Part shown: one piece after another, positions 1 to 64,000 of the stretch
How the letters are laid out: every line of letters starts with the position of its first letter
Numbering within the stretch: the first letter of the stretch is position 1
Origin: Antedon mediterranea
Taxonomy: Eukaryota > Echinodermata > Crinoidea > Comatulida > Antedonidae
Reading direction: 5' to 3'
DNA length: 64,000 nucleotides
Assembly: GCF_964355755.1 (NCBI RefSeq)
Contig: NC_092676.1
Location: 6,368,288-6,432,287 of the forward strand
Translations under genes and position numbers: made by a program
The notes under the pieces: model-generated
What the model was told of the DNA's origin: nothing
Database searches by the model: none
The model's input: the letters and a program-made list of their open reading frames with translations, nothing else

Positions 1-250
1 TCGAGTTTGCCGATAAATAAACAAAAGTCATCTACTCGATCTTGAACTCGGGTGGAATTGTCACGCCATCGCAAGACAACGTTTCATCCGCTGGGCCACG
101 GAATTTGCTTGAAGAAATTAATCTTCTAAACTATTTAAGCTATGCATACATAGCGCCCTCATTTGTTATAAGTTCACCCTAAATGTGATGAAACACCGTT
201 TGTGATTGGTCAATACTCACGGTAGTAACCTAGTAACTAGTACGCGCTGA
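1..250 (-). mobile_element. tRNA-derived SINE (family a), cut by the window edge
   Basis: Read on the minus strand this has the layout of a tRNA-derived SINE. An A-box-like stretch (TGGCNNAGCGG type) lies near 80-110 and a degenerate B-box-like stretch (GAGTTCAAGAT) near 40-55. The same unit recurs near 29.7, 30.85 and 42.4 kb. A shared extension (tatgcatacatagcgccctc, then gattggtc) follows in three of the copies. Confidence 0.6.
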
Positions 251-279
251 ACATCCGGTGATTCGGCTCCTCGAAGATC

Positions 280-747
280 GAGAGAAGTGGAATTGTTTAT
301 TCGGCCTACCTGATTATAATATTATTATTAATAGGCTTATTGATGGAAATTCTTCTGTTAATTTAAACGACCTAGGCCTAAGTGAATATTTTATTGCCAA
401 GGAATCATCAATTAGTAATTATCTGTATATTATTCTTCGCAAGGTAAGGTGTCTAGGCAGGCTTGTTTTAAATACAATACAAATACTATAGGAGGCCTAG
501 GCCTAGGCCTCTAGCCTAACTTCACCCAACCCAGCAGACTTGTTCTTGGCTATATAATATAACAGATATTGCCTTTTATATCGGTTAAATATAAGATTTG
601 ACATCCCCTCGGGAATGATATTAAGTTCTCGGGGAATATATATTTCCCTCAGCTGGCGCTTCGGGAAATATATATTCCCTCGAACTTAATATCATTCCCT
701 CGGGGATGTCAAATCTTATATTTAACCTCTAAGCAGTCAATATCTGT
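280..747. repeat. SINE-associated module with a ~140-bp palindrome
   Basis: This AGGCCTA-rich module is also found at 32636-33060 and, partly and inverted, at 42170-42260. Its 3' part (584-725) is a near-perfect inverted repeat with arms of about 60 bases around a short loop near 647-663. The match extends weakly outward to 562 and 746. I see no coding capacity. It may be a foldback or MITE-type end. Confidence 0.6.
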
Positions 748-761
748 ATAATATATATATA

Positions 762-1130
762 TACAATGTTAAAACAGCAATGACAACTTTCACCTAAGTT
801 GCCCCAGACAGTAGCCCAAAAATTCCCGTTGGGCCATACAACATTTAATCATGCGAAGAACCACACGACAAAATCCCTTTTACATTGTAACTATTACCCT
901 TTGGGATAAACGGAAAAACCATTGACATCAACTTTATAATGTAAGTTGACCCAGAAAGTATCCCAATAATTTCCGATTCGCCCCTACAAAATGTACTAAC
1001 TCGAAGAGTCACACGGCTATTTCATTTTACATTGTAACTGTTACCCTAGGCTTTGGGATATACGAACAAACTCACGACAGCAACTTTATCTTGTAAGTTG
1101 CTCCAGACAGCAGCCCAAAGATGCTGTTGA
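762..1130. repeat. Tandem ~150-bp units, left outer arm of a foldback structure
   Basis: About two and a half imperfect units, each with an ACATTGTAACTRTTACCC core and an AAGTTG(C)CCCAGA core. Reverse-complement versions lie at 3640-4090, and the outermost bases (tacaatgttaaaacagcaa) match the complement of about 3958-3981. The arms are therefore nested around the palindrome at 2086-2908. Confidence 0.6.
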
Positions 1131-1194
1131 AGTAGAATGTACTGTATGGCGTTACAATGTTCTACCATATTATTATCATTATGTGCAATTTATT

Positions 1195-1325
1195 GTAGAT
1201 AAACATTTGAACAGACGAAGAAATAAAAGTGGGTCGAACCCATAACACACAAGACAACAAAAAACATAGGATTGCCATCCAAAAAAATGCCTCGTGCCAT
1301 GCATACGTTGGCGATTTTCAGGTTC
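1195..1325 (-). mobile_element. Possible tRNA-derived SINE fragment
   Basis: On the minus strand there is a perfect B-box core (GGTTCGACCC, near 1230-1240), with a weak A-box-like GGCACGAGGCA about 60 bases upstream. There is no second copy in the window, so the family is unknown. Confidence 0.35.
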
Positions 1326-2018
1326 ACGCAATGTCAAATAAAACAGTGTAGTTTTGAAAAGAATTGATGTTAGTCTTATACTAATACTAAATTAATTAGA
1401 TTATTTTACGGAAAATATATTTTTATTAAAATTATAATTTTAATCGCAGAAAATCAATTTTGGGGAGTATAATATAATTAAAAAGCCTGATTGATAACAA
1501 AATAATTGCATCATCTTTTATTTTAACCTCGTGACATGCGATCGTGTTTTGAAACTAGGGTGGGTGTTTTCCAAAGTTATTTTAAGTCGCATATATTGCT
1601 CACCACCGTTATCTGTGCTTATTTTTTTGAAATACTTAATAATAGATAAAATACATTTTAATATATAATAATATAAAATAAATATTATATAATATAATTT
1701 TTATTTATATGAATTTTATTGCGTATTTATTTTAAAATACGCAAATATGCCTCTATTATTAGTCACAAAGGACAAGGAAGCCCGGGTCAAAAACATATTC
1801 ACGTCCACGATAAACACATTTTAAATTTAAAACAAAACGTAGTAATTATTGTAATTTTGAATTGGTATAGGTCACATCTTTAAAATATAAGTTTCCTATT
1901 AATTATCTTCTAATGAATTATTATTAAAATACAGTATACATGTCACATGTCGCCCTGCCAAACTAAACTTTATGAAAGGAGCTTTGCGCTGGCGTCTGTA
2001 AACTCTCCAGCAGAATCA

Positions 2019-2989
2019 GGAGAGTTAGCCTGCTAAACTTTACATTGGAAGAATAGGGATGGAGCTTTGCGTCCGCAAACTCTCCAGTATGGAACGCCGT
2101 TTACGCAACATTTCGATGATATGAATTTTATGACGCGATATGTGAATGAAATGCATCGATATGAATTGAATGGCGTGATATATGAATGAAATGTTTTGAA
2201 TTGAATGCTTTGAATTGAATGTTTTGAATGAAATGTTTTGAATGAAATGTTTTGAATTGAATGTTTTGAATAAAATGTTTTGAATGAAATGTTTTGAATG
2301 AAATGTTTTGAATTAAATGTTTTGAATGAAATGTTTGAATTGAATTGAAAAGTCAAACTATTGGCGGCGTATGTCATTCCCGCTCGCGATTTTTTTTCAA
2401 CCTCTTAATAGGCCTAAGCATGGGTACCCTCATCTCCTTTCAACGCTGTCATCAATATGAATCCTTTACAGAGACTCCCTAACAGACCTGAAACATTGGA
2501 ATACATATTTCCGAACCCAGGTCTGTTAGGATTCTCTGTAAAGGCAGCGTGGAAGAAAGGAGATGAGGGTACCCAGGCTTAGGCCTAAGAGGTTGAGAAA
2601 ATAATCGCAAGCGAGAATGACATACGCCACCAATAGTTTGACTTTTCAATTCAATTCAAACATTTCATTCAAAACATTTCATTCAAAACATTTCATTCAA
2701 AACATTTCATTCAAAACATTTCATTCAAAACATTTCATTCAAAACATTTCATTCAAAACATTTCATTCAAAACATTTCATTCAAAATATTCAATTCAAAA
2801 CATTTCATTCATATATCGCACCATTTAATTCATATCGATGCATTTCATTCACATATCGCGTCATAAAATTCATATCATCGAAATGTTGCGTAAACGGCGT
2901 TCCATACTCCAGAGTCACGAGAGAGTTAGCCTGCTAAACTTTACATTGGGAGAATAGGAAATGGAGCTTTGCGTCCGCAAACTCTCCGG
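2019..2989. repeat. Foldback element: ~820-bp palindrome flanked by 68-bp direct repeats
   Basis: Bases 2086-2497 and 2498-2908 are inverted copies of one another, including the arm ends (TATGGAACGCCG and its complement) and the loop region (CAGACCTG/CAGGTCTG). Each arm carries a 14-bp tandem repeat (TTTTGAATGAAATG), degenerate on the left and nearly perfect on the right. A unit of about 68 bases starting gagagttagcctgctaaac lies in direct orientation on both sides (2019-2085, 2920-2988). The open frames here are low-complexity by-products of the 14-mer. Confidence 0.75.
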
Positions 2990-3639
2990 AGTCACGAGAG
3001 ACTTTACCGGAAGTCGATCGTTTCGCCTGAACGGTTTTCTATTCAAAGCATACAGGCAAGCATTGCACTGGTAGGTGGGGGGAAGACAACAGAACAGCAT
3101 TCGTGTTCTAAGGTCTTGGCTCTAAGGAAATTAAATACTTTTCTAAGTTTCAAAATACGTTATACTTGATGGATTTTTACAAATCAAAGATAAATGTGTA
3201 TGTTTTAAATACTTCTGAACACATTTATCTTGTTTAAAGTGATGAAATATGTTTCTGAAAAAAGTTAGGATATGCTGAAAAAACTTGTAGTACACATGTT
3301 ATCAGTTGATTAATCTATTATGTAAACAATGCTAATTACTTGTGCAAATAAAGTATAGCAGGATACCTGCTATAATTTAGCAATTTTGACTGGTGACTCT
3401 ACTTGTAAAAAGTACTAATAAATACAACAAGTTTTGCATGTTCTAACAGGGCCAAAGGATTTGAAAGTAGACCAAATGACCCACCGGTAAACTAAAAGTA
3501 AAACCGTTGCTAGAACATGATTAGTATTTTAATTTGAAATACGTTTAAGATTAATAACGCATACTATTATATTTAAACTTATTTTTAAAACGTCCATGGT
3601 TTCAAAATACAGAATACCTTTTAAAAACAAAAATAAACT

Positions 3640-4090
3640 AGAGTTTAATTGTCACTTTGACGAAGTTTAAGTATATTGCTGTCAATGATATTCGTATATC
3701 CCAAAAGATAATAGTTAGGCTACAATGTAAAAGGAATTATGCCGTGAGGCTCTTCGCATGATTGCCAACGGGCATTTTTGAGCTACTTTTGGGGTAACTT
3801 ACAGGATAAAGTTGCTGTCAATGGTATTTTTGTGCATCCCAATGTGTAGCAGTTACAATGCAAAAGGAATTAGCCGCGTGACTCTTGACATAAATAACAC
3901 CATTTTTGAGTGGTCACTTAGGGCTAATGTCTCGTGCAACTTACAGGATAAAGTTGCTGTCATTGCTGTTTTAACATTGTATACATATGGGAACGATGTC
4001 CAACAAATTTTATCCGTATGGCTTTTCACGTGATTAAATACATTTTTTACCCCTCCTATTTGAGAAAATTTACAGGATAAGACCTGGCAG
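3640..4090. repeat. Right outer arm of the foldback structure (tandem ~150-bp units)
   Basis: Imperfect units sharing aacttacaggataaagttgctgtcaatg, in inverted orientation to 762-1130. The short open frame across it shows no protein similarity I recognise. Confidence 0.55.
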
Positions 4091-4343
4091 CAATATTGAT
4101 TATTGAATCTTAGCTATATATCTACACAATCAGTAATAATTGTATAATTCTACTGCAGACTCTTTCAACTTTACATTTATCTAGTTCCGTTGGATTATAA
4201 ATGCTATTAGGTAGTAATAACACTTTTATCATTAGGTTAATAATGGCACATTACCAACAATTTTTTTTAATGTAGGCATATCAAAATATATTTTCGAAAC
4301 ACTTGAGAAATCGATCCTTAGTATAAATCGATGCTAAACTTAC

Positions 4344-4412
4344 ACAGTACGAAGATGTGGAAGGTCATTAAAACATGTCGATACTTCCGTCAACATGTTA
4401 TTCATTGCATAT
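4344..4412 (-). CDS. Copy A LRR exon (23 residues)
   Basis: 69-bp exon between TTCCTAG and GTAAGT, reading YAMNNMLTEVSTCFNDL. It differs from copy B exon 34917-34985 at a single base as I read them. Confidence 0.7.
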
Positions 4413-7400
4413 CTAGGAAATTAAAAAAATAAACATAAATTCCAACAAAATTTCCGATTCTGTCTATAATTATAGATTTTCACGACTTAAGCCCTAATAC
4501 CAAATACGATACGACAAGGATAGATTTTAGAAATAATACTTACACTGAAACTATTCTCTTTGGAAATCTTGGTAAACTAGTAAGTAAATTATTATTAAGG
4601 TATCTATCAAAAACAAAAACAAAATTATTAAAGTTGTATTTTATTTCAGTAATTAAAAAACAAAACAAAAACTAGCGTATACATTTGGTGTAATGATTCA
4701 CTCTAATAATTTCGTTATGGGTTAACACCTAACTTACACTCAGATCAGGTGTGTTCACATTGCATGTTACATTTGGTAAGTTCCAGATGTACACGTAACC
4801 AGTTAATAGTGAGGGTTTTATTCTCACACTTCCTTGAAGGAATACCAACAAGTAAATATATAAATATATTCTGTAAGTTGTGTTATCAGTATTGTTATTA
4901 CCTTACGTTCTGTTAAATAATGGGTTATGTATGTTAAAATATAGTTATCATTACATCTACTTTATTAGTCACATCTGAAGAAATATAAGTGTAAACCTTA
5001 CATTGATGTAAGTTTATGTAGATCTAACAAAGCATCGTCGTCGATTTCCTTCAGGTTGTTATAGCCTATTTTGCTGTAAAAAAAAAATTATGTTAAAAAC
5101 AAACTTCTAGTTTAATTTAAATATCGAGTTTTATTTAATTAACCTAGCATCAATCACTTATCTATATTATAATAGCACTAAGACAACATTTGTTTTTCTA
5201 TCTCCTCCTAAACCGCAAGTAGGTAGCTTTTATATATTGCCTAGTCTTAGCCTATAGATGTATACATTTGTTTATACTATTATTGTTTACAGATTGCGAA
5301 CATTCTGATCATTCATAGTTGTGAAATAAAGATGTTTGAACATAATTATTTAAAACGTGTGACACGTGTCTTCTTTACAATACTGGACATATATATAGTA
5401 CCGGTTATTTAACATCGCAATTACACATATTACTCGCATGTATTTCAAAGGTTGACTTATCTGTTTTTTACATATCCATAATTCATGGATACAATTTATC
5501 ACGTAAGGCATGATGAGCTAAAATCAAGAGCAAAATATTTATTTTTATGTTACTCAAGTGATGTGTTATCTTGGTTTTAAATTGACCATTTTTTAATAAA
5601 TCGATCGCTTTTCCATCGGTGCTTTCAATGACAAATATTCCTTTTTGTATCAAAATTTAATATTTTTTTTAACAATAATTTTTGTTTCAGTAAGGAATAA
5701 TTAAATGTTTACTAGGCTTACTCTGACTAGTAATCAAAATAATTTAAAAAAAAAGATGATGGTTTTAATACATTACAGTTAGTAGTTGGCGCCTTGAGCA
5801 CTCTGGAGTGGTATGTGCGCTATAAAAATCTTATTATTATTATTATTATTATGGTATACTATAGTACTTACACTGAAGCAATTGTCTTTGGAAACTTTGG
5901 CAGACTTGTTAGTGAGTTATTAGCAAGGTTTCTGTAAACATTAAGTAAATTAATTGGTAAATTATTCTATTTTCTTTGAAATAAGCGCATACATGTTTGT
6001 GTAATGTATGCCACAGTCTATTTTAATAGGATGTATTTAAACATAATGACTATTACAGCGTGATGGTAATTATGTGAAAGATGTTGCTAACCACTCTAAA
6101 ATCTTGATAACATCTCCATAAAAAGTCCGAACGTAAAATCAGACAAGGTATCATTGTAGGACATTATTCTTTTTCCTATGGATGATGAATGTGTAAGGAT
6201 GAGCAACAGAAAAACGATGTCAATCAGGGAATTTCACTCTTCAATCCAGTTTGTGAGAGTGTCGTTTTTAGCATTGTTAACAATAATTATGATCTTTCTG
6301 TAAATCATATCCTGAGTAATGGACACAGATAACATTGATAAAATATGTATCATTAATAAATTAGACATATTTAAAGGAGCAAAACTAGATAACAAAAACA
6401 AAAAAAATGATAATTCATTTTGAAATCTTACATTGAAATAAGATCCTGTAGCTCTAACAAGGCATTGGTGTCGATTTTCTTCAGGTTGTTATCGCTTAAG
6501 TAACTAAAAACCAAGTAGTTATGTTATGTTAAAACTACTAGTTTATTTTAAAAAGTGGAGTTGTTGCTTGGTGGTTGTGATGCTTTGCTACCACTCCAAG
6601 GGTCCTGGGTTCAAGTCCCGTCACATGTCAGGATTTTTTCTAAGGACCAAATTACAACTCCACTCCCAAAGACTTGTAATAAGACTTTGTTTATGTAGAG
6701 CATCTTGTGTATATGTCTGTCTTGTGACCCTCTGAGGGTTCCTAATGATCAGCATTTGCTGGATGGATCACCCTCATTAAATATGGTTAAACAAAAAATA
6801 TAAAAAAAAAATCCGTTAATATTAGCATTAATCAACAATAAAGTAAAAGCACCAAACATTAGAGAAATACATACCCGTACACTCTTTTTCCCCAAAGATA
6901 TGTATGCGATTCTCTCTATACGTTTCTAATTTTGGCTTATATTAAGAAAACAATAAATATAGGCCTAATGTGTTCTATAAGTTTAAGTTCTTGACGGAAG
7001 GATGCGCATGCGCAATATTGTATATGGAATTGGGACTACCGGTATCCGGGCAATTTCTACCTGAATTATAACCTACACTAACTACATATTGCATCTCACA
7101 TAACACGTACATAGTTAGGAGGCCAGTGCAAACTTTGTTACCAAATTACATATTTAATATATTACAAAGTTTATATTAGGCCTATTACTACTTTTTATAT
7201 GTTATTGGTGAATAAGCTGCAGGGGCGGTCGCAAGACTATTTTAAGAGGATTTCCCAAACAGGGCTGTAGACACTGAGTTTTTGAGCAACACAGGACCCC
7301 TATTGTTGGCATATGGCGAATTGTAAAATGACACCGCTTGATGACCGCAAATGGCACTCTCGCACGTAAAATTCATGATAAATGGCACATCTAGTTCGCC

Positions 7401-7716
7401 GGAAATGTCATTCTATAGTGCGCTAGCAAACAAAGGATTGTAGACTATATTATTCCGCTGGTAATAAAACATACGCGATATTTTGTACGTTCAATGCGAA
7501 CGTCAAGTCATTGATGAAGGTACTTATGGTACAGTCATACATTCTAATAACTGTAATCGACTAATGCAAATTAATTATTAATTTGTTTAAAAAAAATATG
7601 AAGCTGCTGCTATAAATATATTGAGCAAAACGTTAACTTGCATTATTTTGAATTAAATGCTAAATATATATATATATATATATATTAATTTAGAATTAAT
7701 GTTCTATGCCTGATTT

Positions 7717-7751
<35 letters not shown>

Positions 7752-10131
7752 CAATATTTTCAAATTTCATTTTCATTTATCCACTATAAACTGTACAAGT
7801 GTTGCTTAGACCACCCTTCAAAATAAAACGAAGAACATTTGCAGACAGAAGCAAAATTTGCTCTGCTACCGGATAACGTGTTTCAAAGTTCAGAATGTCG
7901 ATAAATTACTATTTCACCTAATTTTTACGGACGTGCGGAAATGAAGATAAATAGGGTACTACACGCGTCGGAAATACAAAACTATACGTACAATGATTTG
8001 GCCTTAAAATTATGGAAAACCCAGACAAAACACAATAAGGACAAATCGATTGGCAATATGCCCAGGGAAACGATATGAATATATTTCATTTGTCGATTTT
8101 ATTTTACGCAAAGTTCATGTGTGAATGCTTGATCCATTAGAGGGTAATCTGATGGCGCTAGTAACACTATTATGTGTGGGATAATTTGTGAATGACGTAG
8201 TACATACACGAGACTAGATAGGAAAGATCTGCACTGCCGTTCATTGCGAGAGGAGGGTGAAGTCTGGTAATGTGTCATGATAATGTAACAAGCCAGAGAT
8301 GAAATAAAATCACGAATACATTTAGCTGATTGTCGTTGTGTTAGTCGGCGTCAGAAGTTTATCGACCGACATCACATATCTATTTCTCATGTGTAGCAGA
8401 GCGTTTTTATTGAATAATTTTGTTCGTAAGTTCATTTTAACTAAATTGAAAACCAATGGTTTATTCAAATTCAACACTGTAACTAATCCCTCACTATTCA
8501 ATAATTATATTATTATACTATTATATTGTTGAAAAATGGATTTCGTGATATGAAAATTGATTGACAGTAAAACGTAACAAAGATACGTTCTAGTCTGATT
8601 ATTAGGTATCCATACAGTGATGAAGCTGAAGTATTTTGTAGCGTTCATTGTAAAGGTAGTTAAAATCGTTGCCATTACTTTATTTTTACCAATTTTAACA
8701 ATTAACCTAACAACAAAACATTCAACAATGATAAAATGCCCTGCAACTCTGTAACTACTTTACGACTAAGCATATCAAGGTCCGGGTCCCTCCAAACCCC
8801 CAACCCTAAATTTTAAAAGAACCCTTTTTTTGATTATTTTAATCTTTTTTTAATTATGTGACATATATTTGTGTGTATGTTTGGATACACAACGGCAAAA
8901 ATGCAGGCAAACAACAATACGATCGTAGCAGAAACACACGCGATGAAAAATAGGATAACATAACATGCTTCAATGTGAATCAGGGGGAATTCCCGATGAA
9001 GTAACTTCCGTTACGGTAATAAATTATAATAACAATAATTAATGATTAATAATTAATTAATGTACATTAATTATTATTATCAATTATTAATGATTTTAAA
9101 AAGTTAGAAAAAAAAAAGTATGAAGCTGCTGCTATAAATATTGAGAAAAACGTTTAATTGCATTATTTTTAATTAAATGCTAAATAAGTAAAACAACAAT
9201 TTAACTGTATATAAAATAATAAATATAACTTTGAAATAATGATGGACATTTTGCAGAAAGAAGAAAATTTTTCTCAACTACCAGTATAAAACTGTTACTA
9301 CAGAAATGTACGGACGTATACGGAAATGAAGATAAATAGGGTACTACAGTACACGGAAATACCAAAATTATGATTGGGCCTTAAATTATGGAAAACCTCC
9401 GGCAAAACGCAATAATTATGAACAAATTGACTAACTCTATGACCGGTTTTTCCAGAACAGAGTAGTGTTTGTAAGCCTCTTTTCGTACCTTTTATGTTAA
9501 GGAGAGATACATTTCCCTGCTCTTTTGACGCGCGCACCACAAGCAACAAGTCAGTAAAAAATTCATTTTGCGCATGCATTTACAAAAAAAATACGTCGAC
9601 CGCCGTTGTATATTGTGCGTGGTATAGTAGGCCTTTAGTGACTGCTGGTTAAATATTACGGTGCATTCTGAAAATTTGCAAATATTTTCTTCCAGACTGG
9701 ACTTATATAACGTTATATGAATATTGTATACGATGAAATGGGACGTAAATTTTTATTTAGTGGCAGAAACAAAATTTAGTATGAAATTAAGGGTGTTGCC
9801 CTGGTCACTAGAGCAACAACCCTGGGTCCGCCCCTGAGCTGAAATACATGGAATTAAGTTTTATTTACTTAATTTTTGTTTACTAGATTTATGAAATTCA
9901 ATCATAATTTAAAATCTAAACTTACAGCACCAGTGTATTTACAGGAATTCCAACTGGCCATTCATTGAGTCTACGGTTCGTACAATTCACTATTCGTGTT
10001 CTTTCTGTGCATTCACAAACTGCATTCACTTTAGTATCATTACTACATGCAACCTCAAAACATATAGATGATTTCACCAACAAACAAAACGATAAAAAAG
10101 TCAATAAATTATGAGACATCATCTTCAACAT
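4344..10131 (-). CDS. LRR receptor gene copy A, 5' part (six exons visible)
   Basis: Minus-strand split gene, paralogous to copy B. Exons in transcript order: 9926-10131, 6432-6503, 5872-5931, 5002-5073, 4544-4603, 4344-4412. Each has an AG acceptor, a GT donor (GTAAGT or GTAAG-like) and the same phase, one base completing a codon at the start and two left over at the end, so the frame runs through all of them. The product has a signal peptide, a cysteine-rich LRR N-terminal cap and five LRRs, and would sit at the cell surface. Unlike copy B, the 24-residue plus 20-residue exon pair occurs twice (6432/5872 and 5002/4544). No LRR exon, GCC repeat or membrane exon is visible downstream (below 4344), where the foldback structure lies. 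The gene either continues off the left edge or is truncated. Confidence 0.7.
4544..4603 (-). CDS. Copy A short LRR exon, duplicate of the 5872-5931 type
   Basis: 60-bp exon between TTGATAG and GTAAGT, reading YLNNNLLTSLPRFPKRI. It is nearly identical to copy B exon 35146-35205, intron flanks included. Confidence 0.7.
5002..5073 (-). CDS. Copy A LRR exon, duplicate of the 6432-6503 type
   Basis: 72-bp exon between TTTACAG and GTAAGG, reading KIGYNNLKEIDDDALLDL. It is the second member of the duplicated 24+20-residue exon pair. Confidence 0.7.
5786..5853 (+). mobile_element. LINE/SINE 3' tail ending in (TTA)n
   Basis: The stretch ggcgccttgagcactctgg, then gtgcgctataaaaatc and (TTA)n, has the form of the 3' tails of L2/CR1-type LINEs and the SINEs that use them. 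No coding part remains. Confidence 0.4.
5872..5931 (-). CDS. Copy A short LRR exon (20 residues)
   Basis: 60-bp exon between TTTACAG and GTAAGT, reading NLANNSLTSLPKFPKTI, an LRR of the LxxNxLTxLP type. Confidence 0.7.
6432..6503 (-). CDS. Copy A LRR exon (24 residues)
   Basis: 72-bp exon between TTTTTAG and GTAAGA, reading YLSDNNLKKIDTNALL. It has the LxxNxLxxI pattern of an LRR and is close to copy B exon 35330-35401. Confidence 0.75.
6545..6805 (+). mobile_element. tRNA-derived SINE (family b) in copy A intron 1
   Basis: A tRNA-like head has A box TGGTTGTGATGC and B box GGGTTCAAGTCCC. A body follows, and then a tail with gctggatggatcaccctcattaaatatggttaaa before an A-rich end. The spacing of the two boxes is normal for an RNA polymerase III promoter. 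No protein is encoded. Confidence 0.65.
7220..9836. mobile_element. Non-autonomous hAT-like transposon (2.6 kb) in copy A intron 1
   Basis: The ends are CAGGGGCGG and CCGCCCCTG, a hAT-style terminal repeat, flanked by direct AGCTG (7215-7219, 9837-9841). The paralogous intron in copy B (37930-37950) runs gaataagct straight into aaaacacatgg, an empty site. No transposase is visible. Inside, a block of about 0.45 kb is repeated in direct orientation (7560-8050 and 9090-9440; shared tatgaagctgctgctataaa and ggaaatgaagataaataggg). Two (TA)n runs lie at 7665-7690 and 7722-7747. Confidence 0.65.
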
Positions 10132-11790
10132 TTTTGCAGGTAAATGCAAATGTAGACTGCCTCTACGGCAGTTATAGATTGTGAGAAACTTTACCAAGGA
10201 CAATGCTGTATTATATGAAGCAATACAATTCAACCGTTTAAGGTTTTATTTGTGTTTCTTTATATAAAAGTATGTTTTGAAACAATTCATTCACCAATAC
10301 GAACAATTTCCGGGTTTAATGCATGGGTTGTGTTCTAGTATTATTGGCTGCTCTTTCAATACAAATACAAACAGACGTTAAGACAACAACACAATGTGTG
10401 TAACCTCGTGATGTTTTGTCATCTTAACGATCCTAACCATTGATTGTGCCATGATATAATACAATGTAGGACTTGATTTTAGAAAATAAAATGCATTCAA
10501 ACAAATAAAAAGAAAGTAAAACAAAATTATTGGTTGGTTTCAAATTCATGGGTTTAATTAAATAAGGAAACATAAACAACAAAAGCAAGAGCATGCTATG
10601 ATTTGTTTGTTTTGCAGAGATGTTAATATTTTAAAGGAATGGATTATGAATTCTGATGACGATCTTTTCAAGTCAGTGCTGTCTAAAATAAACAATTAAA
10701 AAGAATATATAACTTATTTAAAAAACATGCTAAAAATGTTTCACAGCTTTACCTAAGTATATTGTTTAAAGTAGTATTGTAACAAACTACCCATAACACA
10801 AACCATCTAAAGAATATTAAGCCCAGGCAGCAATAAATGAATTATATAACGTTAATATATTAGCCGACTCATTCATCAACATTTCATGTAGTTCATGAAC
10901 ATTTGAATCAAATCATTTTTATGCACCGTTCGCCTGTTAATCAGTTGAAACAACTGGTTTGCACACGATACGCTCGTTTGAGTTCAAACAATAATTATTT
11001 CAACCATCCACTTTCCAAACAGCAGTTTTTCGTACCGAAAGTCTTTTCCTGATACGTGTTAAAGTGGTTCCATATTAATAACCTACTTTTTATTGGCCAG
11101 TTTTACACACTGTTCGTTTGTTCATGATTTCATGTCAATAAAATCCATCATGATGATATACTACAGTTGTTGTAATGTATTCGAGGATATAAAACTTGTC
11201 CATGATTAAAACAATGGATATAAATTAGAAAAATATTCTTTGCCAATTGCCAATTGCCAAAAAGAGACAATAACTAACAAATCGTATGGGTTCAGTATCT
11301 TAACAACAAATAACAAGTTTGATTAAAGTATGACGAATGAGGGCGTACTTTATTTTATGGAAGGCCATTTTTATTTGGACATTTTTAAACACATATCTGT
11401 ATATTATATACTAGTTTAAATTTGGATTTATTTTTATGTTATGTATTTCATTATATATTTTATTGCAAACTGAACTTAAATTATGCTATAAACAGTTATT
11501 ACCATTGATTACATAGCTTTTTAAAATATATTTGTTTACGGGCGCTAACGGCGTATCGTAATTTCGGTCACGCTTCTTCTCTGCATTCGCGGTATAAAAA
11601 ATTACGACATGAGGTGGTTAAAAATAGCGTACAGATCTCTAATTTTCTCGTTAAATCCTAGATTTTGCCCAACTCAAATAAAGAAATTAACTTTCAAATA
11701 TATTCTGAACATACTGCGTGCATTTCATTAGGGTAAGATCTTATGCCAAGGTGAGGGTGATTTTTGACTGGACTAAATAGCCTACAATAA
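9842..11790. repeat. Segmental duplication, copy A side (exon 1 and upstream flank)
   Basis: Collinear with 37940-40500: exon 1, the putative promoter flank and about 1.6 kb of further upstream DNA (shared tttgtttacgggcgctaacg near 11.53 and 40.29 kb). The copies differ by small indels, one 159-bp MITE and one 236-bp tandem duplication, both in the B copy. Confidence 0.75.
9926..10131 (-). CDS. Copy A exon 1: signal peptide and LRR N-terminal cap
   Basis: Starts MLKMMSHNLLTFLSFCLL, a good signal peptide. The cap follows with Cys-x6-8-Cys spacing, a CEC pair and a VNCTNRRLNEWPVGIP segment typical of an LRRNT. The frame is open further upstream, but the hydrophobic signal starts at this Met or at the MSH four codons later. 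Donor GTAAG follows. Confidence 0.75.
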
Positions 11791-13740
11791 AAAACAAATA
11801 TAAATTATTGATTCCTAAAAAGTATGTTTGTTACAATATTATACAGAAATGATGAGAAATGAGTCTTAAGAACCTTAAGATTATACGTGTGAGACCCCAA
11901 AATATAATAAATTTATGTAATGGAAAGTGGTTTTGGTGTTAGTGTTTATGTAGAATTATCCATGTCAGGATATGTAGGCTTACGTGAGCTAGCTATAGAT
12001 ATTTTCTCTTATCTTCTTCAATCATCTCTTTCATTCAAATGAATATGATATTTCTTATTCCTAGCCATCTTTTGTTTCAGTTTATTATAATTTATAATAT
12101 CTATTTTAAATCTTACCTTTGGGCTCTACATACTGATTTTAATTCATTGTCAAAAGATATCAACATACTGGCAGTTTAGGACAAACCTGTTGAGCCGTTA
12201 AATGGACAAACCACCACTCATAGTCACGAATGTGCAAACATCATGCCATTAAATGTAAATGTCAGACTTTGGTGACCGATTAGAGGCACCCTATTGAAGA
12301 TTGAAACCATGCCTTCATAGAATGGATTTGATTATATTTTGTCAAATTAATGTACTTTAAGGTTTTTATGAGAGAGTTATATACGCCTAATATTTTTTTA
12401 TTTGTCAAAGAATATCTAGAAGGGTCTACTTATCTATATTACTTTATTTTATTTACATAAATGTTGTTTTGCTTCTAGGGCTGACTTTCAATATAATCTT
12501 TCCTTTTCGTAAGAGCGGAGTAATAATAAACATTGTTAACCTTCATGGCCTGTCAAATTGAAATAAAATGAGATCAACGTGTAATGAAAATATATCTTTT
12601 CAAAGCAAACACACAATTTAGTATAATGCAAATTAAATCCTTTATTCTGTGTATAAGGTTACAAAGTAATTAAAATAGTATTATTCAATAAAGTAAGTGT
12701 TTTTTTTTCATTGGAAACATGTGTCTATATTACATACTTTTATTTCACATTATTTTATCCATTAAAATATGTACGGAATTCATTTTAAAATGTGCCTGTC
12801 TGTGTACGGAATTCATTTTAAAATGTGCCTGTCTGTGTACGGAATTCATTTTAAAATGTGCTTGTCAGCGTACGAAATTCATTTAAAAATGTGCCTGTCT
12901 GCGTAGGCCTAATATTTAAAATAATGACAACATTTTAAATAAAAGATAGTCTGTTCAATGAAAATCTTAAGGTATTAACATTAAAGACATTTTGCTTCAG
13001 ATTGAAATCTTCATTCTGTGTAATACATTTTGTATAATATCGTGGAAAGCTCAGTTTAGAAAAAAGACACTACACGTGTATATAAAACACCAATCAATGC
13101 TATTCCTTCAGGGGCATAGAGACAAGCAAACTTATTATAAATGTAAACTATGTAATATTCTGGGTATTGGCTTTGGCCGTTGTGAAGGGATGAGTAATAC
13201 GCAAGGTGAAAGTTGTACAGCATGACATTACAGCAACATCAGCCTAAGTTTCTTTATTCAAGATATATTGTCCCCCAAAAACATAATAAATGAAGATTAA
13301 TTAATTCATACTTTGAATAGGTTATTTGTAGTTAATAAAGTTAATCCCTTCCGTAAAAAATCAAAACAAACAAATAATGTTTTCTCTTTCTTAATGTTAA
13401 ATTCAACCAAAAACCCATTGGCTGCAAGCCAATTTGACCATTAAAAAAAATTCAAATTACAGTTTTTTTAGGTAAATACATTTTTTCGATTCAATTTTTG
13501 TTCAAAGTGGATAACTATCATGTGACATTAAAATGCCATATTCAACAAAAGCAGTTAAACATTTTTTTTTTCAGAGAACAATACATATTTAAGTAATCAA
13601 AGTCATTTAAAATACTGTAGGCCTACATAAATATCAAAATAACACTTAAATAGAAAACATTTGAGCAAAGGAACAGACCTTGATCACAAGGATAGCCAAG
13701 AAAAACGTCCTTATCAAAACAAACTATTATTAGATCGTGT
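11790..13740. other. AT-rich spacer with a 33-bp tandem repeat
   Basis: No gene seen. At 12769-12905 a 33-bp unit (gtacggaattcattttaaaa and tgtgcctgtct) repeats about four times with increasing divergence. Confidence 0.6.
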
Positions 13741-13746
13741 TTGTTA

Positions 13747-13869
13747 TTACTTCTTACTATCATTACTAGTAACATTCATTGCAACGGCGTTACTTTTACT
13801 CACTACAGACGGTTCACTCATGGCAGTACCCTCCCTATTGATGTTCTCGGCTGCTAAAGTACATGTTAT
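13747..13869 (-). pseudogene. Exon-like fragment resembling the end of an Ig domain
   Basis: On the minus strand an acceptor-like T-run plus CAG is followed by 41 codons ending in TAA: ITC, then AAENINREGTAMSEPSVV, then a Ser/Asn-rich tail. A Cys followed by AEN-x-x-x-x-GTAMSE resembles the F-G strands of an Ig domain. No upstream exon was found, so this may be an exon relic. A broken inverted copy lies at 14214-14319. Confidence 0.3.
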
Positions 13870-14213
13870 CTGAAAAAAAAAAAATAAAAGAACTTCTAAA
13901 CGAATCCTAGTTTTATTATTGAAGGTTGTGCTGTGGGGTAGTTGTCCTTAGGAAGGAAGTTGTTCCTGATGGAGAGGTTGTTCTGATGGGAAAGTTGCCC
14001 TAATAGCTGTTGAATGCTAAGGCTAGTGTTGCCTTAAAGCTATGCTAACTTTTCTGGCTGTTTTACTTTATGGTTTTGATTTAGCTTTTTGCTTTTAGAT
14101 TTACATATATATGTATATTATTAGATCTCGTCAGTGCAGATCAGGTTTCGAAATGAAATGTACCACAGAACATAATATGTTTAGAGTTTCTTATATTATT
14201 TGTTTTGTTTCAG

Positions 14214-14319
14214 ATAACATGTTTGCAGCCGAGTACATCAACACGGATGACACTGCAATGAGTGAACCGTCTGTAGTGAGTAAAAGTAACGCCATTGCAA
14301 TGAATCTTCCTAGTAATGG
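14214..14319 (+). pseudogene. Inverted copy of the Ig-end-like exon fragment
   Basis: Preceded by TTTGTTTCAG and closely matching 13747-13869 in inverse orientation, but four bases shorter near the start, which shifts the frame. The shared stretch includes tgagtgaaccgtctgtagtg. A last piece (cttcctagtaatggtagtaa) reappears near 14547, as if unrelated DNA had been inserted at about 14320-14546. Confidence 0.3.
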
Positions 14320-14649
14320 TTTTTTTTGTCTTGTGTGGGTTCGTCCCAAGTCCAATGTAATATTTTGGCTCTGTGTGTATGTGAGTCGCTTCATACCCGG
14401 ATGACATATCTTAAAACTAATATAGTTACTAGGCCTATATACAATGTATTTAAGAGATAAAAAAAAGCATTTTTTTTATTTCATTAATTTAAGGAGATTT
14501 TGCTTTATATCTCCCCATTTACATTGAGCTTTAAAGTAGTAGCACTTCCTAGTAATGGTAGTAAGAATTAATAACCAACACGTCCCAATATATGTTTTTT
14601 TTAATTGTCGTGTTTAAAAAACGACATGTTAATAATTAATTATTATTAT

Positions 14650-14760
14650 AGTGCATATCAAGCAGACGGTCCGAGTTCGAGTCTCTATTGGGGCGAATTT
14701 TCTCATTCTCACAGATTTCCTCATCTTTATCGTTTCAAAAATTAATTAGTGCAGCTCAGG
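14650..14760 (+). mobile_element. 5'-truncated tRNA-derived SINE (family c)
   Basis: Keeps the T-arm/B-box half (GGTCCGAGTTCGAGTCTC) and the body ttctcattctcacagatttc through tttatcgtttcaaa, matching the fuller copy at 27120-27250 on the opposite strand. Confidence 0.6.
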
Positions 14761-14842
14761 TTTCGAAATGAAAATTTACCGCTGAACTGGCACAATATCT
14801 AGGCTGAGCCAGGTATGCGGGATGCGGGACATGGTACGCTGA

Positions 14843-16052
14843 TTATCTATATATAAATTTACGTAAGGGCAAAATTCAATAAATCGCGCCTTACTTCTAG
14901 AATTTTTACTCGATGGTATAAATTATAAAGTTGGTTCGTACTTTCGGTACTGATTTTAACCACCTGATGAAACCCTGTTTACTAATTAAATTAAGTTAGA
15001 TAATTAGTTATTGACGATTAAAACGAATTTAGGTTCAACGATTTGCCCCAAATAGGGGTGTTTTCCGATCGTGGTATACACTGTCTAATGGATATCCATC
15101 TTGAAAAATACCTGCCACAAAAATGCGAGGAGGCTTCGCATTTTCCTATCTCCTCCTACTATAATTGTTTTTAATAGCTGAAAACTGGTTGAACAGCTAG
15201 AGTACAGCATCATAATGTTGAAGACAGGCCGATTTTCTTAAAAAAATACTATTTTGATAGATTTAATATACGATTATACAAATGTATTGATTTGCGATGA
15301 ATGGAACATCCCAATCTCTCATCAGTCTGCCAGAATTTGGTTTAACACAAGTAGGTAAATTTATGAGCACATTTGGTTTAGCACATATGGTAGGTAAATA
15401 TATGGGCCCTTTGAGAATAAACTTGCAATTCTTTGACAATACTGTAAATAGCTATTAACTATTTTTGGTCCTCATTTGAATTGAACATTTCTTACTGTGA
15501 ATGTTCGTACTGTTAGATGTAATATAAAAATATATACAAATAAACTTTATTACTGAGATTGTGGTTAGGCTCTACTACTGTTAGATATATAAACACATTA
15601 TTATACAAATAAACTTTATACTGACAGTTCCTTCTCAACGTTTGTATTATTTATAGGCCTATAAAACATGAAAAAAATATTTCGTTACTGAGTGGATAAA
15701 AATATATTTAAAAATGTTTCCTCTTTTTACCTATCCGCTTTCCCATCCCTCAACCCTAATGTTACATACAAAACACAAATTGGGTTTCTTTAAATGAGTC
15801 CAAATCAAAAATTTTGACTCATTTGTGATAAGTTTCTCCTTCGGAAGTAATTCCCAGGGTGCTAATTTTAGCTGACTACATAAATCATCGTGTCTATTTA
15901 TTCGTTTCTGTAAACGACAATGTATTATAGTCCTGCGGTAAGTACATTTGAAATTGCCAGTTTTGTTACGCTGAAATGACTGTGTATTCGAGAACCATCT
16001 GTGGGCACTACCTAGATAGTACGCGAGCGAAGCGAGCGTTCCATCTAGTGAA
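14843..16052 (-). repeat. Unclassified ~1.2-kb interspersed element, copy R1
   Basis: Inverted relative to R2-R4. One end reads tatatataaatttacgtaag and the other carries cgagcgaagcgagcg. Shared landmarks include gtacgaaccaactttata and ggcctgtcttcaacattatg. A 156-codon minus-strand frame over one end (15731-16201) has no family I recognise and is not conserved as a frame in the other copies. Confidence 0.65.
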
Positions 16053-16209
16053 CACAAAAAGTGCACAAGCTCTACGAGCGTGATTTGCAAAATGCTAATA
16101 GTATTCACAACAAAAATGCACCGTTTTGAACTGAAGAGTGCTCTACAAAACAACATACTATAAAATGTATATAGCAGACAGTAGAGGAGCGTAATATCCA
16201 ATCTGTAGA

Positions 16210-17940
16210 CAGTACTGTTATATTATATTCACACTTTTAGATAATGAAGGATTTATTGGGTGTTTAATGTAATTGTATAAAATAAATAATGCTGTACCCT
16301 ATTAACAATATTCTGTAATAATGCTGTACTTTTTTAACTTGTTAATGATTTGTTGGAATCTTTGTTGGTTGGTATGTTTTTTTGTAACGATTTCTATTTT
16401 TATGCGCATTCCTTTTGTTTATTTTATATGTATAGTGAAATTGATGAATAAAAAAAAAGATCACGATTTGTTTTCTTAATATAGTATAGTACCTCTCCAG
16501 CTGATCTGAACGGCCACACATTTAACACTGATTACAAATATGCTTGACGAATAGTTTCTTAGCTAGGTTCATTGAACCAAATAATATGTCACAAATTAAA
16601 TTGATTTATGTTCAGCATGGTTTTTAAAACGTATTGAGGTTTTTATTACAAATACCCCTAGCTAAAACTTCAATCTACAATATTATAAAGAAAAAAATAA
16701 CAATACTACCCTCTATAATTAATAAAAACATTTACATTATTTTTAATTTAAGGATTAAATAATTGCTTTAAAATATGTGTTACGTTATTACTAGCAAATA
16801 CACGATAAACACTTTTTAAATTGCAAATACTCAATCAGAATAAGTTTGTAAATTAAGTTGAAATAAACATTTAAAAAAAAATCACAATTTTTTTAAAAAT
16901 AAATGTTAAAATATACTATTTTTTAAATATGCTAACAAAAAGTATATCTATGTTTAAAATAAATGGATAGATTATAGATATTTTGTTATTATTTTGTTGG
17001 TATTTTTAGGTTACCTGTAATGCACAAAATACAGAATGGAACATACACAAAATTGAAAAAATTCCCTTTCCACTAAAACAACAATTTTAAAGTAGTTTTT
17101 ATAAAAAATTGTTCAAAATATTATGTCTTCGTTCTTCGCTTAGTTTCCAAAAAAGAACAATTATACATTTTTTTCTTTTAAGTGAAATCAATCAAACAAT
17201 ATAATGAAATAATTCGCCGAATATCTATATTTTGTTTAATTTGATGAAGGTACAACTTTTATTAATGCGTTTTGCTTTTTTAAAAATAGTCTAATTTACA
17301 TGATGGTGTTTCTTAAGTAGCCTACAATAATTATATCAATACTTTGTTTACAAATGGTTCTTTCTATAATCTGATTAATTGCCTGTATTGTAAGAAGGCA
17401 GATATTTAGTTATACACTCAAAAAAAATAATGAAACATAATCACCATCATACAATATTATTACCTCATTGATACATATTACTATGTCTATACATACATAC
17501 AAATACAAAATGCAATGGTATACAACAACAATGTTTACCATACGTATCTACGTTTTGTTTTCTCAATTTACTCATTTTTTTTACATTCTTGTTTGCACTA
17601 ATATTTATTATTCCAACTATTTGCTATTCTACACGTAAATGTGTTAACAAATACCCTAATGACTATTTAGTGGTTAAGAGTTCTAGTCTCAACCAGGTGA
17701 CACTTTCCACACTAGATTGATTGATCCGATATATATATATACTCTCCATTAGATTAGACTAACTTAAAAACAAACATAAATTGAAAAATGGAATAAATTT
17801 AATTCCTTATTCATCACTATCTTTGAAAAATTATTGAATATCTAAAGTTACAACAACAAAACCAGAACAAGAAATATAAGAACTAGAGTGATAGTATAAA
17901 TATTACCTTAATATAAAAACTAAAGCTATTATATTATAAC
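16210..17940. other. AT-rich spacer downstream of LRR gene copy B
   Basis: Homopolymer-rich and AT-rich sequence. No supported gene or repeat family was seen. Confidence 0.5.
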
Positions 17941-18093
17941 ATTATTTTCTTCAAGGTCATCATCATCGATCTGGAGAAGTAGTGCCCCACTAATCTGACG
18001 TCGACAACAGTCTGTTTTAAGTTTCTTTAAAAAATCAACTGAAAAAGAGAGCAAACAAATGATTTAATAAACAGTAACCAAAAACTGTTTGTG

Positions 18094-19871
18094 TTATAAG
18101 CAGTTGGCTAAATCTGGTGGTTTGATAGGCCTATATATCCATTGTAGACCTTCGATAAATACCTTACCAATTACGATCAGCATGATAGAAACATTCAGCA
18201 TAATTAGAATAACGGGAGTTATCCTGTGTAGTAAACCAATGATGTCATCTTCATTGACTTTTTGATCCACGTTTACGATCGCCCCAATGGATAGATTGAC
18301 AACGATAAAGACAAGAGTCAACAATTGGAATCTCTGCTCTGACTTCTCTTTCATTGGTTGAAGGTACAAATGCAATACAATAAAGATGACAGTAAAAAAC
18401 AAAGAGTATGACAAACTTGAGGACACGTCATCTTTTAAGTTGACAATGAGTGCCAACAGAGCCTTGTTGTACAGCTCAAATGATTCCCAAAACCAAAATT
18501 TGTGCTTGTATTGTCCACAAAAGAACCTCACACCAATCATCCGTCCTTGATCCTGGTTTTCTTCATGCTGATCACTATGTACATATATACAGTATAGCAT
18601 AAGAACTATGACCAATGGGAAGCCAATGATGTATGTTAGAGAAATGTAAACAAGTGTTTTGTTGATTTGATATGTAGATCCATTATTTTGGTCCAGATCA
18701 ATCGAGTAGTCTGACGTTAGTACTGTTTTACTGACATTGCCATCTTCTGTAACGTTATATAAACGAATTGACCATGGTCCAACCGCCATGATGTCTGCAC
18801 ATGTGTTTGCATATGTAATGTAAAGAAGTAGCATTGACACAATGATACATTTGTCACGTGTGCGGCTCTCAGTTATTACCCCATGGCACGTATTCCACGT
18901 ATAAAACATAAGGTAAATGGCGGACATAGTTATTACTATGAAAACAGGTGTGCAAATAGCAACTTGAAGTGACGAATATGCATTCCAAGATTCAAGTAAA
19001 CATCTTGGGCTTAGCATACTAATATATCTTATGACGTCAAAATACTCAAGTATTCTACCAGCATATTCATAGTTTTTAGGCCAGTGAATATTAGTTACTT
19101 CTGACAGTATACCTAAAACCTGATAGAAATTAATAGCAATTTTTAAATATGTCACAAATGAATCTAGTTTTGTTTGTCGGTGGTGGTCGGTATTCCTTTG
19201 TTGTAATCTCCAAATGAGACAAATAACTCCAAACGTTACAAAAATAACACAAATGAATGTGATAACAGTCAGGAGAGGGCCTTGGCATTTGTGACATTCG
19301 TTAAATAACTGATAATATCCTTTTGAACATGCCGCACAAAGCCAACCAGTATATCCTTTAGCACAAGTGTCATTCAATTCCAATCCAATGCTACAACTAT
19401 TATTTCCCAGTGGACACAGGTGAATTTGTGGTAATGGACCTTTGTATACAGCATATTTTAGTTTGTTTGGATCGTCAATTGGAAATGTGTCGTTTTTTAA
19501 ATTAATTATAAATGTGTTGTACGCCGATAAACAAGGTTTTTTGTTTTGTTCTTCATCTACAATACAATCACCAGGGAAATCCCAGGACCACCAGTATCCA
19601 CGTGTTAGATTCAGATATCCTCCATTGCATGTAACGCCCTCCGGACAAGGCATGCATGGACCAAATCGATCAGTTCTATGGAACTTGTCGAGGCAATAAC
19701 AAGCATTTAGATTAGCAAATGTACTTGTATTGGTTCCAGATGGACACGTCTGGCAATCCGCGATAGACGCCGCTCCTGCATTATCTGAAAAACTTCCAAT
19801 AGGACATTGCTGACAGGTCTCTCTATAACCAATCCTTCCAATAACTCCGCGTTTATCTTGATAGAAACCAC
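18094..19871 (-). CDS. Copy B terminal exon: cysteine repeats and multi-pass membrane domain
   Basis: 1,778-bp exon after TTGCAG. It starts GFYQDKRGVIG, followed by GCC2/GCC3 motifs (CQQCPIGSFSDNAGA, CQTCPSGTNTS, CMPCPEGVTC) and a CAKGYTGWLCAACSKGYY segment. About eight hydrophobic stretches follow, the first near ITFICVIFVTFGVICLIW and the last near ITPVILIMLNVSIMLIV. The tail is short and ends PPDLANCL before TAA. Several N-x-S/T sites lie in the extracellular part and in one loop. A few conserved-looking positions (WESFELYNKALLA) resemble a module seen in other GCC2/GCC3 membrane proteins. Confidence 0.8.
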
Positions 19872-22800
19872 CTGCAACGACGAGATAAAATGTTTGCTAA
19901 AAACAATTTAGATAAAATCGTTTATGTATAAAGATTATTTGCTTTAACTGAAAACAATTTGATGTCATTTAAAATATTGGACATAAAATAATTGAAATAA
20001 TTAATAAATACCATCAATTACCTGGAGGGCACTTTGTACATGGTGGATGCTTATTCATGGTCGACATTATTTTGTATGTCCCCTTTTCGCATGGACTGCA
20101 CGTTCCCGTTTCTGAATTACACGCCAAACCACTACCACCATCAATATACCTTAATAGCTCTTCAGCAATGTCTATATTAATGTCTGTATTTTCAGTAACA
20201 CAAATACTAGTAAAACAATAAATTATATTATAATTATTAAACAATAAGTTTAACAATGATTGTCTTAGTATAAAACATACTACAGTACTATAACTGATAA
20301 CATGCAAAAGTCATTAGTGAATTGTCTAAATTGATATCTCATCAGGATGGGCCCAACGCACGTGGAGCGTTTAAACTAAGAGGGAATTAAAAAGTACGGC
20401 GTACATCTGGCGTATGTATTGCGTAGCATACGCCTTTATATGTTAATTAAGCAGTATCGTTATTAACGCAACTCACTACGCCTCGTCCTTGGCGTTATTA
20501 CCGACAGCTACATACCCACTACACTTACGCCACTAACTACAGCGAATCTGGAATAATTTAAAGCTTATTTCAAGATATTGATCAATCACTTCATGTTTTT
20601 TACTGTTGTATTGTAAATGTTATTGCTGATATAAAAAAAAAGCTATTTAGCTGTTCTCTGCTCTTCGATCTGAAACGCATGAAATCTTAAGGGTGAAATA
20701 AACGTAAATAATGACGAAAAGTAGATTGACTAAGAAATAGGAAATCAAGCGCTAAAAAATATTAAATAAAGATGGGCGTATTTCAAGAACTGAAAACACC
20801 AAAAGACGGCCTTCATTCATATATTCATTCATTTTATTTCACAATGCATCCCACTTGATACTTTATTACAGATTAATTCAAAATATTAAATAAAAGATTC
20901 AAACCCTGGTGGATAAAAAAAGAAATTACGTAGTGGAGTACCATCTAGGTCGTGCCCACAGATGGTTATCAATTACACAATAACTTCAAGCGTGGCAATT
21001 TTCAAATGTACGCAATTCTTAGTTTGGTTTGTTGTTGACATGAACAAATAAATAGACACGGTGAATAATGTAGTCAACAACAATAAGCACAATGGGAATT
21101 ACTTCCGAAAGAGAAACTTTGAGTCAAATTTAAACAAACCCAATTTGTTTTTTGTATGTATTAGGGTTGATGGATGGGAAAGTAGACAGGTGCAAAGTGG
21201 GACAATTATTAAATATATTCTTTATTCCTCAGTAACGACATTTATTTGTTTTCATGTTTTATATATAATGTACCACTAAATACAGTAAAACATTTGTGAT
21301 TTAATACTTTGTTGTAACTATCACTGTAATAGTCGAAATTGAAATAGTAAAATAGCATGTAATGAAACACCACTACGTCGTTTACTGCATTGTTTTTGTA
21401 ATTATCAATGAATACAAACATTGAGAAGCAACGTCAATAATAAAGTTTATTTGTATATGTGTTTATGTATCTAACTGTACCCACATTCACAGTAAGAAAT
21501 GTTTACCGCTTCAACCAAAAGGTTTTAAGTTTATCACTAAAGGCCCATTCACACTGGGACGATAACAATCGGCGATAAATAGATAAACATGCCTTTTTCT
21601 TACACAAAACAAAAGAATTTAGAAAGGTTTTCATTCTAGAATTATAGAATACTCATTTATGCTGTCTTTGATAAAACTAATATTTTTTAAAATCCAATCA
21701 AATGACGTCATGATCAATAAATCCAACAAAATCGTTGTATTGTCACTATATTATTGCTCTTACTAATAATCATGACGTTATTTGATTGGACATGTGAAAA
21801 AATAATTTTTATCAAATTAAGCATAGAAGGTTCCTAAATAGTTCTAGAATAAAAACTTTTTAGATTTCTTTTGTTTTATGTATGAACAATGCATATTTGT
21901 TTATTATCGTCGATCTTTATCGTCCTAGTGTAAATGGGCCTTTAGGATCAATAAATTTACCTACTTGTGTTATACCAAATAATTATTGTGACTGCTGAGA
22001 GACTGAGAGATTGGAATGTTCCATTCATCGCTAAGCAATGTATAAACGTATCTTAAATCTTTTAAAATAGTATTTTTTAAATAATATTGGTTTGTCTTCA
22101 ATATTATGATGCTGTTCTCAAGCTGTTTAAGCAATTATCGTATAAAGAGATAAGTAAATGCGAAGCATCCTTGTATTATTGTGTGCGGGTTTTTTTCTGC
22201 ATTGACATCCATTAAACAGTGTATACCACAATCCGAAAATACTTCTAATTGGAGCAAATCGTCGAAGCTAAATTCATTTTAATTGTCAATAAGTAATTAT
22301 CTAACTCAACTTAATTAGTAAAGGGTTACATTAGGTGGTTAAAATCAGTACCGAAAGTACGAACCAACTTTATATAACTTCTAATAAAAATTAAAAGAAG
22401 TAACGCGCGATTTACCGAATTTTACACTTACGTATAGACTAGATGGTACGCTCGCTTCGCTCGCGTACCATCTAGTTCGTGCCCACAGATGGTTCTCGAA
22501 TACATAGTAATTTCAGCGTAAAAAAACTGGCGATTTCAAATGTACGTACGGCAGGACTATAAAACATTGTCGTTTACAGAAACAACTGAAAAGACACAAT
22601 GATTTATGTAGTCAACCAAAATGAGCACCTAGAAACTTATCACAAAATGAGTCGAAATTTGTTATTTGAACTCATTTAAACAAACCCAATTTTGTTAAAT
22701 TATTCTTTATATTTCTTTATTATCCAATAAGCAACGAAATATTTTTTTTATAGGCCTATAAATAATATACCACTAAATAGAGTAAAACATTTCCGATTTA

Positions 22801-25800
22801 ATAATTTATTAAAACTGTCACTGTCTCATGGTCGATTGAAATAGTAAAGTACATTTAAAGACCACTAATACGTTTATATTTTTGTAATTATTAATTAATA
22901 CAAACGTTGAGAAACAACTGACAGTAATAAAGTATTATATTATTATGTGTTTATAATCTAAAAGTAGGAGCTACCCACACTCACAGTGATAACGTTTATT
23001 AGTATATTTGTTTATATTATATCTAACAGTACCAACACACTTTTGATTCAAATGGCGATCAAAAGTGGTTAACACCTATTTGCAGTATTGTATAGCATTA
23101 CAATACTATTTCTGTTTATTCTCCAAGTGTCTATAAATTTACCTACTTGTGTTAAACCATGGAGGTATGCAATAATTTGGAATGTTCCATTCATTGCAAA
23201 TCAATACATTTCTATAAACGTATATTAAATCTATCAAAATAGTATTTTTTAAAGAAAATCGGCCTGTCTTCAACATTATGATGCTGTACTCGAGCTGTTC
23301 AACCGGTTTTCAGTCATTAGAAATAGTTATCGTAGGAGGAGATAGGAAAATGCGAAGCATCCTCGTATTATTGTATGCGGTTATTTTTCACGATGGACAT
23401 GTATTAGACAGTGTATACCACGATCGGAAAACATCCCTATTTGGGGTAAATCGTTGAACCTAAATTCGTTTTAATTGTCAATAACTAATTATCTGACTCA
23501 ATTTAATTAGTAAAAAGGGTTACATCTGGTGGTTAAAATCAGTACCGAAAGTACGAACCAACTTTATATACCATCGAGTAAACATTTTAGAAGTAAGGCG
23601 CGATTTACCGAATTTTGCCCTTACGTAAATTTATATATAGATTAAACCTGTGACCATTTGTAACTTATGATTTCCAAAATATGATTTACCTGAGTACCTA
23701 CCTAAATTATAATTAACAGATTTGATTACAATAATTATCAGGTTCTTGTTGTTGTCGATGTGTGTAAAAGAAAATAGTATTTAAAATATTTAATTCTGAG
23801 AAAGTGTTTACGTTTTTATATGTTTTTCAATACCATTCGGAAGTGATTGTAGTCCACCGCAGTCCAGATATCTAAATAAAGATAAGGTTGTATTAAGTGC
23901 ATGTAAGTTCATTGACATAATGGAAAATAATGATACTAATAGTTTTGGATAATGAACGATGCAGTTATGAAATAATGATAGTTTGTTTTTTTAATTTTTC
24001 CTATCAACATACATTGTTCCATTTTCTGTCATATGTGACAAAGCATTTTCCCCAATCGTCTCTAATTTATTGTCAAATAGATATCTGAAAAAAAAAACTT
24101 TTATTAGTTTAAAATATATTTGTTTTGGTTAGGTCTTTAATTAATTAAAACGTGTATAACACAGATCGAAAATGTATTATTTTACTTATTTAAAAAAAGT
24201 AACACATCTCACATGTATTTCAGCGTTTTACCCTTGGTTTTTAATATTTGATACGTAATGTTAGTAATTCCATTCCCTTAAAGAAAGCTGGAAAAAAAAG
24301 AAAAAACATTATAAAAAGGACGATAACCAAAATGAATAACTTTATCATTTAAGTTCAATGACGTCATCATCATCGACATCGTCATCAGCATCGTCTGATA
24401 TGTACAGTAGTCCTAACAATTAAAACACTTTTTTGCTCGTTTTACTTCAAAATAGCATTTATTATTATTAAAATGTTCCACTGGTGACATTTCAAGGTAT
24501 CTAGTTCGCTTTAAAACATATACATACTGCATGCAGTATATAACACTTTCTGTTAATCTATAAAAAAAAAACACGGATATCTTTTTATTATTAATTGTAT
24601 TTAACGTGCACTATTATGTACACGGGACCAATATTGTAATTAACTTACAGAAACTGAAGATTAGTTCCACTAAATGCCCTTTCTTGTATAGAGGTAATAC
24701 TGTTTCCCATAAGCATTCTGAAAAATATTATTATAGATTAAGTATTGTTTAGATGGATTTGAAGACTAAAACATGATTTTTTAAATGAAACTTTAAAGGA
24801 ACTATAACTTCTTTAGATTATGGTTCATGAGCAATATATGTAGGCCTACACATTTTAAACCAATATCTGAGAAGACGTTTTTCACCACCAGTATGTTGGT
24901 GAGGGAGAGTCTTCAACATGTGCTGCCGACATTATATTATACTTACAGCTTCTCAAGTGATGCCATATTAGAAAAGATATTTTTGGAAATGTGCTGAATA
25001 TTATTTTTGTGTAATTGTATGTTCTTAACTGGAGGTATCCGGCCGTCTTCTAAAGATGTCAGATTGTTCCAGCTTAAGTCTCTAAAAGATACACAGTCGA
25101 AAGTATAGGCATCTGTACTAAATAATGTATTACCGATTGTTTGACTGAAAAAACAATACTGTATGTGATATCATACATTAGGTTATTGGACTTAAATGCA
25201 GAGAAAAAAGGAAAACAATTACCGGTACATTACAAATAATATTAAACTGGCGGTGGTTTTTTTTTCAACCTTTCAATATAAAACTATCGGTATGATTGAT
25301 TGAAATCCGCACAGAGTACTTTTATCAGAACTGCAAAATGATTCCTAATTTATATTACTTTAATTAAGATACTTATTCTTGACCTATAAGTAATGCATTT
25401 GTAAAAATTATGGAAGAGGAACGTAAAATTACGAAGAGGGCGTGAAATAGTTAATCACTGACTTTTTTGTTTAGTTGATGAATTCTGTTGAAGCAATTGC
25501 TTTCAATGCTATAATGTACTAAATACTAATGTTAAATTATAGTAAACTCTTTCTTTCTTTAAAATGTTAGGTGATATATTGGAAATAAATTAACTTAACG
25601 GATATTATCTGTGACAATGACATTCACCCAGATTTGTTCATCTTAGTCGTTTTAAAATGAGTTAATTTACCGAATGGTTCCTAAATGTATATCAGGTAAA
25701 TAATAAAGGTCATTTTAAATACGGTACTATAATTATTTTATGTACCAAATAAATAATGTGTACGTACAGTACAAGTAACTATGCTGTAGGCCACAAGATC

Positions 25801-28800
25801 AAACGTACGAGATACCAGGTTTGTAATTTTGAATTTAGTTTACAGCAATGTTCCACATTGAATACTATTTAATATTGTATTGCATGTACTACCACCAGTC
25901 AAGATTATAAGTTACCAACAAAGGAGTAAGAACATAAACACTCACAGTATAAAATCTATTCGTAAGTTAACAATGTTTGGTAGTTCCGTAAGTTTGTTGT
26001 TCGAAAGCCGTCTACATAAAGTATTGATTAAAGAGATAGAAGAATCATTTAATGTACTGTAATAATGAATGTTCATTCATCTACGATATTATAATCAGTA
26101 TAATGAATAAATATTATTATTAAAGATTATAATGATATCTAAAATAAATGTTGGTTTAGAGGTGTATACTAAATATGCGTTACTGTACATAAATCTTCTT
26201 CTTTTCTTTTGCATTACCGTTTATATACTTAAAAAAAAAATGTTTGTAGCATTGGATTACGCATGCACCAAACTCACAGTATACGGATATGGTCCACATC
26301 AACGAAGGCATCCTTATCTATAAATCGAATTTTGTTTGCTTTGAGTGAGCTAGAAAAAAATACATAAATAATTTGAAAGACTACTTTTCATGGAATAACC
26401 TACGTTATTTGTGAAACATTTTCTCAATCATCTTTTCAAAGAACTATCGATAGTAAATTAGGCCTAAATTGATTACATTTTTCTTTTACATTTTGAATTA
26501 AAAGATCAATATTAACCAATCTGACAAAAGCTAATTCATATTCAACGATGGTTAGCTTAGCAGTGAGGAAATACTTACATCTCCAAAAAATATTTGCCTT
26601 GAAAAGCTTTTGCTGGTATGCTCTGCAGACTGTTTCCTGCTAAAAATCTAGGAAAACATTATTACAAAACTGTCGAATTATCATAAACACATTTGAAGGG
26701 AAACTGCATGCAAAACTTTGAAAAACCATGGACAGTGACTCATGTTTCTTAGTAAAGTATAATTTTGCAAAAACGTTATAAATATGCCCATAACTCAATT
26801 GCCTTTATATATTTACTCCTTTTTTACCATACGAACCATTTTACAACGATAAAATGACTAAAATTTAAATTAAATTAAATGCAAACACAAATATGTAATA
26901 AATTAATCATGGTAGAGAAGCAAATAAAATGTTTTTAAATTGTTTTAAAAAATATGTAACTATAGTCTATTACACAAATGCGGACCTGCAACAGTGATAA
27001 ATAATTGACCTTTCTGAGTCTAACAAAACAAACATAAATATATATATATATATATAAACACATCAGGCAATGAACATTAATTCTAAACCACCCGGCCGGT
27101 GATATACTGAAATTTAATTAATTAATTTGAAACGATAAAGATGAGGAAATCTGTGAGAATGAGAAAAAGTCACCCCAACCGAGACTCGAACTCGGACCGC
27201 CTGCTTGATATGCAGATGTCCTAACCATTAGACCACTGGGACTTTCATGGTATTGTTCAAACTCGATTGGATAGCGACTCTTTAACATTCTCGGCGTGGT
27301 ACGGTGGAACAGCACTAGTCCTCAGTTGTACGCACGCGCACCAGAGATCAAATTGATACGCCCTCATCTTTCAGTTATATATATATATAAGTTGTAATCA
27401 TGGGTTGTATTAGGAAAATTTATGAACATCAAGTATATATCCAGAGAGTTGGTTGTGATAATAATTAAACAAAAATATTCCTATTTGGACCTTGTTTAGA
27501 GCATGTACTTTTAATATTTTATGTTGTTTAAAGAATGAATCAGATGGGGCTCGGAATGGAAATTCTATTCTATACTTATTTAAGTAGTTGTAGAGTAGTT
27601 AAGACATCACATAGTATTGACAGAGAATCAGGTACCTACAGCAGACGCATGAAAGAGGCAATTTGGATACGAAGAAGGCAAAACAACATCAACCGAGACG
27701 AAGGCGCACACCAACGGAGTCACATATTATATTACTCTGTAATTAGACAGACCTGGCACTAATCGGTCTGTCTAATTACAGGTAGTCATTCTTCTAAATA
27801 AGTTGTTCGTGAAAGGAACAACGAACACGTCAAGAAAAGAAAAGAAAGGAATCTACAATCTAATCTCTCGTAATTGGTTTGATAAAATGAATTGCTTACA
27901 CTATGTTGATAATAATATAATCTTGAGTACATTCAGTTTTCTATGATTTTAGAAAATACTGACTGAAAGCAAAGAAATCGGTCTAAAATTAGCGAGTTGG
28001 TTGGTCTCCCTTATTGAAAATTGGGATAACTTTGGCTATTTTAATAAGAGTTGAAATTATACCAGATAAAAAAAGAAGCATTAATAGCATGCATAAGATG
28101 TTTATTAAACATTAGAGAAATTAACTTTTTAGTAAATGTGATGTAACGGAACAATGGCCACTACCCTTCTTAGAATCTACATTTAAAATAATTGTGCGGA
28201 GATGGAGCAGACATAATAAAAAAAAGTATCTTTAGAACAGGTAGAAATTGATTTAGAAATGTTCATACCAATTAAAAAAAATATTTGTTGAACAATTCGC
28301 ATATTTCTCGGTAATAACTGCATCATCAAAGCAGTGTGGATTTGTACTGTTTTCCTTCCAGAGTTTATGACTGTATTTATATCGGCGTAGGACATATATG
28401 CTTTCAAATGTTAAGTTTAGATGTATAATATTTCTTTTTTTCTAGTTCGACAAAGCTTGTTAAATATAATTATTATTATATTGATTGTATTCAAGCTTAT
28501 GTTGAGGGCTTTGGGATTGGATATTTTTTTTGTATATTTGATGTTTGCGTTTACTGCATTTTAACAAGCTGGATGACATCCATTGTTGTTTGATTTAACA
28601 TTTCTTTCAATTAGTTTATTTGTTTAAAAACATTTGAAAACTAAAAATGATCACAATCATAGATTTCAGACATATTTCGTTGGTTAGATCAATATAAAAT
28701 GTACTAATATCATTGATTTTTAAAGATTGACTTGCAGTGGGCGTTTGAAGATGAAAATCTTTTCAATAAATAATCTGAAAAATTGTATCTCTCTGCCGAG

Positions 28801-31800
28801 AGAGTATCTTTTTTTCCATTTCGACAGTACAAAAATATAATATGCGGATACATAATATACAAATATACCTACATGCTTCCGGTTGTTATGTTTTTGAAAG
28901 TCCCAGTAGATATTTTTTCCAGGTTAGGATTGAATTGAACAAACCTATTAAAAAATATATAAGATATAATTGTTATTTACATTAACGAATAGTTCGCACC
29001 ACACCACCCCCCTCTCCCCCCGACATGTTTTTTAAATTAAATTACAGTAAAAGAAAACGAATAATTAATGTATGTTACTTACACTCCAACAGCATAATCT
29101 GTAGCCAATGCAAATGCATTTTCACAGAGCACTTGAATTCCGTTGTCATACTGAATCCGCCTAAAAAAATGATAGTTAAACACAACACAAATAAGTTAAG
29201 CTTTCCCAGTTTCTTCAGATACATATTTAACAATACATAATATTTATTTCTACTGATACTGTACAAGCAATGATAAATACTACTAAAGCTTAATATTAAA
29301 GGTCCAGTGTGTTGTCACAGGAGCCAGTAAATCAAATGGTCGGTAAGGATGTGACATCCGTTGGATAAATTGTGGAATTTGGGGGCAAAATAATTCCCCA
29401 TAATTATAACGGCCAAATGAGCGAATGACATGAGTAACATATGAACAGTGCCTGTGTTGAAGTTAGGTGTTGGATGATGACGGGGGATGGCTGTTGTTTG
29501 ATAAATAGAGTTCTTCTCAAGCCATCCAAGTGCAATGTGATGCGTATTTCCTTCCTCAAGTCCGACTGTCCTCCTCCCAGATTCAATCTAAATGGCCATG
29601 GTCTTAACAGTGGGCAAGTCACTTAATTATCATTAAACATATAATATCCAGCAAATTCTCGAGTACGATGATATTGACTGTGTACTTTTCGTGTGGCAAC
29701 ACTCGCGTTTGGCGATAAATAAACAAAAGTCATCTACTGGGACTTGAACTCACGATGAAATTGTCACTCCATCACAAGACAACGCTTAATTCGCTGCACC
29801 ACGGAACTTGCTTGAAATTAATAAAATAAATTATTTCAACAAACTTACAAGAATTCTAACGGCACATTTACAAAAGTGAAAGGTTCAATGCCATGTATAT
29901 GGTTTTCCGATATGTATCTGGAAAAAAAAACCAGTAATATTATTATATAAGTAGTAGTGGTGGTGTTGATAGTAGTGGCATTGGTATTAAAAAAAACAAA
30001 ACAAAAACACAATTACAATGATATAATGTCACAACACTCTCCATCTAGCATTCAGTGCCTGAATGGCAGCTGGATAAAAGCTGTTGTGAAACCTATTAGT
30101 ACGAGAAGTGATGGACCGGTATCGTCTACCGCTACGTAACATCTCAAATACATTATGCATGGGATGGCTTGAATCTAGCAATATACAATGCGTTTTCTTA
30201 ATTAAACTCTTCCCGAAAATTAATTTAATAGTGCTTTGTTATATTCCAATAAGACGTGAGGCATACTTAATAACACGTTGTAGATCAGACTTATCTTTAT
30301 TTGTGGCCCTGGTGAAACACAATATAATACTAAAGGTGAGTCAACTTTCAATAAGGGACTTACAGAAAAGTTTCATAATGAAAGGGTCCACTCCGAAGGA
30401 GTTAAGTCTACGTAAAAAGTAAAGACGTTGTTGGGCCTTTTTAGTACACTTGGTAATATGGTTGTGCCATTTTAGATCTCTAGTGATCACCACACCAAGA
30501 GACTTAAAATTATCTACAATTTCAACTTGAGAGTTATTTATATATTAGTGGTAGTAGTGATAATTATAGTGGTAGTGATAGTGGTGATGGTACACTCTAA
30601 AAACAGTGTTTAGAGTTTAAACAAACAAACTCCACACGATGTTTGTTCCCTCTTTTTTGACGCGATCCATGTGCGATGTGATGCGTTTTTCCGACTGTCC
30701 TCCTCCCAGATTCAATCTAAATGGCCATGGTCTTAACAGTGGGAAAGCCACTTAATTATCATTAAACATATCAAATCCCGCAAATTCTCGAATACGGTGA
30801 TATTGACTGTGTAATTTCCGTGTGGCAACACTCGAGTTTGGCGATAAATAAACAAAATTCATCTACTGGAACTTGAACTCGCGATGACATTTTCACTTCA
30901 TCTCAAGACAACGCTTCATCCGCTGCGCCACGGAACTTGCTTGAAATTAATCAACTAAACTATTTAAACTATGCATACATAGCGCCCTCATTTGTTATTA
31001 GTCCTCCCTAGATGTGATTGAAGACCGTTTATGATTGGTTAACACAAGAATCTCCTGTTCGTCCGAAGCGTGTAACATTTTCGAAATGTATTTTAGGATA
31101 TAATAGAACTACTGGATGACGCCATTGTGAGCCATGGAGTAGTGCGCCCTCATCAAATTAGAAAGTCAAAATCTTAGCTATACTGTGTGAAAGGATAATT
31201 GAAATGACAAGACATAAAAAAGCTCTAAAAAAACAGGAATGATAATCTAAATTTACAATTTTCTTTTATGCTAAGGATACAAATATGTAGTTTGCGGATT
31301 TTATACCATATTTTGTTCCAATATTTTCTTTAAATTTTTTTAAATTAATATTTTAATTGTTATTATGCACTTTATTAGACCTATATTTGATTGAATTAAG
31401 TGTTTTCAAATAAAAAAAGTAGGCCTACTTCCGAAGGAGAAACTTAAATTCTACGACGTTTATATTTTTTATAATTATTAATTAATACAAATGTTGAGAA
31501 GCAACAGTCAGTAATAACGTTTTTATTTGTATATTATGTGTTTATATTTCCAGCAGTAGAGCCTACCCACAGTCACAGTAATACATGTTTTTTTTGTATA
31601 TGTGTTTATATATCTAACAGTAACCACATTCACAGTAATAAAATTTCAATTCAAATGGCGACCAAAAAATGGTTAATACATATTTACAACATTGTCAAAG
31701 TATTGCAATACTATATTTCAGTTTAAAGTTTATTCTCCAAGGACCCATACATGTACCTACTTGTGTTAAACCAAAGGGCTCATAAATTTACCTACAAACT

Positions 31801-33721
31801 GGGAGTCTGAGAGATTGGAATGTTTTGCGAAAACAGAGACCCCCTATATAACATAATATTGAGACGTTTTAGTGGGGGTCTCTGTTTTCGAGATATCGAA
31901 AACAGAGACCCCCTATATAACGTAATATTGAGACGTTTTAGTGGGGGTCTTTGTTTTTGAGAACTCGAAAACAGAGACCCCCTATATAACGTAATATTGA
32001 GACGTTTTAGTGGGGGTCTCTGTTTTCGAGATTTTCTCGACTCGAAAACAGAGACCCTGGGTCTCGGGTCTCTGGTCTCTGTTTTCGAGACACCCCATAA
32101 ATGTACATACTTGTGTTAAACCATGGAGGGCTCATAAATTTACCTACAAACTGGGAGTCTGAGAGATTGGAATGTACCATTCATCGCAAATAAATACATT
32201 TGTATAAACGTATATTAAATCTATCAAAATAGTATTTTTTTAAGAAAATCGGCCTGTCTTCAACATTATGATACTGTACTCGAGCTGTTCAACCAAGCTG
32301 TTTCAGCTATTAAAAACAATTATCGTAGAGTAGATAGAAAAATGCGAAACATCCTCGTATTATTGTGTGCAGGTATTTTTTAAGAGGACATCAATTAGAC
32401 AGTGTATACTACGGTCGGAAAACACCCCTATTTTACCTTGGGGCAAATCGTTCAACCTAAATTCATTTTAATTGTCAATAACTAATTATCTGACTCAATT
32501 TAATTAGTAAACAGGGTTACATCAGGTGGTTAAAATCAGTACCGAAAGTACGAACCAACTTTATATACCATCGAGTAAACATTCTAGAAGTAACGCGCGA
32601 TTTACCGAATGTTGCCCTTACGTAAATTTATATATAGATTCGGCCTACCTGATAATAATATTATTATTTTTATTAATGTAGGCTTATTGGTGGAAATTCT
32701 TCTGTTAATATTTAAACGCCCTAGGCTAGTGAATTTTGTATTGCCAAGGAACCATTAATTAGTTATTATCTGTATATTATTCTTCGCAAGGTAAGGTGTC
32801 TAGGCAGACTTGTTTACATACAATACAAAAAGGAGGCCTAGCCTAGCTACCTGACCCAGCAGATATTCTACTTGTTGTTGGCTATGTAATATAACATATT
32901 TCGCCTTTTATATTGGTAAAATATAAGATTTTACATCCCTCGTGAATGATATTATGTTCTCGAGGAATTATATATTAGCCTCAGATGGCGCTTCAGGAAA
33001 TATATATTCCCTCGGGGATGTCAAATCTTATATTTACCCTCTAAGCAGTCAATATCTGTATAATAATTATATGATACATTTACATATTTTAAAAATAATA
33101 TTTATTAATTGTAGATTGTTCTGACACTTTCAGGAATCGTTGATGATTCAGAGTTCTTTGTCTTTGTGACTTCAAATTGAGAGTGAGGTGGATAAAAATA
33201 TGACACCGGTACCTACTGACATTACTTTTCACCCAAACTATACTTTAATAATTTAAAAAAAAATGTTGAATTACAAATATATGTATATTATGTTGCAGAG
33301 GATTCATATATGCGAATTACAATACAAACCTACTACACTATATACTCTGTAAAGTATGTTATTGTCATGTGGTAGACCTTAAAAATTGAATATTTATTTT
33401 TAGGCCTATTATATTTACTGTGTACTGTATTCATTATTATACAGTAGGTTGTACATATGTTTTTACCAAAAAAATTAATAAGTAATTTGTTATTCAAATT
33501 AATTGCTTGTTTGTTCATCAATAACAAAAAATTGTAAGGAAGTATATTACAACAGTTCTTGTTAGCCGCTTATTTCAGGTCATATTATTAATATTTGCTA
33601 CGATTGACGCGTCGGAACACGATGTCACTAATTGATTTTCTACCCCTGGAACAATCGTTCGCTAAATAGGGCTAGGCCTCGGACTCGTATACAAATTATT
33701 ATAATAGTTATGATAAATATT

Positions 33722-33784
<63 letters not shown>

Positions 33785-33834
33785 ATAATAATAATAATAA
33801 TACTATATAGTAGTAGTAGTAGTAGTAGTAGGTC

Positions 33835-33866
<32 letters not shown>

Positions 33867-33976
33867 GTAGTAGTAGTAGTACGAACAATCGCTCGCTAAA
33901 TAGGGCTAGGCCTCGGACTCGTATACAAGTTATTATAATAGTTAAGATAAATATTCTACTACTACTACTCTACTAC

Positions 33977-34009
<33 letters not shown>

Positions 34010-37000
34010 TAGATTCTCGTTATTGTTAATATGCAGTAAAAACAATTGTATTCACTTACAAATGATCTACCAAATTTGAGCCTTTAAATGTAGTATTTTC
34101 TAGTATTGATATACTATTGTGATCTAAATTTCTATTTCAAAAAGAAAAAAAATGAAATATTATAAATAATAAATATCGTTCATCAAACATTGTTTATTCG
34201 ATATTGCCAATTAAGTTGACTATAGACAGCAGCAACGGCTATTTATCATCGAAATGTTGTTTCAATTTCATTTTAAAATACAGGTTTGTCAACAATTAAA
34301 ACATTCCATTTAGTTTAGGGAACGAATGCGTCAAATGCAATAACTATTAAGTGATTACTATTCTCAACACATAATATATTTTCTAAAAACACAAACATGA
34401 GAGCTAGCATTGTCTGACATTAATACCAACATTCCTGTCTCTCATTCCTAATATTATCCATAACAGTAATTTGTTTACAGAAAACATTATTAACAAGCAA
34501 ATTCCCATCCTCACAACCTTGAAACCCACTATCAAGTATATGTTCTACACTGTGTTTCGGTTTATTATTTTTGGCACATTTGTATGGCTTTCATACGTAT
34601 AAAACTTGAGCTAAATTCACAGTCTATAAAAACGTTTCAATGCATGTAAATAGTAAATTGCATAATTCGGTCATAGTGTACAGTACCGTATTGCGGCAAC
34701 CATGCGGTTATACCAACCTAAATAATTGTATTGACCTCTTTTCATTCATCTAGTTCCGTTGGATTGTAAACGCTTTTAGAGGTAGTAATTACACCTTTAT
34801 CAATTATAATCAATGTATAATATTAAACATTTTGGCACAATACCAAATACACATCTAGTAAAAATATATTTTAAAAACAGTTGAGAAATCGATCCTTAAA
34901 TCGATGCTAAACTTACACAGTACGAAGATGTGGAAGGTCATTAAAACATGTCGATACTTCTGTCAACATGTTATTCATTGCATATCTAGGAAATTAAAAA
35001 AATAAACATAAATTCCAACAAAATTTCCTATCTTGTCTTTAATTGTAGTGTTATATCCAATAATAAACCAGTGAAAACAAGATTTTCATGACGTAAGCCC
35101 AAATACCGAATACGATCAACGATACATTTTAGAAATAATACTTACGCTGAAACGATTGTCTTCGGAAATCTTGGTAAACTAGTAAGTACATTATTGTTAA
35201 GGTTTCTATCAAAAACAAAATTATTAAAGTTGTATTTTATAAGATATGTATCATTGATACATTAGACATAAAAGGAGCAAAACTAGATAAAATAACTCAA
35301 AACAATGACAATTAATTTTGAAATCTTACATTGAAAAAAGTTCCTGTAGCTGTAACAAAGCATTTGTGTCGATTTTCTTCAAGTTGTTATCGCTTAAGTA
35401 ACTATAAACAAGTAATTATGTTATGTTAAACTACTAGTTTATTTCGAATCCGTTATTATTAGAATTAATTAACTATCAACTAATGTAAAAACTATTGAAA
35501 TAAACAATATTTTATACAACTTGTTATGGAGTGGTAATAAAGAAAAAATTAAAAGAAATACTCTGATACAAAACATTGAAAATGGTGGGATTAAAATGAT
35601 AGACTTTAACTCTATGATTGAATCTTTAAAGTTAGGCTGGGTAAAACGTTTACTAAGCCCGGATCCAGGAAAGTGGAAATTTATTCCATTATACAATTTA
35701 TTTCCAATTAATTATGCATTAAGTATGACGGACGCAAACTTTGAGAAGCACAATGCACTCAAATATGTGAATACATTCTATATAAATATGCTTAAAGCCT
35801 GCATACGGTTTAATAATATTTATACTAAAAAACCTCAATGTATATTTGAAATAAAAACTCAGAGGGTTATGGGAGAATATATATGTCATGCATAACAAAA
35901 AATCGCTATTCTGTAAATCTTGGGTGAATTCAGGTATAACAAGGCCAACAGCCATTAAGTCGCGTGCTACAATGCATAGTGATACCGGACCGACAGACAG
36001 ACCGACAGACAGACAGACAGAGAGACCGACCGACCGACATAGTGAACTATACTGACCGAAATTACTGAACATGTTTAAAAATGTTGAAATGTTTAAAAAC
36101 ATTTATTTTTTTTAAATTTACACGTGCGTAGCCTGTCACTTTCGACGTGCTCGTATAACGTAATTTCGAGTTGAAAAGTAAGTCAAGAAAACAGAAATCG
36201 GGCAAAAACAGTGCGCAATAACATTTAACGCGCAGTGCGCGCGCAAAAATATGCGCACTCATGGCAATTTTGTAAACGCTTAAAATTGCCTGAAATGTAC
36301 TCTCATTTCTTCGAAAATAAATTTTGAAAATGTTAAGCGCGCGTACGCATGCGTTACATGCCCTACGCACGTAATTGTATTGCCATATGATGATTTATGC
36401 CCTGAAATTTATGAGTACCAAATTTTATTTAATTGTGATTCATGGTTGTGAAGATATAATTATAAACGTGATTTCGTTAAATCGTGCGTAGACCGCGTAA
36501 TTTTTTATTGCGCACCGTGAAAACATAACCACATTGATTCCTGGCCATAAGGAATATACTGTGGAAAATTGACCTAGCTAGATTAAACTGATATCAAGAT
36601 AAGGTCTTAAAGCGATAAAACGCATAGTGATACCGGACCGACAGACAGACAGACAGACCGACAGACAGACCGACAGACAGACAGACAGACAGACCGACCG
36701 ACCGACATAGTGAACTATAGAGTCGCTTCCACGCGACTAAAAACAGTAGGAGATATTATGGTTAAGTCTAAATTTAAGCATATTAATGAAATAACTCCAC
36801 TGTTGAAACGAATGGAAAATTCATTTTTAATATATATGCCACTAATTGACGCTATTCCGAGAAACTGGAAAGTTATAGTGGTTGAGAAACCCTATTGTTA
36901 TAATATACATAAAGAGGTTGATACAATAGAGAAAAATGTTAATGTTACTTCAAATTATAAACTGTCAAACAATTCTATTCCACTTTTACCGATGTAGCAT

Positions 37001-38222
37001 ATAAAGCGTGCATACCAAAAGCACAAGATAAATGGGAAAACCAACTTCAAAATTGTTTTATTGACTCGAATCTATGTTGGAAAAACAAAGTTAAGAGTAT
37101 GTTGCACATAAAAAGAGTGGCTTTCTTTAATTTTAAGTTGCTACATAAAATTTTACCAACTAGGTGTAAGCTAAAATTATGGAATTTGTCAAGCAGTAAT
37201 TATTGTGAATATTGTAATGAGGAGGTTGAAACCGAAAAGCATACGTTATTTACATGCAAAGAAGTAAAACATTGCTGGGTAAAATGTTGCGCTATGCTGA
37301 AAACATGTTTTGCATTTACTCAGGAAGTTACATGGAAGAAGATTGTACTTGGAAAATATGATGTCAAAATTAATGAAATATTTTCCATTTTAACTTTCTG
37401 TGTTTATAAAAGTAAAGTCAAACATAGACTAGGACTCTTCAAAAAATATCCATGGTTAATGTTCACTGTGAAGTTAGAAGGTATAATCAATTGTGAGTTG
37501 TTAATAAATAAAGAAAAGGCAAAAAAAATGTGGTCAGATATGGACCGTAACAATTTAGCAAGGTATAAAATTAACGTTTATAAAATTGATATTTAGGTAA
37601 AGTAAAATATAACTTTTTTTTTGATTGCCTGAAAGAGATAAAAAGAGTTATGAAATAAAGAATTCTGTGGTAAATTATACGTACATGGTTAAGAATTGAA
37701 AAACGTGTAAAGAGTGTATAACATAGAGGAAAATATTTTTTTTTTCTTCTTTCCTTATACTATTATATATAAAATACAATGGTAGGAGTGAGATATCAGA
37801 TGTACTGAAAGTTATTTAATGTCAATTATATTGTATTGTATCATTACATTACTCATGTGCAATGCATTTAATATATTACAGTATTAAAGTTTATGTTTGT
37901 ACTACTTTTTAAATATGTTATTGGTGAATAAGCTAAAACACATGGAATTAAGTTTTATTTATTTACTTTTTGTTTTACTAGATTTATGAAATTCAAATTT
38001 AAAAATCTAAACTTACAGAAACAGTGTATTTGCAGGAATTCCTACCGGCCATTCATTGAGTCCACGGTTTGTACAATTCACTGTTCGTCTTCTTTCTGTA
38101 CATTCACAAACTGCATTCACATTAGTATCATTACTACATGCAACCTCAACACATTTAGAAGAATCCACCAACAAACAAAACAAGAACAAAATCAACAAAT
38201 TGTGAGACATTATCTTCAACAT
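18094..38222 (-). CDS. LRR / GCC2-GCC3 / multi-pass membrane receptor, copy B (17 exons)
   Basis: Transcript order: 38017-38222, 35330-35401, 35146-35205, 34917-34985, 34060-34131, 29849-29917, 29083-29160, 28873-28944, 26579-26647, 26279-26350, 25946-26011, 24947-25144, 24649-24717, 24013-24084, 23812-23871, 20022-20206, 18094-19871. Nearly all introns are phase 2; the last one is phase 1. The exon lengths sum to 3,267 bases, or 1,088 residues. Domains in order: signal peptide, LRR N-terminal cap, about 14 LRRs mostly one per exon, two or three Cys-rich GCC2/GCC3 repeats, then about eight hydrophobic segments in the last exon. The expected product is a plasma-membrane protein with a large ectodomain. 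The WESFELYNKALLA and LYLQPM segments recall the multi-pass region found in other GCC2/GCC3 and TRP-like membrane proteins. Ligand and signalling route are unknown. Confidence 0.75.
20022..20206 (-). CDS. Copy B exon 16, first GCC2/GCC3-type cysteine repeat
   Basis: 185 bp between TTTACTAG and GTAATT. Contains ICVTENTDINIDIAEELL, then CNSETGTCSPCEKGTYK, then CTKCPPG. The CxxC-x-x-G-T-Y and C-x-x-CPPG pattern is that of ephrin-receptor-like GCC2/GCC3 repeats. The exon leaves one base, completed by exon 17 to Gly. Confidence 0.75.
20940..22449 (+). repeat. Unclassified interspersed element, copy R2
   Basis: Starts accatctaggtcgtgccc and ends at the palindromic junction with R3 (22436-22475). 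It lies in copy B intron 15 and contains the MITE at 21540-21942. Confidence 0.6.
21540..21942. mobile_element. MITE (403 bp, TA target site) inside R2
   Basis: The ends are AAGGCCCATTCACACT and its near-complement AGTGTAAATGGGCCTT, both followed inward by GATAA-type sequence, and both are flanked by TA. Sister copies of R lack it at the matching place. TA duplication fits a Tc1/mariner-type derivative. There is no open frame. Confidence 0.6.
22450..23643 (+). repeat. Unclassified interspersed element, copy R3
   Basis: Head-to-tail with R2 in copy B intron 15. Ends ttacgtaaatttatatatag. Same internal landmarks as R1 and R4. Confidence 0.65.
23812..23871 (-). CDS. Copy B exon 15, end of the LRR domain
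   Basis: 60 bp between TATTTAG and GTAAAC, reading YLDCGGLQSLPNGIEKHI. Its Cys and phase fit the junction to the following Cys-rich exon. Confidence 0.65.
24013..24084 (-). CDS. Copy B LRR exon 14
   Basis: 72 bp between TTTTCAG and GTATGT, reading YLFDNKLETIGENALSHM. Confidence 0.75.
24649..24717 (-). CDS. Copy B LRR exon 13
   Basis: 69 bp between TTTTCAG and GTAAGT, reading MLMGNSITSIQERAFSGT. Confidence 0.75.
24947..25144 (-). CDS. Copy B exon 12 with two to three LRRs
   Basis: 198 bp between TTTTTTCAG and GTAAGT. It reads QTIGNTLFSTDAYTF, then DLSWNNLTSLEDGRIPP, then IQLHKNNIQHISKNIF. This is the only multi-LRR exon. A cryptic acceptor-like TTTTAG lies inside it at about 25082, but the frame is open straight through, so I keep one exon. 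Confidence 0.75.
25946..26011 (-). CDS. Copy B LRR exon 11
   Basis: 66 bp between TATGTAG and GTGAGT, reading RLSNNKLTELPNIVNL. Confidence 0.75.
26279..26350 (-). CDS. Copy B LRR exon 10
   Basis: 72 bp between TTTCTAG and GTGAGT, reading SLKANKIRFIDKDAFVDV. Confidence 0.75.
26579..26647 (-). CDS. Copy B LRR exon 9
   Basis: 69 bp between TTCCTAG and GTAAGT, reading FLAGNSLQSIPAKAFQG. Confidence 0.75.
27120..27300 (-). mobile_element. tRNA-derived SINE (family c) with a near-intact cloverleaf
   Basis: Bases 27169-27242 (minus) fold as a tRNA: a 7-bp acceptor stem with wobbles, D stem GTCT/GGAC, anticodon stem TCTGC/GCAGG around loop ATATCAA (ATC at the anticodon), and a perfect T stem CCGAG/CTCGG. 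The same body follows as in the copy at 14.7 kb, so I call it a SINE head and not a working tRNA gene. Confidence 0.65.
27580..27770 (+). mobile_element. Possible Penelope-like or other RT-element C-terminal fragment
   Basis: The frame contains RRMKEAIWIRRRQNNINRDE, similar in form to the KEAI-x-IR-x6-NxNRDEG end of Penelope-like and related reverse-transcriptase proteins. It is truncated on both sides. A perfect 15-bp inverted repeat (27739-27753, 27765-27779) overlaps the end. Confidence 0.4.
28873..28944 (-). CDS. Copy B LRR exon 8
   Basis: 72 bp between TTAATAG and GTAGGT, reading FVQFNPNLEKISTGTFKN. Confidence 0.7.
29083..29160 (-). CDS. Copy B LRR exon 7
   Basis: 78 bp between TTTTTAG and GTAAGT, reading RIQYDNGIQVLCENAFAL. 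Two residues longer than the usual unit and the most divergent LRR of the set. Confidence 0.65.
29510..29835 (-). mobile_element. SINE family a, copy 2
   Basis: Minus-strand tRNA-like head (29710-29815) with an extended body (ctcctcccagattcaatcta, atggccatggtcttaacagt). It ends a few bases from copy B exon 29849-29917, in the intron beside its donor. Confidence 0.6.
29849..29917 (-). CDS. Copy B LRR exon 6
   Basis: 69 bp between TTTCCAG and GTAAGT, reading YISENHIHGIEPFTFVNV. Confidence 0.75.
30030..30545 (-). mobile_element. 5'-truncated LINE, reverse-transcriptase C-terminal remnant
   Basis: Read on the minus strand with a few frame breaks: FKSLGVVITRDLKWHNHI, then KAQQRLYFLRRLNSFGV, then KSLIESQLTF, then SGRRYRS and RTNRFHNSF. 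This order is the end of the reverse-transcriptase protein in L2/CR1-like non-LTR elements. It lies in copy B intron 5. Confidence 0.65.
30640..31060 (-). mobile_element. SINE family a, copy 3
   Basis: Same body and tRNA-like head as copy 2, followed by the tatgcatacatagcgccctc extension shared with copy 1. Confidence 0.6.
31420..32640 (+). repeat. Unclassified interspersed element, copy R4
   Basis: 5'-truncated relative to R2 and R3; ends acgtaaatttatatatagat. It contains the hairpin array at 31828-32092 and duplicated flanks around that array. Confidence 0.65.
31828..32092. repeat. Tandem array of palindromic hairpin units
   Basis: Three full units of about 66 bases and one degenerate unit. 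Each has arms CTCGAAAACAGAGACCCCC and its complement around a loop tatataacgtaatattgaga plus cgttttagt. Unit boundaries are near 31893, 31962 and 32030. Confidence 0.75.
32636..33060 (+). repeat. Second copy of the AGGCCTA-rich palindrome module
   Basis: Collinear with 290-747. The right palindrome arm is shortened (33000-33050), so the hairpin is weaker than in copy 1. Confidence 0.6.
33648..34015. repeat. (CTA)n/(TAG)n microsatellites in a duplicated ~237-bp unit
   Basis: The stretch ctaaatagggctaggcctcg appears at 33662 and 33894, each time followed by CTA runs that turn into TAG runs, which are self-complementary. The Leu-run and Ser-run frames are by-products. Confidence 0.75.
34060..34131 (-). 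CDS. Copy B LRR exon 5
   Basis: 72 bp between AAATAG and GTAAGT, reading NLDHNSISILENTTFKGS. Not found in copy A within the window. Confidence 0.75.
34917..34985 (-). CDS. Copy B LRR exon 4
   Basis: 69 bp between TTCCTAG and GTAAGT, reading YAMNNMLTEVSTCFNDL. Confidence 0.75.
35146..35205 (-). CDS. Copy B short LRR exon 3
   Basis: 60 bp between TTGATAG and GTAAGT, reading NLNNNVLTSLPRFPKTI. It is the counterpart of copy A exon 4544-4603, and only one 24+20 pair is present in this copy. Confidence 0.75.
35330..35401 (-). CDS. Copy B LRR exon 2
   Basis: 72 bp between TTTATAG and GTAAGA, reading YLSDNNLKKIDTNALLQL. Confidence 0.75.
35465..37800 (+). mobile_element. 5'-truncated L1/Tx1-type LINE, split by a MITE
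   Basis: Plus-strand reverse-transcriptase C-terminal region: LLWSGNKEKIKRNTLIQN, then ENGGIKMIDFNSMIESL and GWVKRLL. After the insertion come RVAFFNFKLLHKILPTRC and a CEYCNEEVETEKHTLFTC zinc-binding-like motif. One frameshift lies near 35890. The element sits in copy B intron 1, opposite to the gene, with A- and T-rich sequence near its 3' end. Confidence 0.7.
35959..36737. mobile_element. MITE (779 bp, TAA target site) inserted in the LINE
   Basis: The ends are GTCGCGTG and CACGCGAC, flanked by TAA (35956-35958, 36738-36740). LINE protein similarity resumes directly after it. Both internal flanks carry a direct repeat, gcatagtgataccggaccga followed by (GACAGACC)n. TAA duplication fits a PIF/Harbinger derivative. 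There is no transposase. Confidence 0.6.
38017..38222 (-). CDS. Copy B exon 1: signal peptide and LRR N-terminal cap
   Basis: Starts MLKIMSHNLLILFLFCLLVD (signal peptide). The cap holds cysteines in VACSN, VCECTE and VNCTN, then LNEWPVGIP. Donor GTAAGT follows. The sequence upstream is the duplicated flank shared with copy A. Confidence 0.8.
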
Positions 38223-38544
38223 CTTTGCAGGTAAATGGAAATGTAGACTGCCTCTACGACAGTTATAGATTGTTAGAAACTTTACTAAGGACAATGCTGT
38301 ATTATATGAACCAATAAAATTCAACCGTTTTATTTTTGTGTTTCTTTATAGAAACGTAAGTTTTTGAAACAATTCATTTTCATCATTAAGAACAATTTCC
38401 GGGTTCAATGCATGGGTTATGTGTTCTAGTAATATCTGTTGCTCTTTCAATACAAATACCAACAGACGTTAAAAAAGACAACGACACAATGTACGTAACC
38501 TCGTGATTATTTTGTGTTGTTATCTTAACGTTTAACGATCCTAA

Positions 38545-38703
38545 AGCCGATTTTCCACTAGGCGAATTTGTTCGCGCGAATCGAACGCGCCAGCTTGTAC
38601 GCATGTGTATTCATGTTTACGTCTTCCAAATCCTTCTCTACGCATGCGTATTAGCTGACGCCTTCGATTCGCGCCAACAAATTCGCCTAGTGGAAAATCG
38701 GCT
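38545..38703. mobile_element. MITE (159 bp, TAA target site) upstream of copy B
   Basis: Terminal inverted repeats of about 40 bases (AGCCGATTTTCCACTAGGCG and its complement), flanked by TAA at 38542-38544 and 38704-38706. The paralogous site in copy A (near 10432) reads gatcctaaccattg with one TAA and no insert. Confidence 0.8.
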
Positions 38704-40532
38704 TAACCATTGACTGTCCCATGGTATTATAATACAATGTAGGACTTGATTGTAGAAAATTAAATACATTCAAACAAATAAATAGAAAGTAAAACAAAAT
38801 TGTTGGTTGGTTTTAAATTCATGGATTGATTAAATAACGAACCATAAACAACAAAGGTGAGTGTACGTACACAGCCAACAGACGTTAAGACAACACAATG
38901 TACGTAACCTCGTGATTATTTTGTATAGTTATCTTAACGCTTAACGACCCTAACCATTGATTGTGCCATGGTATAATACAATTTAGGATTTGATTGTAGA
39001 AAATGCAAAACAAATAAAAAGAAAGTAAAACAAAATTATTGGTTGGTTTTAAATTCATGGATTGATTAAATAACGAACCATAAACAACAAAGGTGAGTGT
39101 ACGTACACAGCCAACAGACGTTAAGACAACACAATGTACGTAACCTCGTGATTATTTTGTATAGTTATCTTAACGCTTAACGACCCTAACCATTGATTGT
39201 GCCATGGTATAATACAATTTAGGATTTGATTGTAGAAAATGCAAAACAAATAAAAAGAAAGTAAAACAAAATTATTGGTTGGTTTCAAATTCATGGATTG
39301 AGTACTTAAGAAAACATAAACAACAAAAGCGACTGCATGTAGTTTCGTGATTTTGTTTGTTTAGCAGAGATGTTTACATTTTAAAGAAATGAATTCTGAA
39401 TTCTGATGACGATCTTTTCAATTCAGTGCGGTCTAAAATAAACAATTCAAAAGAATAATATAACTTATTTTAAAAACATGCTAAAAATGTTTCACAGCTT
39501 TACCTAAGTGTATTGTTTAAAGTAGTATTGTAACTACCCATAAAACAAACCATCTAAAGAATATTAAGCCCAGGCAGCAATAAATGAATTAATATAACGT
39601 TAATATATTAGCTGACTCATTTATCAATATTTCATGCAGTTCATGAACATTTGAAACAAAGCATCATTGCATTTTTATGCACCGTTTGCTTGTTAATCAG
39701 TTGAAAAAACTGTTTTGCACACGATACGCTTGTTCATGAATTCAAACAATAATTATTTCAAACATCCACTTTCCAAACAGCAGTTTTTCGTACCGAAAGT
39801 CTTTTCCCGATGCGAGTTTAAAGTGGCTCCATATTAATAACCTACTTTTTATTGGCCAGTTTTACACAATGTTCGTTTGTTCGTGATTTCATGTCACTAA
39901 AATCCATCATAATGGTATACTAGAATTGTTGTAATGTGTTCAAGATATACAACATTATTGTCCCTGATTAAAACAATGAATATAAATTAGAAAAATATTT
40001 GTTGCCACTTGAGATAAAAAAGAGGCAATAATTAACAAATCGTATGGGTTCAGTATCTTAATACAATCACAAGTTCGATTAAAGTGTGACGAATGAGGGC
40101 GTACTTTGTTTTATGGAAGGCCATTTTTATTTGGACTTTTTTAAACACAAATCTGTATATATATATATTAGTTTAAATTTGGATTTCTTTTTATGTAATG
40201 TATTTAATTATATATTTTATTGCAAACTAAACTTAAATTATGCTATAAACAGTTAATTACCATTGGTTTCATAGCTTTTGTAATATATTTGTTTACGGGC
40301 GCTAACGGCGTATCGTAATTTCGGCCACGTTCCTTCTTCGAATTCGCGGTAAAAAAATCACGACATGAGGTGGTAAAAAATTGCGTACAGACGTTAAATT
40401 CCAGATTTTGCACGACGCAACATCAAGAAATGATCTTTCAATATATTCTGAACATAGGCCTACTGCGTGAATTGAATTAGGTTAAGAGCTTATGCCACGG
40501 TGAGGGCGATTTTTGCCTATGCCTACGAAGAA

Positions 40533-42145
40533 TATATAATGTTTCAAAAGAATTTTATTTTAATTTGGTCCTCACAAAAGAAAATAATAATAGTTAGGAT
40601 GACTATAACGAGGCATTTAATAAAAAGGCAAATTGCCTTAAAATGTAAATGTGACATGTTTCGAGAAACTATTCTCATCATCAGAACAGTAAACAACGCC
40701 TAGAGTGCTTATAAAAATAATAATAATATTTTTTAAAGTTCGCCAATTTATTCTGATCTACATAAAAGTTGAAATCGTTTCTGTCAAGCAAAACATAATT
40801 GTTGTCTGTAACTGTTGTTATTTATGGATAATTTATAATGATATCATACTAGTTCGTCCGTAGTTTGGTTGACCTTTAAACTCTGATACTATTGAATCTT
40901 CTTAAACGCTAAACGTCGTTAGACATTGCGCGTCTCATAGTACGTTTTTGAGCAAGCATCGCATGTGAAAAATTCTGTTTCCTTTTTATGTTTGCCATCC
41001 ATGTTGTTTTTGGTCTTCCTTTTGGTCTTTTGCAGAACTTCTCTGCGTGCGATCTTAGCTGGTGTGTTTTCATTTAAACGGAGCAGGTGAACATACCATG
41101 TCAGCCTTCTTTTTACATTCTTACTCCACTCAATTTATCCTGTTCTTTTGTACAGATCTTCATTGTTTAATTTCTCTGGCCATCTTATACCTATTATCCT
41201 CTTTAGGAATTTTCTTTGAAATATATCGATTTCACTCTGTATGTATAGTTATATTGTCATTGTCCAGATTTCACAATTATACAAAAAGATGCTTGTGATG
41301 TATGTAGTCAGTTCTCTTACGCCTATGGCTACTACACTAGTGGTAAAGTAAAAGACTATAATTGATACAGTATTGGAATACCATCATCTAGATCTATATT
41401 TTGTCAAAAAAATTACCCAAATACAATTACTACTACATTTACTCACTAAAATTGGGTGATTTAAGATTTTGTTACAAATTAATAGTCATTCTTAGTACAC
41501 AATAAATAATTAACTAGTTAATGGAACAAAATTAGAAACTGGTGATGGTGATCTACAAACCAGTATTGTACAGTGTTCTCCCAATTTAGAAATCAATTCT
41601 GGACAATTAAACGAGGAATCCTATTAAAGTGATAATAATGAAAGTGTAATTGGAAAGTGTAAGATATTATAAATAAAAATAAAAAAAAATGCATCACAAT
41701 TTACAAAATATAGTCTCTGTCTGATTTTAACGTTAATACAAGTAGCTAGGCCTAGCCTACAGTACCACTATACTAGTAGTACTAGGACAGTTGTTTACAC
41801 AATTTTTAATACAGATTGAAAGCAGTTTATACCAGTTAATATTGCTGGTAAAACCGGAGAACACTGCTATGATACAATATTATATGTAAATAAAAATAAA
41901 AATAAAATAAATAAAACTTTAATACATATTGAATCCATTGATTGTTAACAGCAGCTGTGTCTTTCACATATATACAGAATGAATTGGGAGTGTAAATAAA
42001 CAAAACCATATAAAATGAATAAATATTGTCATTATAAACATTAATTGTGAATAAGATTTTAGTCTACATACTATTTAAAACAAATAATTGAGCCATCAAT
42101 ACTTTTTTTCTATTTCAAGATCCAGAGAAACGGTGTCTCATCCAG
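40533..42145 (+). pseudogene. Decayed partial MGST3 copy
   Basis: Collinear with the intact gene from intron 2 onward: 40535 matches 54437, 40740-40895 matches 54505-54670, 41311-41390 matches exon 4 and its donor side, and 42060-42140 matches the end of intron 4 and the start of exon 5. Exon 3 and the first part of exon 4 are replaced by a LINE fragment. Exon 5 has lost six bases and breaks off where a SINE module begins. Exons 1-2 are absent. It cannot encode the enzyme. Confidence 0.75.
40950..41305 (-). mobile_element. LINE reverse-transcriptase C-terminal fragment in the MGST3 pseudogene
   Basis: On the minus strand: FLYNCEIWTMT, then EIDIFQRKFLKRIIGIRW, then NVKRRLTWYVHLLRLNEN and TPAKIARRE. 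This is the usual order at the end of endonuclease/reverse-transcriptase LINE proteins, here with stops. Confidence 0.6.
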
Positions 42146-42164
42146 AAAATAAAAAATTATAATT

Positions 42165-42550
42165 CACTTAGACCTAGGTCTTTTCAATTAACAGAAGAAT
42201 TTCCATCAATAAACCTAAATTATCAATAATATTATTATCAGGTAGGCCGAATAAATAATAAGCCGAATCACTGGATGTTCAGCGCGCCGCGCGTTCCGGG
42301 TTACTTACTACCAATCACAGTATTTCGTCGCATCTATAATAACCAAATGAGGGCGCTAAGTATACATAGTTCAATGAGTTTAGTTTAATTATTTTTCAAG
42401 CAAGTTAGGTGGCGCGGCGTGTAAAACGTAGTCTCCTGATGATGTGGACTAATCTTCGTGAGTTCGAGTCCCAGTAGATGACTTTTATTTACTTATTTCC
42501 AAACGCGAGTGTTGCCACACACAGTTAATATCAAACTCCTCGAGAATTTA
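42165..42550 (+). mobile_element. SINE family a, copy 4, with module
   Basis: Plus-strand tRNA-like head with TGGCGCGGCG (A-box-like) and GAGTTCGAGTCCCAG (B box), preceded by an inverted part of the AGGCCTA module. Confidence 0.6.
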
Positions 42551-42559
42551 CTGGACGCA

Positions 42560-44296
42560 ATGTTCCCCGAACCACCGGTAGATGGCGTTGTACACGACTA
42601 AAGCGTTTACGGAAACACACTCAATTACTTTCGTAGTGAGAAATCAGGTTATGACCTAAAATACTGTAGCCAACATTTTGACATTGTATCGCATGGAACG
42701 CCTTAGAATGGTTTCAAGAGGGTTGGAAAAGCTGAAAAACATACGAAACTGTATATACAATTGCATTAGTGTCCTGAGGACCAACAGCAATTGTGTGCAA
42801 ACACCAGACAAACAGCACTATTATAAATTGACAGTACATGTTTTACGTGCAGTCAACATGTTTTAAGTTCCAGATCATCAGTGGTTATGAAATGAATCGA
42901 TTTGACCTACTCTGATTAACGGTCCAGTAACTTTTAATTGTGTATACAAGCTTCCCTCTGAGATAGTGTTATTAAAATGATTGAACGTTACTGTTACTAC
43001 GGTACTGTATATCAAAATGGATTTAAACGTGTATGTAGGCAGTTAATATCATTCTCGGTATAGCTAAATGGATCAAACCGACGAAATGGCTTTACCTGCT
43101 GCGTTTCTTTAAATTAAATATTGTCGAAAGAGAACAAACCAATATGATATTTGTTTTCGCACCTGAAAACTTACCATAATCTTAGTTCCTTATTTGAATT
43201 AAATTAAAGAGATAGTTAAAAGTTTTATTGTTTAAAACATAGGTATATTATTGTAATATCTTGTTACTATGTTTATTCAACAACGAAAGAGAACATTATA
43301 TTTTACATTTTCTCTTTTAGTTTAGTTTTATCTTTTTTTTTGTATTAACATTTTGTTGTAAGAATTTGAAATTGATTTGGGCAGCTTTTGTCATCTTGCA
43401 CCCGATTCTGCTACTGTCCACAGGTGCTATCTGTAAAACTATAGCAATTTATACACGTTGCTGTCTGCTATAAATGCTGTACTTTTAACACACGGTACAC
43501 TGTCTGGGCAGCTGTTGTCATCTTTTGTCATCTTTTGTCATCTTGATACATTTAGGCCTATTTTACGCTTATTACAACACCTATTTCTACATTCCTCTTC
43601 GCTTGCGATATTGGTATGGAGGCTGGCTACTATTTTAACAATATGTATATAAAAGATTTTCTTAAAAAATATAAATTATTTTTTTATATTTTACAACAAT
43701 TGGTGTTGTTACAATTACTTTCCAATTGATTTGGTTGGCATTGATAACAGAATGAAATAATACATTTTCTTTATGACTTACCTTGATAAAATTAAGTCTT
43801 GATACATTATCAGTTCATTATTAATTTTATCGTAATTTGGAACACAGAATTCACCAAGTGCTATACAATGCATTCTCCTATATTTATTTTTAAATGTATG
43901 GTTCCGAACGTAAAATGTTGTGAGTATCAGGATAGATTTTAATAGTTTGTAGAATGTTGGCATATCGTTAAGAATTATATTTCAGTATTATTTTTTCCAA
44001 TCTTAACTGTACAACATTAGATAGGCCTACGAATAGTATTTTGCATTTCAGGTCAGGGCTAAGTGGCATAGTTTATGTTACTAAAATCTCATATGGCCCT
44101 ATGGTTTATATTTAAACAATGGCAACTCTCCCTTTAATTGAATTTGAAAAAGGAAGTAGAACATCTTATATTCAGAAAATTATCACACGACTAACTTTAC
44201 ATAAATGAATTGAACCGCTTGATAGTTTACGGTTCGACGTGATCTTGTATTAGTACTATACATTCTCTTCTGTTTTGTTGACTATACATAAACATC
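42560..44296. other. Spacer upstream of the Ig receptor gene
   Basis: No supported gene. A short tttgtcatct triplication lies at about 43510-43545. The promoter of the Ig gene should lie at the right end, but I see no clear TATA box. Confidence 0.5.
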
Positions 44297-45772
44297 ATGT
44301 ACTGTCAATGTATACTCGTGTTGCTCGTCCAGTGTTTGTTGGTCGATGCTTCCACAATTACTGTTGGTCCTCAGGACACTAATGCAATTGAAGGAGGCAA
44401 CGTAACTTTGTATTGCACTGTAGACGAATTAGGATGTAACACGGTCATTTGGCATCGATATCGAGAAATATCAGTTAAATACAGTGAAAACAGAACGATA
44501 GAATCAAGTTTAGATATGCCTGATCGTTATAAAATTACTGGTGATGATGCTGAGGGAACATACAACTTGCAAATTACAGGAGTTACCATAAACAACGAAG
44601 GAGGCGAAGAGTACCAGTGCACAATCATGAGTAGTGATGGTGTGTTAGTCGATGCAAGTGAGCCTGCAGCTGAACTTAATGTTTATGAGGAGCCAATGTC
44701 ACCAACATGTACTGTGCATTTAAACCCTATAGTAGCTGGCGATAATGTCGAATTTACCTGTTATTTTGCAAGTTCGATACCAAAAGTGGAAATGAATTTA
44801 ACGAGTAATTCCAACACACTGTTGAGTGGGATTGTTGATCCTGCATTCGTCAATCAAGGAAGTACCAGTTCAACCTCTTTCGCTGTTACAGCAGAATATG
44901 ACGGTGCTGTGTTAAGATGCACTGTTGATAACCAGATATTCAATACGCCTTCTGAATGTTCTGTTACATTAAATGTTAAACATAAACCTGTCGTTGAAAT
45001 CACACAAAATGGGACGCTGTCTGATGGAAACGCTTCGTTTAAGTGTGGAGCTGTTTCAAATCCTGATGCTACTCAATTCAAGTGGAGTCTGTGTCTTGGA
45101 GACACTGACATGGAATGTATTGATCCTGGTGAAGGAACACTGACACTTGAAACAAGGGGCTTGTCAAACGAATGCGCGGTTTTTGGTTCTATGACATATC
45201 ATGTTTTTAAAAATGAAGAAAAAGAATTACCAGTATACCTCATGATAATAGATGACAATTTGATCATCTATGACAATATGTCGGTCACTCCATGTTTACT
45301 AGAATGCTCAGTTATGAATGAGATTGGAGAAAGTAAAGATAATTTTACCATTGATAATACTGTGTGTGTAATGGCTGTTGAACCGACCACGATTTTGGCT
45401 GAAACCTCAAAACCTACGACATTGTCTCTGTTGTCATCGAGAGTATTTAGGCCTACCGATTCCGGTGATCAAATGTCAACTAAGAACCCTGTTTACTGTA
45501 GTTGTAATGGAAGTTTAGATGGTTGGGTTTACTTTATCATTGGATTTACTTGTGGTGTCCTTTGTCTTCTTGTATTTATAATGGTATTGACGCGTCTGAA
45601 ACACAAAACCAACAAAGATGCTAATAAACCAGCTCAAGAAAGGACGGAAACGCCAGAACCAGAATACGAAAATGTAAACAAAATATCTCCCAACAATGAC
45701 AATTACATGGACTTAACAACCAGTGACGTCACGGGCGCAAGTGCGTACATGGAATTGACACCGACATCATAA
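44297..45772 (+). CDS. Single-exon Ig-superfamily receptor with an ITAM-like tail
   Basis: 491 residues. Signal peptide about 1-19 (MYCQCILVLLVQCLLVDAST). Ig1 (about 20-130) is V-like with LYC, VIWH and EYQC. Ig2 (about 132-228) has FTCYF and LRCTV. Ig3 (about 230-365) has FKCGA, FKWSL and LECSV. A short Thr/Ser-rich stalk leads to one membrane segment (about 411-431, VYFIIGFTCGVLCLLVFIMV) and a basic cytoplasmic start. The tail carries Tyr457 (YENV, a YxN Grb2-type site), Tyr470 (YMDL) and Tyr484 (YMEL). The last two are YxxL motifs with ten residues between them, close to ITAM spacing. Many N-glycosylation sites. No intron is needed, which is unusual for this family. The frame is intact. 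Ligand unknown. Confidence 0.85.
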   Translation: MYCQCILVLLVQCLLVDASTITVGPQDTNAIEGGNVTLYCTVDELGCNTVIWHRYREISVKYSENRTIESSLDMPDRYKITGDDAEGTYNLQITGVTINNEGGEEYQCTIMSSDGVLVDASEPAAELNVYEEPMSPTCTVHLNPIVAGDNVEFTCYFASSIPKVEMNLTSNSNTLLSGIVDPAFVNQGSTSSTSFAVTAEYDGAVLRCTVDNQIFNTPSECSVTLNVKHKPVVEITQNGTLSDGNASFKCGAVSNPDATQFKWSLCLGDTDMECIDPGEGTLTLETRGLSNECAVFGSMTYHVFKNEEKELPVYLMIIDDNLIIYDNMSVTPCLLECSVMNEIGESKDNFTIDNTVCVMAVEPTTILAETSKPTTLSLLSSRVFRPTDSGDQMSTKNPVYCSCNGSLDGWVYFIIGFTCGVLCLLVFIMVLTRLKHKTNKDANKPAQERTETPEPEYENVNKISPNNDNYMDLTTSDVTGASAYMELTPTS

Positions 45773-47277
45773 TAACAACGAAAGCAGACAAGAGTATAAT
45801 CAAGCACACACGGTGTTTGTATAATAATAGAACCAGGAAGGAAATAAACAAAACAAGTATTTAACAAAACAATTCAGTATAGGCTAGGCCCAGATTCCGT
45901 AATACCTGCAAAGAACGCAAACGCATTATTTCAAGTTCCCTCTTGTATCAACATGGACGTTAGAATTGAATATAAACCTCTATAGTGCTTCAGGTGATAA
46001 ACGTGACAATGTTTTTTATGGAAGCAGAACGTTCGTGGAGTTTTTCTATTACCATGTAACAACTTAAATAGGCAAAAGCGTTCAAACCATTGTAACGTGA
46101 ATAGAACAGCTAAATTTCAGCTGAACTATGAAATAAATAATCCTCTACTTTAGAAGTATTGAACAAACAACCTCAATAAAATACATGCGCAGTGACGCAA
46201 TTACGCATCCTAAGGCACATGCCTAATGACCTGGAAGTACAAATTGAATAATTTATACTGTATAATAATACAGTGTAGTACCTCTATTGTATTACAAGAC
46301 AAACAACTGAAATACCGTAAAACCCAGAAAAGAAGCCCATGAACTGGGCTTCTTTTTTAGGACTCTTGTGTGAGCCTTTTTTGAGATAGATTTGTTACGA
46401 TACTTTTGCAAACTGAAAAATGAAAAATGCTGTAAATGTTGTGAATTATTGCTACAGTAGCGTTCTAGTAGAAAAATCATATGAGGATATTAAAGAGGAT
46501 AAAAATAAGAAAATAACGAAAAAAATGTAGAAAATGTTTAGAGATTCTGTAAGTTTTGCTTCTTAAACATTGAATGAATAAAGATGGTGGTTAACCACAA
46601 AAGAAAAAAAATCATATTATTTAAGACTACAATAAAATGATTTTTTTAGACATTCTCTGTCAAATTTACGTATTTACCGAAGAAACAGACAAGAAGAAGA
46701 TACAAGGTGCAATCAAAGTACCATTTAGAAAACATTTTTTGTAGGTTTTTTAAGCAAGGATTTTTTAATTTCCAAATTGTAATAAATATTGTGGAAATAA
46801 TTATGTTCTTCCCACGTGTCTGTAAAAAAAACCCAATTTAGTCTAGTTTAAACTAGGTCCTTATTGTCAAGAAGATAGACAATGTTGACGTGAGAGCAGT
46901 AGGCCTACTATGACGTTTCTAATCGAGAGTAAATTATTATTTCGAAGGAATTGATTATTAGCAACATAATACTTTTTTGCAAAATATTATTTCGAGGGGA
47001 CGCTGTACAGTCGTATTTCCGAGAGAGGGCGTATTAAATTAAAAGCAAGAAGCAACTACAAAAGTCATATAAGATCATATAGTGACTATGATGTGATCAA
47101 TTAATTATACTGAACTAATATTTTATTAATACTATCATAAATGGTCCAGTATTACTTTACTATATGCATTTATATTGTGCATCTTAGCTTATTTCATTGC
47201 TTGAGGACATTTTGTTTTTGTATTTATTTCAATAAGTGTGTTTTTAATCATTCTATTAACGTCTAACTATTTTCGTC
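45773..47277. other. Spacer between the two Ig genes
   Basis: No gene seen. A perfect 12-bp hairpin (46328-46339, 46345-46356; aaaagaagccca and its complement, 5-base loop) stands alone in AT-rich DNA. Confidence 0.5.
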
Positions 47278-47755
47278 ATGTGCTGTCAATTTATACTAGT
47301 GGTTGTCCAGTGTTGTATCTGTTTGTTGATAGATGCTTCTACAATTATTGTTGGTCCTCAAGACACTATTGCAATTGAAAGAGGAAACGTAACTTTGTAT
47401 TGCACCGTAGACCAACTTGGAGGTAACACGGTCATTTGGCATCGATATCAACAAACAGCAGTTAAATACAGTGAAAACAGAACGATAGAATCAAGGTTAG
47501 ATATGCCTGATCGTTATAAAATTACTGGTAATGATGCTGAAGGAACATACAACTTACAAATTACAGGAGTTACCGTAGACAACGAAGGAGGCCAAAAGTA
47601 CCAGTGCACAATCATGAGTAGTGATGGTTTGTTAGTCGATTCAAGTGAGCCTGCAGTTGAACTTAATGTTTACGAGAAGCCAATTTCACCAACATGTACT
47701 GTGGATTTAAACCCTACAGTAGCTAGGGAGGATGTCGAATTTACCTGTTATTTTC

Positions 47756-48243
47756 TGTCACGAACTCCTCTCACGTATGTTTCCGAGCGGTTGAAAATAC
47801 TTTAGGAACTCCCTTGTGACATAAAAGTATACACACAAAATCCACAAAGTTGTAAAATAACTCAAAAACAAAGCTTTAATTTCAATCAACTTCAACTTTT
47901 AACAATCCAGTAAGCACTTTAAACAACAGCTTCACAATAACTTTACAATATAATATCCAACCTCTAATCCAACAACCTTCTTCAAAATAAATGCTTCAAT
48001 CAAAATCCTTCTCCCCTTACAATTGTCATACTTCCCCTTATATACAATATGTTCATAACCTTCTAGATCATTCCTTATACTTCTCATTATTACATGATTA
48101 CAGTTTCTATTAATAGGACTTCTGGAATGTTCTTGATTGTTCTTATTAATTATACATGGTTTCTTAAATCAAAACATCTAATTCTAGAATGTTCATGTAA
48201 ATACTATGTTACTCTATATGTTAGGGAATGGTAATTTATTACA
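47756..48243 (-). repeat. 3' LTR of the retrotransposon
   Basis: 488 bp, same sequence as 50969-51456 as far as I can read, adjoining the polypurine tract. Confidence 0.9.
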
Positions 48244-48316
48244 CTCCCCCCTCTTTCTGAGCTCAAAACTCTTTCTTGGAGTTTTGAGGGGCAAGTATAC
48301 ACGGACGTGGCAAAAT

Positions 48317-50608
48317 TTAACCCACTCCTAGTCTATAAAACTTAATTACACCATAATAACATACAACATAATTATTAATGAAAACTAATAATGAACCAAC
48401 AATATTCATGTCAATTTGTCGGAATGGTTCACTAATTATTGGCATAGGAATCATCTGGGCCTTCAATTTAGTTTTATACTTTGAAGTTTTCTGACAAATC
48501 TCACAAGTGTTGCAATATTCAGTCACATCCTTTCTAATACCAGGCCAAAAGAATCTTTGCTTTATCCTATCTAATGTCTTTTCCCTACCTAAATGACCTG
48601 CCAAAGGAATATCATGTGAGACTTTCAATACACTATTACGGCAAGGGTATGGAACTACTAATTGCTCTATTGGTTCTGTCTGGTGTTTAGTGAAAACCAG
48701 CCTAAATAAAATTCCATCCTTACAGACTATATTTATAGTGTCATCATCCTTCTGTACTAACATCTGTTCTCGAAGTGAAATTAAAGTTCTATCCTTAACC
48801 TGATAATCCTTAATTTTATCTCTGCCAATATCTAAAATGTCTAATTCACTATCTTGGCTAGATTGAGCTTCCTTTGTTTTTGCAAACTCTTTCCTAACTT
48901 TTCGTTTCTCACTTCTGGTTTTATGAACTTTTTCCTTGGGAGGGTTGTCACTGAGTATTTGGCCATCTAAATGTCCAAATTCTTCTTGAAAATTAACCAC
49001 ATCATCTAACTGATGTGAAATAACCCCAGAAGCTTTTTCCGACTTTAATTCGTTTTCCTCTCTTAGTTTTTCTTTTCTAGCATGATCTCTAGTGGCAACA
49101 AAACTATGCCTATCATGATTCCTATCCCCCTTCCCTAATAAGTCTCTAAATTTAGGAAAGTCCCTACCAAGAATTACATCTCTTGGTAAATCGCTGCAAA
49201 CGCCAACCAACAAATTATGGTCTTCGTTATTAACCTTAATATTGACGAATGCAGTAGGATAGGCTTGGACATGGTCATGGACGCACCTGCATGTAATTTT
49301 AGCTTGCTCCGCGCGATTAATTTTCTTAGCCGCTACTAAATCAGAATGAACAAGTGTCATATCACATCCAGAGTCTATCAAAATTTCACAATCACATCCT
49401 TCAACTAGGCCTCTACAAATGTAAGGTGTACATGGTTTTGAAACAGTATCTGTTTTTGTCAACAAAAAGCCATCCTTACTTCGACAAAATCGTTCTATGT
49501 GGCCTACTTTTTTGCACCGTCTACAAACGAGAGGTTGTCTAGCATCAGATTGTGATTTATGAAAGTTATCAGGGGGATTATTATTACCCTTACTGTCAAC
49601 TTCAGGAGTGCCTTTCACTGTTTTCTCCTGGTTGTTTCTATTTTCGTGTTTTCTATTTTGAAACTTTTTCTCAAAATCGATACCTTTTCTAGCTTGAAAA
49701 TAATTATCTGCTAATTCCGCAGCATTTAATCCCGAATCTGGTTTATGTTCTTTAACCCAAATTTGTACCCCTGTGGGCATAATATCTATCAATTGCTCTA
49801 AAATAACAATTTCAGCTAAATCATCTTTGCTTTTATCAGCAGGCCTAGCCCACTTAGTAAATAAATCTTTTAACCTAACATACATTTCTCTATAACTTTC
49901 TTCACTTTTCTTTTTAATTGACCTAAACCTTTGCCTATATGTCTCTTCAGTTATGTCATACCTTTGTAATATTGCTTTCTTCACTATGTCGTACTGGTTA
50001 CTTTCTGTCACTGGTAGTGATGCATAGGCTGCTCTTGCTTTGCCTGTCAAATGAGGTATTAGTTTTACTACCCAGTGTTCTTTTCGCCACTCATAGGTGT
50101 TAGCAATACGTTCAAACGTAGTGAGATAATTTTCAATATCATCACTATCAGAAAGCTTTGCAATCTGAACTTCCTTCAATCTCATTATGTCTTTTAATCG
50201 TTTCTCCTCACTGTCCTTTTGCTTGTCCATTAACGCCATTACTAATGCTTGCTGTTTCTCCATATCTTCCCTACGTAAACGTTCTTGTCTTTCCATATCT
50301 TCTTTGCGTAAACGTTCTTGTTTCTCTATATCTTCCCGACGTCTTTCATTATCTTCTTGACGTGAACGTTCTTGTTGTTTCATCATCTGCTGCATCATAA
50401 TATTCTGCTGTTGCATTTGCTGCTGCATCAACAACAAAAAATCTTTTGAAAATGAGTCAGCCCCTGTAGGGTTATGTCCACTGGTTGGTCCAGACTCTTC
50501 TGCCTGTTGTTCAGGTTGAATTGATTGAACTGATTCTACATCCGAATCAGTTTCATCGCCGCCGCTGTATTCTCTACCGGATCTTGTTGTTGATTGTTTA
50601 TCAGCCAT
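48317..50608 (-). CDS. Gag-protease-integrase(N-terminal) polyprotein of the LTR element
   Basis: 763 residues. Acidic N-terminus, then a Gln/Glu/Arg-rich coiled coil (about 55-150), a capsid-like region with a SCAN-like helical part (around YDIVKKAILQRYDITEETY), a CCHC knuckle (CRRCKKVGHIERFC), an aspartic-protease motif (LIDSGCD), a charged linker, and the integrase HHCC zinc-binding domain (HDIPLAGH and CNTCEIC). It stops just as the integrase core should begin. Order Gag-protease-integrase without an intervening reverse transcriptase matches the integrase-first Gmr1-like group of deuterostomes; the deletion removed everything after. It would package RNA but needs enzymes in trans. Confidence 0.85.
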   Translation of the reverse strand: MADKQSTTRSGREYSGGDETDSDVESVQSIQPEQQAEESGPTSGHNPTGADSFSKDFLLLMQQQMQQQNIMMQQMMKQQERSRQEDNERRREDIEKQERLRKEDMERQERLRREDMEKQQALVMALMDKQKDSEEKRLKDIMRLKEVQIAKLSDSDDIENYLTTFERIANTYEWRKEHWVVKLIPHLTGKARAAYASLPVTESNQYDIVKKAILQRYDITEETYRQRFRSIKKKSEESYREMYVRLKDLFTKWARPADKSKDDLAEIVILEQLIDIMPTGVQIWVKEHKPDSGLNAAELADNYFQARKGIDFEKKFQNRKHENRNNQEKTVKGTPEVDSKGNNNPPDNFHKSQSDARQPLVCRRCKKVGHIERFCRSKDGFLLTKTDTVSKPCTPYICRGLVEGCDCEILIDSGCDMTLVHSDLVAAKKINRAEQAKITCRCVHDHVQAYPTAFVNIKVNNEDHNLLVGVCSDLPRDVILGRDFPKFRDLLGKGDRNHDRHSFVATRDHARKEKLREENELKSEKASGVISHQLDDVVNFQEEFGHLDGQILSDNPPKEKVHKTRSEKRKVRKEFAKTKEAQSSQDSELDILDIGRDKIKDYQVKDRTLISLREQMLVQKDDDTINIVCKDGILFRLVFTKHQTEPIEQLVVPYPCRNSVLKVSHDIPLAGHLGREKTLDRIKQRFFWPGIRKDVTEYCNTCEICQKTSKYKTKLKAQMIPMPIISEPFRQIDMNIVGSLLVFINNYVVCYYGVIKFYRLGVG

Positions 50609-50925
50609 TTTTTTTAATCTGGATGAGGGTCTTGTTACTAGTTAATCGTAGTTACCGAGACGTTCACAAGTCTACTGTTCCAAATAAATAATGTACTGTT
50701 CTTAAAACAATGTTTGTGTACTTACGATTAAACAAAACGTAGCACTACGGCTTCCGTATAATATCACAGTATCGTAAGTACCGCTTCCTCAAAATATCAA
50801 TAAAAGTACAGTTGATCCTAAAACAGCCACCAATCTATGGCAAAATACAGTAGATCAAACTGCTACCACAAAATATCACAACCGTAGATAAATACACAGT
50901 TAAGTCGAACAGTAGATCGAAATAA

Positions 50926-50963
50926 CCGCTGCCACCAAATTAGGCTGAACACCGCTGCCACCA
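50926..50963 (-). promoter_or_regulatory. Duplicated primer-binding site
   Basis: On the minus strand TGGTGGCAGCGG follows the 5' LTR after a short spacer (50952-50963), and the same 12 bases recur 26 bases further in (50926-50937). A PBS starting TGG pairs with a tRNA 3' CCA end. The tRNA identity is not established. Confidence 0.6.
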
Positions 50964-50968
50964 AATTA

Positions 50969-51456
50969 TGTCACGAACTCCTCTCACGTATGTTTCCGAG
51001 CGGTTGAAAATACTTTAGGAACTCCCTTGTGACATAAAAGTATACACACAAAATCCACAAAGTTGTAAAATAACTCAAAAACAAAGCTTTAATTTCAATC
51101 AACTTCAACTTTTAACAATCCAGTAAGCACTTTAAACAACAGCTTCACAATAACTTTACAATATAATATCCAACCTCTAATCCAACAACCTTCTTCAAAA
51201 TAAATGCTTCAATCAAAATCCTTCTCCCCTTACAATTGTCATACTTCCCCTTATATACAATATGTTCATAACCTTCTAGATCATTCCTTATACTTCTCAT
51301 TATTACATGATTACAGTTTCTATTAATAGGACTTCTGGAATGTTCTTGATTGTTCTTATTAATTATACATGGTTTCTTAAATCAAAACATCTAATTCTAG
51401 AATGTTCATGTAAATACTATGTTACTCTATATGTTAGGGAATGGTAATTTATTACA
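50969..51456 (-). repeat. 5' LTR of the retrotransposon
   Basis: 488 bp, adjoining the primer-binding region. The two-LTR identity indicates recent insertion. Confidence 0.9.
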
Positions 51457-52174
51457 TTTTCAAAGTTTTATACCAAAGGTGGAAATGAATTTAACGAGTA
51501 ATTCCAACACACTATTAAGTGGAATTGTTGATCCTATATTCATCAATCAAGGAAGTACCAGTTCAACCTCTTTCGCTGTTACAGCAGAAGATGACGGTGC
51601 TGTGTTAAGATGTACTGTTGACAACCAGATATTGAACATGCCTTATGAATGTTTTGTGACATTAAATGTTAAACATAAGCCTATCGTTAAAATCACTCAA
51701 AATGGAACGCTGTCTGATGGAAACTCTTCATTTACGTGTGGAGCTGTTGCAAATCCCGAGGCTACTCAATTTAAATGGAGTCTGTGTCTTGGAGACAATC
51801 ACATGGAATGTGTTGATCCAGGTGAAGGAACACTGAATCTTGAACAGGACGACTCAGAAGGCTTGCCGACTGAATATGAGGTTTTTGGTTCTAATGTATC
51901 TTGTCAAGTTTTAAAAAATGAAGAAACTGATTTACCAGTATACGTCATACTGATAGATGAAAATTTGAACATCCCTGGCAACATGACGGTGACGCCATGT
52001 GTACTAGAATGCTCAGTTATAAATGAGATTGGAGAAGGTAACGATAATTTTACAATTGACAATACTGTATGTGTAATGGCTATTGATGAACCGACAACGA
52101 TTGCGTCAACCAAATCAAATCCTACCACATTGTTGTCTACAACTATGTCACCATCAACAACTACTGTACGTGAT

Positions 52175-52605
52175 GTGGAAACTACCGGTACTCCGACAGT
52201 AACTACTGAAGAGGATGCCACGACAACAATAGCTACCGGAGAGTATGCAACGACAACGGTAGCTACCGGAAAGGATGCCACGACAACGGTAGCTATCGGA
52301 GAGGATGCCATGACAACGGTAGCTACCGGAGGGGATGCCACGACAACGGTAGCTACCGAAGAGGATGCCACGACACCGGTAGCTATCGGAGAGGATGCCA
52401 TGACAACGGTAGCTACCGGAGGGGATGCAACAAAAACGGTAGCTACTGGAGAGGATGCAACGACAACGGTAGCTACTGGAGAGGATGCCATGACAACGGT
52501 AGCTACCGGAGAGGATGCAACGACTACGGTAGCTACTGGAGATGAGGCCACGACAACTGTAGCTACCGGAGATGAGGCCACGCCAACTGTAGCTAGAGAG
52601 ACGAC
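52175..52605 (+). repeat. 30-bp coding minisatellite in the Ig2 stalk
   Basis: About 13 units encoding a ten-residue repeat of the form ATTTVATGED. Units keep the reading frame and differ by single bases. The Thr richness suggests an O-glycosylated stalk. The same place in the first Ig gene has no repeat. Confidence 0.85.
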
Positions 52606-52831
52606 TGTGGCAGAAATGACCACAAGTTCAGTTCCTAATGACAACAAGGCTGATGATACTGGAGGTGATAGTGGTTTAGAGAAAGGAGTTATCATTATCA
52701 TTGGCTTAGTTTCTGGTATAGTTGGTTTGATTCCATTTAGTGTTATATGTTATCAATTGAAACTCTTTTTAAAGAACAAAACCAAGAGAACTCCTTCTAT
52801 CGACGCATCTCCAGAAAATGGGACACAATAA

Positions 52832-53701
52832 GAAAATATAAATAAATAATATCTCCCACGATGAATATAATACAGAGTTAAATAGTGACGTCGCAGATGC
52901 TGATTTGTACATTGAATCGACTCATGATATAACGACTAACCAGACAATTTAGTTGAACCTCCACACACAATGTATAATGTGTGTAAAATGTGAACAGAAA
53001 CATTGATTCTCTGAATAGGTTGAACACAACAAAAACGTTCTCATCACGTGACCTAATAATACTGTCGCTAAGCTGTAATAGAAGATACATACTTCTAATT
53101 CAAACTACATACGTCGCATTTAAATTTGATTATTGTGTTGTCCTGTGCCTCCAGTTAAACCTAAACTATACTTAATTTCTCGAAAATTCTTAAACCTATA
53201 GAAAGTTGCAGTCCGCTCGCGAGCCACTTATATATATTTGGGATAAAGAAATAATTTTGAAATCTGTACATATATAGTAACACAATTAAAATAAATTTGC
53301 AATTTACGGAGTTCGTGCGTAATTGAGATTATTTCGATGGAATTAAAACGATCCGGGGATGATATTAGGCCTATATCTGGAAATGATATATTCGTTCCCG
53401 TTAGAAATATCTTTGTTAAATTTGTTCAACGCACGTTACATAACATAACTTAACATACATTACGTAAACATGTGTTAATCTGTAAATAAATAATTATGTA
53501 TTGTCTGATTTAAAGCATTTTGTCGTTTATTTTTACCTGCTTCTATTATTGCCCGGTTTTTTCCCATTATCTCTTAATAATCTCAGCTTTTTTATCGTCA
53601 GAACTTTGTTAGTTTATGTGAGGGCGCCCCAGCAGAGTAAATAAAAATCCTCATGATCGCGAGGTTTTGCACATTTTTTACGACAAAAGAAAGAAATAAT
53701 A
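52832..53701. other. Spacer between the second Ig gene and MGST3
   Basis: Contains the untranslated relic of the Ig2 tail (to about 52945). The MGST3 promoter and 5' UTR should lie near 53500-53701. No clear core promoter motif was seen. Confidence 0.5.
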
Positions 53702-53821
53702 ATGGTAACTGTTCTTTCGCCACATTATGGTTATGTTGTTTTAACAGCATTGTATAGCTGGGTTATGGTTGCATTTCTTGGTGTTAAAGTTGGCCAGGCT
53801 CGAAAGAAATATGGAGTAAAA
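53702..53821 (+). CDS. MGST3: MGST3 exon 1
   Basis: 40 codons from the ATG to donor GTAAGT; encodes the first membrane helix and ends KKYGVK. Confidence 0.9.
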
Positions 53822-56017
53822 GTAAGTAAACTAGGCCTAGCCTAGGCCTGTATTTTATTGCATGCCTAGCCGAAGCCGGTTGTTTGTACGGCGAAGTGGT
53901 GCGAGCAGAAGCTGCTGTTAATTAAGAGTACTGGGCCTAGGCCTAACTATTACTAGCTAGGCTTTATGGAGGTTTTTTTTCTAACCTAGACTAGCTAGAC
54001 CATATGTAGTAGCTGTTAGCCTAGTGTATATAGCCTAGGTCTTGCTACCTACACTGGTGGTGGTGTGGTGTGTCTGTGTGTCTCTGATTTTTGTAGTTAC
54101 TCACTCACTCATAAGACTTTTCTCAATAAATTAATAATATTAAAAATAATTAGGCCTAGCCTAACCCGAGCAATATCTACTCTTTTTTAAACTAAAGCCT
54201 ACTCTAAAAATGTTGTATAACTAATAATAGGACTAAAATAGAGAGATCAAAACCAACAAGATGTGCATTTGTCATTCTTTTTTTTTCATCTTTTCTTTAG
54301 TATCCAGTAATGTACGATACGAAAGAACCGATTTTTAACTGCTACCAAAGAGCTCATCAGAACACGTAAGCTTTAACCATTTTTTTTCTTTGTGATGATG
54401 ACAGAGGAATTTTGTTTAAATGATGGGAATAAAATATATAATGTTTCAAAAGAATGGTATAATTTGATTCTTGCAAAACAATATAATAAATAAATTCTTT
54501 TCGCCAATTTATTCTGATCTTAAATAAAAGTTACGATCGGTTCTGTCAAGCAAAACATAATTGTTGTCTGTACCTGTTGTTATTTATGGATAATGATAAT
54601 TTATAATGATATCATACTAGTTCATCATTATCAGAGATGTAAACGACTGATTGATTGACCTTTAAACTCTGACCTTCTATTTTGCAGACTTGAACAAGTT
54701 CCACATTTTCTAGTGTTCCTTTTAATTGGTGGAATTCAACATCCGGTATGTATTAATGTTTGTTGATTATTCTTTCTTAAAGCTCTGTACACTATCAAAC
54801 TAGTTTGACAAAATGGTTTTTCCCCAAATATGATAGTGATGCCCAAATATGGTAGTAATATAACATAACATCATGTCCATATATACATAACATTTTTTTT
54901 GTCACATTAACTTTGATAGTGTAAACAGAGCTTAAAAGTTTGCTTGCATCAAAAAGCATTGTTAGTGTTAATGCCACGAGGCAAATCAATAACTATAAAA
55001 TGCTTTCAAATGTTGTCCCTAAGTTACTAAAAAAACATTTATTTTGCATCACTGTGTTTTTACAGATTTTTAGTGCAGTATGCGGTGTGATTTGGGTTTG
55101 TAGTCGGTTCTCTTACGCTTATGGCTACTACACTGGTGGTAAGTAAAGACTCTATTTTTAGGTTTACAATAATTGATACAGTAGGAACCAGAATGCCTTT
55201 TAGTCTAGATTCATATCATTTGTCAAAGGATTTTCCAAATACATACAAGTTGTACGAACTATCTGGGCACTAAACTGTGGCTTTTTAAAGCAGTTATTTT
55301 TGTGTACTGTGTTACTAGTACGAGGCAAATAAACATTCTTACACCGACCATGCAATTGCGGCATGAAATAATCTTCCAAACAATATAATTAAAACACAAT
55401 TTAAAAAACACCAAATATATACCATTTTAATTCTTCATCATTTGCATTATTTACTGGAAAATGTTTGTGTCTTTTTAAACATGTTTTAACTGTATAATCT
55501 GTGATCCACAAATCAGTACTCTCTACAGTGTTTATTGTGATTTTTAAAAAAAGACACGGTGAATTGGTTTCTTATAGAAAAATAAGGAACTATAGCCGTT
55601 ATTGAGCCTGATTTTTAGTCTACAAAAGAGAAACTTAAGATAGAAAATTAATTTGAATTACTGTTGGTTTCGTCATTTTACCCTTTTTATGAGTTGTTAC
55701 AAAATGTCAATATAAAAGTATGAACACAGTAGGCCTACAAATATCTTGGAAATTTTCCTTGTTAAAACTTGTAACAATTTTTTACATTTGGTCTACGTTT
55801 AAAATAGGTATGCTATTAGACAAGTATTTTATTTTATGTTATATTTTCAAACATCATAGTCTACATACTTAAAAAAAAAGATAATTTAGCCATCAATTTT
55901 TTTTTTCTATTTCAAGATCCAGAGAAACGGTTAAACGGTGTCTATGGTTACGTAGGTCTGTTTGGCTTGCTTGCCTCTACTATCTCTTTTTCTCTGCATT
56001 TACTTCAGTTTCTTTAA
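53702..56017 (+). CDS. MGST3: Microsomal glutathione S-transferase 3 (MAPEG family)
   Basis: Five exons: 53702-53821, 54301-54365, 54688-54745, 55066-55138, 55917-56017, all GT-AG and in frame, giving 138 residues. It starts MVTVLSPHYGYVVLTALYS. The family signature FNCYQRAHQNTLEQVP (FNCxQRxHQNxLE, the glutathione-binding loop) spans the exon 2/3 junction. RFSYAYGYYTGDPEKR follows, then GYVGLFGLLASTISFSL. Four membrane helices are expected in the endoplasmic reticulum or outer mitochondrial membrane, where the enzyme conjugates or reduces lipid peroxides with glutathione. It is slightly shorter than the ~150-residue vertebrate proteins. All recognisable motifs are intact. A decayed partial copy lies at 40.5-42.1 kb. 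Confidence 0.92.
54301..54365 (+). CDS. MGST3: MGST3 exon 2
   Basis: After TTTCTTTAG, before GTAAGC; encodes YPVMYDTKEPIFNCYQRA and the start of HQNT. Confidence 0.9.
54688..54745 (+). CDS. MGST3: MGST3 exon 3
   Basis: After TTTTGCAG, before GTATGT; encodes LEQVPHFLVFLLIGGIQHP. Confidence 0.9.
55066..55138 (+). CDS. MGST3: MGST3 exon 4
   Basis: After TTTTTACAG, before GTAAGT; encodes IFSAVCGVIWVCSRFSYAYG. Confidence 0.9.
55917..56017 (+). CDS. MGST3: MGST3 exon 5 and stop
   Basis: After ATTTCAAG; encodes PEKRLNGVYGYVGLFGLLAS through HLLQFL and TAA. Confidence 0.9.
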
Positions 56018-56028
56018 GTTTAAAGTAT

Positions 56029-56096
56029 GCATGCCTCTCTTAAAGGACCACAAGTCTGTTGTTAACTTACAGCGTGGTCCATATTTAGAGGCATGC
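56029..56096 (+). promoter_or_regulatory. Long stem-loop in the MGST3 3' UTR
   Basis: Starts 11 bases after the stop codon. Outer stem GCATGCCTCT/AGAGGCATGC, inner stem GGACCAC/GTGGTCC, with small internal mismatches and a ~20-base loop. Role unknown. Confidence 0.5.
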
Positions 56097-56099
56097 TAA

Positions 56100-57580
56100 A
56101 CTTCAACTTCTTATGTTACTGTAGTTCTGCAGACCCACGTTTTAATTGAAGAGTCTGTTAGGATATGAGATTTGTAAAATATAATTTATAAGCCAAGAAT
56201 CATTTTTTTAAATTTTGCAATTACGATTTACCAATTAGATTGTCTTTAATTGTAAGCAGATCTGTATTTAATTTAGAAATCGGGACCAAGAATATTTGTT
56301 TTTATGCAAAATTAGACAAAAAATAAAAAAAAATTATTATTACCGTTTACAGCTTTCAAATGTTAGTATGTATTAGGTTACTTTCTGTAGCATATGATTT
56401 ACATATTAATATTTATGATGTCGTAATTATTAATATTGTATTTTAATGTGAAATTGTAAATTTAATGAACGCCAGCTGCATCATGTATGTTTAGTGAATT
56501 AACGGGATTGCTGACAATTAACAATAATTTTGCAGGTTGTGTTTGAGATGGAACGAAAGTGAGCGAAGGGTGTGGTTGGGTTTATTGAGAATCTGAATGA
56601 TTTTATTTCAGGAATATAAAAAAAAACCTTTTAAATTATGTATATGTATGGTAATATGGTAGTTGAAGTAATCACCATCTGGGGCATTATACACATCAGT
56701 TTTTACATTCCCCACTCTTTATTATTCGAACCTTATGTTCTCCTGTAGCAGATAGACTACCCATACTACAGTATGAAAGTGCAAAAGATACTTGGACCAT
56801 GTGACGTAATTGTGCTAATGTATAAACACATAATATAAGGCACATACAGGCACGTAAATCTGTGAGATAAACTTCATAAAACACAATACCCTGAAAGGTT
56901 AATTTCAAATATGCCTTCATTTGGGCTGCCTTTGTGGAGGACAGCATCTCTTGCATTGCTTTGTTGTATGATCATGGACCTGGTTCATGGCATGATGCTG
57001 TATATAATGCATCCTTGCTTTTGTCTAAACCCGTATTGATTTACAAAGGAACAACACTGAAACACATCTATGTACACCTGTAAAAATATTGTTAATTGTG
57101 GCCATCCACAATATTGCAATAACTTAGATTTTGTACTGTTTGAGCTTAGCTAGAAAATAATATTAATTTTAATGACTGATTATTTCTGTCCATTCTCTTT
57201 ATTTCCAGTTCGTTCGCCATCCATCCCTTTACCTTTCTGCGTGTGCTTGCATTAAACATTCCAAGTCGAAATTATTATTAATTCAAATATTGATATTATA
57301 AATTAAATATTGTATAAAGAATTTCTAAGATTAAGCACATTTTATTTGATTATTTCATCTGACTGTTTTTTAATGGTAAATATTTAATGTCAACATTTGC
57401 AAAACGATAATTTACCTCTTAAAAACCTTATAAACTTCCATAAATGTTTGTATTGAATGAGTGTTGGTTATTTAGTTAAGAAGAAAAACTAAACATAATT
57501 TTAGAATTAAGACTACTGAACAAACCGCCGAAATGTATTAATTAATAGCAAATAATAGCCTGGCAGTCGGTGACCAGTTC
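56100..57580. other. AT-rich DNA downstream of MGST3
   Basis: Probably the rest of the MGST3 3' UTR, then spacer. No further gene is supported. Confidence 0.45.
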
Positions 57581-57584
57581 AAGA

Positions 57585-58190
57585 GAACGTTCTAGTAAGT
57601 ACCAGTAACCAAATGACATGTTGTAAATTGGTTTTTAACTGGTACCAGTTATATGGTAAACTAATTAGCGTACTAGTGAATTTGCTTGTAAACCAGTTAT
57701 CATAATGGCAAACTAGTTATCATACTTGTTAACCATTTATCGCAATGGTAGACCAGTTATTGTGCTGGTAGACCAGTTATTGTACTCGTAACCTAGTTAT
57801 TGTACTGGCAAACCAGTTATACTGGCAGACCAGTTATTGTATTGTTAAACTAATTATTGTACTGGTAAACCGGCTATCCTACTGGTAAACCAGTTATTGC
57901 ACTGGTAGACCAGTTATCGTACTACTGGTAGATCAGTTATTGTACTGGTAGACCAGTTATCGTACTACTGGTAGATCAGTTATTGTACTGGTAAACTAGT
58001 TATTGTACTGGTAAACCAGTTATCGTACTCTTATACTAGTTATTGTACTGGTAAATCAGTTATCGTACTAGTAAACCTGTTATCGTACTGGTAAACCAGT
58101 TGGTCGTACTGATAGACCAGTTATCGTACTGGTAGACTAGTTATCGTACTGGTAAGCCAGTTAGCGTACTGGTAAGCCAGTTAGCGTACT
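57585..58190. repeat. ~20-bp palindromic minisatellite (ACTGGTAAACCAGTTATCGT)n
   Basis: Roughly 600 bp of about 20-bp units. Each holds the self-complementary ACTGGT-AA-ACCAGT, with drift at the left end and a few 23-bp units. Confidence 0.85.
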
Positions 58191-58223
58191 ATTAACAAAA
58201 ATAGTTAGTTAATTTAAACTTGA

Positions 58224-58381
58224 AACTGTTCGTCTTACTATAGCATGCGAAACTGTTCGTCTTGCTATAGCATGCGAAACTGTTCGTCTTGCTATAGCAT
58301 GCGAAACTGTTCGTCTTGCTATAGCATGCGAATCTGTTCGTCTTACTATAGCATGCGAAACTGTTCGTCTTGCTATAGCAC
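58224..58381. repeat. 27-bp tandem repeat, about six copies
   Basis: Unit aactgttcgtcttgctatag plus catgcga, nearly perfect. The minus-strand frame encodes a nine-residue CYSKTNSFA repeat but has no support as a gene. Confidence 0.8.
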
Positions 58382-58389
58382 AGTATTTT

Positions 58390-60680
58390 CATAGTAAAGC
58401 ATTTCTATTGGAAGAAAATAATTGACTATAATTGTATTGTATGATGATGATGATGTATGCATTCCATGGACATCCATTTAAAAATAATTATGGATTGTAA
58501 ATTATGTGAATTTTAATATTGTTTATTATAATTGTGTAGATTTTAGAATAGAATTAAAGTAAAAACGAATTTATTTACAATTTTCAGTTTTTATTTAATT
58601 TATATAAAAGTACATGAGAAGTGTAATATCGTGAGTCAATGATACAATTTGTGTGCTTAAAAGTTAAATTTAAAATTGGGAGAACGATCTAAAACTATCT
58701 ACCGCCATCTATTTTAAAATACATCTTTAAACTTTCTATTTAAAGTTGTAATTAGACAATTGTAGTGTGAACACAGTCTTATTGACATTACAACAAAAAA
58801 CAGCTTTTACCTGTACGATTTCTGTAGCCCTGTTCTGTCTCAAAAGATGTATGCTACATGTTCTCACGCCCGAATGCAAATTTAAATTGTACATTGCAAA
58901 AACATTGTATTGTATTTAGTAATAGTATATGTCTTTTTTTTGCATTTAATTACACGGATTGAAAGCACACTTTGGTCAAACACGGCGCCCCTATACCAGC
59001 AAAACATCAAAATAGGCCTATCGGTAAGATATCGTAGTCATGAAAAATGAAACTAATTAAGAGGGTTCAAAACTTGTGGTCAAGGCTAATAATTATGATA
59101 TAGCAATGCAGATCCTTAGGGCACAGTAAGTCTCCCATTTCTGGTTAGATTTCAAATCTGGCCTTGCATGGTTTAAAGTTTGATGAAATGTTTCAGTCAA
59201 TTAAACCATTTTGCACGGTATATAAATCGTGCGTTCTAGATGTATATTAGTCATGATGTAATCTAGAACGGAAACATTTGTGATTTTTATGTAGGTATGG
59301 GATGCATGGAATATGCATAATAACTCATGTAAATGCAATACTGAAAAAAACAGGTCCACTATTCATAATTATTGAATAAGAGAGTCGGAATAGCGTCTCG
59401 ACAATTCGTCGAAGACTATATCCGTTATTCAAAATTTAAATAATGTACACGTTTTTAAACTATATACTAATAGTAACTTATTATCGAAGTCATGATATTA
59501 TATAAGTAATTTTCCGCGCTGATGGTACAGGAATGGACTTATCGCCCAGTCCATGAAAAAAACAATATCTAATCGTGGATCATTTGGTAAAATCTTAGGC
59601 CTACAAATGATCCATAAATATGTTTATAATTAAAATGTAAATAAATATCGTTTATAGCTCAATGAACAACTTTTGTGATAAACACTCGTGCGGTGATCAT
59701 CATTCGAAAATATTCAACAACTGTGGAACATACACTCGCAGCTTTTGACCGAATAACCAAGTACTTGTTTACAGGATTCACGCACCATTGATGGTGTTTT
59801 AATGACCCGAGCCCTAGTTCATAATGATGTTGTTCCAGTCTACGGTATCCTATTTTGATTTTGAAATGTTTTTGTAGGCGTTCGTTTCGTTTGATTGATG
59901 AACCGAAGTTCTTTGGAAGTATAGCCAGCAAGGAGGGAGAGAGAACGTCTGAAACAGCTTGGTTTTGCCGCCAAAACTGCCTCTATCCCCAAATGAAATA
60001 AATTTACTTTAAAATGTTAGTAGTGTAATGCCAAGCAGCCATGTACAATATAGAACAATAATTATGTATAACCTGGCCTATTTAATGTTTTATTCATGTC
60101 TCGAGATGCTTGTAAATTTATCGACCACCAAGTGTTTATTAAAAATATTGGCTACTGGGAACCATTTGACCGCTATCGAATACATCGTTTTCTTTGCATC
60201 CCCGAATTATTAGTTCTTACAATTTTCAGTCCATTTTGTCACCATCCGCACTTCAAAGGAGTAGGCCTATACTATGCTTAATAACCCTAAATAAAAAAAA
60301 AAACAAGGTATTAATCATAACCACACACAACATACCAAACGCACAACAATGCTACACAGTACGCACAACTTACGCACGTACATACGTAATCAGCATGCAA
60401 TTTTTTTAAAGAATACTTCAAAAAGTCGCAACTAGTATGTATGGTATAGGTTTCTATAACAGAAACTCGTCACCTTTCTCACATAAATATTTACGTAGAC
60501 GATTACACATCCAACTATTAAATTTATATGTGATCACTACTGCCGTGTTACGACTGTAATTGCTCCTTTTTTTAGACTTCCCTTCCTAAATTCGCATTAT
60601 AACGCCCACGCATGTACATGCATGCATCCGGGAAATACTAACAAACATACTGTATTTATTTTGACAATCGAAACATAATT
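58390..60680. other. Spacer without a supported gene
   Basis: AT-rich. Open frames of up to about 90 codons (for example 59659-59931, minus) show no recognisable domain or splice context. Confidence 0.45.
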
Positions 60681-60684
60681 TGGA

Positions 60685-61195
60685 CTGTACGCGACGAGGT
60701 TCATGCAATGTACCAATCTCATAGTTTTAAACCAAGGCTATCAATAACCTTGTAAACTATCCTCTAGGTACAGTCTTATCTATAGTGGAACCTCCGTCCA
60801 CACGATGTACAAGATTCAAAACATATTTGGGGAGCGGACGCGGGGAGTTCAATGCGCATTTACTAATCTCAAAAGTTATTAAAACTATCCTCTTGGTAAA
60901 CTCTTATCTTGGTTAGTGGAACCTCCGTCCACACGGTGTACAAGATTCAAAACATATTTGGGGACCGGACGCGACAAAGTTCAATGCGCATTTACCAATC
61001 TCAATAGTTATTAAACTTATCCTCTTGGTAAAATCTTATCTATAGGTTAGCGGAACCTCCGTCCACACGGTGTACAAGATTCAAAGCCTATTTGGGGAGC
61101 GGACGCGACGGAATTCAATGCGAATTTTCCAATCTAAATAAAACTACCCTCTTGGTAAAATCTTAGCTAGGTTAGTGGAACGTCCATCCACATGT
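60685..61195. repeat. ~130-bp tandem repeat, about four copies
   Basis: Units share ggaacctccgtccacacggt, gtacaagattcaaaacatat and gcggacgcgac. The spacing of the first landmark is about 131-134 bases. Confidence 0.8.
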
Positions 61196-61689
61196 AAAAA
61201 ATGAGAACACATATTTTTTTTTTTATGATAAATGACATAGCGGATATAAACGATCAAAAAGTTTGGCCGGCCTAATTTAATGATGTCTCCCCCGTTACAT
61301 ATCGATTTCCTTGTATGTTACTTTATTATCCAAACGTGAAGAATAATCTGACAGTGTTGATAGTGTGAATGCACAAAACAAATGCATACTCTGCCACATC
61401 GTGTCGTCTCAATTGAAACTTCTTGTATGTTAATAGTAACTACTAATAATAGTTGTTAATTACTCATGTTATTGTTTACAAATGCGTATAACACACTCCT
61501 TTCCCCCGTACAAGCAATGAAATGGGTACTCAGCTTTCCACGGCCTCGAAACTGTTATGTTTAAATGTATTAATAAAGTGATGAACTTCTTCATTGTATG
61601 CTTGTAATTTTATCAACAAGTAATTTAAATAATGATTATAATTTGAGAGTGGCACGTTTATATGTTCCTTTTACAAGATTAACTAGTAA

Positions 61690-64000
61690 CTAGAATTTAA
61701 TTCGTCACTTTGACGAATTATAGGTGATCATTTTTATCATTTTAATGAAATTAATTTTTTTTAAACATGTACGTACGTTAACATACGATAGGAAAATGTT
61801 GATGTATGCCATCCTATTATACGCTTATAGTGCTGAGTTATGCCTATTATATGCCATATACAATGTACAGTATATACTGTATATCAATATACAGTGTAGC
61901 ATAGGTGAAATTATGGGACACACATCAAGTTCAAATTTTTTGGTATGATGGAATTATCAAAATAAACTCGAAGATGACAATTTCGAAAGATAATGAATTG
62001 AGCAAATAAATATAAGGATTGGAAGAGAATTTGACACGTAAAAGCGCAATGCGCGCTCTTTGAAATTTGTATAACTTCGACTAAAGAAATTTAAAAACTA
62101 CTTTTTAACTTCAACTGGCCATATGATAACATCACAACATCCGATAGGCTTAATTTTTATATGAATTCATATCTACATTTCATCAGCTTTCATAATAAAT
62201 TATAATCTTCAAGGTCACCTTTAATTTTGAGGAGCTATAAGATATTCAAATGTATGGTGTAGCTGAAATTATACGACCTAGGTTATTCAAGTTTTTACGC
62301 GTGATGACGTCATCAAAATAAAAATGTTGACAACTTATGAGAAAGATAATTAATTGAGCAAGCACATACTAAAATGTGTGCGAAAATCGGGCTCAAATAA
62401 CGGAGATGCGCTCTATTGAATGTGATAACCCATATACAGTGTAGCATAGGTGAAATTACGGGACCCACATCATGTTCTAATTTTTTGGTATGATGGAATT
62501 ATCAAAATAAACTCGAAGATGACAATTTCGAAAGATAATGAATTGAGCAAATAAATATAAGGAATGGAAGAGAATTTGACACGTAGAAGCGCAATGCGCG
62601 CTCTTTGAAATTTGTATAACTTCGACTAAAGAAATTTAAAAACTACTTTTTAACTTCAACTGGCCATATGATAACGTTATAACATCCGATAGGCATAATT
62701 TTTAAATAAATTCATATCTACATATTATCAGCTCTCATAATAAGTTACAAACATCAAGGTCAACTTTAATTCAGAAGAGCTATCAGATATTCAAATGTAT
62801 GGTGTACCTGAAATTACAAGACCTTGGTTATTCAAGTTTTTACGCGTGATGACGTAATCAAAATAAAATGTTGACAACTCATGAGAAAGATAATTAATTG
62901 TGCAAGCACATACTAAAATGTCTGCAAAAATCGAGCTAAAATAACGGAGATGCGCTCTATTGAATGTGATAACACATACAAAAAGATAAATATTACTAAT
63001 TTTTAAATTGAAGTGGCCATTTGATGACGTCATACCATTTTGAACGTCTAATGTGTATATATATTTATATCTACAACTTATTGGCTTCCATAATAAGTTA
63101 AAAAAATTGGGGGTCACCTGCCATTCTGAAGAGTTATATTCATTTTAAAAAGGCCTTATTTTTTACCATTTTCATCACTTTGATGCAATTAATTTGCGCA
63201 TTTTGTCATTTTTAACCTGCTCGTATAGCGTTATTTTAAGTCGGAACTGACTCAAATTTGGTGAATGTACTAAGGATGGTGAGTAGAATGAGATTTGTAA
63301 AAAAAAATTATATTTTTTACGCTTTTTAAGTATCGCACGCGCAAATATTTTTTTTTGCGCAGTAATTTTTTGAAACACGCAAATGGCCTAATTCATGCTC
63401 TAAATTGATCAAAACTTAATTTTGAGCATTTTAAATTTTTAACGCGCGATTTCGTGCGCATGACCCTACGTGCACGTGCGTTTTTATTTGCTAATATATT
63501 TACCCTTGACCAGAAGTTTACGTGTAGTGAATTTCATTAATATGTGATAATGAATTATGGAGATATGATTGATAATGTGATTTTGCAAAATGGCGTATAA
63601 ATGACGTCAAGGATGAGTTATCACGCTGAAAAGCTTATTAGGACTAAGTTAAAGTATTTGAAAGACATTGTGAAATTTTGGTAATCATTGACATTAAACT
63701 TTTTGAGATATTTGTTACACAAAATCTGTACAGAAAGAAATTGCGAAGAAACATTTTTTTTTGACAAAAACAATTCCTCACTAGAATTTAATTCGTCACT
63801 TTGACGAATTATAGGTGATCATTTTTATCATTTTAATAAAATTAACATTTTTTAAACATGCACGTACGTTAACATAATGATCAGAAAATGTTGATTTATA
63901 CCATCCTATTATACGCTTATACACTAGTGCTGAATTGTGCCTATTATATGCCATATACATTATGTACAGTATATACTGTATATCTATATACAGTGTAGTA
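61690..64000. repeat. Higher-order tandem repeat (~2.09-kb unit, ~0.55-kb subunits)
   Basis: The stretch actagaatttaattcgtcac at 61690 returns at 63780 with the same following 200 bases. Inside, a 0.55-kb unit repeats (atacagtgtagcataggtga at about 61889 and 62435), and a more diverged part runs from 62990. The array leaves the window on the right. Confidence 0.7.

What the first reader, a model, noticed from the sequence alone, without database searches (positions are those of the whole stretch)
44297..45772. Intronless Ig receptor with an ITAM-like tyrosine pair
One uninterrupted exon encodes signal peptide, three Ig domains, membrane segment and a tail with YENV, YMDL and YMEL. The two YxxL motifs have ten residues between them, close to the ITAM rule, and YENV fits a Grb2-type SH2 site. 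Single-exon multi-Ig receptors are rare because Ig domains usually have their own exons. Retroposition followed by local duplication is one explanation.
Basis: partly seen in the sequence, partly recalled or inferred. Interest (0 to 1): 0.7.

Follow-up and report, generated by a model that had tools for sequence, protein, structure and literature searches.

The report
Intronless paired-receptor-like Ig gene family
The gene is a real single-exon membrane receptor with three immunoglobulin domains, and it belongs to a family with some 160 gene-sized open frames in this animal's genome, in which binding parts and signalling tails are combined in different ways, as in vertebrate activating and inhibitory immune receptors.

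Summary
In detail: window 44297-45772 is one intact 491-codon ORF with three Ig domains, a membrane helix and YENV, YMDL, YMEL (ten residues between the last two). The larger result lies outside it. Five queries found 165 places of this family in the 354-Mb genome, 162 in open frames of at least 350 aa; 104 ORFs were read in full. Other Ig and SH2 exons listed there are mostly short. Nearby genes share the ectodomain (dS about 0.2) but not the tail: one has a different multi-tyrosine tail, and two end at a TAA that aligns with gene A's Tyr457 codon, the stretch matching A's other tyrosine motifs lying past that stop with its frame broken. In three arrays, tails or 3' halves are homogenised while Ig1 is far more divergent. 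Ten of 104 tails end in paired ITIM-like motifs (shuffled mean 2.0). Syk-like and SHP2-like SH2 exons exist. The ITAM-like tail is intact only in gene A, so its conservation is unproven. Closest known: echinoderm kirrelL (intronless), Botryllus FcoR, Hydractinia Alr, vertebrate paired receptors. Best reading: an activating member of a germline paired-receptor-like family. Species unnamed.

The parts
44297..45772 (+). Gene A: single-exon Ig receptor, 491 aa
44297..44353 (+). Signal peptide (residues 1-19; by hydropathy and predicted helix, no dedicated predictor used)
44354..44686 (+). Ig1, V-type (residues 20-130; borders approximate)
44687..44980 (+). Ig2 (residues 131-228)
44981..45376 (+). 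Ig3 (residues 229-360), two loops badly modelled
45377..45526 (+). Disordered stalk (residues 361-410)
45527..45601 (+). Transmembrane helix (residues 411-435)
45602..45769 (+). Rest of the cytoplasmic tail; by protein search found only here and in two broken copies at C7:6.328 and 6.331 Mb; a diverged DNA relative with a stop at the Tyr457 codon lies at the 3' ends of C and F
45665..45676 (+). YENV, pYxN-type (Grb2-like) site, Tyr457
45704..45715 (+). YMDL, Tyr470, first half of ITAM-like pair
45746..45757 (+). YMEL, Tyr484, second half of ITAM-like pair
47278..47755 (+). Paralogue F, 5' part (signal, Ig1, start of Ig2), cut by an LTR retrotransposon
47756..51456 (.). LTR retrotransposon inside paralogue F: two 488-bp LTRs without a mismatch, target-site duplication TTTTC
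51462..52831 (+). Paralogue F, 3' part (Ig2-Ig3, mucin-like repeat stalk, TM, short tail ending at a TAA that aligns with the Tyr457 codon of gene A)

Best explanation
Gene A is a single-chain receptor of a large germline-encoded, intronless Ig family that behaves like a set of paired receptors. Its V-C2-C2-like ectodomain would bind a surface ligand (self or microbial). On clustering, the tail tyrosines (Tyr470/Tyr484, plus Tyr457) would be phosphorylated by a Src-type kinase and recruit Syk-like tandem SH2 domains and a Grb2-type adaptor, giving an activating signal. Sister genes with almost the same ectodomain would give another signal (B, multi-tyrosine tail) or none (C and, before its interruption, F: the frame stops at the Tyr457 codon), and distant members with C-terminal ITIM-like pairs would recruit SHP2 and inhibit. 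Ectodomains and tails are recombined and homogenised between copies by duplication and gene conversion within the coding sequence. Shown here: family, single coding exon, shared ectodomain with differing tails, stop aligned with Tyr457, homogenised blocks, ITIM-like pairs above shuffles, presence of Syk-like and SHP2-like SH2 exons. Inferred: phosphorylation, ligand, activating sign, immune or self-recognition role, gene conversion as the cause of the blocks, and which state of the tail is ancestral (not determined).
For: Family: 165 places from five queries (merged), 162 in frames of 350 aa or more (153 of these without a stop inside the match), median frame 476 aa, against median 122 aa for the 150 scored I-set matches and 79 aa for 53 SH2 matches. 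All 50 of 50 members scanned match Pfam Ig_3. Paired pattern: A against B and C aligns at 88.0% and 88.7% from about the ATG to codon 365, with ectodomain dS 0.22 and 0.18, then dS 1.29 and saturated over the next 29 codons. C and F end at a TAA aligned with A's TAC for Tyr457 (33 bases A-C at 90.9%; 134 bases A-F at 68.7%). Copy E joins an Ig1 nearest to F (95.9%; to A 87.7%) to the tail of A (90.8%; no match in F). Arrays: median dS 1.1 for Ig1 against 0.07-0.14 for Ig2 to tail (10 genes); 0.137 for TM and tail against 0.5-1.3 for Ig1 to stalk (14 genes); 0.22 for tail against 0.67-1.0 for the Ig domains (18 genes); tail dN/dS 0.08-0.15. Mean identity changes at the Ig1/Ig2 border or at the TM segment and falls to 0.48-0.58 in the 150 bases after the stop. 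ITIM-like pair: 10 of 104 tails, shuffled mean 1.98, highest 6; YA/YS form 9 against 0.06, highest 1. Partners: an SH2 exon at C6:544.8-545.2 kb best matches SYK (3e-37), with a second SH2 match 2.2 kb away; an SH2 exon at C3:14.100 Mb best matches PTPN11/SHP2 (1e-38).
Against: No RNA, protein or polymorphism data. The ITAM-like tail is intact in one gene only; family-wide strict ITAM-like pairs are only slightly above shuffles (6 of 95 against 2.2), the looser form is not (9 against 6.2, sd 2.4), single ITIM-like motifs are not (30 against 29.0) and YxN motifs are fewer than shuffled (18 against 26.0). The ITIM-pair pattern was chosen after looking at the tails. The spacing of ten fits only the broad ITAM rule. 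The best structural matches are as much adhesion molecules (nectin-like, Rst/SYG-1, DIP) as immune receptors (SIRP, CD22), with tied Z-scores. Positive selection on Ig1 is not shown: ratio of medians 0.31 in two arrays; 1.11 in the third, but there 45 of 91 pairs are saturated. In the C3:11.87 array the upstream 150 bases are also alike (0.79, 15 of 18 genes), more than Ig1, so blocks there are not confined to coding sequence.
Confidence: 0.5

Rival explanations
1. A cell-adhesion or cell-fusion family like echinoderm KirrelL: members bind each other or partner members, and tail tyrosines dock adaptors for the cytoskeleton rather than immune signalling.
For: kirrelL lacks introns in all echinoderms examined and is needed for fusion of skeletogenic cells (PMC8903837, passages). 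Fold matches include Rst D1-D2 (Z 15.8, 25% identity), SYG-1 and nectin-like proteins.
Against: Array organisation (groups of 34 and 19 neighbouring places on C3), homogenised tails with divergent Ig1 and ITIM-like pairs look more like a recognition repertoire than a developmental adhesion set.
Confidence: 0.25
2. The tail is a general adaptor-docking platform (Grb2, PLC-gamma, PI3K or SHP2) and the ITAM spacing is coincidence.
For: YENV is a pYxN-type site; YENV-x9-YMDL also fits the broad spacing; ITAM-like pairs are at most slightly above shuffles over the family.
Against: Both YMxL motifs at this spacing arise in only 31 of 20,000 shuffles of that tail; a Syk-like SH2 exon is present.
Confidence: 0.3
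3. Gene A is a recent retrogene that then duplicated locally.
For: No intron in the coding sequence; retrotransposition has been proposed for kirrelL (PMC8903837, passage).
Against: The 104 members read are single ORFs too, and array neighbours reach saturation at synonymous sites in Ig1, so the single-exon state is old; the close copy D shares about 3 kb including flanks.
Confidence: 0.05
4. Gene A is a decaying copy without function, like its neighbours D, E and F.
For: D and E carry frame-changing deletions and F is split by a retrotransposon; A against D has dN/dS 0.63.
Against: A is intact over 491 codons, and its ectodomain against intact B and C has dN/dS 0.42 and 0.52.
Confidence: 0.1

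Closest known systems
Echinoderm KirrelL (PMC8903837; passages seen)
   Same: Intronless single-exon Ig transmembrane gene; authors raise retrotransposition as its origin
   Different: In the passages seen it is one developmental gene; here 165 places, many in arrays, with ITAM-like and ITIM-like tails.
Botryllus fester co-receptors, FcoR (PMC12065747; passages seen)
   Same: Large invertebrate family (53 loci) of type I Ig receptors with ITIM, hemITAM or core tyrosine motifs
   Different: Has a sushi domain; alternative splicing swaps ITIM and hemITAM at some loci; here the genes have one coding exon
Hydractinia Alr genes (mentioned in the PMC12065747 passages; primary paper not seen)
   Same: Invertebrate allorecognition genes with ITAM/ITIM motifs
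   Different: Intron structure and domain order not compared here
Oyster CgIgIT2 (PMC11999971; passage seen)
   Same: Invertebrate Ig receptor with an ITAM
   Different: Five Ig domains; described as one protein
Vertebrate paired receptors (SIRP, Siglec, CEACAM; search listing with starts of abstracts; tail details and gene structure recalled)
   Same: Near-identical ectodomains with opposing tails, gene conversion (Siglec-11/16), ITIM pairs; SIRP-alpha is among the fold matches (Z 15.8)
   Different: Multi-exon genes (recalled); 18% identity to SIRP-alpha in the fold alignment; no orthology shown

Membership tests
ITAM-bearing receptor | YxxL/I-x(6-12)-YxxL/I in the cytoplasmic tail (broad rule, recalled) | tested here: met
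   YMDL-x10-YMEL, residues 470-487
ITAM-bearing receptor | Classic spacing of 6-8 residues (recalled) | tested here: not met
   Spacing is ten
ITAM-bearing receptor | Conservation of both tyrosines in intact relatives | tested here: inconclusive
   Kept in A and D (D broken); E is broken and off frame before YMEL; C and F stop at the Tyr457 codon; other species could not be searched
ITAM-bearing receptor | Doubly phosphorylated motif binds Syk/ZAP-70 tandem SH2 | not testable with these tools
   Only the presence of a Syk-like SH2 exon was shown
Paired receptors | Near-identical ectodomains joined to different tails in neighbouring genes | tested here: met
Paired receptors | One partner activating, the other inhibitory | tested here: inconclusive
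   Local partners: ITAM-like; multi-tyrosine with two YxN sites and no ITIM-like match; no tyrosine motif. ITIM-like pairs occur only in distant members
Echinoderm KirrelL | Intronless Ig transmembrane gene | tested here: met
   literature
Echinoderm KirrelL | Orthology to sea urchin kirrelL | not testable with these tools
   No kirrelL sequence available; the 2017 paper is not held
Echinoderm KirrelL | Expression in skeletogenic cells | not testable with these tools
   No expression data
Botryllus FcoR | V-type Ig, sushi, two C2 Ig, TM, tyrosine tail | tested here: not met
   Gene A: six Pfam families at E up to 1, none sushi; none among the 25 of 35 families shown for 50 members
SIRP/nectin/Kirrel fold group | Three-domain V-C-C ectodomain | tested here: met
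   Matches to Necl-4, nectin-1 and SIRP-alpha within residues 16-355, Z 15-16, rmsd 3.3-8.4; fold only, not membership
Recent retrogene | Copy lacks the flanks of its source | tested here: not met
   Nearest copy shares flanks over about 3 kb

The most novel reading that the evidence does not exclude
This animal keeps a germline repertoire of some 160 single-exon paired Ig receptors in which the coding sequence acts as a set of exchangeable blocks: Ig1 diversifies while Ig2-to-tail, or TM-to-tail, is overwritten between neighbours; ectodomains are moved onto activating, inhibitory or silent tails by gene conversion within one exon; and a tail can be switched off by a single stop codon at its first signalling tyrosine. 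That would be an intron-free way of doing what tunicate and vertebrate families do with exons.
Probability: 0.4. Interest if true: 0.85.

Novelty: new variant of a known kind. Interest (0 to 1): 0.62.

Why it matters
Invertebrate ITAM/ITIM receptor families are known in tunicates and cnidarians. A larger single-exon family would show that paired activating/inhibitory Ig recognition can be built and rebuilt without exon shuffling or splicing. It also gives a clean system for measuring gene conversion, since whole receptors stand in tandem in units of about 1.7 kb.

Tried and rejected
Recent retroposition of gene A: rejected, because the closest copy shares its flanks. A chance ORF: rejected, because 104 related ORFs were read. 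ITAM as a family trait: not supported. A tail donor elsewhere in the genome: none found with the 88-residue TM-tail query (7 matches, 4 local, the other 3 with E 0.28 or more). 'Unrelated' tails for A and C/F: my first reading, withdrawn after one search showed a colinear diverged match through TM and tail. More ITIM-pair modules by a 47-residue query: 2 matches from 3 candidates, too short a query to be informative. Naming the organism: COX1 gave no match, innexin 2 weak matches, connexin none, but that search rang in no control either. Eleven contigs hold about 99% of the bases (contig lengths; C4 only bounded) and window GC is 30-36%; a crinoid echinoderm is my guess and nothing here proves the phylum. 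Paper searches listed no description of this family in the open-licence library; listings are capped and subscription journals are mostly missing.

Rows dropped before counts: one search had one ORF running off its piece (L018) and one cut by a piece edge (L033), leaving 95; one search added 9 of 11 (two ran off their pieces). The 104 include the 357-aa 3' ORF of broken copy D. One search was fed 200 match rows; later rows for places already pasted were left out by hand; its places include broken copies D and E and both halves of F. The C3:18.73 array was compared with 14 of its 15 listed genes. Signal and TM calls are by hydropathy: 5 of 95 have a weak signal score and 6 of 104 a tail under 20 residues. 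The tree used 78 rows after thinning the arrays, is a 'quick' tree with many long branches, and its tail labels came from regular expressions that missed the C3:18.70 array.

Full report
The window lies at G000:C7:6368288-6432287, in a 354-Mb animal genome of 18 contigs. The reported ORF is real and intact: 491 codons from ATG to TAA, no intron in the coding sequence. Pfam finds Ig domains. An AlphaFold model on a 50-sequence family alignment gives three strand-rich regions, a 411-435 helix, and a disordered stalk and tail (mean pLDDT 75.5, Ig1-Ig2 mostly above 90). High fold matches are three-domain V-C-C receptors: Necl-4 Z 16.2 (270 residues, rmsd 5.3), SIRP-alpha Z 15.8 (275, rmsd 8.4), nectin-1 Z 15.2 (273, rmsd 3.3), and Rst D1-D2 Z 15.8 (201, rmsd 2.8). 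Rows this close are ties, so the fold does not choose between adhesion and immune families.

The family. A search of the genome with this protein gave 55 matches at E up to 0.001. Searches with a C3 member, two C11 members and a second C7 member gave 96, 70, 81 and 69 at E up to 1e-6. Merged, they are 165 places on 9 contigs, 162 of them in open frames of at least 350 aa as the tool reports them, 9 of these with a stop inside the match. Only the best candidates are scored, so members are missed; on the other hand at least the broken local copies D and E are counted. In the loci fetched, 104 ORFs could be read in full. Of 50 members scanned, 50 match Pfam Ig_3 and 45 V-set. Seven cysteines are invariant over these 50, whose identity to gene A is 17-24% apart from its two close local paralogues. 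Introns are usual in this genome: the 150 scored I-set matches (of 1312 candidates; many in one titin-like stretch of C2) lie in frames with median 122 aa, 133 of 150 under 350 aa, and 53 SH2 matches in frames with median 79 aa, 49 of 53 under 350 aa, against 476 aa here. Many members stand in tandem: 34 places between C3:18.701 and 18.785 Mb, 19 at 18.823-18.914 Mb, 19 at 11.846-11.904 Mb. Introns in untranslated regions cannot be judged.

The local cluster shares a binding part and not the tail. Gene A, its copy D (one-base deletion; 95.6% over about 3 kb with flanks) and its copy E (three frame-changing deletions) share the ITAM-like tail. Gene B (L013, minus strand) has a 178-residue tail with ten tyrosines and two YxN sites, without detected similarity to A's TM-tail. 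Gene C (L013, plus strand) has a 30-residue tail without a tyrosine motif; F ends likewise. A, B and C are 88-89% identical from about the ATG to the end of Ig3, with dS near 0.2; over the next 29 codons dS is 1.29 (A-B) or saturated (A-C), while B and C share a little more of the stalk. E is a visible chimera: its Ig1 and 137 bases of its 5' flank are nearest to F (95.9% and 94.9%), its tail is A's (90.8%) and finds no match in F.

A stop at the first tyrosine. Beyond that stop the stretch that matches A's YMDL and YMEL region has frame-breaking gaps in C and F. So activating-type and silent members may differ by one stop codon at the first signalling tyrosine. Whether the stop or the long tail is ancestral is not determined.

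The arrays show block-wise evolution in other proportions. In the C3:18.70 array (10 genes) Ig1 has median dS 1.1 while Ig2 through tail have 0.07-0.14; mean nucleotide identity goes from 0.65 to 0.92 between codons 83 and 133 and is 0.48 in the 150 bases after the stop. In the C3:18.73 array (14 genes) only TM and tail are homogenised (dS 0.137; Ig1 to stalk 0.5-1.3, with 16 to 45 of 91 pairs saturated). In the C3:11.87 array (18 genes) the tail has dS 0.22 against 0.67-1.0 in the Ig domains; there the upstream flank is also alike (0.79). Low dS in one block of a gene and high dS in the next is not expected from protein-level selection alone; recombination or gene conversion between copies is the simplest cause, but no formal recombination test was run. 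Tail dN/dS is 0.08-0.15, so the tails are under constraint. Positive selection on Ig1 is not shown (0.31 in two arrays; 1.11 in the third, half of whose pairs are saturated).

Signalling motifs. Ten of 104 tails (10 of 51 outside C3, 0 of 53 on C3) carry two ITIM-like motifs 20-27 residues apart, ending 6-11 residues from the C-terminus, often VEGLxYA[DE]LDF/L ... xYAx[ILV]; shuffles give a mean of 1.98 (highest 6), and for the YA/YS form 0.06 (highest 1) against 9 seen. The pattern was chosen after seeing the tails. On the ectodomain tree these ten need 6 changes, at least 4 forced by starred branches; shuffled labels need 9.6 and none of 500 as few, so the module is partly inherited and partly scattered (a quick tree). 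It resembles SIRP/Siglec tails as I recall them. Seven of 104 have three or more YxxP sites, several as YAKP repeats (shuffled mean 2.16, highest 7). Against a motif reading: single ITIM-like motifs are at chance (30 of 95 against 29.0), YxN is below shuffles (18 against 26.0), the loose ITAM-like pair is near chance (9 against 6.2, sd 2.4) and the strict one only slightly above (6 against 2.2, sd 1.4). The genome holds a Syk-like SH2 exon (PDB best hit SYK, 3e-37) and a SHP2-like one (PTPN11, 1e-38); one exon of each was compared, and the kinase and phosphatase exons were not looked for.

Literature. Passages of PMC8903837 say that kirrelL lacks introns in all echinoderms examined, is a fusion protein of skeletogenic cells, and may stem from retrotransposition. 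Passages of PMC12065747 describe 53 Botryllus FcoR loci with ITIM and hemITAM, and mention such motifs on Hydractinia alr genes. A passage of PMC11999971 describes oyster CgIgIT2 with an ITAM. Passages of PMC11310086 and PMC12828049 gave nothing on this family. Thus an intronless Ig receptor and an invertebrate Ig receptor with ITAM/ITIM are each known; a single-exon family of this size with block-wise exchange did not appear in the listings of the ten searches made.

Verdict. Observation confirmed; interpretation partly supported. The gene is most likely an activating-type member of a germline repertoire, but the activating sign rests on a motif intact in one gene. The firmer and more interesting result is the family and its block-wise evolution.

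Noticed in passing
window 47756-51456: LTR retrotransposon with 488-bp LTRs (0 mismatches) and a 5-bp target duplication, minus-strand ORF 48317-50608 with SCAN, aspartyl protease and integrase zinc-binding Pfam matches; it splits paralogue F in Ig2 and must be very recent.
   Followed up: partly
L013 5616-5648 and window 52831 region: The TAA of genes C and F aligns with the Tyr457 codon of gene A, and the DNA past it is a decayed or alternative version of A's tyrosine tail.
   Followed up: partly
window 52106-52655: Thirteen overlapping 190-base copies at 30-base spacing, coding GDATTTVAT-like repeats, a mucin-like stalk in paralogue F; a similar stalk is in L013 3890-5623.
   Followed up: partly
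L031, L049, L061, L065, L066, L067, L100, L101, L102, L107: C-terminal pair of ITIM-like motifs, LxYA[DE]LDL-like and xYAx[ILV]-like, 20-27 residues apart, on C2, C6, C7 and C11.
   Followed up: partly
L055, L056, L061, L105, L106, L107: Repeated YAKP-type (YxxP) motifs in long tails, possible Crk/Nck-type sites (binding preference recalled).
   Followed up: no
C7:885673-889281 (L109) and C11:2110747-2113089: Unusually long single frames: 1202 aa (ORF found in full) and 1056 aa (listed only, two family matches in one frame); perhaps fused or extended members.
   Followed up: no
window 18094-19653 (-): 519-aa ORF with a DUF7630 match just over its cut-off; several stretches look hydrophobic by eye.
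   Followed up: no
window 37099-37596 (+): 165-aa ORF that looks like the zinc-binding end of a reverse transcriptase (recalled resemblance, not searched).
   Followed up: no
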